Shown: piece after piece, positions 1-64,000 of the stretch
Layout: every line of letters starts with the position of its first letter
Position numbering within the stretch: position 1 is the stretch's first letter
DNA from: Spinacia oleracea
Taxonomy: Eukaryota > Streptophyta > Magnoliopsida > Caryophyllales > Amaranthaceae
Assembly (NCBI RefSeq): GCF_020520425.1
Contig: NC_079491.1
Location: 1,116,001 to 1,180,000, forward strand
Length of the DNA stretch: 64,000 bases
Direction: 5' to 3'
The notes under the pieces: model-generated
Database searches by the model: none
What the model was told of the DNA's origin: nothing
The model's input: only the letters and a program-made list of their open reading frames with translations
Position numbers and translations under genes: made by a program

Positions 1-1330
1 ACACAATGTTAGGTCTCATGGTTGCATATTCGAATGACAGGTAAGGTGGTGAGTAAGCTTCTAAACTTAAATCTGTTGGAAATTCCACATTGGTGAAGTT
101 GTAGAAAACATGTGGGTTGCTTCCCCCTACTAAAACCCGTCCATCCGTTAACAAAATGGCTGCTGAATGGTACATCCTAGGCCTTGGTGACGGACTCATA
201 ACATGGAATCTCATTTCAATCTCATTCTTTGGTTGATATATCACTGGAGTTGTGACCGGCTTTGCTGCGTTGTCCCATCCTGCAGTGCCTAGCTCTGCGC
301 CGTTTATAATGAGAACATCTCCGGTTGGAAGCAGTAACATGTCCCCCATGATACGAGCCATTGGCATGTCTTCCATCTTCCAAACAGGGTTTTCATCGGT
401 GACTAGTAAGCGCGCGCAGTTGTTAATTGCGCGTACAAATGACCTGTTGGTTATTGCTTGTGTGAATGACCCGTGTTGTGCGCCACCACATATCATGACT
501 TCCGCCTCACTAGATTTATTCTCGTCTATAGGTAAGAGTACTGAGGAGCCAGAGCTAGGGTAGTTGCGAGGAACTCCACCGGCGATTGGTGGGAACTGCT
601 TAACTACTTTGTTTTTAACATAATCTAATGATATAGCACGAGTGTTAGCAAAGATGAATAGGTTACCATTTGGTAATAGATGCACAAAAGGGTACAAGTT
701 GTTTTCCTCGTCATCACGAGTCTCCAACAGGAAATTCAGCCAAAAAGTTGATGAAGAAGGAGGAAAGACATTAGATGTTGTTCTAGGGAAGAACTCATAG
801 TTAAAGACTCTTCTACCACCGATTACTATAACACGACCATCTGGCAAAATTTGATTCGTTGCATACCATCTACGGTCTGCTAGATAACTAGGATACTCAA
901 TCCAATCACAATTATCATCTCCACAAGGTGTAAATGTACGTACCACACGATCTCCGTCGTTATAACCACCGGTCTGAAGTAGGGTTCCATCAGAAAGGAC
1001 AGAGCCTGAAGAACACCAAGTGTCAGTGTTGACCATCAAGGGGCGAAAGGAGTTGGTAGCGATGTCATATAACACCGAGTGAGCCGTGCAATCCATTTGG
1101 AGGATAATGTCGGAGGGATCATGGCGACAACGACCGTAAGGGAGGGAGAGGTTAGATGAGCCAAAGTCAGTTCTATCAAACATTATGACTTTGTTGTTAC
1201 GGAGTAGTTGCATGTGCATGGCTGAGATGCCGATGTTTTCGTGCAAGACTTGCCACTCACCTACACTTTGAAGGTTTGATAGAGAGGGAGAGGTAATAGC
1301 CAAAGATAGCACAAGGAACAAGGTGAGCAT
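1..1330 (-). CDS. Aldehyde oxidase GLOX-like (glyoxal oxidase/galactose oxidase family), 5' part
   Basis: One uninterrupted minus-strand reading frame runs from an ATG at 1330 to the left window edge (443 codons), so the C-terminal quarter (about 100 residues in typical GLOX proteins of about 540) is missing. The first 18-20 residues (MLTLFLVLSLAITSPSLSN) look like a signal peptide, fitting a secreted apoplastic copper-radical oxidase that turns aldehydes into acids with release of H2O2. The family's ligands are visible: Cys in WCSSGSVLSDGTLLQTGG, Tyr in RRWYATNQ (the Cys-Tyr crosslink pair of this family) and the Tyr-His pair in MYHSAA. Kelch-type blades such as ILPDGRVIVIGG recur. No intron is visible in this part. 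Family assignment is firm; substrate and physiological role (pollen, cell wall or defence) cannot be told from sequence. Confidence 0.9.
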   Translation of the reverse strand, partial: MLTLFLVLSLAITSPSLSNLQSVGEWQVLHENIGISAMHMQLLRNNKVIMFDRTDFGSSNLSLPYGRCRHDPSDIILQMDCTAHSVLYDIATNSFRPLMVNTDTWCSSGSVLSDGTLLQTGGYNDGDRVVRTFTPCGDDNCDWIEYPSYLADRRWYATNQILPDGRVIVIGGRRVFNYEFFPRTTSNVFPPSSSTFWLNFLLETRDDEENNLYPFVHLLPNGNLFIFANTRAISLDYVKNKVVKQFPPIAGGVPRNYPSSGSSVLLPIDENKSSEAEVMICGGAQHGSFTQAITNRSFVRAINNCARLLVTDENPVWKMEDMPMARIMGDMLLLPTGDVLIINGAELGTAGWDNAAKPVTTPVIYQPKNEIEMRFHVMSPSPRPRMYHSAAILLTDGRVLVGGSNPHVFYNFTNVEFPTDLSLEAYSPPYLSFEYATMRPNIV

Positions 1331-1682
1331 GATGATGGAATGTTGATCACACAATTAAAGTAAGTAATTGAATGTTTGGAAGCCTTTGGTTGGAGAAGTT
1401 GGTGGAAGAAAGTTGGAGACTTTAGTAGCCAACAAAATTGGTACAATGAACAAATTGTGATCCCTCTATAAGCATCATTCTCAAGGACGTCGGAAGAGCA
1501 TAATATCATTGGATTAGCATGCATTGAAGAATAGAGAGAAAGATTGCACCTAAATCAAAGAATATGGTACCATAAAACCTGCTTTTTTGCACAAATATCT
1601 CATTCACTCTTTCTTTCAATTTCCACCAAAAACATTAAGGGACAACCACCCTCCAACATCTTTTTTTCCCATTTTAATTATA
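1331..1682. other. GLOX upstream region, no gene seen
   Basis: About 350 bases between the GLOX start codon and the Helitron terminus at 1683. It should contain the GLOX promoter and 5'UTR. TATA-like words are present (for example around 1464-1470 read on the minus strand), but no element can be assigned with confidence. Confidence 0.4.
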
Positions 1683-1716
1683 CTAGTTGTTCGATCGTGC
1701 GCTAGCGCACACGATC
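1683..1716 (-). repeat. Helitron 3' terminus: hairpin plus CTAG
   Basis: The minus strand reads a near-perfect palindrome centred on GTGCGCTAGCGCAC, a ten-base spacer ending CAA, then CTAG^T. The arrangement and spacing match Helitron 3' ends. A second, independent Helitron in this window (50248-50513) has the same architecture with a different hairpin, which supports the reading. Confidence 0.75.
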
Positions 1717-2447
1717 CCCCAAGGTATATAAACTTATGTTTGTAAAAATATAACTTAAAAGCTACGAACTTACAATTTGTGGTAAATGCTACTTCGTAGA
1801 ACTGATATGCTAAAGTTAGATGTTGGATTTGTGTATAACAGAAAATACGAAACCATAAATATATTCACGATGTATGTGTTTTACATTGATAGTTCGAAGG
1901 TACAATATAAGGGAAATTATATGAACAAAATGCATTTTGTATCACAAATTTAGAATGACTCGAAATTGATACGGAGTATTAAGTTGTGATATTCTCGGTC
2001 ATCATATCCGCTTCCTCATCAACCTTATATTCTAAGGTTCAGTCCTCGAAATCCTTCATTTTTGCAAGTACTCTTGTATCTTAATTTGTCACTTCTTCCT
2101 CTGCAAAAAAAAATATTGGAGTCACTATTCGATTTTTTCCTCAAGGGACTTGGTGGTCTAAATTTTGAGGTTTGTATCCTTCTTTTAAAGTATGTCCCTC
2201 AAAATATTCATGATTAGCATAATAAATGTGGAGTTTAAATATTTCCAATCACAGAAAATCGAGATTTCTTCTGGCCTTGGTACATATATTACCACATCAA
2301 TACCTCAAGGCCATAAAGAACGAGACAAAAAGATTGGAACTAATTAGACAATAAAAGTTTATGATGCAACTAATTATTTCTGAAATTCGGATTTTGTACA
2401 AGGATTGTCAAAATATTACGATATCCAACAACATGAACTCAACATAC

Positions 2448-2548
2448 CAGGTACAGTTTGCTACACTCTGAGCAATGTTGTAAAAGATTTATGGCCTTCT
2501 CAAGTGCTACATGCAGAGAACATAATGCGTGGATGCGTGGAGGTGTTG
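2448..2548 (-). pseudogene. Captured exon fragment of a U-box E3 ligase (PUB45/PUB6-like)
   Basis: The minus strand encodes HALCSLHVALEKAINLLQ followed by HCSECSKLYL, which closely resembles the N-terminal region of plant U-box/ARM-repeat proteins of the PUB45/PUB6 group. It is flanked by a plausible acceptor (CTAG before 2548) and donor (CTG|GTATGTTG at 2448/2447). Only this one exon is recognisable; the U-box and ARM repeats are absent, so no functional ligase can come from it. It lies at the 3' side of the proposed Helitron. Confidence 0.65.
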
Positions 2549-2822
2549 CTAGAAAGATATTCAACACTCTACAATACACGAAGTATATCGGAAAAGAGCT
2601 TGCACATTCCTCCATGTAACTGCAAAAGAAACAAAGCTTGTTAAACAAAAGCCACCAACATTTCATCATACCAGACATCTTGCATGGTATCAACAAAACA
2701 AGTGCCCCGCCTCTAACTGCATGAAACTTGAAATAATTTAACTTTCTTAAAACCAAATCTGTACTCGTTTTCATAGATTCACTGTATCGAGAAAAAGTGA
2801 CTATATCTCCCTATTGTTCATT

Positions 2823-2931
2823 ACTGTCACTGACATAATCTCCAACCCATAATCCTTATCATTTGATTTCTGCATCGGTATAAGACGGTAGGCTTCATCC
2901 ACAAAAAGAATCCCCCTTCAGCTTCTTTGAT
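2823..2931 (-). pseudogene. Captured CbxX-type AAA ATPase fragment, Walker B exon, frameshifted
   Basis: After an acceptor (GGGCAG| at 2932) the minus strand gives IKEAEGG and then, one base out of frame, FVDEAYRLIPMQKS and DKDYGLE. This matches the Walker B region of plant ankyrin/AAA proteins of the CbxX/CfqX class (At3g24530-like). One G is missing from the run encoding the GG before the Walker B strand, and the segment after DKDYGLE is shortened. It is a dead fragment, colinear with the piece at 3053-3190. Confidence 0.75.
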
Positions 2932-3052
2932 CTGCCCAAAATCTGCAAACAAATTTGTTTACAGCTAAGTTAGTTAAAAGCAATATTATCACAGTTTCAA
3001 ACTTGAGTAGTTAGGTAGGGGTAGAAAGGAGATAAAAGGATAAGAACAATAC

Positions 3053-3190
3053 CGCTCTCCTAGTCTTCAGCCCAGTGTGACCAACGAATTCTCCCACCAA
3101 ATCTGGTATCTGCACTTCTATCACTTTATCAGTTGGTAAAATTCCTACCATATGTAGTAATTTTCTAAGAATTCTGGCCACCATAGTTTT
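3053..3190 (-). pseudogene. Captured CbxX-type AAA ATPase fragment, post-Walker A exon
   Basis: The minus strand encodes KTMVARILRKLLHMVGILP, continuing to VGEFVGHTGLKTRR over 46 codons, with an acceptor (TTGACAG|) and a donor (GCG|GTATTG). This is the exon after the P-loop glycines in CbxX-like AAA ATPases of plants. Several normally invariant positions differ (LRK for LGK, IPD for RTD, GLK for GPK), consistent with loss of selection. No upstream ankyrin or P-loop exon was found nearby. Confidence 0.75.
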
Positions 3191-3804
3191 CTGTCAAGTA
3201 ACAAAATCAATCATTCTATTGCATATGACGAGCAATTATTTGATTGAAGACAACAAAAAAGCATTCCAGGATAATTATTTGAAACTTAAAAAAGTATAAC
3301 CATATTCTTCGCATGATAATGCATAATGCTTTACAGAAAATCTATACTTAAATTTGCACAAAAGGTTTTTCCATCATAATAATGCAAATGCCTATCCCTA
3401 TTATCTCATAACCTGTCGAAATCTGTAGACCGCATATATTGAGCAGTCAGCTAATCATCATTTAACAACTTATATCAATCAATCCAAGTTTATCAACTCT
3501 TTAAACAAACTGCACTTATCTAGATTCCCTGTCTTTTGATGTCAACAAGTTTGAGAGTATTCTGTCCAAGTTGGTAACCAACCAATCAGCTCAATTGACA
3601 TGGCTAGGCTTTGGGCTAAACTAAAGAGATTGTTATGAATGTTTAAGAAAGTGATTATGAAATAGTCCAGATGTCAAAAGGAATGCATAACCATAACATT
3701 CTCATCGTACTCACATGTTGGCTTGCTTCAGCCAAACATGAACATGCCATCTTAATCAGCAGACAGACTCGGGGTTTCGAAATGGCTACGAGGAAGGTGC
3801 CTAC

Positions 3805-3876
3805 CTTTCAAATAAGAAATGCCAGCACCAGTGATGCTGCTGAAAGAAACTTGCAGCTCCCTCAAGGTTGTAAATT
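3805..3876 (-). pseudogene. Captured leucine-rich-repeat exon (F-box/LRR14-like family), 72 bp
   Basis: A 72-base exon on the minus strand, bounded by GTTCCAG| and |GTAGGC, reads FTTLRELQVSFSSITGAG followed by ISYLK. It is one cysteine-poor leucine-rich repeat of the type found in plant LRR proteins related to At1g15740/At4g23840. The exon size equals a single 24-residue repeat, as in that family. It is the third of three colinear pieces. Confidence 0.65.
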
Positions 3877-4171
3877 CTGGAACATCAAAAAAAAGAGCAC
3901 ATCAATCTAGCTTAAACCAAAGTACAAATTGTGCAAACATTTCAATTAAAGCAACCGAGTCACGCTTTAATAGCCCTTAATAGTTAATATATACATCTTT
4001 GTTACATCGTTGACCAAAGACATGTTATGTTGGTCCATGAGAAGTGATGTACAACACTATAGATGCAGCTTTTATTAAGAATTTTTTTACAAATGTCAAT
4101 CCGAATAGTGGGACTCATGTTCAGACATGACAAGTTGATGCTAGTGAACCTAAAAATATTAAATAACTCAC

Positions 4172-4246
4172 TTGAAATTGCCTCTGTATCTGAATCTGCA
4201 ACACATTTACAATACCTAATGTTAAGAGACTTGAGCTTCTTGAGCC
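4172..4246 (-). pseudogene. Captured leucine-rich-repeat exon, 75 bp
   Basis: The minus strand reads GLKKLKSLNIRYCKCVADSD and TEAIS between an acceptor (CTTGTAG|) and a donor (TCAA|GTGAGT). It resembles the repeat following CPGIHGGLVHL in the plant LRR family named for the neighbouring fragments. Order and orientation agree with 5247-5406 upstream and 3805-3876 downstream. Confidence 0.65.
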
Positions 4247-5246
4247 CTACAAGTATATGGAAAGTAAAATCTCAGAGCCATTGTAAAAGAATAAGGAGTA
4301 GATTGTAGCTTACATCACGACGAGAAAATATTTATCAACCAAAGTAAATTATACAACTACTAGTACAGCCTAAGCTAACTGCTCTAAACATACTTTACCA
4401 TCAAGGTATACGATAATTGGCATCTACAGGTTCAAATATACACAATCTTAAACCTATGGTTGCAAAAGGTTTTTGAGTAGAAAACAAGGAGGAAGGAAAG
4501 ACTATCACAAAACATGAAGAGCAAAGCACAACTATTGACTAATTAGATCCAGTGTATAATAATCTAAAGCTGAAGTTGATCAGCTGAAGTTTTCTTCTTT
4601 ATTAAAATGGGTGGCATAATAACATATGAAAGCAACATTACTCATCATGTGTGCACAAAGCCGCAAAGTAAGAACTCTGTTCAAAGGTAAATAACATGTT
4701 TTGGATGATGACTTGATAGGCGTTACATGTCAGGAAAAAAACGTAGCGTAACTCTCACTTCCCGGGTACGAAACTCCGTATTCCATGACATAGCAGGCCA
4801 TCAAACTAACAATTCTAGTACATTATTTGTAGTGTACTCCAACAATGTTAGAAAGCATGAAGCGTGCCAAGGGGAGTGCCATCCTGTAGCCTAGGCCATT
4901 AGTTAAGTATAAGAGAAGGCACGTCAAAGCAAAGGCAAGTACCAAGCGAAGCAAGAAACACATGTCCATAATTATCTAGAATACATATGTTGTAAATAAG
5001 CCATATTATCGCTGATAATTGATGCAACATTTATACAAAATTTGATAAAGAGAGCTGGAAATTCATGAACAATCTGCAACAGTAGACTTAAATATTCCTG
5101 TGAGTCTGTGACATATTGAGGCAGCCAACGGGGGTTATGATAGAGACAAAATCTGAGCTTTGAGAGAACTTCTACACCCTAGGCTGTGATGAATCAACAT
5201 CAAGATGATTTGACTTTATGTGGAAGCAATACACCGGCAAACTAAC

Positions 5247-5406
5247 CTTCAAGATGAACAAAACTACCATGAATCCCAGAACATCTCTCAGGACCAAGAG
5301 CTCGATCAATCGACCGAATAACTTCCTCCAAACGTGCAGGTTAGGAGACTTCAAAGCTTTTCAATAAAGCCTCGTAATCCCGCATCTCCTTTCTGGCTAG
5401 CTTTGC
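5247..5406 (-). pseudogene. Captured exon: unknown coiled-coil piece joined to an LRR piece, with in-frame stop
   Basis: Between CTCCAG| and GAAG|GTTAGT the minus strand has one frame reading AKLARKEMRDYEALLKSFEV then S, a TAA stop, then PARLEEVIRSIDRALGPE and RCSGIHGSFVHLEG. The last part matches the CPGIHGGLVHL repeat of the LRR family; the first half is not recognised but is charged and helical. The stop may be a CAA-to-TAA change. The exon may itself be a fusion of two sources. Confidence 0.55.
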
Positions 5407-6229
5407 CTGGAGATCAATCAGATGTAATCATTGAGGTACTTTGTTACTCTGCGCTTGCTACAAATACACTAAACTTCTAAAGCTTACGTTTCCTACAAGT
5501 CACTAAGCTCAAGCCCCCATCAGTCTACTCAAAAGAGGACGGAGGCTACTTTCGGGTTGCAGCGTAAAAATGGAGTGATAGAGTGAAACTTATTGTAATT
5601 TAATTTCTTACTTCAATTGCACATAAACTTCAAACAAGCTTACATTTTCCAGTTTCAAAAGAGTAAAATTTCTGAAACAGTTCATAAACTCAAGGACACA
5701 GTTGAAGGTTCTGACATGTACCTCTAGGACCTTAGTCTTTCACGCGTACATCTATATTTCAGTAGTTACACGCAGTATATAGTAGTCAAATGTCACTCAT
5801 TTTTTGATACGTGAGAAAGCTTTGTATTACTATTAACAACTTCAAAAAACAATACAAGGCTTCCTGTATGAGCAGGGAAGGCAAACAGAAAAGGGTGCAC
5901 CAGCCTACCAAATAAACACCTTAATGTTATAAGCTAATAAGCTATACAATCAATCTTTGTCAATAATTAAAAAAAATCGTCTCTTAACTCTTAAAGAAAC
6001 TGAGTCATACAAGCCATTTAACAGTTTCTTGAAATCCAAACATGCTAATCTATTGTTTCATTTACCCAGAAACCACCACAAAAAGACTTGGCTGCAAGAC
6101 ATTTGATCCAGAAATAGAAAAAAGAGCCACTATAAACCTATATTCCTATTCCATTCGAATCACAGAAACTTATGTTGGAACTATAAGAATAAAGTGGCTA
6201 AAGAAGTTATGTCAAAAGCAGAAGCATAC

Positions 6230-6319
6230 CAGATGCAAATGATGAACACGAGTTAAGACCTGCAGCTCAGCCAAAAGCTCCCTTGAGGTTTGCATATCCA
6301 TCTTCTTGATTGTTGCTTT
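6230..6319 (-). pseudogene. Captured LysM receptor-like kinase exon (CERK1/LYK-like), catalytic lysine region
   Basis: The minus strand between CTTCAG| and CTG|GTATGC reads [20 protein letters not shown] then [10 protein letters not shown]. It matches the CERK1/LYK kinase segment with the VAIKK lysine and the alpha-C helix (AAIKKMDMQASREFFAELK in the family). It is a single exon of a much longer kinase domain; the remaining kinase exons are not present. Confidence 0.8.
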
Positions 6320-6860
6320 CTGAAGTTGATATATGATTCAAGAGGATGAAATTAGTCAGCAATTTAGAGCTTCCCCTTATTTTCAGACAGGTAAGTGTGC
6401 AAATAAGAAATGGCATATCATATCATTTAGCAAATGAGATAAGGCCATCCTAGTCTCCTAGAACTCACCTCTTTCTTCCCATGACATGAACTGAGCTATA
6501 ATACGTAGAAGGTGGGAGGGGAGTCATCATTCTGACATCTGACATAAAATGTCGGTACCAACTTGTTTAAGATGTTATAATGTACTAATTCAAATATTAA
6601 AACACAAAAATCACTTCATATTCCCTACAATACATTTTATTCACACTATATGCTCTATTGTTTAGGGTTCTTCGTTGTTGGACGAGTATTCAGCTCTATG
6701 GAATAGATCTGTTTCAGATTTTCAAACTATAATCTCCAAGGAAGTAGATCAGTGGAGTTCCTAAGAAGAAGTCGGGCAATGCCTTATGGTAACAGTAAAG
6801 CTATGCAAAATATGTCAGTCAGAATTATGAATTTTATTCATAGAAACTGCAGGTACAAAC

Positions 6861-7028
6861 CTCGCCTCTGTGCTATGCAAAGAAGACTTCTCCAAATCCA
6901 CCTCCACCAATCCTATAACTGCTGTTGAAAATTATTTGTCGCTTTTGCAAGCTCTTCGTAAGAGAACTCCATAGAATTGCCCATATATATACCTGAATCA
7001 CCAGCTGTATGTCCACTTTGGAAGGAAC
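6861..7028 (-). pseudogene. Captured LysM receptor-like kinase exon (CERK1/LYK-like), glycine-loop region, frameshifted
   Basis: After an acceptor (ATTGCAG| at 7029) the minus strand reads SFQSGHTAGDSG and MEFSYEELAKATNNF. It then passes through a one-base frameshift into SSYRIGGGGFGEVFFA, a stop, and HRGE before the donor |GTTTGT. This is the juxtamembrane and glycine-rich-loop exon of a LysM receptor kinase. The frameshift and stop show it is dead. It is colinear with 6230-6319, and intron relics are retained, so it came from DNA and not from a processed mRNA. Confidence 0.8.
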
Positions 7029-7294
7029 CTGCAATAGGAACCCGCATATCAATAAGAGTTGATCGCAACCCTAAAACCTTAGGTCGTGTTAATTCAAACA
7101 AAATTTACAGAAAGAGGAAAAATAAAATCGATCACAACCCTAAAAGTAGAATTGAAATCTAAACAACGAAGCATCCAACCTACATCTTTAATCTCCATTA
7201 TCACCCAATTACAAACAGAAATTAAAAAAACCCTAGAATAAACACACACACACAAAAGAATCAAATTATGAAATAAAATAAAAAAGTTATTAAC

Positions 7295-7369
7295 CTTGTA
7301 AGAGTTGCAGCGATCATATGTAGAAATAGCAGATGAACCTTCAACTGGTTTATTCCTAATGTTTTCCAT
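7295..7369 (-). CDS. First exon of an unrecognised small or chimeric gene within the Helitron
   Basis: An ATG at 7369 opens MENIRNKPVEGSSAISTYDR then CNSYK, ending at a good donor (CAAG|GTTAAT). Upstream on the minus strand (7370-7690) is a pyrimidine-rich TCTCTC leader typical of a plant 5'UTR. The sequence is not recognised. A phase-0 continuation exists: in a second frame the acceptor at 7029 gives VPSKVDIQLVIQ before |GTATAT. A transcript starting here could therefore run through captured pieces. Whether it is expressed is unknown. Confidence 0.35.
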
Positions 7370-7861
7370 TTTTTGATAAACCCGGAATTAGAAATGGCAT
7401 TAATCAAATAGAAACTGAAAATATTGAAACTTTGGAAAAAGAGGAGAGAGAGAGAGAATTGCTAAAACCGATGATGGAGAGCTGGTAGATCGGTGGCAAA
7501 TGGAGCCCTTCAAAACGAACGCCCTGGGAGATGTCCTAAAAAACAGGTCATCAAAGAAGAGAAATTAGTAGGAAAAATTAGGAGGAAAAATTGAAGAAGA
7601 GTAGTAGGAGAGGGGAGGAGAAGTACCAGCGCCATTCGAGAGGAGAGGAGAGGAGAGTAGAGAGAGGTAGCAAGAAAGTGAAACCTAACTCGGGTCCAGA
7701 AAGGCAAATAACAGGTGCGAGGAACATGCAGCAGTGTAGGAGGTCGGGGCTAAAAACGTAATCGCTCTATTGCTAAGGAAAATGACAAATTAAAAACATG
7801 AAGGATTTTGAGGTTATAACAGACATTTAACTATTGTGTGAATAGTAAGTAAAGTATGAGA

Positions 7862-8378
7862 CTTTAGAAGTGTTAGGATATGTAACCCAAAAAACATTAA
7901 CAATCAAAAGTGTGCATTGAAAACAGTAAAAGAAAAAGAAAAAAGAAAAATAAAGTGAACTACTATTTTGAAACCAGAATATTTTCATGTACCCATACGA
8001 CATGCCCACCTATTTTAGTAGGGTTTCAAACTATGTCAAGACAACTTGATTCAACCGATTTTCCTACACTTTTACACGACTGATGAACTAATGACCAGTC
8101 CATAGACCCAATTATTAAGACTATGCTAAAATCACCAACAAAAAATTCATTACCAGAACTATTAACCTAACCTAACAGAACTTTCACTGCAAAAAACTAG
8201 ATTTTCATAATTGGTGTCTCTGCTGATCGATTCACGCCTGCATCATCTTCTTCAACAAACATGTTTACATAATGACAATACTATCAATGCTTTAGAAGAC
8301 ATCTTCCTGCAGAGATTTGTTCCGAACTTCAAATTTAGTTCTGAGAGTTTAGGAAAGAGGAGCAACTCAACTGAACTT
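7862..8378. other. Spacer and RPC6 3' flank
   Basis: A/T-rich sequence between the proposed Helitron and the RPC6 stop codon. The part next to 8378 presumably holds the RPC6 3'UTR. No other gene is seen. Confidence 0.4.
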
Positions 8379-9089
8379 TCAAAATTCCAACCATTTGGTG
8401 TAGTATACACAGGTTACAGGGGAGATGATGCCATCGGGAGCGCAATGGTTAATTTGGGGACAAACACCACATGGTATCATAGAGAAAGCTCCCATTTTAG
8501 CACGTTTTGATTTGAGCTTGTAACAATCTACATTGACAGGAAACGAAGCAAATTCCCCCATTCCATTGCTCTTCACTTTACTAATCTCCTTCTCCAAAAT
8601 CAAATTGTCAAGTATTTCCTTCACCTGATCGACTGTTACTTCAACGTGAAACGCTCCATCCAAGTTATTAATCTCGTGTCGAAGTCCGTCAGCTGTAGCA
8701 ACCTTATGTCTAGAAAGTAGTTTTAAACAGACTAACTTGAGGTTATCAATTAAATCCTCATCAAGTATTCCATCTTGATACCATACACCACCAGTTAACT
8801 CTTTTGAAGGCTCAAACTCCATAGCCATAAGCCGCTTCTTCCCTTTGGCTTTAACATCAGGCACCTCTCTGATCATTTGATTCAGTTGGAGAGCCTTAAC
8901 ACAGTTATCAATTATCTTTGTGTTGTTCATGTTCAATTCTCTTCTTATGTCTCCCTTCCATATACCCATATCCCCCTTGCTTTTAATCAGATTGTATACA
9001 TTACGCTCATCGGGGTTCAACTCTTTTGAAGTATTTGATCCTGGACGTGACCGCTTGTAGCCCAAAGCCCCTTCTCCCCGTAGACTCAT
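8379..9089 (-). CDS. RPC6: DNA-directed RNA polymerase III subunit RPC6 (RPC34 homologue)
   Basis: A single-exon minus-strand CDS of 236 residues from the ATG at 9089. RPC34/RPC39 is part of the Pol III-specific trimer that contacts TFIIIB and opens promoters for tRNA and 5S rRNA genes in the nucleus. Winged-helix segments are apparent (ELNPDERNVYNLIKSKGDMG, and KLLSRHKVATADGLRHEINN in the second). The C-terminus keeps the cysteine pattern of the RPC39 4Fe-4S site: C-x2-C-x5-C-x10-C within CGVCPQINHC and ISPVTCVYYTKWLEF. The length is close to other plant RPC6 proteins, so it looks complete. A good acceptor (TTTCTGGCAG| at 9131) lies 41 bases upstream of the ATG, and a donor (CTTCTCAAG|GTTAGC at about 11271) could supply a 5'UTR exon, giving a leader intron of about 2.1 kb. 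Confidence 0.93.
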   Translation of the reverse strand: MSLRGEGALGYKRSRPGSNTSKELNPDERNVYNLIKSKGDMGIWKGDIRRELNMNNTKIIDNCVKALQLNQMIREVPDVKAKGKKRLMAMEFEPSKELTGGVWYQDGILDEDLIDNLKLVCLKLLSRHKVATADGLRHEINNLDGAFHVEVTVDQVKEILDNLILEKEISKVKSNGMGEFASFPVNVDCYKLKSKRAKMGAFSMIPCGVCPQINHCAPDGIISPVTCVYYTKWLEF

Positions 9090-9130
9090 CTCTTAGAAAA
9101 ATAACCTAACTACTCGAAGAAAATTGAATG

Positions 9131-11271
9131 CCTGCCAGAAAAAATAAAAAAACAGTGGAAATCAAACATAAATCATGAATTAAAAACTAAATGTTCAGCA
9201 AAAAGTCTTTTACTAATCCAACAAGCCAAAGATAAAGATCTTGGTTTTACTACGCAGTACTCCACTTAGAGATGGCAACGGGTACAGGACCCTACCCTGA
9301 CCCTGTCAGACCCTACCCTAAAATTAGGGTATGGGTCTTAATTTTCTAGACCTTATAGGGTAAGGGTAGGGTATGGGTATATGATGTATCGAATAGGGTA
9401 CGGTAAGGGTCCAACTTTTTCAGACCCTTACCCTACCCAGACCCTACCCATAGACCCTTAAGATCCATACCCTACCCAGACCCTAAACTAAATCCGCTCA
9501 AATTTCATTAAAGAAATATAAAAATAACACAAAATCTTAAGGCAATCCACAAAATCACATTTACTCCTCTAACAACCATCCAACACTACCATTCACTAGT
9601 CAAAAAAACCTCTAACATTGACATTGTGTACTTGAGAACCTGAGTTTTTTTTAATTCGTGACCTTAGTACATTAAATTGTAATATGTTTAAGGAAATACA
9701 AGGATGATTTGGGGCACTAGGATTTATTTGTTTTAAAATGTCAAATTAATCGTTTGTCGAAGTATTTTTTTTGTGCATTACATATGGTTGGATATAAAAA
9801 AAATTGAAAAAAGTTAAAGAAAAAATAGGCAATACGGACCCGCTCCGGACCCTAGACCCTACCCATACCCTACTGGACCCATAGAGTCCGGGTAAGGGTC
9901 TTGTAATTCTACACCCTATAGGGTAAGGGTAGGGTATGGGTATAGGTCAAAAAATTAAGGTCCGGGTCCGGATATTGCTAGACCCTACCCAGACCCTACC
10001 CATTGCCATTCCTAACTCCACTTGACAAGAAAAGTTCCCTCCATGACATAATATTGCCTATAAGTCCTAGAGGTATGGACTGGTCTGCTACTGCCAAGCC
10101 TACTTTCTTGTAATTATAAGGAATCTAGGCAACAGCTAACAACATCTTATCACCCACCAAAGGCCAAAAATATTCACTCACCCAACATCAAAGTTACCAC
10201 AATGGATATCAGTTTCATTTCTCTTATATTACAGAGTACCTCTTTATCAGCCCGTTAAAAAGGAATGATTTTTCCTTCCAATCGAGATGAATATTTTTCA
10301 TCTCCTAAAAACTTCACTCTCCCTTCCCTGCACCAACTAACAGCAGATGAATAAATATCATCCAGTCTAAACCAAAGAACAATACAACTTATACAATAGC
10401 TAACTAGTCCTGCTAATCCATGGTGGTCACCAAATAATTCTAATTGTAAGGGTAATCAGTCAAACAGCAGCAAAGGGATTAAAAAAACTGCTCTTAGTAA
10501 CTCACAATGAAGAAAAAAAATCCCCGAAAACCCTTTCATCAATTCATCTTCTCCCTTTCTCACATGTTTCCTCTCATTGAGATTATGTGTGAGTAAAGCC
10601 TGGTTTTTTCTGGCTTAATGTCAAACATACAATCTTAAACGCATCTTCACTGCCTCAGCTCAAGCTCACCACATTTTATTAGGCTCTTATATCCAGCTAC
10701 AAGCTCGGAAGCTCCGGAAATAATTTAGACAACAACTACGCTATTGGAATCATACGAAACGAATAAAACATTTTGCATGCTCATTGAACAATCTTCAAGA
10801 ATATAAACAAACACTCAAGCAAGTCGCATACAAAATCAAACCAAAAATAATCAACGAGTGAATATCTACATTTTTCTTCAAAATTCTGAAGACAGCAATC
10901 ATAATACTCCGTAGAAACAAAAAAAATGAAGTCCTCAATCTAATTAATCTGTGAATTAGAAGAACCCTAAGCGAAAAACCTAAATTAGGGGATTGCTTGA
11001 CTTGATTCACAGCACCAGCAATCAAAATTGAAAACCCTAGCTCGCAATTGTCACTCGACATTTTCCCACAGTTTCATCCCCCTATTAACATAATAATCCC
11101 CAAAATCAACAAATCAAATCTGTAATTATCAAAATATAAATCGAAGGGATCAAACAAATGCGCAAAACAACCAAATTATTCAGCAAAATACAGCATAAAA
11201 AATGAATTGAAACATCAGAAATTGCAAACCTAATTAGCCGAAAAGAGAACACAATAGAACAGCTGCTAACC
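9131..11271 (-). other. Probable 5'UTR intron of RPC6
   Basis: Inferred from a donor CAAG|GTTAGC near 11271 and an acceptor CTGGCAG| at 9131. The upstream exon (about 11272-11345) is C/T-rich like a plant leader. The intron holds the hAT element at 9267-10014; the rest is A/T-rich with no coding signal. An mRNA is needed to confirm it. Confidence 0.5.
9267..10014. mobile_element. Non-autonomous hAT element with CCCTACCC-rich subterminal repeats
   Basis: The ends are inverted copies: TAGAGATGGCAACGGGTA on the left and, on the opposite strand at the right, TAGGAATGGCAATGGGTA. They are flanked by a perfect 8-bp target duplication ACTCCACT (9259-9266 and 10015-10022), diagnostic of hAT. Both arms carry many GACCCTACCC/GGGTAGGGT units in inverted arrangement; the A/T-rich centre has no transposase frame. 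Length is 748 bp. The intact duplication and ends suggest a fairly recent insertion. Confidence 0.9.
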
Positions 11272-11345
11272 TTGAGAAGAGCAAAGAGCGCGGCGAAGAG
11301 GAGAGTGGGGGAGTTCACTAGAGAAGAGACGATGGGCGTGGGTAT
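11272..11345 (-). promoter_or_regulatory. Probable RPC6 5'UTR exon/transcription start region
   Basis: On the minus strand this stretch is C/T-rich (GAACTCCCCCACTCTCCTC) and ends at the donor CAAG|GTTAGC, as expected of a leader exon. The LINE begins only a few bases upstream, so the original core promoter now lies beyond 16511. Inference only. Confidence 0.4.
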
Positions 11346-11348
11346 TTT
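11332..11348. repeat. Left target-site duplication of the LINE
   Basis: ATGGGCGTGGGTATTTT, 17 bp, identical to 16495-16511. It merges with the T-run that is the LINE poly(A) tail read on the plus strand. Confidence 0.95.
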
Positions 11349-11620
11349 TTTTTTTAACGTAAAACGAAGAAAATATTATTAAATTATATAAAGCATATTA
11401 CAACTACATTGCAAATCAACAAAGAGCCCCCACTTCGCCGAATAGTACTAAACGAAGTAGCAGGGAACAAAGCCCACCCAAAATAAAACTCTGTTCCATA
11501 GCATACCATAGACACACATACTATCTACCCTATTAGTTTTCATAACAAAAGATAAGATCTCCCCACAGATCAGATTACACATTCCACGTACTTTTAAGAA
11601 AGACAACCTTTAGAGACATG

Positions 11621-14600
11621 CTAAGCATTGGCAGACCCACCCCCAAATCTATCCGCAGCAGCTTTATCCTTTTTGAAATCATTGAAAGCCCTTGGTGGTA
11701 CCTCAAAATGGGTGACATGACCCACAGCCATCTCCATTGCCATTGCTGCCAAGTGATGTGCAACTACATTTTTGTGCCTTGGTACATGTTTGAAGACAAT
11801 CACCCAATCTTCTTTAATCTGGTTCCTCACATCCGAAATAACAGCAGCTAGCTCATGGTGCGGATAAGGATTCACACCTGACGTATCTAGCATAAAGATC
11901 AAAGATTCAGCATCAGTTTCCACTTCAAGCTTTGGCACCTGAAAAGCTTTCGCCATAGCAAGACCTTCCCTCATTGCTAGGAGTTCAGCAGCCAATGGAG
12001 TTTTGGCATTAAATTTGCTTGAGAATCCAAGATACCAATCTCCATTCTCCCTTCTCAGCACGCCTCCTCCTCCAGCCTCATCTATCCCTTTCCAAGCTCC
12101 ATCAGTATTGAGCTTCATAAAGCCAGGAGCCGGTGGAGTCCACGAAGGACGTGGGGTATAAACCTCTCCCATTTTACCTTTTCCTTTATCCTGAAAAATA
12201 CCAGAAGTTAAATTCCAATCTACATAAAAGGAATTGTAAATAGAAAATGCAGAAGTCATTTTTTTCTCAAAAACTGCCAAATTTCTGTGCTTCCAAATAT
12301 GCCAACATGCTGTGATGAACAGAAGATTCCAATCACTAGGGATAGTCAAGTTATATTCAATCCATTCTGCCCATGAGGAGTTGCTGAAAATATTGAAATC
12401 AAATTTATCAGGAATTTTTAATCTTTGGAATATATAATTCCAAAGAATAGCTGAAGATGCACAATCCCTGAAAATGTGAATGTGAGTTTCAGTAGATTGA
12501 GAACATCTGCTGCACATGGCACTTATGTCAGGAATAAAGAAATTGAGTTTTTCTGCAACAGGAAGAATTTCATTTATGCAATTCCACATTAAAACTTTAT
12601 ATTTAAAGGGGGCTTTGACCTTCCAGAAACTTTTCCAAGGGAAATTATTAATGAAGGGGGAAGGATTATGGACTCTGTAAGCTGATTTTATGGTGAATGA
12701 CCCTTCTTTGGATGGGGTCCACCTAATGAAATCCTCCATATTTGAGGATTGAGAAAGAGGGGTAGCTAAAATTTGTAATTTAATATTATTAGGTAAGAGA
12801 TATTCTATATCCTCAAGAAACCAAGCACCATTCCTAATTATATTACACACAAACCAATGAGCCTTATTTTGTGGCACATCAACTGGTAAAAACTTATAAA
12901 TCGGCCCTTCTCCCACCCAATGATGGTACCAAAGCGAGGTCGATTTACCATTACCGATTCCAATTTGAATCCCCTTTTTTAGAATTTCCCGACCTTTTAG
13001 GATATCCTTCCATAACGGAGAATTATAAGCTTTTGGAATAGCATCAAAGAAGGTCGCATTTCGAAGGTATTTTTCTGAAACAATTTTAACCCACAATTTT
13101 TGTGGTTGAGTTAAGATCGTCCATCCTAATTTAGCCATGAAAGTTAAATTCCAATCTCTTAAACTCCTAATACCTAGGCCTCCTGCATCCATGGGCTTAG
13201 TAACATTATGCCATGCAGTACGAGGAATGTATCTAGACCTATCCACCTTATTCCAAAGAAATTTTCTACAACTTTTCTCCAAGATGTTCAAAACAGTAAC
13301 AGGTAAGATGCAAGTTTGCATAGAATAAACTGGATAAGAATTAAGGACAGACTTAATCATAGTACATCTACCAGCCATATTAAGAAGTTTAGCTTGCCAA
13401 CCTCGAATCCTATCCGTTGTTTTTTGAATAAGATCAGCATAATTACTAATTTTTAATCTGTTTGCACTAATCTGCACTCCTAAATATTTTCCAAAGGAGG
13501 AACTAGTTTTTAAATTATACCTTGTTGCCAGCTCATCCCTAATAGAGAGGCACATCTTAGAGGGAAAGATAAGGGAAGATTTTTGTGGATTCATACGTAA
13601 CCCAGAAGCAATTCCAAATTCCTCCAAAGTTTGCATAATACAATCCAAATTGCTAATGCTAGCCGACCCAAAGAGGAAAACATCATCAGCATAAAAAATA
13701 TGGGAAAGAGATATAGATTTTGAAACCCTTAAAGGACTCCAAGTTTTACTAATAACTCTATTTTCTATCAACAAAGACAATCTTTCCAAACAAAGAACAA
13801 AGATGTACGAAGATAAAGGATCCCCTTGACGAATCCCTCTTGACGGTTTGAATTCCCTAGTGATTTCCCCATTCCAGAGAACCGAAATGTTAGCATTAGT
13901 GATACAATTCATAATAAGGTCTATCATAGAGTCTGGGAATCTAAAACCAATTAAAGTATCCCTAATAAAACCCCATTCCAGACTATCATAGGCCTTTGTT
14001 AAGTCTAACTTTAAAGCCATTACATTCTTTCCTTTCTTAGCCTTATGAAAAAGATGGGCAATCTCCTTAATAATAATCACATTTTCCTCTATACTTCTAT
14101 TAGGCACAAAGCTGGATTGCATAGGACTAATTAAGTCATCCAAAAGAGGTCTGATTCTCCTAACAAGCATTTTAGTAATTAACTTATACATAGTGTTACA
14201 CAAACCTATTGGTCTAAAATCCGAAATGAAGGTAGGATTATCAGTTTTCGGAACAAGAGAAATGTAAGACTTATTAATATCCTGAGGAATTTCTCTATTA
14301 ACAAAACAATTAGTAACAAAAGAAGTGATGATGTCTTTCAAATGACTCCAGTGTTTTTTAAAGAAAATAGGTTGGATACCATCCGGACCCGGACATTTCA
14401 TAGAATCCATATCAAAAAGACATTCCTTCACCTCCTTCATGGAAGGTAAATCCTGTAAACTCTTACTACTATCATTAGAAATAAAAGAATTTGGAATAAA
14501 AATGACACATCTTTTACTAGTAATATGAGTAGTAGTAAACAAACTTTCAAAGTGAGAAGAGGCAATATCCTTCAGAATCCCTTGATCCGAAATCCAATCC

Positions 14601-14861
14601 TCACTATCTATATTTTTTAAACTTAAAATCTTTCCTCTAGACTTTTTAACATTTGCAATCATATGGAAATATTTAGTGTTATAATCACCGAACTTTCTCC
14701 AATTAATACCCGCTTTTTGGGCCCAAATAATTCTTTCTTTCCTATAAATCTCATTTAACTCACTGAGCAAATGCTTTTCCAGATTTACTAAAAACGCGGA
14801 GAATTTACTGGCTAGGGCAATTTGGATGCCGTCAATACGAGCCAAAAGTCTTCTTTTTTTT
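11621..14861 (-). CDS. LINE ORF2, reverse transcriptase-RNase H part
   Basis: One open minus-strand frame of more than 1,070 codons. The RT core includes CPGPDGIQP, KLDLTKAYDSLEW, GIRQGDPLSSYIF and HIFYADDVFLF (catalytic YADD), followed by thumb and connection segments with GGLGIRSLRDWN, and a CSRCSQSTETHIHIFRDC zinc-binding region (Cys-Cys-His-Cys type). The RNase H domain starts at LNTDGAWKG and has the D, E (AELLAMREGL) and D (VETDAESL) residues; the fourth acidic position, usually in an AD-LA motif, reads AHHLA here. No ATG opens this part: the frame starts just inside the A9 run and continues the endonuclease protein by a -1 step. It copies the element's RNA at a nicked target. Confidence 0.9.
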
Positions 14862-16464
14862 TAGCCAAATTACCAAAAATATTATGATTCCAGTTTCCAA
14901 TAGTGCAAAGAAAATTATCTCTACCTAGCATGAAAACATTATTAGGGGAATCCCAATTTTGAACAAAATAATCTGAAAATTGGGGATGATCCAACCATAC
15001 TTCTTTACATCTAAAAGGAAAATTACCACTAACAGTAGGATTATCAATAGCAACAATAATAGGCGAATGATCAGAATAGGTTATGGGAAGATGCAATACC
15101 TTGGTATGGGGAAAAGTGTCAAGCCATTTTGCATTTGCAAGAGCGCGGTCCAATCTTTCTCTGATTAGAGCCGCCCCCTCTCTCATATTTTCCCAAGTAA
15201 AGGGATTACCAGAAAATCCCAAATCAACAAGGCCAGCCTCATCCCGGAAATTATTAAAATCCCGGCATTGAGAAGGCCTAAAATCCCTCCCCCCAGATTT
15301 TTCAGAGTGAGAAGTTACCTCATTGAGATCCCCAACCAGGAGCCAGGAAGTTGTGGCTGGAGGAAGATCCGCTTGCATGTCCTTCCAAACTTGGTGACAT
15401 TGCATAGCTTTACTGGGAGCATGCATTGCGGTAACTAAAGCCTCCTCCTTTACATTCTTAAAGTGAAACAGCCCATGAAAATGATAATCCCCAACCGAGA
15501 AAGTAACTAGGTCAACTGTATTTTTCCAGAAAACCCAGATACCTCCCCTACGAGAGTTAGCCTGAACCACCTTAAAATCGTGGAACCCTAATTGAAGCAT
15601 AACTTGTCGAGCACGTAAATCATCTGCCTTCGTTTCCAGAAAAACAAAAACAGTAGGATGTTGCTTATCTATAATACTCCATGCATGAGGCAAGAAGTCA
15701 TTTTTCGAGGCACCACGAACATTCCACATAACTATCTTCATATTGAGACAAGGAAGGGGGCGAAGATTGTTGACTGTTCCTGGAGAATTAGGGATTTGTT
15801 CCTGTGGTAGGAAGAACTCCTCCCAATCCCTCCAGCAGTCCACCATCCCCATCGGGCCCACATCCTCTAACCTGATCGGAGTCACTAATGCATGTACCTC
15901 CTTTGGACGAGCCAGTACCTGGGTGTAACGTGCTTGCAGTTGAACCCCTACCACTTGACTTCGCGTGATGAACATAACCATAAGGCGATCTTTCCGACCC
16001 ATATCGAGTCCGTGACTTTCTAACAGCAAGTGAAACGTCGGAATACTTTCTGGGATTACCAGTGGGTTTTTCTCCACTTGTTGATCTATAAGCAGCCTCC
16101 TCTGCAGTGGACAACGAATAATCTCCTCCTCCTTGCGCTGCATTGAATCGAGAAGCAGAAGTGCCCCCCTGAGTTCCGTCGGCGAACCTGGCGTCGACAA
16201 TTTTGGTGAACATAGCGGTTTCTCTGTCACTGTTGGGAATAGGTTCAAGCATGTCGTGATCTGAGAGGATGGTTGAATCTCCATCAGAGCTTTTGAAACT
16301 GGAATCCTGTTGTAGGGACGAGCCAAAGGATTGAGGCGACGCTGGTAAGTGGCTACAGGTGATTTCGGGGTTTGGGTGCTTTTCTCCTCCGTTGATGGTG
16401 AAGGACGAGTCAGGATTTTGATTGGTTTTTTGGGGGATTTCATGGTCAGTTTCCGGTTCTCCAT
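14812..16464 (-). CDS. LINE 5' region and endonuclease part of ORF2
   Basis: Open from an ATG at 16464 for 550 codons. The first 240 or so residues are basic and proline-rich with no recognised domain. From about residue 241 (MKIVMWNVRG) comes an APE-type endonuclease with FLETKAD, WLLVGDLNEV, GNPFTWEN and YSDHSPIIVA, giving the N, E, D-N and S-D-H catalytic motifs. The frame leaves the RT frame in the A9 run (14854-14862): GCT AAA AAA AAA GAA here, versus a register with one extra A needed to reach KRRLLARIDG. The endonuclease nicks the target for primed reverse transcription. The start ATG may belong to a remnant of the first protein rather than to the true ORF2 start. Confidence 0.8.
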   Translation of the reverse strand: MENRKLTMKSPKKPIKILTRPSPSTEEKSTQTPKSPVATYQRRLNPLARPYNRIPVSKALMEIQPSSQITTCLNLFPTVTEKPLCSPKLSTPGSPTELRGALLLLDSMQRKEEEIIRCPLQRRLLIDQQVEKNPLVIPESIPTFHLLLESHGLDMGRKDRLMVMFITRSQVVGVQLQARYTQVLARPKEVHALVTPIRLEDVGPMGMVDCWRDWEEFFLPQEQIPNSPGTVNNLRPLPCLNMKIVMWNVRGASKNDFLPHAWSIIDKQHPTVFVFLETKADDLRARQVMLQLGFHDFKVVQANSRRGGIWVFWKNTVDLVTFSVGDYHFHGLFHFKNVKEEALVTAMHAPSKAMQCHQVWKDMQADLPPATTSWLLVGDLNEVTSHSEKSGGRDFRPSQCRDFNNFRDEAGLVDLGFSGNPFTWENMREGAALIRERLDRALANAKWLDTFPHTKVLHLPITYSDHSPIIVAIDNPTVSGNFPFRCKEVWLDHPQFSDYFVQNWDSPNNVFMLGRDNFLCTIGNWNHNIFGNLAKKKEDFWLVLTASKLP

Positions 16465-16494
16465 GGCTTCCGGTTCTCCAGTTTCCGGTTCTCT

Positions 16495-16511
16495 ATGGGC
16501 GTGGGTATTTT
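16495..16511. repeat. Right target-site duplication of the LINE
   Basis: ATGGGCGTGGGTATTTT, identical over 17 bp to 11332-11348. It marks the 5' end of the LINE insertion. Confidence 0.95.
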
Positions 16512-17812
16512 AGTAATTGTACATCGCGATTTTTGAAATAGATAGTAGCCTAGACCTTTCAAAATAAAAATATTTTTAGGCCAAAATTAGTGGGATGATG
16601 TTGGGATTTGTCAATTTTGTAAAGGTTTCCTTAAATAAAAAACCAATGAATAATTGAGGTTTGATCGGTTCGAATCTGAATTAGTTATTAAGCTGTAGAT
16701 TATCGGGTGTGTTTGGAAAAATGTTGTTAAATAAAACAAAAGTTTTTGTATAAGATCGTTTAACGGTTAGACTATTTTTTGGTACTAATTATGATAGTGT
16801 AAAACATAACTAAAAGTAATAAAATCATAACAGTTAGACCACTTTTCGTATATGTGCAATTAACTAAGTTTTTGAACAATTGAGAGAATAAAACTAAGTA
16901 ACGAAAATAAACTAAGTATTAAAACTAAGGAAAATAAGATGTCCAACTAAATAATAAGGGCTTGGTATTTACAGTTTGCCCAAAAAAAACAAACGAAAAC
17001 CGAAAATAAACTAATATATGCGCCTAGGGGTTGTCGTCGCCTGATCGGGTGATCTGCTCGTCAAACTGCACGATTCCGTATCTTAAAAACACCATATCTC
17101 CTTCGTTATAAGTCGGAATTAGGCGAGTGAGCACTCGTTGGAAAGCTCTTGAAGTTTAGAATCCAACCAAATTTAAATAGCTGAATTTGGAGTTGTATAA
17201 CTTGAGTTATGATCAAAAGAGTAGACGAGTGTCGGTTTTCTACTTCTTTCACTATTCGCTTTGCTTGAAAACTCTTCCAACTCAATGTTCGTGCTTTCTA
17301 AAGTACATAATCTCTTGTAGTGATTCAAATGAGTAGGAAATTCACACAAGTATGCTAATTCCTACAATGATGAACCTAAAATTACAAACACACTACAAAG
17401 AGCACATTAGTACTAAAAATCGCTCCGAATAGCTCATTTGAGATCAAAAAGTACTAAGGGACGGGGGTAAAAACACTATAAAATATGAGCATATCATATT
17501 TAAGAGGCAAGAAGAAAATAAAGATGATTCTGTAAAGCCTCATACCAAAGCTATCAAGCCCTGGATGGAAGTTTAGGCAAAACAACATGACGATATCTAT
17601 TATATTTTCTTAAAAATGTGAAACAAAGTTAAACAAACATGTCAAGGTGAAAAATCTAGCAACCATTGCTGAAAGAGATAAGGCCCTTGCAATTACAGTT
17701 TTAGATTTTCGAATTATATACATCACATATATGCTAAATGTTGGAGTACTCGTTAGTTGCATTAATAATTGATTATTAGTATGATCAAAGTATATTCTCT
17801 CTCAATAAACTA
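16512..17812. other. Intergenic; unassigned repeat-like stretch at about 16980-17480
   Basis: The first part would be the displaced upstream region of RPC6. The segment around 16980-17480 has a less A/T-rich composition and a run of short sense-like words without a frame. It resembles repetitive DNA, but no ends, target duplication or family could be recognised. No gene is seen. Confidence 0.3.
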
Positions 17813-17814
17813 TA

Positions 17815-18072
17815 CTCCCTCTGTCCCTTAATACTCGAACCGTTTTGACTTTTTGCACTATTCACATAATTCACTTTGACCTATTTTATTTCTAGTATAT
17901 GAAAATAAATGTTAGTATATAATATATTGTTGGCTTCATCTTAATATATATTTTCAAAATATTAATATTTTTTAAGTTTTTATAATATGTAGTTAAAGAT
18001 ATTGATGGTCAAAGTTGTGCATTGGCAAGCGTGTCCAGTCAAAACGGTGCAAGTATTAAGGGACAGAGGGAG
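17815..18072. mobile_element. Stowaway-type MITE
   Basis: The terminal inverted repeats read CTCCCTCTGTCCCTTAATAC at the left, with the inverted copy ending GGGACAGAGGGAG at the right, flanked by TA on both sides (17813-17814, 18073-18074). 258 bp, A/T-rich, non-coding. Confidence 0.9.
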
Positions 18073-18289
18073 TACTTTCGTTCTTATTTGTAGTGAATGG
18101 AGGAGCAACAAACCAATTGATTTGGCTTGTGGATACGGAGTATATAATTTGGAGTAAAATGGTGTACAATTGTACATTAACAGTTGTTTATCTCTTACAC
18201 TTTTTGGAGCAACAGTTCAATGTGTTTATTGGCATAGATAGATTTATTGAATCTTCAACGGAAGGACCAGTATTTAAACAATTAAACTA

Positions 18290-18612
18290 CTTGCTCCGTC
18301 CCAAAATTATTGTCCTGCTTTCTAAATCGGGCGTCCCAAAATTATAATTCTGTTTCTAATTTTGGCTACTAAGGTCCACACATTCTCATGTACTATATTA
18401 ATTAAAAATGTATTGAAAGCCCCACCCATGTACTATATTCCACTTTCTTATGTACTATATTCTCTTTTACATGTACTTTATTCCACTTTTCCATACAACT
18501 CTATCATCATCTGTACTTTATTCCACTTTTTCATGTACTATATTCCATTTTTCTTAAAATCCGTGTTTTTGGTCAAACGGAACTACAATATATAATTATG
18601 GGACGGAGGGAG
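18290..18612. mobile_element. Stowaway-type MITE
   Basis: The left end is CTTGCTCCGTCCCAAAATTA and the right end is TAATTATGGGACGGAGGGAG inverted, with TA duplications at 18288-18289 and 18613-18614. The interior repeats ATGTACTATATTCCACTTT-like units several times. No transposase. Confidence 0.85.
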
Positions 18613-18614
18613 TA

Positions 18615-21600
18615 GTTATAAAAGGCGGAGAAGAGGCACACGTCTATATTGTTTCACCAGACAGCCAACATGAAAGAACATTGGACAACCACCACTAGAA
18701 TACTCAGTTTACCTGGAAATAGAATAGCTTTGCCGTGCTCCAGAAGTTGACAGTAATGTCAGAGTTGCCAAGACTGATTGACAGAATTCTAAACAAATCT
18801 TCAGGCATTCACAAAGAAAAAGTTCAGACAAACAAAAAATACATGAAGCTAGAAACATCAGTACATACAATTCATATATAGCAAAATTTTATACTTCAGT
18901 AGATCCAAATTTCAAACAAGAATTGGTTGCACTCTTCATGAAAATCGTAAAGGAAAAGGAAAATTATAAGAAATTAATGATCAATCTTTTTGGATTAATA
19001 AAAAGAAAAGACTCATAAAATGGAGAGAAAAAGTAATCCCCATTTTAAATAAATGAACAAAACACGCTGAATAGCGGCTACATCTGTTCTACAAAGGCCC
19101 AAAGCATAAAACCAAAGAGGTTAGAAAGACTACCATATCTTACAATAAAACTCAATGCACAATCCAAATCTGGAACGTATTCTCATTTCCACTCCAGCCA
19201 TATTGTTCTCCTGTCTACTAAATACAACAGTAACCTGCAATGTGTCATATTTGTGGCTGGAGTATCCAGTTCATCACTTCATCCCACAATCTGAAAAGTT
19301 AGTACCAACAAGAATCGAGCCAAGTCACAATGCAAAAGTAGATGGCTCCCACACTCCCTTGGAAAACTATTTTTTTCTTATGTTTTAGTTGCAGTCAAAG
19401 CTTTTGCAAACTTTTCAAGGCGGAGGAGAAAGAAAATAAGAATAAACCAAACCAAACCAAACCAAACCCCTAACAACCTCCCTGCTAGAAGAGAAACCAG
19501 TACCTACCACTACCCCACCTTCCATCATCCCTCCTCCCCGACTACTCATCCATTATCACCCCATCCTCAGCCCTCCTCCTTGACCACACTTCCACCACCA
19601 CTTACCCGTAGCCCTATGCATCCCCAAAAAATCTAATTCTCAGCCTTCTGAATCAGATAGGAAAGACGCTTGCAATTGTAATCAATGTTACTATAGTAGG
19701 GTTACCACAAAAAGTACTGAAAACAAAGAGCAATCTGCCATCAATATTTTCTGATTGGAGAGATAAACTAACATCTCAAGCAGTTTGCAGTGAGATACCT
19801 AAACTTACAATCACAAATATTCCTTCTAAATGGAAATTTTAATCTAGAAACTGGTCCTCTACTTCTCCCAATTTCCCTCTTCAACAATTTTCATAAAAAT
19901 CATTATAAAGAGTAAATAAATAATGAAAATGCATTACAGCTGAATGAATCCCAAGTTTACGACTCCTTTCAAACCACTAAAATATGAGCAACACTCTGTT
20001 TCACAGCTAACATAGGTCAATTTTAATTATGAACAAAGAGTTGTGAAGAAGAGAAGAGAATTGTAATTCTCTGGTGAATTATCTGATGGTAATTAACCAA
20101 TGAACACTCTTATACTATAGTTTTCTCGTGACGTGAAGCATTCATCTACTTGATCATTATTATAACAATGGAACTCAAACAATTGAATGCCCAAACTAGT
20201 AGTGCATGGTGATTTAAAGGAAAATTATATAAACGAAACAACCAAATCAGTGCTTAAGAAAGGAGAGACGAAGATGTTGGCCACAGAAAATATTTTCGAG
20301 AAAATTTATTGCCAACTAGAACATGACACATGCACTTTTACCTTCTACTGAGTAAATCTGTCAACTTTTACTTAGGACCAATATTAAAAGAAAACCACTA
20401 AACTTGGAATTTTTCATAAATAATTCATACATGGGATTATCACAGGGAATACCCTGAACTTGGGATTTATGCATTCACCTTGTCAATTTTTCCTTCTTAT
20501 AATGATTTCAAAATAGGTATATAACTAAAATTGTTAAATCTAAGGGCTAATCTAGTGCAAATTTCATGAAAAGAAGCATGACCACTACTCAATATCCCTC
20601 TTTGCCAACTGTTAGCATTATCATGTACTATAGTAAAGGAGCCAGAATTAAGAAGTCTTAAACTATATGAGAATAAAGAATAAAAAGGAGAGGAGGTCAT
20701 GACTTATGAGGGCTAGGGCTTAAGGGGTTAGAGTAGATGACATCGATGGAAATGAATTTCCAAAGGTGAAGCATAAAAGCAAATCAGGGAGTGTAAGGCA
20801 AACATGCAGATGAGAATACTGGTATTCAGCTATATTGTTATAATCACGGTTCCAGAAACTCACAGCTAAACCACCAACTTTCTGATAAATAATGCACTCC
20901 ATAATTAAGTTTTGAATTATGAGCATCAATGACTTGTAAACTAATACTCCTAACTCCCATGCCACTATGATCATGCTTTCTATAGCCTCACACGGTCACA
21001 CTGATGAAGCAAATTGAACGCCTATGATGCAAGAAAATCCACTTACTCGAACATTTAATATTTGTAACTTTGAACACCAAATACTCAGTGAAATAAAATG
21101 AGAAGGGTTTTACTTTAAACAAATTCCATTCGAACAACGGCATGATTAACCTCCCTTTTCAAATCTTCAACAACTACACTTCCTCCCTATTCGCCCCATA
21201 GGGGCTCCACATGTCAATGAATTGATTTCTCATTTGAACAGCCCTTTAGAGGAACTTCCCTTCCAATTGATTTACGTACTTATTAGTTTACCATTATAGC
21301 ACCGAAATTCTACCTAAAATTCTCAGAGTACTTTGTGGCATTTTAATTCTCTCAGTTATTTGTGGCATTTTAATTAACCAGAAGAGTTTGACGGAAAACA
21401 TAGTCTACCTACCAAACTATAAGTATTAAGCTTAACCTTGCGTATGTAACTTCAAGTTTGACATGAAAAAGTCTACCAAATCAAAGTGATATAACATGTA
21501 AACAACTCACTTAACACCAAAAAAAAAAATATATATAAGCTGCACATTCAATTAACAACTAATTCTAATCTACTAATAGGCCTCCAATCAGGGCCACAAC

Positions 21601-22231
21601 TTACAACTAGCAAATAAGTATAGAATATCATCATACTAATGGAAAATAGTTGCTCCTACTTTTAGGATTTTAGCTGTAAAAGTCAACAAAAATTAAAGAA
21701 TTATGAGACAATCACAAGATTCACAACTAGCAAGTAACTATACAATTCCACGCGGCAGAAATCAAACGGCATCAGAGAGGAAAGTATGGATGAAATTGAA
21801 AAATAAATTTATAAGTTAACAGAAACCGCTCATTACTATAGAGTTCTCAAACACAATGCATGTCAAATCATCAAATGAGATATAGAACAACAAATGTTAG
21901 ATGCTACACTGAACCACAAGGAGAAGAAAGAGCGGTAGACCTGTATGAGGTAGAAAGTGGCAGTGGATGTCAGTGGATAGAGGTCAAGGTATCACTGAGA
22001 GCTTCAGAGAACTTTTGATTTCTGACCTTACTCATTGATGACATTTGTCAAACCCAATTTACCGAAAGAAAAGATCCTTCAAAACAACAGCACCACCTAG
22101 CAAGAAACAAAGATTGGACGAAAAAGGAAGACCAAACAAGTAGTTGTGTTATTAGCACTAACAATTAACAAGAGAAGCAAATGGAGATACACAAAAAAGA
22201 TAACACAGCTGAGAGAGAGGCTTCAAATGTG

Positions 22232-22235
<4 letters not shown>
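18615..22235. other. Gene-poor intergenic region
   Basis: About 3.6 kb of A/T-rich sequence with no frame or splice pattern I could tie to a gene on either strand. A short AAACC-type simple repeat lies at about 19445-19470. The part near 22.5 kb is the 3' side of SDH3. Confidence 0.4.
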
Positions 22236-22290
<55 letters not shown>

Positions 22291-22314
22291 GAGGGAGAGA
22301 GAGAGAGAGAGAGA
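22236..22314. repeat. (GA)n microsatellite
   Basis: About 79 bases of GA repeat, with a short GGGGGAGGG interruption near 22288. Open frames over it (RERERE or SLSLSL) are artefacts of the repeat. Confidence 0.97.
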
Positions 22315-22551
22315 ACAAACATTACAAATGCTGCATAAGAACTCAAAATTATTTTATTTGAGTTTTGAACAACCAGTCATTTCACTAGACTAATGTTGTT
22401 CTCTAGTTGGAATAGAAAATTAAATCTAAAACTGTCAAAGGGATTCGACACAATTATAATTTCATCCATTCCTCTTTTTGTAATTTGAATTCAGTAAAAT
22501 GTTGCTGAGTTCCTCTCATGGCAGGTGTTTCTTCTAAAGTTGAACGTAAAT

Positions 22552-23925
22552 TTAGTTTAAAGGGGTGAGATACACAAAAGAATCCTTGAGTACGATTATA
22601 AGGAACAAGCTCCATAAGACCAAGATATAATTCCGGGTAACTCCATGGTGAACATAATCAACCAGAATCTGTCGGACCCCATCCAGCGACCTATGACGAA
22701 TTCCATGATAAACGTAATAGGAAAAGGCGAGGGCAGCAATCTCAAGAGATATCAAATGGAGCTTTGAAGAATAAAAGACCGCCTGGTAAAAACTTGGATA
22801 GGTGAAGCAAATAGAACCCATCTTCATATAAGCAAGGGAGAATAACAGATATGCACCCGTGAGGTACATTCCAGATACTCTATGCAAAATCGACAAGGTG
22901 GAATTAGATTGTGGCCGGTAAATGAGAAGATGAGGAGATAATGGGCGAAGGACATTCTTATGATCATCAACATTAACTTCTCCCTTTCCACCCTTTATCT
23001 CATTATCTACAAAAGAACATAACATAAATTAATAATTAGAAACTTATGGTAGCATAATCTAAACAATTCATGCGAAAAAACAGAAGTCAAGGGGAGTTGA
23101 TCAGTTGAAAACAGTAGGTAGATTAACTTCCTAAGAGGCTAAGATTGACCAAACCCACTTATAACTCTTTCTAAGATTCATATCAAGAAAAAAAATAGCA
23201 TCTAATTCTAGGTATGAATAAACATTATATAGCTCCTGTTTTCCGCCCTGATTTCATTATACTTCATAATTTCCATGGTGATATAAATTGGGAATTCACG
23301 ACAAAATCTGGAAACGTTTTGATTAAATACTTCTACATTGCGAAACTAGTAGTTACGGAGTATCTCTTATTACCAAACGGCAATTTAGAAACAATGACAT
23401 GAACAAAAAATGGTGGTTACTTGAATTATTACCTAATTTGTTAGTGATATCACTGGATAAGAACCTGGCAAAGCTATAATTTGCGAAACCGGGGCGAGAA
23501 GCAGGCAAAAACGAAGGACCTGACTGTTTTCCAGCAGCACCAATTGATGAAAAATACGCATTAAGAAACCCTAACCCTTGTTCAGTGTTGCTTGGTGCGA
23601 TTCCACCCGATTGATTTGCAATCCCTGCCATTCTTGCTCCATATCCATCACACCCAAGGGTCTGCACATAAATCATAAAGTTATTTTGAATATTCCGAGT
23701 TGAATTTGATAAATGATCTTGATTTCTCAAAGATTTACAGTTGTTTTTGTTTGATGAATTTAATAGTCCGTAATTAAGACTATTTTTTGACAAATACACA
23801 GATAAATTGGAGATTAAAACCAATTAATAGCGAAAATTGAAGAGAAAATGAGTTGAACTTACTGAATTGAAGAGCGAGGAGCGAGAAGATCTGGAGAATG
23901 AACGCCCAATTCGAGAAAGCATCAT
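22552..23925 (-). CDS. SDH3: Succinate dehydrogenase subunit 3 (cytochrome b560 membrane anchor), mitochondrial
   Basis: Three minus-strand exons: 23925-23863, 23661-23433 and 23006-22552, with donors GTAAGT and GTAATA and TGCAG/TTGTAG acceptors, phases agreeing. The first exon (MMLSRIGRSFSRSSRSSLFN) and much of the second form an arginine- and serine-rich mitochondrial presequence, ending near FARFLSSDI. The third exon holds the conserved part: RPLSPHLLIYRPQSNSTLSI, HRVSGMYLTG, a second membrane helix, and the YHGIRHRSLDG motif carrying the heme-ligand histidine region. It anchors complex II in the inner mitochondrial membrane and helps bind ubiquinone and heme. Total about 248 residues, somewhat longer than usual because of the presequence. 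It looks intact. Confidence 0.93.
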
Positions 23926-24035
23926 TTTGCCGATGTATGGATGGAGAAGGTGGGTAAAATGAAGACCAAAATCTATTACGAACTCCTACTACCTCCGTTC
24001 CTTGTTGTTTACCGTTTACACAAATCTAGAGATGT

Positions 24036-24890
24036 CAAAACGATTACTCAAATCGGGTCTGGGTCGGGTCATCTTGGATCTCGGGTCATGAATTGGTCGG
24101 GTTGGGCCATTTTATCACTCGGGTTCAGGTTGGGTTGAGAATTTTCCGGGTCATGTCGGGTTATTTTTTCATTTCGGTATAGGTCGGGTTCTGTTCAGTT
24201 CGGGTTCGGGTCGGGTCTTTTTCTAGTCGGGTACAATTACGGGTTCGGGTCTTAACGAGTCGGGTCAAGTTTGGATCGGATAATTACTGGGTCGGTAGGG
24301 TCGTGTTCACTATCGGACAGACGGACACGGGTTAACACCGGGTACGGTAGCTATCAGGTCTACTCAAGTTTTAACCTTATAATTAACTTTTACGGAGTAT
24401 AATTTTGGTTAAATTTGGTTTAACGATTTTCACTTGTTATAGATTAGTTAATTATAAAAAATAATATTAACTTGATATAATTTATTATTTAGTTAGGTCA
24501 ATGACAAATCGGGTTGTCAACAGGTCGCGTAAAATCAGGTAACGAGTTGTCATGAATTGAGTCAATAACTGGTTTCATCGGGTTATAATCGGTCTCGAGT
24601 TGACATTGGGTCGGGTGTTGAAACGGGTTCGGGTCATTTTTCGGTCGGGTAAGATGACTCAGTTCTGTTATCGGTTATATTTCGGTCGGGTGTCAGGTTC
24701 GGGTTCGGTTCATACATTAACGGGTCGAAATCGGTCGTCGGATTTAACGGGTTGGATACGGTCGGGTTACGGGTTTCCTATTTTACAAAATTTCGGGTCC
24801 CGGATCGAGTCCAGATCCTTAAAAAAACAAGTCGGTTCGGGTCGATTTCTCGAATCGGGACAATTTTTGCCGGCTCTGCCCACGTCCCAT
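24036..24890. repeat. GGGTCGGGT-rich dispersed repeat upstream of SDH3
   Basis: Dense, degenerate GGGTCGGGT/CGGGTTCGGG units in one orientation over about 850 bases, starting with GAGATGTCAAAAC-type sequence near 24035 and ending with GCCGGCTCTG near 24887. The ends faintly resemble hAT termini, but no 8-bp duplication was found. It begins about 110 bases upstream of the SDH3 start codon. Confidence 0.6.
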
Positions 24891-25303
24891 TGATAACATA
24901 TTTTTTTTGAAAAGAAATAGTAACCCAAAAAGAATTAAATAGCATCATTAAAAGCATATATAAAGAATATTCTTCCCTACCCCCTTTGATGAACTTTAAA
25001 GGACAACCCACTAAAACTAAACATGGAGTAATAAAGCTCTTCCACCTGAAAAGTGAAAACGCCCCTTTCTTCTTTTACTTGGTTACTAAAAAGCTTTGTG
25101 TCATCTTGTGTAAAAAGCTCTTTGCCCCCCTTTTAAGTTCCCTCACCCTTTTGAGAAACTAAGAGATTGAAGTAACCAAAAGGACGTTAATGCTAAAGAT
25201 CAAAATACATGATTGATTAGCTTAACATACAAGTATACAACACACCTCAAAAAACCTCTAACATTGTAAGAATATACCGATTTGAATCATGACAACTGTC
25301 TAA

Positions 25304-25617
25304 GGCTAGTTTGGTTGACATTCTAGTGTATGAAAAATTTCATTTCCTAAGAAATAAAAAGCAAAGACGATGTTTAGTTGACATGAGCATAGGAATTTCT
25401 CTAAAATAGAGGAAGTTATTTACCTAGTCCCTGGTTAAGTAACTTCTTATGCTCAACCAAACAAGAATATCCAATTTCTATCCCAAAATGGAGAAAATTA
25501 CTTAACTAATCTCCTAGATAAGTAACTTCTTACGTTCAACCAAACAGGAATATCCAAATTCCTATGAAGTTAAAATACAAGGGAAATATAAATTTCCAAA
25601 TTCAACCAAACATCACC
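25304..25617. mobile_element. Tourist-type (PIF/Harbinger) MITE
   Basis: The ends are inverted copies, GGCTAGTTTGGTTGACATTC at the left and TTCAACCAAACATCACC at the right, flanked by TAA on both sides (25301-25303, 25618-25620). This 3-bp duplication and the GTTTGGTTG core are typical of Tourist MITEs. 314 bp, non-coding. Confidence 0.85.
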
Positions 25618-26359
25618 TAATAGATGCGTAGAACAATTCATTCGTAAAGGAAGTTTTTATTCAAGAACTTCAAACCAAAGGAGCCTCCAAGATTGAACTT
25701 CAAACCAAAGGCCTCCAAGATTGGATTTTTAGCCTAACTATGAAATATTGGTGTAGAGATTAAGGGCAAACAATGTAGCCATGATTCAATAAGATACCAA
25801 CATCAAAATTTTAACGAACTAAACTAGTTAATCATCCACACACTATGAAAAGTTGTTTTAGTGTCAAATGCACAACTTGATGGAATTCATGATGATTGAT
25901 AAACATATGCCCACTAATCTTTGTTAGCAAAATTGCAAAGGTTGATCAATATGCCCCCTAACATATGTTAGCAAAATTGCAAAAGGTTGCTAAAAAAAAT
26001 AGTTACTAATATGAATTTATGATAAACCAAATTTAAGGGCAACATTATTATTCCAACATAATCACCATAATGCCAACAATAGCTAAAGAAGCATCAAATC
26101 CATTACAACAAAAATAACATCAAATCCTGAAACACACAATTTAAAAGACCCAACCAACATAACTAATCCTAATTACCAAGAACACAACTTTCTTGATAAT
26201 ACACATCAAAATCATCAACATATTAAACACCAGCAATCTTCTCCGTGCTTAACTAGCCTGTTTTTACCACCATTGATCATTCATTAGAGATAGTTAGATG
26301 ACCCCTTTCGTCATCTAAAACAGGCACATTACTCGTTCACTTCCCACCATTGTTGTTCC

Positions 26360-26797
26360 TTAACATTGGAACATATTTGGAATTGCTTGAATAGGGCAAG
26401 GAAGCTGCCATGGCTCAAGCAAATTATCAGGAATCACGGGAATATCCATTGCGAAACCACTAGCATCCTGCATAAACTGGAGCACGGAATTCAGAGATCT
26501 TAATCTATCGGTAAGCTCCATCATTTGAGCTCTCAGGACATTGTTTTCGGATTCGACACCGATGTAATGCTGTGTGACAACATCTGTTTTCTGAGAAATC
26601 TCTGAATTCTGTAATTTCAGCTGATTTACTTCTTTCAGCAGCTCATCAAGGTGTTGCTGCTTCTTCATCCTCGATCTACGTGCCGATTCGCGGTTTGAAA
26701 GCATCCGTTTTCGCTTCCTATCATCCATATTCGCGTACCTCGGGTCAGAATCCGACCCGGAACTCACCGGCTGCGGTTGCTGTTGCTGTTGCTGCAT
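26360..26797 (-). CDS. bZIP transcription factor, S1 group (bZIP11/44/53-like)
   Basis: Single-exon minus-strand CDS of 145 residues from the ATG at 26797 (MQQQQQQPQPVSSG). An upstream in-frame TTG is not a start. The basic region RKRKRMLSNRESARRSRMKK has the N-x7-R signature and is followed by a leucine zipper through LDELLKEVNQLKLQN and VLRAQMMELTDRL, with a C-terminal tail ending IPNMFQC. Small intronless bZIPs of this kind bind ACGT cores, heterodimerise with C-group bZIPs and adjust amino-acid and sugar metabolism in the nucleus. Group membership is confirmed by the conserved sucrose-control uORF in the leader (26978-27064). Which S1 paralogue it is cannot be settled here. Confidence 0.93.
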   Translation of the reverse strand: MQQQQQQPQPVSSGSDSDPRYANMDDRKRKRMLSNRESARRSRMKKQQHLDELLKEVNQLKLQNSEISQKTDVVTQHYIGVESENNVLRAQMMELTDRLRSLNSVLQFMQDASGFAMDIPVIPDNLLEPWQLPCPIQAIPNMFQC

Positions 26798-26977
26798 CCT
26801 AATCAAAGAGATTTCCGTTTACCTAAAGTCGGAAATCAGTCGCTTTCCTCTAAATTCAAACAAATAAGGGGATTTTTTTGGGAGGTACTGTAGGAAATTA
26901 GGGTTTGGGTTTGACGAAATTAAAATCTAGAAAAATCGACCTAATTAAATCTATGACAATCAAAGACGATGATTAAT

Positions 26978-27064
26978 TCATGAGAAAACGTAGAACCAGT
27001 ACAGGAAAACAACAGAGAACGAATGGAGAATTCGAATCCTCCGCATCTGAATTTGACAGCTCAT
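26978..27064 (-). CDS. Sucrose-control upstream ORF (SC-uORF) of the bZIP gene
   Basis: A 28-codon uORF, ATG at 27064 and TGA at 26980-26978, in the leader 181 bases before the bZIP start. Its C-terminal end HSFSVVFLYWFYVFS is the hallmark of the conserved peptide of S1-group bZIPs, which stalls ribosomes when sucrose is high and so represses the main protein. The N-terminal part (MSCQIQMRRIRIL) is shorter than the 40-odd residues usual in Arabidopsis, and an internal ATG could give a 22-residue version. The conserved end is what matters for stalling. Confidence 0.93.
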   Translation of the reverse strand: MSCQIQMRRIRILHSFSVVFLYWFYVFS

Positions 27065-27493
27065 ATAGGCTCGATAAACATTGAATTGAACTTCAAAACC
27101 ACCAGATCTTGAATTCCAAGAACAAATAAAAAAGAGAGGGAACTAGAATTGCCAAATTCGACAGGAAAACTGAGAAATCGATGAGAGAGAAAGGGGAATT
27201 TGGGGAAGAAGATTAAGATGAACTTATCTGAAATAGGAGAGAGAAATTGGGGAAAAGAGGGAAGAAAGAAGGTTTTGGTATAGCTTATGGAAGGGGTTTT
27301 ATAGAATTTTAAGGCAGTGTTTGTCGCACTGTTTCGTGGAAGGTGCGACGCTTTTTTTCAAAATTTTCCACGTTTAGGGTCTGGCTATCATTAATTTTCT
27401 ACCCACTCTTATCTGATAAATAAATAATATATTCCGCAATTAAATGCCCATTATTCGTCCAATCACTCGTATTTCCTGGGTTTGCATTGGAGA

Positions 27494-27860
27494 TACAGGT
27501 GATCAAAAATCGGGTCGGATCGGGCTTTAACACTAAAAATCATGTCCAGATTTATAAATTTGTTGCGGATTGAAGCGGGCTTTATGGGACGACTCGGGCT
27601 TTGTACTCCGTCCTCTTTTCGGCCGGGTCGGGTTAATGGGTAGGATTATGATTCATCATGTTTAACTGCAGGTGATCAAAAATCGGGTCGTGTCGGGTTT
27701 TAACATAACTCGTACCCAAACACATAAATTTGATGCGGGCTTTCGAGTTGGGTCCGGGCTTTGATCTAAACAATATGTATTTGAAAATTCCCAAAAACGT
27801 ATTTTTTCGATTTGGGCCAGCTCGTCGAGCTATATTTGATCAGGTCGAGTTTGTACAACA
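27494..27860. repeat. CGGGTCGGG-type repeat, two related units
   Basis: Two units starting with CAGGTGATCAAAAATCGGGT, at about 27497 and 27672, each followed by CGGGCTTT-type words. It belongs to the same broad class as 24036-24890 and 51479-51648. The CAGGTGATCAAAA start is hAT-like, but no clean ends were found. Confidence 0.55.
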
Positions 27861-27959
27861 TAAAAATCAATATGATGTTTCGATCAGGAGAAAAAAATGA
27901 AAATATTGAAGGAAATAATTATTTTTTATTGGATATGCTTTTATCATACTTATCTTTAA

Positions 27960-28160
27960 GGTTTTTTCTATTTGACTTATTTATCTGAACTTATATTATC
28001 TTTTTGAATTATCTTAACTTATTTTATCTGAAATAAACTTATTTGTCTTAAATAAACTTATTTGTGTGTAAAATGTCTAGAAAAAAATATATTTTATCCG
28101 AACTTATATAATATAAACTTATTTCATCTGAAATAAGTCAAAATAAGTCGAATAGAACAT
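27960..28160. mobile_element. Probable MITE with TTCTATTYGACTTATTT inverted ends
   Basis: The left arm TTTTCTATTTGACTTATTT and the inverted right arm AAATAAGTCGAATAGAACA face each other, with TAA on both outer sides. The interior is made of CTTATTT/ATAAACTTATTT units. Tourist-like, but ends are not exact. Confidence 0.55.
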
Positions 28161-29957
28161 AACTAATAATTTTTTGGAGTCTTATGAATTGTATAAGTGT
28201 GCTTATGTTTTGTGTTTTAGTAGCTTAATTTTTCTGTTTTTCTAGTTGTTGTTTTTTTTGGTTTCAATTGTAATTTTCTTTCTTGGGATTATTCCTCATT
28301 TGAATAGAATAAAAAATCGTACAAACTACAAGTGTATCATTATCCTAATATAAAAAATTGTATAAGTGCATCGTTATCCTAATTTTAAATTCAATTAATA
28401 ACATGACATATTTGATTTAGAAGTGATGACTAATAAGATTGTGGTTGTTTTGAGTTTTGCCGGTGGATCGAGCTTGATTGCTTGTAATGATTGATTGGGT
28501 TAATTTTTCCCAAAAGTATTTCGATTGTATACGGATTTCAATTTAGAGCTTATTCTGATGGAGAATATTTTATCTATATATTTGACTATTAGACACCAAT
28601 ATCATATTGGGAAAAAATGCTTAGGTCTAATGGAGGATTTTTTGTCGTATTCAAATCTGCAGGCTTAACTACTAAGCTAAAGCATCATTTGTGACATTTA
28701 CTTAATTGTGAGACAATGACTAATAGCGCGATAGTTGAATAGGAAATGAGTGACATGACATGTGGTCTTAGACAAATACATATACTATTATGTGAAACAA
28801 TCATGCACCTTCAAGGGCTCCTACTGAATTGTCAAATTATTTACCATGATTTAAAAGTTACTATGTAAGTATTACATATATTATACGATACGATGAGAGA
28901 TGACGGTATATTAGTTTAAATGAAAATGATAAAGATTGCAACATGCGACGACCTTTAAGCCGTGTCACATTGATGACATGTCATGCTTATGTGTCATGAT
29001 TTAAATTGAAAACTAAAATATTTAACTTATATAACCTATTATACATGTTACAAGAAATTGTAGGAAAATCTCAATATTCTAATTTGTTTCCTTCTTTATA
29101 TCGATTACCTTATTTACATATTTTCATAGTAAAAATATTGCATTGGTAGTAAAAATATTATGATGACGCATAGACTACGTTGCGCTGGCCTATATGTACC
29201 GATTAAACTCCGACACGTAAGATTACGATAACTAAATGTTGTCGCAACTTGCAACCTTTAACATCACCCTTATTTTAAATTTGTTGGAAAATGAAGCAAA
29301 CCCCCATTGGTTTCGTTACTTGGTCAAATCAAATCAAACAACTTTAAATTAACAAAGTGGATCTATTTTATAGAATTAAAAAATTAATCTTGATATTGTG
29401 TAAAGCCAGGTAGAGCACATTGGCTGGGGGTTGAGTTAGGTGTGTAGAAGAAATCTTCCCATATAAGCAAGAGAAATAAAATAAATAAAATAAACAAAAC
29501 AAAGATTTTACGTGTTTAAGATGTACTATAAATTTATTGTACCCTAACATAATTCTACTCGGTTTTTAATGTAACTTTTAATATGCTTTGATTAACTTTA
29601 TATCATAAAAAAAATTTGATAAATAAACAATTTAAAGGATTAAATAATTAATTTTATACATGATTGATTTTACACATTTTAAATTAGCTTTTAATCAGAT
29701 ATATAATATTTATTATACCCCGCTGCAAAATAAGAATTTGTGTAAACCAAATTGGAAAATCTGGAAAGTTTAGGCTGGCAATGGAAAATGCAAGCAGCCT
29801 ATGTCAAAAATATAAATAAAAAATGCAAGCAGCCAAGCATGTTGTATGACGCCAGCTTAGGCTTTGGAAATCCGATGGCCGTCTTTCTCTCGGTCAAGGT
29901 TTCGTGCCTTGATTACATTTTTTGGATTATTATATTTCTTTATTTTACTTTGTATTT
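28161..29957. other. Intergenic, no gene seen
   Basis: About 1.8 kb of A/T-rich sequence without a supported frame, RNA gene or complete repeat. Confidence 0.4.
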
Positions 29958-29964
29958 TTGTCTT

Positions 29965-30147
29965 TTTTTTTTTTTTTAATAGGTAAGAAGAAGGGACCCT
30001 AACTGAACCAGCACCTAGCACAGGTGAACCAGTCCAGCTCCGCATGTCATCGCTTGAGCCACTCCCAAGCATAATGCAGTTGATGGGGCTCGAACTTGTG
30101 ACTTCCAAGTCACAAGGTGAGTTCCCCACCAACTCCACCAACTTATG
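29965..30147 (-). mobile_element. tRNA-derived SINE
   Basis: On the minus strand the head reads AGTTGGTGGAGTTGGTGGGG (A-box-like) and, about 35 bases on, GTTCGAGCC (a Pol III B box). The body ends with CTTACCTATT and a poly(A) run (T-run 29965-29977 on the plus strand). A short direct repeat TTGTCTT on both sides (29958-29964, 30148-30154) may be the target duplication. Non-coding. Confidence 0.75.
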
Positions 30148-30154
30148 TTGTCTT

Positions 30155-31735
30155 ATTAGTAATTTTATTATTCTACATTTTGGCCATGCTCCTTTATTTT
30201 TTAATTGCCTCGTTGTCCCTTTAGTCATCGCAACAAAATAAATGCATTTACAAAAAATATATATTTCTTAATACCCTCGACCACCCCAAAAAAAAAAAAA
30301 AAAATGTATACCAATCTAATTATTATTGTACTTTGTTTCTCCTTATACAAATTCTTAAGTAAGATCGACCAACGATAAATATTATAAGTCCGTTGTAATG
30401 TTTCCTAAAAATGATCTAAAGTTAACCTGATACATTGCATAACATAAAAGTCGTCTATTTTAATTGATCAAATTACTATGTTGGCACGGATGATACACTA
30501 GGTTAATGATTGTGTAGCAATTCTCTCTCTATATATTTTTGATACGAAAAAAAGAAAAAACTAGATTAAACCATTTGGAAGGCCCAACCTACAGCATATT
30601 TGCCGATGATAATAGAGAGAGGAGGGTTAAAGGAAGAAAACCTTCGACGCTTGATTAATTAGCTTCACGAAAGCAATGATTGACCCGATTGCTACAAAGC
30701 AAAGAGGATGTTTCAATAAAAAGGATGGATTCCTCCAAATGTTACGTTTTTGCTCCAACAAGCATTAGTTTCCCCTTATCATCACGAACACTAAATGTAG
30801 AAGCCAATCCTTCTTGCCCCCTTCAAAATTTAGCGTGTGAAAACCTGGAGAAAGGCAAGATCAAGGCACTTCTTTTACGATATCAACAATTTTCTTTTTA
30901 AGGGAATTCAGAAACATCTCACAAACATATATACTTGACCACGAAACAAAATGGTTACTAAATGAGTAATAATTCTAAATAAATTCACGATTTATCAAAT
31001 TGTTATTTATTATATTTGTTAAGAGAAGATGACGTATAATTTGACCTAAATTGGTGGTAAACTAATTGATTTACAAATCGAAGGTAACAAGTTCGAGTGG
31101 AAAAGGCTACATGTACACCTAGTGTATAAGATTCTCATGTACACCACCATTAATTTATTGACATATCATCAAACCCACTAAAATATGAGAATGAAATACA
31201 ATAAATATGTCATTTCAACCAATAAATAAGCATGGTGTATAAGATGCCTTGTACATTAGGTGTACCATGTAGTAGAATCCAGTTTGAGTGTTATAAAATG
31301 GTTTTTACAATGATGAATACCTATTTAGTTATGTACGAGAGTACGAGTTTCACGTATGCATATTCATGTTTTCTTTGGCGGTTGTGGATGAGACCGGTCC
31401 GGATCGGAAAAAAGGGCACAAATTAAATTATGGGGCCGGGCTCTTAAACTCAAAGTCCCAAACAAATCAAATTGGACAATTCTTCAAAACGACGCCGTAC
31501 TAAAAACAACACTTTCATTTTTCTCACCCGTTTTACCAGATCAAAAGCCTCAAAATTTCAGTTAAAAAAACTCCTGCACAAAATTTCTCCCAAATTTTCA
31601 AACATTCATCACTCTCAACCTCCAGTTCATCATCCAAATCCAACAAAGAATCCCTACATTTTTGAAATTGGTGAACGCAGATTCAAAATTCGATCACAAG
31701 GAATTCGAACAATTCAAAGTTAATTGTACAGAAAA
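30155..31735. other. VPS51 upstream region with transposon relics
   Basis: Intergenic. At about 30720-30800 the minus strand reads FSVRDDKGKLMLVGAKT before a stop, reminiscent of the RNase H domain of plant non-LTR elements; it is too short to classify. A small MITE lies at 31107-31272. The last 250 bases are the VPS51 leader/promoter. Confidence 0.4.
31107..31272. mobile_element. Small MITE with CTACATG-TACACCTA inverted ends
   Basis: The left end CTACATGTACACCTAGTGTA and the right end TACATTAGGTGTACCATGTAG are inverted copies with a few differences. 166 bp, non-coding. No convincing target duplication, so the superfamily is open. Confidence 0.6.
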
Positions 31736-34700
31736 ATGGCGGCAGATGATGTGCCATTGGACGATAAGGCGAAGAGAATGAGAGATCTGTTATCGAGCTT
31801 CTATTCGACGGATCAAACAAGTTCAGTAGCTAATTCAAGTACAGTTTCTTCAAAGTATGCTACATTGGATACAATTAATTCCCCTTCCTTTGATCCTGAC
31901 CATTACATGAATCTATTGGTACTTCTTCTCTCCTAATTCTTGCTTATTATATCTGGTTTTAGCATTCTCGTGCTTTTAATTTGCTTGATTTATCTGATTT
32001 TTGACGGAATTAAGTTTGCTTTATTAGCAACTTGACACATGTATGCAATTTAAGTGGATGATTCGGATATGTTCATCTTTTGAAATGGTTGATTACCGAG
32101 TTCAAAGATTTATAGTTTGTTTAGGTATAGAGATGAAACCTGAAAACCGAGTTGGCTAGGTAATTGTCAATGGGAGGTATATGATGTAGAATACTTAAGT
32201 GATAGCAGTAGATTAGTAGAGTAGTAGTAGATAGAATTGAAATCTGTCATCCACGGATTTATCGAATGTGCTTGTGATGTGTGGAAATCAGAAGAAGGAA
32301 ATGGGGGGTAGAGGTTTATACTCGTACTTGATAATTTCAAATGCGGGAGCACTATGTTATTTTGGGTTAAGTTTCGATCACGTATTGGTTCAGTGCTAAT
32401 GCTTACTCCACCTATCCCTTTTTTATTGCTCCATAGTCAAAATTCACTTTATTAAGAATGGGGTATAAAATATGCACAAGAGTTGATAAAGTGGGTACAT
32501 GAGGAGAGAGATATAGAGAGAACAAGTGGGAAAACATACCATTTAAGGTATGGAGCAATCTCAAAGGGACAACCAAAGAGGAAAATGGGGCAATAAAAAA
32601 GGGACGGAGGGAGTATATGTTATGTATAGATTGGCAAGGGGCATTGGGGCATACTGTTCTAATGGTTGTTCTTTGGGGCATTTAGAACTTGTTAATAAGA
32701 ACCGTTCTTAGTTGACTACTTCAATTGTGGGGGAAGATGCCTATAAGTTTGTCTCATTATCATATAGCCATCATGCTGATAGAAAAAATGAATACGTGGT
32801 GTGTGTGGTGGGGTGGGGTCAATTGACATCAGGGCACCATATCATGCCCTCCATGGGCACAAAGATGTTGTGAAGGGGAGGGGCACTGAGACAGGATACA
32901 AAGAAAATGAGAAAGAGAGAGGGGTCTTGTGATAATGTAGGAGATATTGTGGAGGCATGTTAGGTTTCTTCAAAACCCTGCCTCAGATTTTTTTGTTGCC
33001 ATGAATCAATGCATTAAGTCGTTGGTGAGAAAAGGGTGATTAGGTGCATCTGCTGCTACTCGTCGATAGTATAGAGGATTGCTTGAGGAAGTGTTTAATC
33101 TTTTAGGGCACAAGCAAGAAGTTTTTCTAGAGTTGTTTTTAGCTCTCATGGTGGTTGGTTTGCATCAGATTTCCTCAGGCCTTGCCTGGATTGAGTTTAG
33201 TGATTAGGGAGGAATAGTAATGGGAGGAACAATTGTCAGGTGACTGATTTAGGGAGGAAATTTTCTCAAATATGTAAGTTTGATATGTCAGTAATAATCA
33301 CAAGATTATTATTATTTTGCTTTTGGTATGAATTCAATTTTTGAATCAACTACTTTTGCACAAGACAAAGAAGTTGCAGATGATTTTCTCATGAGAGATA
33401 AGCCTAAGTTTTGCAATGAAAGATTCATCAAATTAATAACAGAAGAAGTAGATTTCCAAAAAAGTGTAGGCTTGTAGTAAGTGATTTGTGATATGATAAA
33501 AATAAATAAATCATGACCTGTGATTTGTGACCTCCCACTGAAGGAAGAGAGATAACAAGAGAGGGTAGAGTTAGAGAGACTGATGCTTGGGGCTGACTGT
33601 TTACTTGGGTTAAGGTTACCCTGGGTGGGGGAGGGGGTGCTTATGTGCCAAACAACATAACCACCATCCAGGCCTATATTGCAGCCCGTAACTTTTACCC
33701 CATAACTTTACCCCTTGCTCCATTCAATTTAGGCCAGCCCTCATTCTTTGGATACTTTCTCAGGCAAAGAAATTTACGAAGTTGGAAGATCACCAGTCTT
33801 CTAGAAGCTAGGAAACACAAACATTACCCTATTATTGACTTACCGTATTACATCTGAAAAATATATTCCGGGACGAGCATGTCTCCTTAGAGACGCACGA
33901 TAGACAGGCTTCCATTTTGTAACTAGACGTTTGATTGCTGAAGGTTCCATCTTTCCTCGATAACAAACTAGCCACCATGAGAGCTAAAGTTCTTGATTTT
34001 TTTGTTGTCAAGTTGTTATTTTACCCCTTCTCATAAAAATTGTAGTTACCTATGCAATTTGTTCTTTAAGTGGAACCCATACAATTAGTAGCCAAGGCAT
34101 TTCTTTTTTGTTCAATCTTAGTTGTTCATTGCCTTGTTGGAGCTGACCTGGAGGGATGTCTTGGATTTGAATTAGGATGAAATCAGCTTTGTCTACAATA
34201 CCAAGAATGCTGTCCATTACTCTTTATAGGCGTATGATTATATGAAAAAGCTTTGCTTTTGTCCTGTTGTAACCTGTAACTTCTGTAGATTAGTTATGCA
34301 AGATGTTCCCAGAATTGCTGTTATCAGTAATTGTGGAAATCTTGGGAGGTAGTTCTTCTACAAATGCTTACTTGTACTTTCTCTAAATCCATTTACAGGT
34401 ACAGAAGTCAAACTTAGAAACACTACTTCAACGACATGTCGAAATGGCAGCTGAGATAAAAAATCTGGACACTGATTTGCAGATGTTAGTGTATGAGAAC
34501 TACAATAAGTTCATCAGCGCCACAGATACAATTAAAAGGCAAGTTATGATCTCATAAGCGATGATCATGTTGATTGATGGGGAATTTGATTGTATTTGAA
34601 TGTTTGATAAACGCTATAAATCCGTTGCGTCTTCTTTAAATGTTGCCTGTTATTCTGTTGCTTTTCTTTTTTTCGAGTCCATCGATCTTGTTGTGCATTT

Positions 34701-37700
34701 TTTTGAGCTTGCATGCACACATGTCATGCTTAATAATTTACAATTTATAGACTTGTGTTATGCAGTTTTTTATGGCTATGCTTGTGGTCTAGTGGCTCAT
34801 AATGACTTATCTACAATGTGATTGTTATATGTTATTTACGATCAGTTCATTTTTCTATCTTATAGGATGAATAGCAACATTGTGGGCATGGAAGCAAATA
34901 TGGAACAACTACTTGAGAAGGTCTTTTAGTAGTTCTGAAAACTGAAGAGATACGTTCAATATTTTCCCATAGAAGTAAGTGCTTATTTCTTATGTTTTTC
35001 CAACTTGACCGTTCTGCAGATATTATCAGTGCAATCTAGAAGTGATGGGGTCAACACATCACTGTTTGAGAAAAGGGAACATATAGAAAAGATGCACCGC
35101 ACTCGCAATCTTCTACGAAAAATCCAGGTACTGAAGTGGGTGACTAACTTCTTTATTTTGTGTCCGTCTGATTTATAGTATCAGCTGCTTGGTGCTGGTT
35201 TTATTTTATATTCTGCTAGGGAAGTCCCACAGAGGAATCTGATTTCCCCAACCGTTGTAGTTAGAATAGGGATTAGTTCGTTATTCTTATGGGGTTTGTG
35301 CTTACTTCCAGTCGTGTGCCAGCTGTCACTCTGTGCGACTGAGTACTCTGGAATTCCGGATATTATCTGTAATAAGTTATAAAGTGTTATCTTGTAAAAT
35401 TTTGAGAGACCTTTGATGTAAATAAATTAGATAATATTCATGATTTGTTGCTAATTCACTTGTTGAGTGTGCTGTATTTCTTTTCATTTTGTTATTTGCT
35501 GGCCTTTTAAAATTTATAGCTATAAACCAAGCTGGCTGATTTTTTACATTTCTGGAATAGAACAGTTCATATATGATTTACCTGAAAGACTCGGGAAGTG
35601 CATTAAATCTGAAGCTTATACTGATGCAGTCAAGTTCTACACCGGAGCAATGCCCATATTTAAGGTTTTTACTCCGCACTGAATTTATAGGTCCTTCTTT
35701 TCTCTGTGCTGTTTGTGATCTGTTGCTTAAAGTGAAGTTAAATTTCTAAAAGTCATCATTTTGTGTTCTTTCTGTTAGGTATATGGAGACTCGTCATTTC
35801 AAGACTGTAAGAAAGCATCTGAAGAGGCAGTGAGCATCATAATTAAAAATCTACAGGTAATCAGTCCATTTTGACTCTTGGAATGAGCTTCTTTGAATGT
35901 ATATGTGTTATGGGAACCTAACTGATGAGTATTTGGTGGGATGGAGGTAAAGCTAGTTGTTCCTAGAGGAAGATAGCTAAGGCGCATTACTTAAATTTGT
36001 CAAAAGAAGAAAATTTTGAATAGAGTATCCGAATTCAGGATCAGATTATGGCCATGACCTGAAATAAGATACCCTCAACAAGACTTGTTATAGTACTTTT
36101 CATTGTGCCCTTTCTTCTAAAACTCATTGTTTTCCCCTCTCTCTTTTCTTTTGAGAACATCTAGTCCTTGTTAATTTTTTTTTCGTCCAAGAAGAAAAAT
36201 TAGTAAATTAGGTCCTTCCCCTCCTGTCAGGTCTGTAGTTACTGGTGTGCTCCAAAGGCTGTGCTGAGTCTCTGTGTAAAGTACCATTTCAGGCAGGAGA
36301 TTGGCCGTCAGTTGGTATTGGTGAATAATAGTTGTTATTAGTGAGAGTGAGTGAGACTGTGTTGCAAATGCGTGCTTCGAATGCTACCTTATTTTCTGAA
36401 GATTTTTTGTTTTTCCAAAAGGAGCCCAGCTTTATCCAAAATAAGGGAGAGAAAAAGAAAATAGAAAACAGATGCTACTACTCAGTATATACTTTATTAT
36501 TTTTGTTTCTGGTTGTCCGTGATTATGATATTGATAAGGCTTACTTTAGCATTCCATGTTTTTTCTTCCTCAGGGAAAACTTTTTTCAGATTCAGAATCC
36601 ATCCAAGCTAGAGCTGAAGCTGTAATGCTTCTCAAACAGCTGGACTTCCCGGTGTGTTGTTTAATTCTTCTTCACATGTTAGCATTTCTAGCATTTGAAG
36701 ATGTGCGAATGGTCTTGTTGCACTTTGCTTAATTTGATTCGTTTAGTAATCTGTTTGTCAATTTGACTCTTTTCAACAGGTGGACAACCTAAAAGGTCAA
36801 TTATTTGAAAAGTTGGAGCAATCCCTTGGGGACGTACAATTCCACTTTGATGGGAAAAGTGGCTATTTCGCAAAATCGGATGAGTTTGCTAAACAAGAAT
36901 CACCTGATTATATCCCTGCTGCTCATGAGGTAAGCAATGAGTTTTCTTCCGTAGAACTAACAATTGGAATTGATCTGAACAGTAAACAATCCCTTTTCCT
37001 CCCCAGTGTATGCATGTTGTGGTTGTGATATTGTGTGCAACTTTTGAGTCAGTTTATGCATCAGCCAACTACTGTCTATACTGGTGGGTGAACCCTCATA
37101 GATATCAGGTGCGAGCATCGACGCAGCAAGGAGTTTCTCGATTGCCGGTATCAACAACGTAAAAAAAAAACATTACGGACCAGCAAGCCTTTCTAATTTG
37201 TGGAGTTCTGAACTTCTGATCTAGTAGTTCAAATGATACGAAGTCCCCTTTGTACTGTACATGCCTGGACTTTGATTGTTACTACAATGATAGATCTGCT
37301 TCAGTACTACCTACCCTGTTAATTTGGTTGGCTGCATAACCTGCTTTACATGCTTCATTGAACTCCTGTTATTGCGTATCTTTACTCTTGGGTCAAAATC
37401 TAGAAAAGAGCAATCAGTTCCCTAGGAGTATTGGAAATGCCCATTCTTTACTCTCAGGGTGATTGAAAGATGGATTTAATGGAGGAGGGAGGGCTATGAC
37501 CTGTATGGTCATTGAAGCTTTTGGGTTTGCCATTAATTTGAAAGTGTAGCAACTTAGTAGGTGGTGCTTCTGGGAAAACATGCTGTCATAGAATTATGTG
37601 AAGTTTGAGGATTGAGTGTAGGCGAAGAGATGTCCATTTTTCTAGACTTTGTGTTCTTACCTTTTTTTTTTTTTCTCGGCACATATTAAACTATTACTAC

Positions 37701-40700
37701 AGGTCAGTGCATGACCCTTGATATTTTTCTTCCCACGTGAAGGAATCTGGTACTCTTGTGGTTGACTCTCTCTTTTAGTCGATCAAGATTGACATGCATG
37801 TAATGCATTCTTGTCTGTTTGATTCTGGAAAACTCCAACTCTGTATTTTTCATGATTTGCATTTAAGTATAGTCAATGTCTGTTTTCAGTCAGTGACGAA
37901 GTATTATATTTCATGTAAGGCTTCTTGCTCACTTATGCTGCTAGATACATATTTACTTGTTCGCGTATGTAGTTCTTTGTGTGTTTGAAGTTAATTGAAC
38001 CATTCCATGACCAGGTTTCAACTCGTGAGCTGGTGGAGGCGATCCGTGCTTACCGAGTTATATTTCCGGATTCCGAACAGCAACTTATTAGAATCTCACA
38101 TGATCTTGTTATCAAGTAATTTGAAGTTTGCTTCACCTTCAGCATTTTTAATTGGTTTCGTACTTCATCTCTATACCCAAATACCACAATCCGCTATCTG
38201 ATGAATGATCACTGTGTTGCTTCAGGCACTTTGAAACCATTGAGAATCACATAAACAATCCAAGTTCTTCATCAGAGTTGTTGGGAATGCTCAGTGAGTT
38301 CCATTTTCCCCAGCTATGTCCAAGTGTTGGTTTTTTTCATGATTACTTTGTCTATTTAGGTGGAGGACTATTCTACTTTCTTAATGATGCTCATGCTTAT
38401 TCTGTTTGTTGAACTGCTTTTTCTGCTTGACTCATTTTGTATATCGAAGTAAGGAACCAGTAAATTTCATGTTGCTTCGACATATAGGCTACACCTTACA
38501 ATTAGAGGCGTGTGTAAATAAAGCTAATGACTTGTAGGATCTCATGGGCCATGATTCTGCCTTTCTGAAGCTAATAGTACCACAACAGTACAGCTCATGG
38601 TGTTTGGGACTCCATCGGCTGTTTGACAAAGTCCAGCACATTCTTCTTTGAAGGGGAAGATTTTGGTTTGCTAAGACACAGTTTATAGTTCATGAGACAT
38701 GCATATTATGATTATGCTATCATAAGCTGTAAAGTTGCCTGTAATTGAGTTCACCTTCTTTTGGTTGGAATTATTTAATGTGGGTATGGGAGTAACTATT
38801 TATACTGCATTTATTGCAAAAGTGGGGAGTTTCGGTTAAAGCTCCTAATATGTGTGGGCCAGTGGAATGGTGGATATTAGTTTGTTGTTTTGTTTCTTGT
38901 TGTGCCCCTCCCTTCTTCAATTACATCTCCTAATGTCGTTGGTCGTAGAAAGGTGTGTATGTTGCAGGGTTATTAAACTAATTTATTTACCTGTTTAGGA
39001 CTTATTTGGGATGATGTGCTTCTGTTGGATGAAGTACTGCCTGAAGCAACTGTTGCTGATGTTTGTTTGAAGGTTCTTCCTTTGCACTTTTGCATAATTT
39101 CTGATAAAACTTTTGCCTCTTTGACCTACGAGATCCTACATCATGCCTGTCCTCATGTAAAAGGAATACTGGTCCCATTGTTTCTTATTCTGTATTTGTG
39201 ACCAGGCTGCCAATCATGCCGTCAAGCAGTACGTTGCTGGCGCCTTTTCTCATTTTTTGCAGGATATTTCTGGTAATTCCCTTTTAAAATTATTTTTGAA
39301 TATGTTAGCCTGTTTTGTTAAATAAGCGGAACTACAAAACAACATATGAGCTTTCTGCTAAACAAATACTGATAATGATTTGGTTCCAAAAGGTAGCAAT
39401 TCAATGCCGAGGTTGCACGCATTCCTTCTTAAGTTCATATTATCCCAACTTGGTACTCATATGAAGGATAATTTAGGAACAGAGAAAAGATGTGAAGAAT
39501 TATTGCACATGATAGCTAGGGCTGAGTTGAAACTTTCTGGGTGATGATTCTATCAACCTGAATATTATGCAAAATTGTTATGCTGTTCGATTAAAAAAAC
39601 AAACAAGAAACTAATATAATTGATATCAACAATGTTTTGGTTTCTGTTATGCTGCGGAAATGGATATGTTGAGTTCGTGGGGTGCTGCAACTCTCGTTGA
39701 TATTGTAAAGGTATCTGGTGCTTTAGTAATTAGATTTGTAGTAAAAGAGATTGTAAATATGGTGATACAAAATGGATTTGTGTAGTAGCAGAATTGGCCA
39801 GAATGGGGAATAGTCTGAAGTAGCCTAACTCTGTTTTGGGAGTTGTAGCTGGGTATTGAGACAAAACCTAGATGGAGTTGATGGGAGGATTTAGGTAAAT
39901 GGGTCTGGAGAAGATACCCTGGGTTATGGTAAGTTCAGTACTTGTGGACTTGTAAATATATACTACGACATTGTATAATGTCCATATGCTTTTGATTAGC
40001 AACCAGAATTTGTATCTGCCTAAGTGCTGATGGTGATGATCAATGTTTAGTTTAGTTGTTTGAGGGGTACTGTACAATACATTTTGGAACTTGCAGATTC
40101 ACTGATGAAAGTTCAAATCAACCAAAAGGAGAGGGTGAAAGAAGAGCATCCTTTGCAGGTTATACTGGAGGCCAGCAAGAAGGCAGTTATACAAGGGAGC
40201 ATGGGTGTCTTGCTGGTAATACATTGTCTACGAAAAATACCTTTATGCGTTACATAGCATTACTTGTAATGTCATGTCTTGTGCATGTTGGTCATAACCT
40301 GGCCCCTAGACACCACAACATCTGGATGTTGAGGCATGGCTTCCCAAAAAGCAATGACCATAAAAAAAGTCTTTTTTTGTTTTTTCACTAGTGTTGATGT
40401 ATCGATGATTCAAATGTTCTATGATTTCTTATAGGACTTCCGCCAACTTTTGGATGACAGCCTTCCTCTGCTAAGTAGCCTGAGAGATTTGATAATTGAT
40501 TGGGTTCAAGAAGGATTTCAAGACTTCTTCAGATCACTTTATAATCGCTTCCTATTGCTTTCGGGGAAAAATAATTCAGCTAGTCATGTTTTAGTTTTCC
40601 ATGATGGCATTCAAGGAGATAAAACTGTTGCGGGTCTTGTTCTTGTTCTGGCTCAGCTCTCGGTTTTCATAGATCAAAATGCCATTCCAAGAATTACTGA

Positions 40701-43700
40701 GGCAAGTACCCCTGAGTGCTTGATCCTTTTTAGGTTTATATTTGTTAGGGAATTCTTTAATCATCTTTCTATTATGTGGGATTGCCTATAACTATGTACT
40801 TGTTTATCAGGAGATTGCAACTTCATTTTCTGGCGGTAGTGTTCGGGGATATGGGAGTGGCCCTGCATTTGTTCCTGCAGAAATTTGCAGAATTTATCGA
40901 TCAGCTGCTGAAAAGTTTCTGCACCTTGTAGGTTTCCTTTCTCCGTTGCCATTCAAGTTTTTTTAAGATCTTGAACTCAACTTCATAAATTCTCCTATCC
41001 AAATAGCAATGACCAAAGAAAATAAAAAGAAAAGAAAGAAGGAAAAGGGAGACATTATAGTTCTCAGGGAGGTGTATTTCTTTTTTTGTTTGGAGGCTTT
41101 TAGGCATTTGACAATAAGCTAAGTGCTGTGTTAGGTGTTTTTAAATGTTAATAGGACGGGGAGCAGAGTTCTCAAATTACAAAACATTTTTGTGTGTATT
41201 TGTATTAAATATATAAATTTATGTACAACGAGACACAATTAAACTCTTAGACACCCGCCCGTGCACTTCAACAAAGAACCTACAGACCCTGTGTGCATTT
41301 TAGCTCAATAATTTATTTTTAAGAAATGTATGTATGCAACTGAAATAATCTATATCTCACAGAGGATTGGGTGTGTCTCCGCTTTCTTTTTTATTTTGCG
41401 TTTGGAGGGTTGGGGTTACATGTGTCATGGTGAGGTTAGGTAATCACCTGTTATGCATGGTGGTTTTTTTTTGAATTTTTTTAATTGTAAGCGCATGAGT
41501 TTCACTTTTGTTATGTGTTAATCAATTTCTTTCACATGTATGCCTCGTATGGAAGAATCGATGTATCGAAAACAATTCCACTTAAACCAGAAGGTTTTAT
41601 CCTCCCATGGCCCTTCATATGTTCAATATTTTTTATCCCTTCTGTCCAATCATTTTACTGAAATATGGAGTGTTGAGTAACTAATCACGTTTCAATACTT
41701 TTTCTCCACCCCACAGTACATAAAAATGAAGACCCAGAGAGTTTCAGTTCTCCTGAAAAAGCGGTTTACAACACCAAATTGGATAAAGGTAATTAAGTTT
41801 GCATAGTTACTCAGTTACTCTTATATTTTAATGTATGCTTGTTTTATTTTCTTTAAAATAATCTGACGTCCAACTTGTGGTGGTTCTTACAGCACAAGGA
41901 GCCCAGAGAAGTTCACATGTTTGTTGATTTATTTCTCCAAGAGGTTTGTTTTATTGTTAATTCTTTACAATTATTAAGGCGTATTTCAAACCAAAGCAAC
42001 TGTAGACCAACGACTGGGACTGGCTTGCCTTCCTTAACAAAAATGTATTTGAAAATGTTTCACCGCCCCAAAAGCTTAGAACTTTCCACTACCTCCTGTA
42101 CCACCTCAATTGTTTTTGGCCTACAAGAAGTTACTCTTGGATTCCATTGAGGATGAGGGTCTATTCTTATTAGATACTTCCTCCATTCTTATTTACATGA
42201 CACAATTTCGCCTATGGTCAGTTTTCGCCTATTTTTGTCCCATTTTGGGCGAACCGCGAATTGAAAAGGCGAATTATATAGCTAATTATGTTACACTGCT
42301 AAAGCTGCTTGTTGGTTGTTCATATTGGGTTGTTAATTTTTTTCGTATGCCTGGCTCCACTAGTTCCAACCCATCTCAGGCTAGGATTGTGTTGATTGAC
42401 AGCACTCAGATAGCCACACAACCACCCAATAACTTATCTGGGCCCAAGGCCAAAAGTAGTTGCCCTCCCATATTCTCAACACATGTGCTTCCGATGTGAG
42501 TTGGACTCCCGACCTACTGAATGAAACGTGGTTCCAATGCCATTGTTCTTGCTGTTCTAAGAACTAATGTTTCCTATCAGGCCGTATGGGTACAAATATC
42601 TTTTGAAAACAAATGAGAACGTCCACTTATTCATATATTGTTTTTTACTTATTCATATACGTTTTTTACTTATTCATATATGTTTTTTACAAAGACGCTC
42701 CCCCCCTGCAGTTGGAAGGAGTACTGTCTGAAGTGAAGCAACTTTTACCCGAGGGGCCCACTCGTAAACATCGCCGTGCTGATAGTATTAGCAATGGCAG
42801 CACAACATCTTCACGTAGCAATACGTTGCGTGATGACAGGCTGCTAACCCGATCTAATACTCAAAGGGCTAGGAGTCAGCTGCTTGAGACGCACCTAGCT
42901 AAATTATTTAAGCAGAAAATGGAAATTTTCACTAAAGTTGACGCTACACAGGTAAACCCTGGATAAACTGTACGGATGATGATGTCAGTTCGGCTGTTAC
43001 TAACTTGCAGCTAATTTGTGGGTATGGTGTGATTCAGGATTCTGTCCTAACTACAATAGTGAAGCTTTGCCTAAAAAGTCTGCAAGAGTTTGTTCGATTG
43101 CAGACTTTCAACCGGAGTGGATTTCAGCAGATCCAGCTGGACACACAGTTCTTGAAGAATTCTATAAAGGATAACGTGGAAGATGAAGCCGCTGTTGACT
43201 TTTTGCTTGACGAGGTAAAGAGAACTTACTGCGTTGTATGCTGATCTTCTTAACTTCTGATCGCTATCTCATTTAATACCCAGTTACTTTAAAGCTAAGA
43301 GCATGTTTGCTATAACAATTTTCAAGTGTTGGAAATGGAATCAATTAACTAATTTCATTACCTATTGTTTGGTATGAGAGATGGGTAACACACTTCATTT
43401 CCAAAGGGTAACCATTACCATCAATTTGTTACCTCTCCTAACCTTGTGGTAACAAAGTATTATCCTCCACAATCCCTAATTTGATACGAGGGATTGTTTT
43501 CCTTAGGTATACCAAACAACAAATAATGATATTACTTAACATTACCATTTCTTCTTCTTAAATCCATTTCCTTTTCTAGATTCATACCAAACATGCACTA
43601 AAGTTTTATTGGCGTGCTTGTGTCCCATGTATTGTGAAACTGAAATGGCTATTATTTGTTTCAATATCAGGTGATTAATGCTGCTGTAGAGCGTTGTTTG

Positions 43701-43793
43701 GATCCAATCCCTTTAGAGCCCCCTGTTTTAGACAGACTTATACAAATGAAGTTGGAAAAACCCAAGGAACAACAAACAGTTGCCACTCCATAA
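31736..43793 (+). CDS. VPS51: Vacuolar protein sorting-associated protein 51 homologue (GARP/EARP subunit)
   Basis: Twenty exons: 31736-31918, 34399-34538, 34866-34920, 35020-35127, 35566-35664, 35779-35856, 36574-36651, 36780-36929, 38015-38115, 38226-38293, 38999-39072, 39206-39272, 40097-40215, 40435-40701, 40811-40927, 41717-41788, 41893-41943, 42712-42951, 43038-43214, 43671-43793. They sum to 2,367 bases with agreeing phases, giving 788 residues (about 780 in Arabidopsis). The N-terminus DDKAKRMRDLLSSFY and the VPS51 core LLQRHVEMAAEIKNLDTDLQ, LFEKREHIEKMHRTRNLLRK and YDLPERLGKCIKSEAYTDAV match plant VPS51/UNHINGED; the C-terminus ends EPPVLDRLIQMKLEKPKEQQ. It holds together the Golgi/endosome tethering complexes for retrograde vesicles and needs VPS52-54 partners. 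Start chosen at MAADDVP as in homologues. Introns after exons 2 and 14 begin GCAAGT. The gene appears intact despite insertions in its introns. Confidence 0.95.
32406..32613. mobile_element. Stowaway-type MITE in VPS51 intron 1
   Basis: The left end CTCCACCTATCCCTTTTTTA and the right end TAAAAAAGGGACGGAGGGAG are inverted copies, flanked by TA (32404-32405, 32614-32615). 208 bp. Confidence 0.85.
39393..39544 (+). other. Coding-like segment inside VPS51 intron 12 (cryptic or captured exon)
   Basis: After an acceptor-like CAAAAG| the sequence is open for 50 codons in the phase left by exon 12, reading SNSMPRLHAFLLKFILSQLG, MKDNLGTEKRCEELLHMIAR and AELKLSG before TGA. A further coding-like piece (EMDMLSSWGAATLVDIVK followed by |GTATCT) lies at about 39658-39712. 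Neither matches VPS51 homologues, in which exon 12 joins directly to 40097. It could be an alternative exon giving a truncated protein, or a fragment of another gene; I do not recognise the source. Confidence 0.35.
42623..42690. repeat. Short tandem repeat, three 22-bp units, before VPS51 exon 18
   Basis: Units of the form TTTTTTACTTATTCATATA recur three times with a period of about 22, ending 21 bases before the exon 18 acceptor (CCTGCAG| at 42711). They contribute much of its T-rich tract. Confidence 0.8.
43299..43598. mobile_element. Tourist-type (PIF/Harbinger) MITE in VPS51 intron 19
   Basis: The ends GAGCATGTTTGCTATAAC and TTCATACCAAACATGCAC are inverted copies, flanked by TAA (43296-43298, 43599-43601). 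300 bp, with an internal GGTAACAA/TTGTTACC palindromic character. Confidence 0.85.
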
Positions 43794-45153
43794 CTGTGAA
43801 CAGTCTCTCTTTATAACATTTGATACTTGCAACAAACTCCTTTGCCGATCTCTCATATTGTGCAAATTCCAAGTAAGGTGCGGACTCTTTGATATTCTGG
43901 ACGGTCCCATACAAGGGATACGAGACTTGATTTGTGCAGTTGATTTGCGGTTTGGCTACTGTTGTTGTGATGCTTTTGAGAACAGTGCATAATCGAGGAT
44001 CTGAATTGTAATGTTGAGGATCTATACCAGAAGAACAGATGTTTCAACACTGTATCTTTTCAAATATTCAATTTTAACTTCTCTCTTCCTATCTTTCCTT
44101 CTCTTTAGCAACCAATGCTGTTGTTATGTAACAACAATGTTTCTGCTTCCAAAAGCTTGAAATCTCTGTTTTATTTGGAGAATGTATTAGCAGATTGGAC
44201 ATGATAGATTTTGGCAGGTGATTCCATGCATCTTGGAAACCTTATCCAGTAAAATTAAGTAAGTTTAATGAACAAATATAACAGGAATCAGTGAAAATTA
44301 TTAGGTACATACGGGTACACCGTAGCCAAGGGTTTTTATATTCATTGGTGGTCCCTTTCACATGGCATGGTGCACTTGGTTACACCTTATATGTGCTGCC
44401 GTGTTGGGAAATTAGTAAAACAATTATTAAGGTAAAGAGAATAAGGTCTTTATATGTGCTGCCGTGTTGGGAAATTAGTAAAACAATTATTAAGGTAAAG
44501 AGAATAAGGTCTAATTCAAGTAGTACAAGCCAAAAAAGGGTTTTATTAGTCCTTGGACCAAACTCTTTTATGGTCCACTGCTCGTCTAGCACACGTGTCA
44601 TGTTGAAAGTGATATCCTTCATGCAAAATAACGCGAGCAAATTCACATAAAGAATCAATTTTCCATTAAATGGAACTTTCCATGGAAAGCTAATACTCAT
44701 GTGAACCAAACAAGCACTAAGTTAACTTTTTCACTTTACTATCTTTACTAACTACTCTATGTTCTCTATCTTATTAACTCAGAGTCGTTGTACTTCATCT
44801 AAAAGTATGATATCAAAAAAGAAAACGCTACTACGCAGTACTTCATTTTATTGTTTCACTTACACTTGGCCTCGCAAATTGGAAACACATTAGACTGTCT
44901 TTTGCAATAATTAACTTTACCTTATATGAATACTTTAAAGTTGAACACAATAGATTATGTTTCCGCCTTAAGTCATCGCATACAGGCCACCAAGAAATTG
45001 ATCCGTCCATAGATAGTAAACTTTCGTATTTTATATCTCTAGATTAGTTATGGTACAGTTTTGAAAGAAGACTCTCCTAACTTTTCTTTTATCTTTCTTT
45101 TTCAAAACAAAAGCAAGCATTTGATTTAAATACACGAGGCAAACAACAACAAA
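43794..45153. other. Spacer between VPS51 and tRNA-His
   Basis: Holds the VPS51 3'UTR at its start and a perfect 63-bp tandem duplication at 44388-44513. The rest is A/T-rich with no gene seen. Confidence 0.5.
44388..44513. repeat. Perfect 63-bp tandem duplication
   Basis: The segment beginning TATATGTGCTGCCGTGTTGG at 44388 is repeated head to tail at 44451 with no differences seen over 63 bases, implying a recent duplication (or an assembly artefact). Confidence 0.9.
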
Positions 45154-45225
45154 GTGGCTGTAGTTTAGTGGTAAGAATTCCACGTTGTGGCCGTGGAGAC
45201 CTGGGCTCGAATCCCAGCAGCCACA
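45154..45225 (+). tRNA. tRNA-His (anticodon GUG)
   Basis: A 72-base cloverleaf. The acceptor stem GTGGCTG pairs with CAGCCAC and the discriminator is A. The D arm is TAGTTTAGTGGTAAGA, the anticodon stem CCACG/CGTGG with loop TTGTGGC places GTG (45187-45189), and the T arm is CTGGG-CTCGAAT-CCCAG. A CAACAACAA motif lies just upstream and a T-run just downstream (CTTTCTTTTTTC), as usual for plant Pol III genes. No intron. It sits about 200 bases upstream of the MCM7 start codon on the same strand. Confidence 0.97.
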
Positions 45226-45425
45226 CTTTCTTTTTTCTTTTCCTTCAATTTTCCCCTCCCACTATCTTCATAACTTGCCTGCAGCCACGTATGCACCCCG
45301 CGCTTTTCCTCACTCTTTTTCCCGCCAAAACACCCAATATCTTCCTCACTTACTTCTTCTGGCCGCCATTTCTGCAACTCTCCACTTTCTCTCTCCTCAA
45401 TCTCTCTCATCTTCACCTGCAAAAA

Positions 45426-52566
<7,141 letters not shown>

Positions 52567-52937
52567 ATATTATATAACCAAATGTATTATCATTAGATGG
52601 TGGATTCATGCGTAGACTATTATAAAGCTTTTGGTGCTCATGCTGGGCTGTAATTTTAGTAGTAGCCGTGATTCTAGTTTTGTAATATTGAGGTAGAATT
52701 TGTTGTTTACAGAGTTGACTGTTCATACTCTTGAGATCTGGTGAGCATCGAAATATACAGATGTTTCTAACTGTTCTAGCTACAGAAGTGTGCTTTTTTA
52801 GGTTTAACTGATTCTATAAAACTGAAAGAGGAAAGACAAACAATACTAGCATATGTGGGCATTTACATTGCACATAGTTCTAGCAAATTTTCTGTAAGAG
52901 GGAATCAATGAATATGATTCAATCACAAAACATAATA

Positions 52938-53458
52938 CCCCTCCGTCTAATTTAATTGTCACATTAAGTTTTTCTTTGAGTTTTATGGGATAGTTAGGGT
53001 GATTTATCTATTATTCCCTCCGTCCCATTTTAAGTGCCACAATACACTTTAGCACGGATTTTTAGGAATAAAAAGAAAAAAAAGTTTTTAATATATTTTT
53101 ATTGTTGATGGGAAGTGGTCCTTAAGACATTTTAATTAATTAATTGTAATAAATTTAATGTATGGGGCCCACCTATATAACATGTATGTGTTGCACTTAA
53201 ATTGGGATAATTACAAAAGAGAAATGTGGCACTTAAAATGGGACGGAGGGAGTATGTTTTAATAGAAAAGTAGTTGTGCTAAGAGATAGCGGGTAGATGT
53301 TTTAATTGAATAAGAAAATGAGTGACATCTTATCTTTTAATGGTGGAAAAAGAGAGACTTATGAAGTATTACTGGGTTCATTCAATAAAAAGAAGTATGA
53401 CAATCAAATTGAGAGGACAAAAAAGGAAATTATGACGGTTAAACTAGGTCGGAGAGAA
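52938..53458. mobile_element. Stowaway-type MITE, interrupted by a second MITE
   Basis: The left end is CCCCTCCGTCTAATTTAATT (after TA at 52936-52937) and the right end is the inverted GGTTAAACTAGGTCGGAGAG (before TA at 53459-53460). They match each other over about 25 bases with differences. The 239-bp MITE at 53014-53252 sits inside, so the original element was about 280 bp. Confidence 0.75.
53014..53252. mobile_element. Stowaway-type MITE nested in an older MITE
   Basis: The ends TTCCCTCCGTCCCATTTTAA and TTAAAATGGGACGGAGGGAG are almost perfect inverted copies extending through AAGTGCCAC/GTGGCACTT, flanked by TA (53012-53013, 53253-53254). Less diverged than its host element, so younger. 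Confidence 0.9.
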
Positions 53459-53659
53459 TATCAAAACTCAACTGTATTATGATATTTAACTCTTTTTTTA
53501 TTAATTCATTTATCTTTGTACAAAACTACAAAAAGGCTGCTTTACACTAGGGAAAAAAACCCTGTGAAACTACAAATGCTCTAATTCGACCCTCTAAAAG
53601 ACTAAAATGGCTCTAATGATACAATACATTGTCACAGGACTTCAAAACATATTACAAGT

Positions 53660-56600
53660 TCAAAAGTAAATAGATAGTTTTCTCTCAATTTCATCCTGCA
53701 AAATATTACACTGGTCTAACAGTTGGCTCAGCCTATCAGCTCCTTTTTCATCTTCAAAAACCATGGGCGCGTCGTTTTTCCTCATACGGATATCCGAATA
53801 ATCTAAACCGTGAATTTCCGAGCACTGGTTTCTCTCTTCAGTATATTCACCAGAAACTATTGCAGCCACATTTTGAAAACCCTCCTTTGGTGGAGAAGAC
53901 CTTATTCTTTTAGAAACAATTGGACTGCAACTAACCTCAACCATCTCATCAAACAAAGGATGATCTATGTAACGAGGTTTAGGAGTTTCAAGTTCCAACT
54001 TATCAAGAAACCGAGGACTAAAACTTGAAACAGATTGCTCAAGAACATAAGCTTTACATGAAAAGCTAGCTGAACTATTTATATGCCAGTTGAACACTCT
54101 TCGAAATATGAGCACCCAATTCGGAACCACCTTGTATTCCGCGTCATGAAGTTCAAGCCGAGTGTACTTTTGCGCCATCACACGAGCTTCTTTCGTTGCC
54201 ATCATCAAATTCAACATACTACTTGACTGGGTTAAGTATCTGATCAAACAGTCTTGTAGAAGCTGATTTTGATCTTCAATATCCTTTTCAGTACTGTAGA
54301 ATCTGTTTAACCAAGATATGTCATCAGAAAATGATGGAAGCATGCAATTTCTTAATGCAGATATCAAGGGTTGTACTTCTTCAGGGGAACTCCATCCAAA
54401 TGTTGGCAAGAACTGCTTTACAGCTCTAGATTCAGCAGTAGTAAGATCGAATAATGATAATTCAGGACAAGGCCACCCATTTGAATTTGTGTTAGCAGCA
54501 GTAATAATATTTTCTATTGATTGATCCAAAGCTTGATTAAAGGCTGAGATACAGTGGTACGGACCTACTTTATCATCACCCATGAGGTCGAGCACATTAA
54601 AGCACGAATTCAAATGAAGGGAAAATAACTCGCGTATACTCATGCAACAAAGAACAGGTTGCGAGCGTGATTCAGAAGCTAACCATAGAAGCCCTTCCTT
54701 TAACTTCTGATCACTAAAATATCCAGGAAACTGCCCATGAACCTCCTCATTTAGGGAAAACACCATATAACTGCTGATTCGTGACTTATCAAGATCTTTA
54801 AGCCCTAGTTTATCAACTATACTGCAGGAATCTGTGAAGTTATCTTCGCCATAACTACTTGTAATCAAAAGAGGAATGCAAGCTTCTGCTGGTAACGATA
54901 TCACGAGATTATTAAGTTGGGCCTTTTGAATGTCCCATGGGAGAGTCTCTGAGATGGGAAACAGTATAGCATTAACTCCAACTAGATTCTTCTCAAAAGT
55001 ACCAGAATGTGTATTCTTGATGACTGAAAAGAAGCACCTAAAATCACCAGACTGATCAGAAGAAGCCCACTTCCTCCAAACTGACAACGCTGGAGCTGAA
55101 ATGACAAAATTCTCCTCAGATACGTCTTTTCTAGCAGGAATCAGCTTGTAACGTAACCATTCATCTAGAGATAAATGTGATAGAGGACTCATTGCTTCTA
55201 TGTCACTTTTTCCATGTTGCAACCAAGAGAAGGTGATGACCTTCCAACATATAATATTTGAACTTTCATTTTTCACAGCCAGCTTACTCGCCACAAGGTC
55301 AGAGACATTCCATCTCGCCAAAGACAGTTGGCGCTTTTCGTATATTTCGTTCATTGCTTGATCAATGTTTAACTTCCGGCAAGGTGTAGTTTTCTACAGA
55401 AAAGGAAGATTATAAAACACAGCAGCAAAGATAAACAAGGAAAGAAGACGAAAAGGTGAAACTAACATCATGGTTTTGCCGAATTGGTGGTCCCAGAGAG
55501 AGTGAACTTAAAGCAGCATTTGCAGCTAATCTGTTCTGTTCACGGATATTTTTCTTCCTAATAGTGTGCCTCCTCCATAGCCTGCACAAAGAAACAGAAT
55601 GTAAAAAGATGCCACAAATATGCACAATTTAGACTATCAGTGTACAAAAACAAAACCTTAGCAACAGCCTCAGCTTAGCCTCAGCAACTTCTTCGTCGTA
55701 ATTATCAACAAGAATATCGTCAACTTTCTGCTGCACATCATACAATTCTTCTCTTGGCATTTCTTTCATGGGCACGTCATCTTGTAATAAGCTCACGACA
55801 CTAGATTCAGCTTCAGAAGCAGGTTCTAACACTTTCCCCACATTTGCAGACACAACTTCTGGGTGTATTGATTCGACTTCAGAGTGCACAACAATCTCTG
55901 GAGAACTTTTAACAGGTTCTTCAAAGTTATCCTGCCTTTTCCATACAAAATTGGATGACTTGGCAGCAGGAAGAAAATGCCGTATAGGGGAAGTCTGTGG
56001 AGAACCCTTAAAAATCGATTGGTCAACATCAGCAATAAGTGAACCATATCTCGGGCTTACGGGAGAAGGTTGGTTCAGCATGTTATAAGTTCGAAAGCTT
56101 GAAAAAGCGTCAATGTTATCTCTCGGAGAACCTACGGATACCATGCCATTGGCACCTGTGAAAGGTTGATCATCTCGTGATTTTCCAAGATCTACTTGAT
56201 TTCGCATGCTTCTTGATGTTTCAAGATCTGGCTGGTCTTGCATGTTACGTATAGGTGATGAGACAGCTTCAACGTCCATCTGTCCATCATCAGAAACAAG
56301 TGGGCTTATTGTTTTTATAGGTTGAACCACTACATGCTTATCCTTTAAATTCTTATTTGACCGAAGCTCCTTCCTAGGCTCAGATGGCAATAATATCACT
56401 TGACGTGAAGATAATACATCCTCCTTAATGGTATCGGATTTCTTTCTGTGAACGAGTGTCGAACACCGAGTGGGATAATCCTTCTCAACATTCAGAAATG
56501 GACCTTCCTTGACCATATATGGCTCTTCAAATTCCTTTATTAAGAATCCATGATACTCCAGAAGGCTCTCAATGCCCTCACCCTGAAAAATGCACAAATT

Positions 56601-59600
56601 AAAATTAAACAAAATTCACTCCTTCCACGGTAGCAGTGAAGGGATGAGGAAAGTACCTCAATTATGCCAATCCACTTGGCAACATGTGCCACAGGGATAC
56701 CTTGATTATTCTGCAGACCAGAGTGTAAAGACGCAAGCGCCTGTGTCCTCAACTGTTCGAAAAGACACTGAAGCTCAGATCATTGTACAAATATATATTT
56801 TCTCCATAGTCTAATTCAAAAAGAAAACTTATTTGCACTCATCCAATCAAAACACAAATATGGACATATACAATGAGAGATGACGTTCTCATGGTTTTAA
56901 CATAATACCTTCTTTTTCATAAAGCTCTTACGCTTTCCATTTTATTCCGCTTCATAAAATTCTTTTTCACTTCATTTTGTTTTTGTCAATGGCTTCTTTT
57001 GTACCATTATACCCTCATTTAGCCCACTACAGCTTACCCATTTACAATATTTTATCATGGGAGCCCACTACTACTAACCAACTTGAATTATTGGGTGATT
57101 AATTGTCACTCCTTTCCCCCTTGTTGCACCGCCTTGAACTCTCTGTTGTAGGCTTGTAGCGCCTTAATCCCCGTACACATAATTAGCATAAAGCTATTTA
57201 TGAAACATAGTACTAGTCACTGCTGCATCTCATACAATGAGGCTGTAGTCAAAGGTTTGTACACATCTTGCGATTTTGCGAGTACTTTGCCATTCCTTTT
57301 CTCTGACAGACACATGGATATGGATGAAGGAAGCCTAAATCATAAGTTAACTTGCTCTTTTGGATCCTCATTAGATCAAACTAGTGCCACCTCAATCTCT
57401 TGCAAAAACAATAGATTGCAGCTTCCCGAATAAGGCCTAATTTCCTCAGGGATCTGCATTGGACAAAATTTAAAGGCTAGCAGCTCACTTCGAGCTGCCT
57501 GGTTGACTGTCAACTGAATTGAAGCTCAAAATGTCTATGATAGGTTTTCCTTTACTCGTAGCTTGACTGAGTTAAACAAAAGAGGTGTCATCCTGCTCGG
57601 TGGCGTATGGGTGACTCGCTCATATACTACAGGCCCTCTGCGTCTATGTCACAAGCTAACCAACCATAAATACTAATTTGAAAAGCGAGCATGCATTAAT
57701 GTTGAGATACAAAAAAGACCATGACAAGTAGGAATGTTTGAAAGAATTTTTGGCAACGGTTGAATGACTACATCTGATACATGCAGCATTGAAATCATAC
57801 CTTTGAGAAGTGAGCATGCATCAGACATGCTTGAAGATAACTTGCTTTCCTTGCATGCCGGAAGAAAGCTACGAAATTGCTAGTTCTACAAGATCTGAAA
57901 TACACAGATCATGCTAGTCATTATACTACTCTTAGAAAAACCCGCAACAAAGCTTTCACCAGAAAACAACCTTGCAACATCGCGGGCAAATAGAACATCT
58001 AGTGTTTGCCTTATCTCAGCTGTCATCTTAGCAAGATCAAGCGAGAGCTCTGAAGGTTCTACCTACAGTTAATCCAGTTAAAGAAATAATATCGCGAATG
58101 CAATATTTTAAGTATTTTAAAGAAATAATATCGTTAAAGAAATAAACGAATTGCGTTCAGGCATGACTTACTTTGTAACCAGGATGTTTGTCCAATTTAA
58201 GAAGAGCATAATAGCCACGAAATTCCTTTTCTGTAGGGATAAAAATTCCTCTCTTCTTGTGATCATCATACATCTGAAACAATTCAACAGATGTTTTGTT
58301 CATCTGTTCGATATTGAGGTGAGCGTCAAATCCCTCTGAAAAGCCTTCTCCTCTTGAGAATTCACACAATTCATGCATAGCTATTATGTGAAGCCGTATC
58401 TGAAAAATTACACATCAAAGTTAGATAAAAGAATGATTCTTTACGTTTCAACACATTAATTTTTACAAACCAATGAAAGAAGGGCCGAAAAAGTCAGTGT
58501 ACTAAAGTCAGAAGATCACATCAACACAAAAGAAAAGAATAAGAAACACATCAGAAAAACAAAATATACCAATATGTGTATCAAAGTCATAGACAAGAAA
58601 ATGCATCCACAGCATCCAAGATGCAGAAATTATTCTCATTTTACAAATAGCAGGCCCTCAGGAATTGATTAATAGTGGAATGGAAATATGTGAAGTCTAC
58701 ACAACTTACAATAACGGCAATAATAACATCTAAAAAGGACATGAAAGTATCACTTGAAAGTGAGTCACTACCTAAAGTTGTCCTTCAATTTTGACCTCTG
58801 CTAATATCATAACGAGTGAGTAGCTCTCATTCTATGTTTACAAAAGCCCTAGCATTTCCAGGTAATTTTCTTTTAACCCAATGGATCAGACTCCAGTTCA
58901 CAAAGCACAATAGACACACATACATCAATGGCATACAATAATCTCCCCAACATTATTGGAGTTAACTGTGGTGCTAAGAAGGGAATTAGAACAAACCATT
59001 TGCTCCAGCATAGTTATAGCCCTGTCATTAAAGATGTGTTGCATTCTCAGGTCCATTCGTATTGCCCTCATCCTATCCCACATGAAATTATACAAGCGAA
59101 GGAATCCATCGTCATACGGCTGATCTAGCAACCCTAGAAGATAATCCATTGTCTTCTCTAAGATTGGCAGGGGCCGAATTAACTCTGCTTCCCTTTCAGC
59201 AGTCCTGTTATACTGTAAAAAAAAGAATAAACAGAGACCCACGACAGAAGTTAGCATCACTAAATCATTGAGCACCCTATCTTATAGAAACAAAAATGTT
59301 TAGTGCAACTTGCTTGTGGCCGCATTACCTTCTTAACAGCAAGTGTCTCTGTAGTTTGATTTCTATCCCCGTCCAACCTCTCATAGCGGTCGAGATCCCC
59401 TTTCCTTTCTCGTTCTCCCCTCTCTGGTTCTGTATATTACACAAGATAAAATTCTTAATTTGGAAACCTTTAGAAGTTACATTTTAATAGTAGAAAAGGT
59501 TCGTTGAATAAGAAAGAATGAATGAGAAAATTATAACTTAATAAAAGCTGAATATCCAAAGCACACATGTCTCCTATTCTACTCCTTCAAACAACTTTTG

Positions 59601-62600
59601 CACAATCAGTCATAAAATTCAGGCTGGGAATAAGATTATAATTAAGGAGAATCCTGGGCAGAGAAGATGCCCTTTCCCATTTCTTTCCCTCATCTTACCT
59701 CTCCACATTGCACGATTCCCTTTTATCTTTTCTTTTTCTTTTGGTAGTGACGGTCCAGTATTTCCCTTTCAGGAGAACCTTTTAAGATTGGAAATAAGGT
59801 GAAATGGAAAGCCAAAAGTAGGTGAAATGGAATTGAAAATATCTTTACTGCATGTTTGGAGTCTTTTGGATAGGTTCAATACTATTAACAATCTGTTTAT
59901 ATGGAGAGCCAACAAGTAGTTATTTCCTAATCTGTTTATCCTGTATCTCAGTAGTGAGAAGTTTAGGGCCAGGAATCCTAGGGAATAGGAAATGAACCCT
60001 TTTAGAATTGAAGAAGCCGAAATGTAACGAGCCATAAGAAAGATGAGCAGAGCACTCTTTCCGCCTTACCCAAATGACCAGCACAACCAGACCTACAACC
60101 TGCTAGTCTAGATGTCCCTGCTCTTTCGATTCAATTGTTCATATCCCCTGCTCACAATCACTCAAAACAGTCACATCAACAACGAAAGACAACAACCAGT
60201 CCGGAGGGATGATGTTGATGCTGGACCAAGAAGCATCAAACATTTCCGATGAAATCCATGGAGCGAATCAAATTGATCATCGAAACTAGGTCAATTCTTA
60301 GATAGCAAGCACTAGCTCCCGGTGCGACTTCATAAAAAGCAATGTAGAACATGTTAGCTGTTATGGGAATTAGTTGGGTATTAACGGAAGGAGCATTTGC
60401 AGGATATATGCATTATTGGGAGGCATAAGGAAAGGATAATATTCTGGTAGGTGGCGTGCTTGGTTGTCCCTTGGGTGTTGTGGATAGGGGAATCACCGGA
60501 TTATCCAGGGCAGATCTTCTGTTAGGTGACTTTATGAATAGAGTGGAATTTTTTGCTTTCTTATGGTATTAATCTATTACTCTGTGGAAGTGTGTCCTGT
60601 TTCAGGTTTTAAGACTCCACACTGGGATGCATTATTTTTCAGTAAATATTCGTTTTAAATGACTTCTGGTCCTCTGATTCATGTATGAATCCTAACACAT
60701 CCATTAATTTAATCTTCATCTAAATATATACACTAGAGAATACTATCGGTGGCTATTAGACCAGCATTGTTATATGGGTTGTAGTGTTGGGCATTCAGGA
60801 AAGATCATATTAGAAATATGTAAGTAACAAAGATGCATACGTTGAGATGGTCGTGAGGGAACACCTTAAAGGATAGAATTAGAAATGAAGATATGAGGAG
60901 GAAAGTTGGAGTTGCGGATATTGAGGACAAAATAAGGGAGAAAAGATTGTATCGGCTTGTCATGTGAGACAGGTATCAGAAGATGAGCCCGTAAGGGAAG
61001 TAGAGGGTTGGGATCATAGGGAGCTTCGATTCTTAGAAGAAGCCAAGGGAGACCAAAGATGACTTGAATGGAAGAGTTATGAATGATACGATGAAGTTGG
61101 GTTTACAAAACTACAAGAGCATGGAACACCTGATTGAAAGGGAACGAAGGGAGAGGATCATGGTTGATGATCACATATTCACATGATGAAAACTTGGTTC
61201 ATGCAGCCGACCCGTCATTAGGATTAAGGGTTCGATAACGTTGTTGTTGGTTGTGAACAGATTAATTCATTTGAACTTCTTATACTCCCTCCTTTCTTTG
61301 ATTCTACTCTCTAGAAAATTTGAGAAAAGTGAATGGGTGCAAGAAAATGGTGGATAAGAGAGATAGTATAGAAAGGTATATAGGTGTGATAAAAAGGTGG
61401 ATAAATTAAGACAAATAGTGTAAAAACGTAAGTGGGTGTAATAAAAATGTAGATAAAGTAAAAGAGAGAGTAAAAAGGTAATAAAGTAAGACAGATAGTG
61501 TAAAAATGTAAGTGGGTGTAATAAAAATGTAGATACAGTAAAAGAGAGAGTAAAATATGTAAATATTATGGGGAAAAGGGTAAGATGGTAAAAGGAGTTT
61601 GCCAAATATAAAATAAAGTAGAAGTGAGTAGAACTTCATGGAACGCCCTAAAACAAAAAGTGAATAGAACATTAAGGAACGGAGGGAGTATATTGCTTTA
61701 AAACTGTCCTCTATATCTGCGTCACCCACCCATCACAAGGGGAGAAAATAACCAGTACAACTTAAACTAAAGGGAGATATCCAATTTCTCAGGTAAACCT
61801 ATCAATTAACCAAACAATAAAGAGCCTGGATAAATTGAATCAAAATCATCAAGAGCATGAGCACGCAAAAATATGCTTATTTGACACCTTGCTAGTTGCT
61901 ACTGTACCATAAATCATAAATCAAAATCCAGATGCAGAAAGGGCTCTGTCTTCCCTCTTCTGCAGCAGAATGTTCCCAAGAAAAGATATGTTTGCATATC
62001 AACATCAGGTTAGTAGCTCTGCCTCAGGCTCCTGTAACTTTCCTATACAATAGGTTTACCAATTTTGAAACAAATAAAACCGTATACTAATGCCACATGC
62101 CCACAACAAGCATAACCAATGTTGACTATCCAATTAAAATTAGTAACAAGTCTGTTTGTAATAAATGTCTCAAATTGAGGTGCCTTGCCCCTCAACTTAA
62201 TACTACCAACATTTTTTATTAGTTACATTTGCTTTTTGGTGGTCGAACTTTATAAACTTTGACCATATTTTCTTAATCTATGTAGAAAAGTATTATCGTG
62301 TGAGATAATGTTGGATTTGTCTCAACGTAAATTTTAAAAATATCACATTCTCTCAACCTATATTATTTGGCAACTAAAGAACTTCATGGTCAAAGTTGTG
62401 AATTGGAGACCATCAAAAGGCAAACATTGCAACTGATAAAAAAAATGGAAAAAGTATACTCTATAGATATATAGATTATATATCTATTCTATTTCCAACA
62501 AAAAAAAAGGTATCCGATAAAATATTATTACACCCGTTACTTTTCACATCATGGATGTGCCTAAGTTTTACGTTGTTGTCACATGCAGCCCACCCCATCG

Positions 62601-63887
62601 TTTTGTGAATAAAGCTTTGATGTTGATGTACTTTTCACACACCCTCCTATCATACTAATGTTCTACTTCCCTATTTAACTAAACTTGGTTTCCCCAACAG
62701 ATAGACAACAGCTAGACAGCTTTACCTCCACATACCCTACCTTTGGTAAGATCAGGTCAAACTGCACGTCTGCGCAGCACTATTGGAAATTGTCTCATAT
62801 CAGGATCCTTGAGAATGGTACTTGGAACCTTCACACGGCACATGATACCAAAATCCTTGAGTGATCCAGATCCAGAACAAACCAGAACCACGACTCGAGT
62901 TTTTTAGAGATGAGCAATGATTGTCCTGGTAACCTGCCAATTCCCTCACCCTCATTCACTCGTCTACCCCCCAAAAAGGTTACTTGTGGACCCTACAGAC
63001 AAGACCAAAAACCTGAGCGTAGAACAAAAGCAGACTCGTGGTTCCAGGCAAGTGCCGATTCGCTAACCCTTATCCACCACCGAGGTAGAAATAATCAAGT
63101 AGTTTTTTACTTTAAATTAACATGCACAGTTCGCGGTTTGGGCCAGTGAAATTACATCAGCATCTATATACAAAAGCAGGATGTAAAGGGGGGAGGGGGG
63201 GATATGATTGTCAAACAAACTTAAGCCAAGTTCAGAAATATGTCATTCTGACTACAACTGAGAAGTCAATCTACCCCGTATAAGTTTAGAGATATACCTG
63301 GACACATATCAGTACACAACCCCACGATAGCACTGCTTGACAGCAAATCTTCATTTTCAACATCCTGATTTTCCATTGATCCTGGAGGGATGTCTCCAAA
63401 AGACTTTTGTTTTTCCACAGCAGAACGATTGGTATTTATTGAAGATATTCCTCTCTTAGTGACATTTTGACCTTGTGGAATTGAGTCACCTCGTTCACTT
63501 TCAACTAGATCAAGCTCAGTCTTAAAGCGAGCCAATCTCTTTGCCTTGGCCTGTTCTTCTCTGAATCAACATAGTGAAGATTAAGCCCTTCAAGAAAAAT
63601 GGATATTCAAAGAAATATAGAAGTGAGTACAACTGAAGAGGAAAAAAGGGAAATAATGTGTGTACCTATCTGTGCCATCTTCAGTGGAAGAACTCATTTG
63701 AATGACTTGGCCAACAGAAGAAGTGGGTGACCTAGATCGTTTTGAAACAGAGTGGCTCTCGGGCCTGGTTATATAAGTATCTCCATTCATTCCATCAGCA
63801 GATGGAGATGGTCTCTGACTATTTTGTAAATCAGGCAGACGACCACCAGTTGTCCCAATCCTTGACTTAGGAGGAGATAAAGAGGGC
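53660..63887 (-). CDS. SAC3B: SAC3 family protein B (TREX-2 complex scaffold), 5' end outside the window
   Basis: Eleven minus-strand exons lie in the window: 63887-63666, 63560-63298, 59429-59329, 59212-58997, 58399-58172, 58062-57971, 57894-57801, 56752-56657, 56582-55657, 55581-55467, 55393-53660. They sum to 4,087 bases with agreeing phases (about 1,360 residues); the gene continues beyond 64000. The SAC3/GANP PCI-like core begins IVGLCTDMCP and continues GDLDRYERLDGDRNQTTETL, LEKTMDYLLGLLDQPYDD, WDRMRAIRMDLRMQHIFN, GFSEGFDAHLNIEQMNKTSV and KEFRGYYALLKLDKHPGYK. A long Ser-rich middle follows, and the C-terminus ends LLDQCNILQDEIERKLSIYF. SAC3B scaffolds TREX-2 (with THP1, centrin, DSS1) at nuclear pores for mRNA export. 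Intron 2 in the window is nearly 3.9 kb and holds transposon relics. Confidence 0.95.
60745..61252 (+). mobile_element. RTE-type LINE 3' fragment in a SAC3B intron
   Basis: The plus strand, opposite to SAC3B, reads AIRPALLYG, then in shifting frames HIRN, DRIRNEDMRRKVGVADIEDK and IREKRL. These match the C-terminal end of RTE-clade reverse transcriptases. The 3' part includes TTCATGCAGCCGACCCG and ends in a TTGTTG-type tail, as RTE elements do. Several stops and frameshifts show that it is old and 5'-truncated. No target duplication was found. Confidence 0.75.
61285..61688. mobile_element. Stowaway-type MITE with internal 80-bp tandem duplication, in a SAC3B intron
   Basis: The ends CTCCCTCCTTTCTTTGATTC and the inverted GAACGGAGGGAG are flanked by TA (61283-61284, 61689-61690). 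Inside, a unit starting ACAAATAGTGTAAAAA at 61411 recurs at 61491 (ACAGATAGTGTAAAAA), an 80-bp tandem repeat with few differences. 404 bp. Confidence 0.8.
62203..62454. mobile_element. Degenerate Stowaway-like MITE in a SAC3B intron
   Basis: The left end CTACCAACATTTTTTATTAG continuing TTACATTTGCTTTTTGG faces the inverted right end CCATCAAAAGGCAAACATTG continuing CAACTGATAAAAAA. TA is present on both sides (62201-62202, 62455-62456). The phrase GGTCAAAGTTGTG inside is shared with the MITE at 17815-18072, suggesting a related family. Confidence 0.6.
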
Positions 63888-64000
63888 CTGAGCAAGATAT
63901 ATAGGAGTCAGATCATCACCGACATTTTTCACAGTTTAGCATAAACAAAAATTCCCTTCAAGATATACATGTTAATAACTCAATAGCAGTTTCTAAAGAT

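Follow-up and report, generated by a model that had tools for sequence, protein, structure and literature searches.

A minus-strand Helitron of spinach carrying fragments of about five host genes

The element and its ends

The window analysed here is a stretch of 64,000 nucleotides of Spinacia oleracea DNA (NC_079491.1, positions 1,116,001 to 1,180,000), and it holds a single non-autonomous Helitron of 6,196 bp on the minus strand, together with the gene pieces collected in Table 1. Read on that strand, the element borders are A^TC at 7878 (5') and CTAG^T at 1683 (3'), with host bases A at 7879 and T at 1682 on either side; the 3' end reads ...GATCGTGTGCGCTAGCGCACGATCGAACAACTAG^T, in which the last element base is 1683 and the T at 1682 belongs to the host. 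About 350 bp downstream of the element lies a glyoxal-oxidase-like gene, which has the same orientation.

Table 1. Features of the element, in window coordinates (a full stop marks segments of no assigned strand)
Feature	Position	Strand	Remarks
Non-autonomous Helitron	1683..7878	-	6,196 bp; TC/CTAG ends; host A 7879 and T 1682
3' terminus	1683..1716	-	10-bp stem-loop at 1693-1716, followed by a 10-nt tail with CTAG at its end
3' subterminal family sequence	1683..2024	-	first ~260 bp 76-80% to most listed copies
Segment	2022..2199	.	inverted in two elements, at C2:7.36 Mb and C2:91.10 Mb
U-box-protein fragment	2199..2753	-	coding part of an exon at 2448-2534, flanked by non-coding sequence
AAA ATPase fragment with intron	2769..3480	-	C2:73.4376 Mb, 84% by BLAST, 89.5% without gaps
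LRR receptor kinase coding-exon piece, 139 bp	3485..3623	+	918-aa ORF at C1:128.04 Mb, 91%
Piece	3627..3719	.	joined directly to 5620-5667 at C5:25.287 Mb, 88%
LRR-protein fragment with introns	3784..5297	-	C2:83.9747-83.9763 Mb, 87% and 90% by BLAST
Dispersed repeat pieces	5385..5556	.	131-bp piece (92-93% in the 5 fetched places) followed by 41 bp
LysM receptor kinase (CERK1-like) block	5620..7070	-	exons 6227-6319 and about 6838-7029
Piece	7059..7163	.	common to C5:26.534 Mb (92%) and C6:29.275 Mb (87-88%)
5' block common to other elements	7156..7878	-	ATG exon-like stretch 7369-7295, then GT
5' terminal family sequence	7748..7878	-	~110-150 bp, 69-92% to other copies

Several features identify the class of the element. 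Its ends have the 5' TC and 3' CTRR form of Helitrons (TC at 7878, CTAG at 1683), and these are common to the fetched copies. The 3' stem ends 10 nt from the terminus, within the range of about 10-12 nt usual for Helitron hairpins, is conserved in the copies and is unusually stable (z -4.5 by DNA folding, with none of 200 shuffles equally stable). Host bases at family ends and the A|T empty site of a sibling element, not an empty site of the window's own insertion, show that insertion takes place between A and T and duplicates no target sequence. No terminal inverted repeats were seen when the terminal sequences were read by eye. A RepHel protein is not encoded inside the element, whose sole open reading frame of at least 100 aa is 111 aa long and matches no Pfam family; this copy is therefore non-autonomous, which does not exclude it from the Helitron class.

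With as many as 3 mismatches allowed, the 27-base 3' pattern matches the window once (0.00 expected from shuffles), and neither end pattern has a match at that threshold besides 7878 and 1683. Across the genome, the 3' pattern (27 bases, at most 2 mismatches) yielded 527 matches versus 0 for a reversed-pattern control, and the 5' pattern 236 versus 1. The expected host base was present at all 18 of the 3' ends and all 22 of the 5' ends that a regular expression chose as distinct ends from the fetched loci; this filter left out five further 5' candidates, two of them (L020 and the C5:14.42 Mb copy) being family ends with the correct host base and three chance-like. When 100 of the 236 5' ends were compared with 100 of the 527 3' ends plus 17 BLAST-located 3' ends, 28 of the 100 listed 5' ends paired with a same-strand 3' end at most 30 kb downstream (chance about 0.9% per end), and the 5' end in the window paired with the window's own 3' end. 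Both ends belong to one family. The preliminary description had recognised the 3' end at 1683 from its hairpin and CTAG^T, as borne out here, and had stopped the element at 7861, 17 bases short of the true end; the partner 5' end that it proposed searching for is the one at 7878.

Among the ends listed, 20 of the 28 pairs span 354-408 bp, and this ~380-bp form, the commonest paired form, has little beyond the two conserved ends and aligns with the window element at its two ends only (in the end-pair test of small copies, 4 of 13 loci showed no end pair by regular expression and were left out). The whole 342 bp of the 3' subterminal sequence is 82-85% identical to loci at C2:7.34 Mb, C2:91.10 Mb and C3:103.16 Mb. 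Of 150 RepHel places (from 154 matches, with 150 of 353 candidates scored), none lies within 20 kb of the listed family ends (100 3' ends from the 527 and 100 5' ends from the 236). An element of 4.86 kb at C3:51.47 Mb has open reading frames in its cargo.

Captured gene fragments

About five unrelated host genes have contributed pieces to the element. Of the five named pieces, four are sense to it, and 5,394 of the 6,196 bases of the element were matched in the fetched loci with the nearest copy left out. Three pieces match other loci through their introns, namely the LRR piece (C2:83.97 Mb), the AAA piece (C2:73.44 Mb) and the U-box piece (C1:134.82 Mb). Protein matches to donor exons were obtained on the minus strand for LRR (3803-3901 and 4173-4262), AAA (3053-3190 and 2762-2914) and the LysM kinase (6925-7029 and 6227-6319), and the U-box exon segment matched its donor exon at 93% over 29 aa. 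The weakest and most divergent of the three matches is that of the U-box piece (2288-2684 versus C1:134.818 Mb, 81% by BLAST, 75% in global alignment, JC 0.30), and at this distance the locus is perhaps not the immediate donor. The element holds several unrelated gene fragments with introns kept and with related loci elsewhere for LRR, AAA, U-box and LRR kinase, the U-box locus being distant; for the LysM kinase no close intact donor was found. Other places matching both LysM-kinase exons (C6:135.73 Mb, C1:120.46 Mb) reach 52-77% protein identity, which is not a close intact donor, and no convincing Helitron ends surround the LysM-kinase relatives at C5:25.28 Mb, C4:129.73 Mb, L029 and L030 (best 8-12 mismatches). 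Positions 5668-5965 and 6034-6210 are matched by the C5:14.42 Mb copy only and were placed in the LysM-kinase block by position. Ten loci were compared with the 5' block: in 7 of them the similarity runs as far as the 5' terminus (7879), and none of the 10 provided a source gene for this block with its ATG exon.

LysM-kinase exon A has one frameshift and one stop, and AAA exon 2 has stops; the stretches compared of the U-box exon segment, AAA exon 1, LysM exon B and both LRR exons contain neither kind of lesion. Several pieces retain their splice borders, and exons are closer to the other loci than the remainder is (LRR 93.7 versus 89.7%, AAA 95.5 versus 86.3%). These results refine the preliminary description in several respects. 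Its count of at least four unrelated gene pieces (U-box, AAA, LRR and LysM kinase) holds and rises by a fifth that it had overlooked; this piece, at 3485-3623, is antisense, contrary to the single orientation claimed for all. The U-box, AAA and LysM-kinase pieces are present on the minus strand as described, whereas the LRR piece spans 3784-5297 and not 3805-5406. Stops and frameshifts, which it had attributed to the pieces in general, are confined, within the stretches compared, to the two exons named above, and matches to loci elsewhere that extend through introns are seen for LRR, AAA and U-box and not for the LysM kinase. One element of about 6 kb with both ends does contain the pieces, as it had proposed; their joining at once is not what related elements suggest.

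Related copies and empty sites

Cargo corresponding to 4195-7878 recurs at C5:14.42 Mb (95% by BLAST) with an identical 5' terminus and different host flanks, which indicates that the cargo travelled with its 5' end. The 3' side of that copy is truncated by an AT-rich tract, which leaves the window element as the only complete copy observed. The two copies differ by a JC distance of 0.028-0.033 and lie at similar distances from the LRR locus (JC 0.102 and 0.111), which places the LRR capture before their split. A sibling of 6,030 bp at C4:25923277-25929306 (C4:25.92 Mb) is alike only over 6635-7879 (the 5' 1.25 kb) and ~215 bp of the 3' tail, and its middle holds different gene pieces. The flanks of this sibling were found joined at A|T elsewhere (95%), representing an empty site; for the window insertion, the flanks matched only their own locus in this genome (40 of 678 candidates scored), and no empty site was found. 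The 3' tail and the U-box piece are common to two C2 elements, the U-box part at JC 0.14, and the 5' end of the C2:91.10 Mb element was not found within the joined 12.4 kb. Collectively, the stretch from 7878 to 1683 is almost certainly a non-autonomous gene-capturing Helitron, that is, a rolling-circle transposon, on the minus strand and a large derivative of a family in which the ~380-bp form is the most frequent among the pairs.

Comparison with known systems

Pack-MULEs end in inverted repeats and duplicate about 9 bp of target on insertion, whereas the window element ends in TC/CTAG and is inserted between A and T, which does not fit a Pack-MULE. The two are alike in carrying host gene fragments (PMC13317346). 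The element is a further case of the well-known shuffling of genes by Helitrons and is not new in kind. According to one maize study, gene capture is best documented in maize, with few events reported in rice and Arabidopsis, and non-autonomous maize Helitrons hold gene fragments, some multi-exon, between conserved ends, with copies that retain different portions of a single capture (PMC2575219); chimeric transcripts are possible there, as a second study indicates (PMC4528327). The window element resembles these in its fragments with several exons, its conserved ends and a copy that retains another portion of the cargo, but differs in host and family, in having at least one piece in the opposite orientation, and in a family whose commonest paired form is ~380 bp long. 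Helraiser and Helibat of bats likewise have 5'-TC and CTAG-3' ends, a palindrome 11 nt before the 3' end and captured host sequence (PMC4778049). Helraiser, however, is a reconstructed autonomous animal element whose activity was tested, whereas the spinach element has no RepHel. For spinach, 1,297 Helitrons were called with HelitronScanner (PMC6337768), and among the titles listed on Helitrons, spinach and gene fragments none concerns captured genes of spinach.

Assembly of the cargo

The element would have been mobilised by the enzymes of an autonomous relative, which would recognise the 5' TC end and stop at the 3' hairpin, and its cargo may have been built up in steps. The 5' block and LysM-kinase piece, common to the sibling, would have come first and the LRR and AAA pieces next, in the lineage of the window element, with the LRR block probably inserted within older cargo; the 3' part, U-box piece included, is common to the two C2 elements. 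Related elements suggest that the pieces were joined stepwise, partly inside older cargo, and not at once. Before the LRR block arrived, 3627-3719 possibly belonged to the LysM-kinase block. A well-delimited spinach case together with a sibling that has only the 5' cargo in common forms a small series for reading capture order, and this order bears on the route by which new pieces arrive, through read-through at the 3' end or by entry inside the element.

It is conceivable, though on balance doubtful, that the LRR block was brought in by another transposon or by double-strand-break repair and not by Helitron enzymes, in keeping with the 5-base CACAT at both borders of 3717-5619 and the dispersed repeat (5385-5515) within the block. 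However, inspection by eye revealed no inverted-repeat ends at 3717 or 5619, and microhomology is also predicted by filler-DNA models of Helitrons. Somewhat less probable is a cargo gained mainly by 3'-end read-through, each event adding flanking DNA and a new 3' terminus. Capture by this route was shown for the bat Helraiser (PMC4778049), and the sibling, with its common 5' part and its difference towards the 3' side, fits it; yet the 3' side held in common with the C2 elements is more distant (JC 0.14 for its U-box part) than LRR (0.10) and AAA (0.11), so that LRR and AAA seem to be internal entries. The junction at C5:25.287 Mb, which runs from 3627-3719 into 5620-5667 with no LRR block where the window has CACAT at both borders, also speaks against read-through, but this locus has deletions of its own and its junction is suggestive only.

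A further reading, which we regard as unlikely, is one Helitron lineage with a fixed 5' leader (ATG exon plus kinase piece) whose inner cargo is replaced completely from sibling to sibling, through insertions into earlier cargo and exchanges with other Helitrons; if so, each copy would be a promoter-headed, ready-made trap for new exons. It is highly improbable that the element might encode a working chimeric gene under selection. The predominantly sense pieces, the kept splice borders and the greater identity of exons would agree with such a gene, but the lesions in LysM-kinase exon A and AAA exon 2 and the lone 111-aa frame do not, and selection on the donor alone predicts higher exon identity; the gene pieces are most likely unconstrained DNA. 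Finally, that 1683 ends a short element beside relics of separate old local genes, as the prevalence of 354-408 bp pairs might suggest, has a negligible probability and was rejected, given the second copy of the cargo at C5:14.42 Mb, the alignment of the ~380-bp form at the termini only, the lack of other matches to the end patterns in the window at up to three mismatches and the through-intron matches of the LRR, AAA and U-box pieces to other loci.

Termini of the element and its family

The main claim of the preliminary description, that a Helitron here carries exons taken from unrelated genes, was borne out by family ends and by cargo matching other loci through introns, and the window element is a further example of the known gene-capturing Helitrons. 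Each end pattern, 3′ and 5′, had one match in the window (≤3 mismatches; shuffle expectation 0.00), and a 10-bp stem (1693-1716; DNA fold, z −4.5) lies 10 nt from the 3′ terminus. The proposed 3′ limit held, while the 5′ end was moved from 7861 to 7878. In the spinach genome (894,210,420 bases, 242 contigs, the chromosome-sized ones being C1-C6 and the window lying at C5:1116001-1180000), the suggested search with the 3′ terminal pattern gave 527 matches (≤2 mismatches) compared to 0 for a reversed control, and the 5′ pattern gave 236 (≤3 mismatches) compared to 1. Distinct ends from the fetched loci were selected for alignment by regular expression, with the host base outside the expressions, so that diverged copies are absent and expression-named bases are conserved by choice. 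Among the ends so picked, all 18 3′ ends had host A (plus view) and all 22 5′ ends had host T, and column agreement was 0.89-1.00 within the 3′ end and, within the 5′ end, 0.86-1.00 over the last 17 columns and 0.64-0.95 deeper; past the host base it was 0.33-0.94 (T-rich) on the 3′ side and 0.27-0.77 on the 5′ side. Two of five further 5′ candidates outside the aligned set were family ends with host T.

Ends were then paired from 100 listed 3′ ends, 100 listed 5′ ends and 17 BLAST-located 3′ ends. A same-strand 3′ end lay ≤30 kb downstream of 28 of the 100 listed 5′ ends; among the ends listed, 20 pairs measured 354-408 bp and the other eight 590, 2,143, 4,826, 4,860, 6,032, 6,198, 11,876 and 21,491 bp. 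The 6,198-bp pair is the window element with host A and T counted in; the 11.9-kb pair, the result of a local duplication, has its 3′ end in common with the 6,032-bp pair. Because the ~380-bp form aligned with the window element only at the two ends (78% and 72.5%) and short pairs predominate, the window element appears to descend from a family of small non-autonomous elements and to have gained cargo. At C4:157.36 Mb, two small-form copies are apparently adjacent, and one flank of the first resembles the family 3′ region.

Cargo and coding state

BLAST against 79 fetched loci matched 5,394 of 6,196 element bases without the nearest copy (C5:14.42 Mb) and 6,102 with it, 5668-5965 and 6034-6210 being matched by that copy alone. 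Matches to other loci included introns, and several exons keep splice borders.

Ends and cargo segments of the window element
Feature	Position	Orientation	Detail
3′ end	1683, host T at 1682	minus	...GATCGTGTGCGCTAGCGCACGATCGAACAACTAG
Family 3′ tail	1683-2024		BLAST vs fetched loci
Segment	2022-2199		BLAST vs fetched loci
U-box piece	2199-2753		BLAST vs fetched loci
AAA piece	2769-3480		BLAST vs fetched loci
LRR receptor-kinase piece	3485-3623	antisense to other pieces	BLAST vs fetched loci
Segment	3627-3719		BLAST vs fetched loci
LRR piece	3784-5297		BLAST vs fetched loci
Dispersed repeat	5385-5556		BLAST vs fetched loci
LysM-kinase block	5620-7070		BLAST vs fetched loci
Segment	7059-7163		BLAST vs fetched loci
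5′ block	7156-7878		BLAST vs fetched loci
5′ end	7878 (first element base), host A at 7879	minus	A^TCCTAACACTTCTAAAG...

The four gene pieces described at first (U-box, AAA, LRR and LysM kinase) all stood, and their number was corrected by a fifth, matched by a 918-aa LRR receptor kinase ORF, whose antisense placement contradicts the single orientation claimed. The U-box locus (C1:134.818 Mb) carries a U-box ORF (PF04564, E 5e-20); the window piece matched this locus at 81% by BLAST and just 75% in global alignment (JC 0.30). The locus resembling the AAA piece, which was described at first as CbxX-type, matched the AAA model weakly (20.2 bits, under the 21.2 cut-off), and the exons of the LRR locus matched LRR models with every score under cut-off. 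The LysM-kinase relative at C5:25.287 Mb matched CERK1 and other LysM receptor kinases (E 8e-12 to 1e-9); no close intact donor was found, both-exon matches at C6:135.73 and C1:120.46 Mb reaching only 52-77% protein identity. A repeated LysM-kinase fragment (87-96% over ~2 kb) also occurs at C4:129.73, C5:48.20 and C5:44.13 Mb, where recognisable ends of the family were not found.

The stops and frameshifts reported for the pieces were confirmed in part: LysM exon A has a frameshift after NNF and one stop, and AAA exon 2 has stops, whereas reading was uninterrupted in the examined stretches of the LRR exons, AAA exon 1, LysM exon B and the U-box segment. Identity to other loci was higher in exons than in the rest (LRR, 93.7 vs 89.7%; AAA, 95.5 vs 86.3%), for which donor constraint alone would suffice. 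The sole ORF of ≥100 aa inside the element (111 aa) has no Pfam match, indicating that RepHel is absent.

Related copies and probable order of captures

The C5:14.42 Mb copy spans 4195-7878 (BLAST 95%; 97% without gaps in two aligned stretches), with the same 5′ terminus, different flanking DNA and an AT-rich tract bounding its other side. Private changes in the LRR part numbered 7 in the window, 15 in this copy and 74 at the LRR locus, so the LRR capture is older than the split of the two copies; at 7e-9 substitutions per site per year, their distance of 0.03 would be ~2 million years. A sibling element (C4:25923277-25929306; 6,030 bp) resembles the window only at 6635-7879 (79%) and a ~215-bp 3′ tail (67%), its middle part matching different loci, a PHP-domain gene among them. 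In a joined-flank search of 12 sites (40 of 678 candidates scored), a match extended well into both flanks at the sibling site alone, with 95% over the junction at C4:185.867 Mb, an A|T empty site without duplication; the flanks of the window element matched only themselves among the candidates scored, and no empty site of this insertion was found. A local duplication at C4:25.93 Mb (2,469 bp at 99.8%) takes in the sibling's 5′ part.

The 3′ tail and U-box piece are common to the window and elements at C2:91.10 and C2:7.34-7.36 Mb, in which 2022-2199 is inverted. The 5′ block is likewise common to other elements, with main matches of 62-83% in 10 loci compared (including two pairs of near-identical duplicates) and likeness extending to the 5′ terminus in 7 of the 10. 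JC distances to the window were 0.10-0.11 over 6635-7878 for the sibling, which has part of the LysM-kinase piece, 0.10-0.11 for the LRR and AAA loci, and 0.14 for the C2 elements (U-box part). At C5:25.287 Mb, 3627-3719 directly adjoins 5620-5667, and in the window both borders of 3717-5619 carry CACAT. Together, the distances, this junction and the CACAT borders favour an order of events, which we infer from sequence, in which the LRR block entered internally; as the C5:25.287 Mb locus is deleted in other parts, the evidence falls short of proof.

Neighbouring features

Degenerate ACCCTACCC-type repeats occupy 9280-10000 of the window, with a 17-base unit at 9421-9484 and the remainder judged by eye. 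A 236-aa minus-strand ORF (8379-9089) matches RNA polymerase III subunit Rpc34 (PF05158, E 4e-37). On the other side, the Helitron 3′ end lies ~350 bp upstream of the likely ATG of a glyoxal-oxidase-like minus-strand ORF (5-1354; PF07250, E 1.6e-117), in shared orientation.
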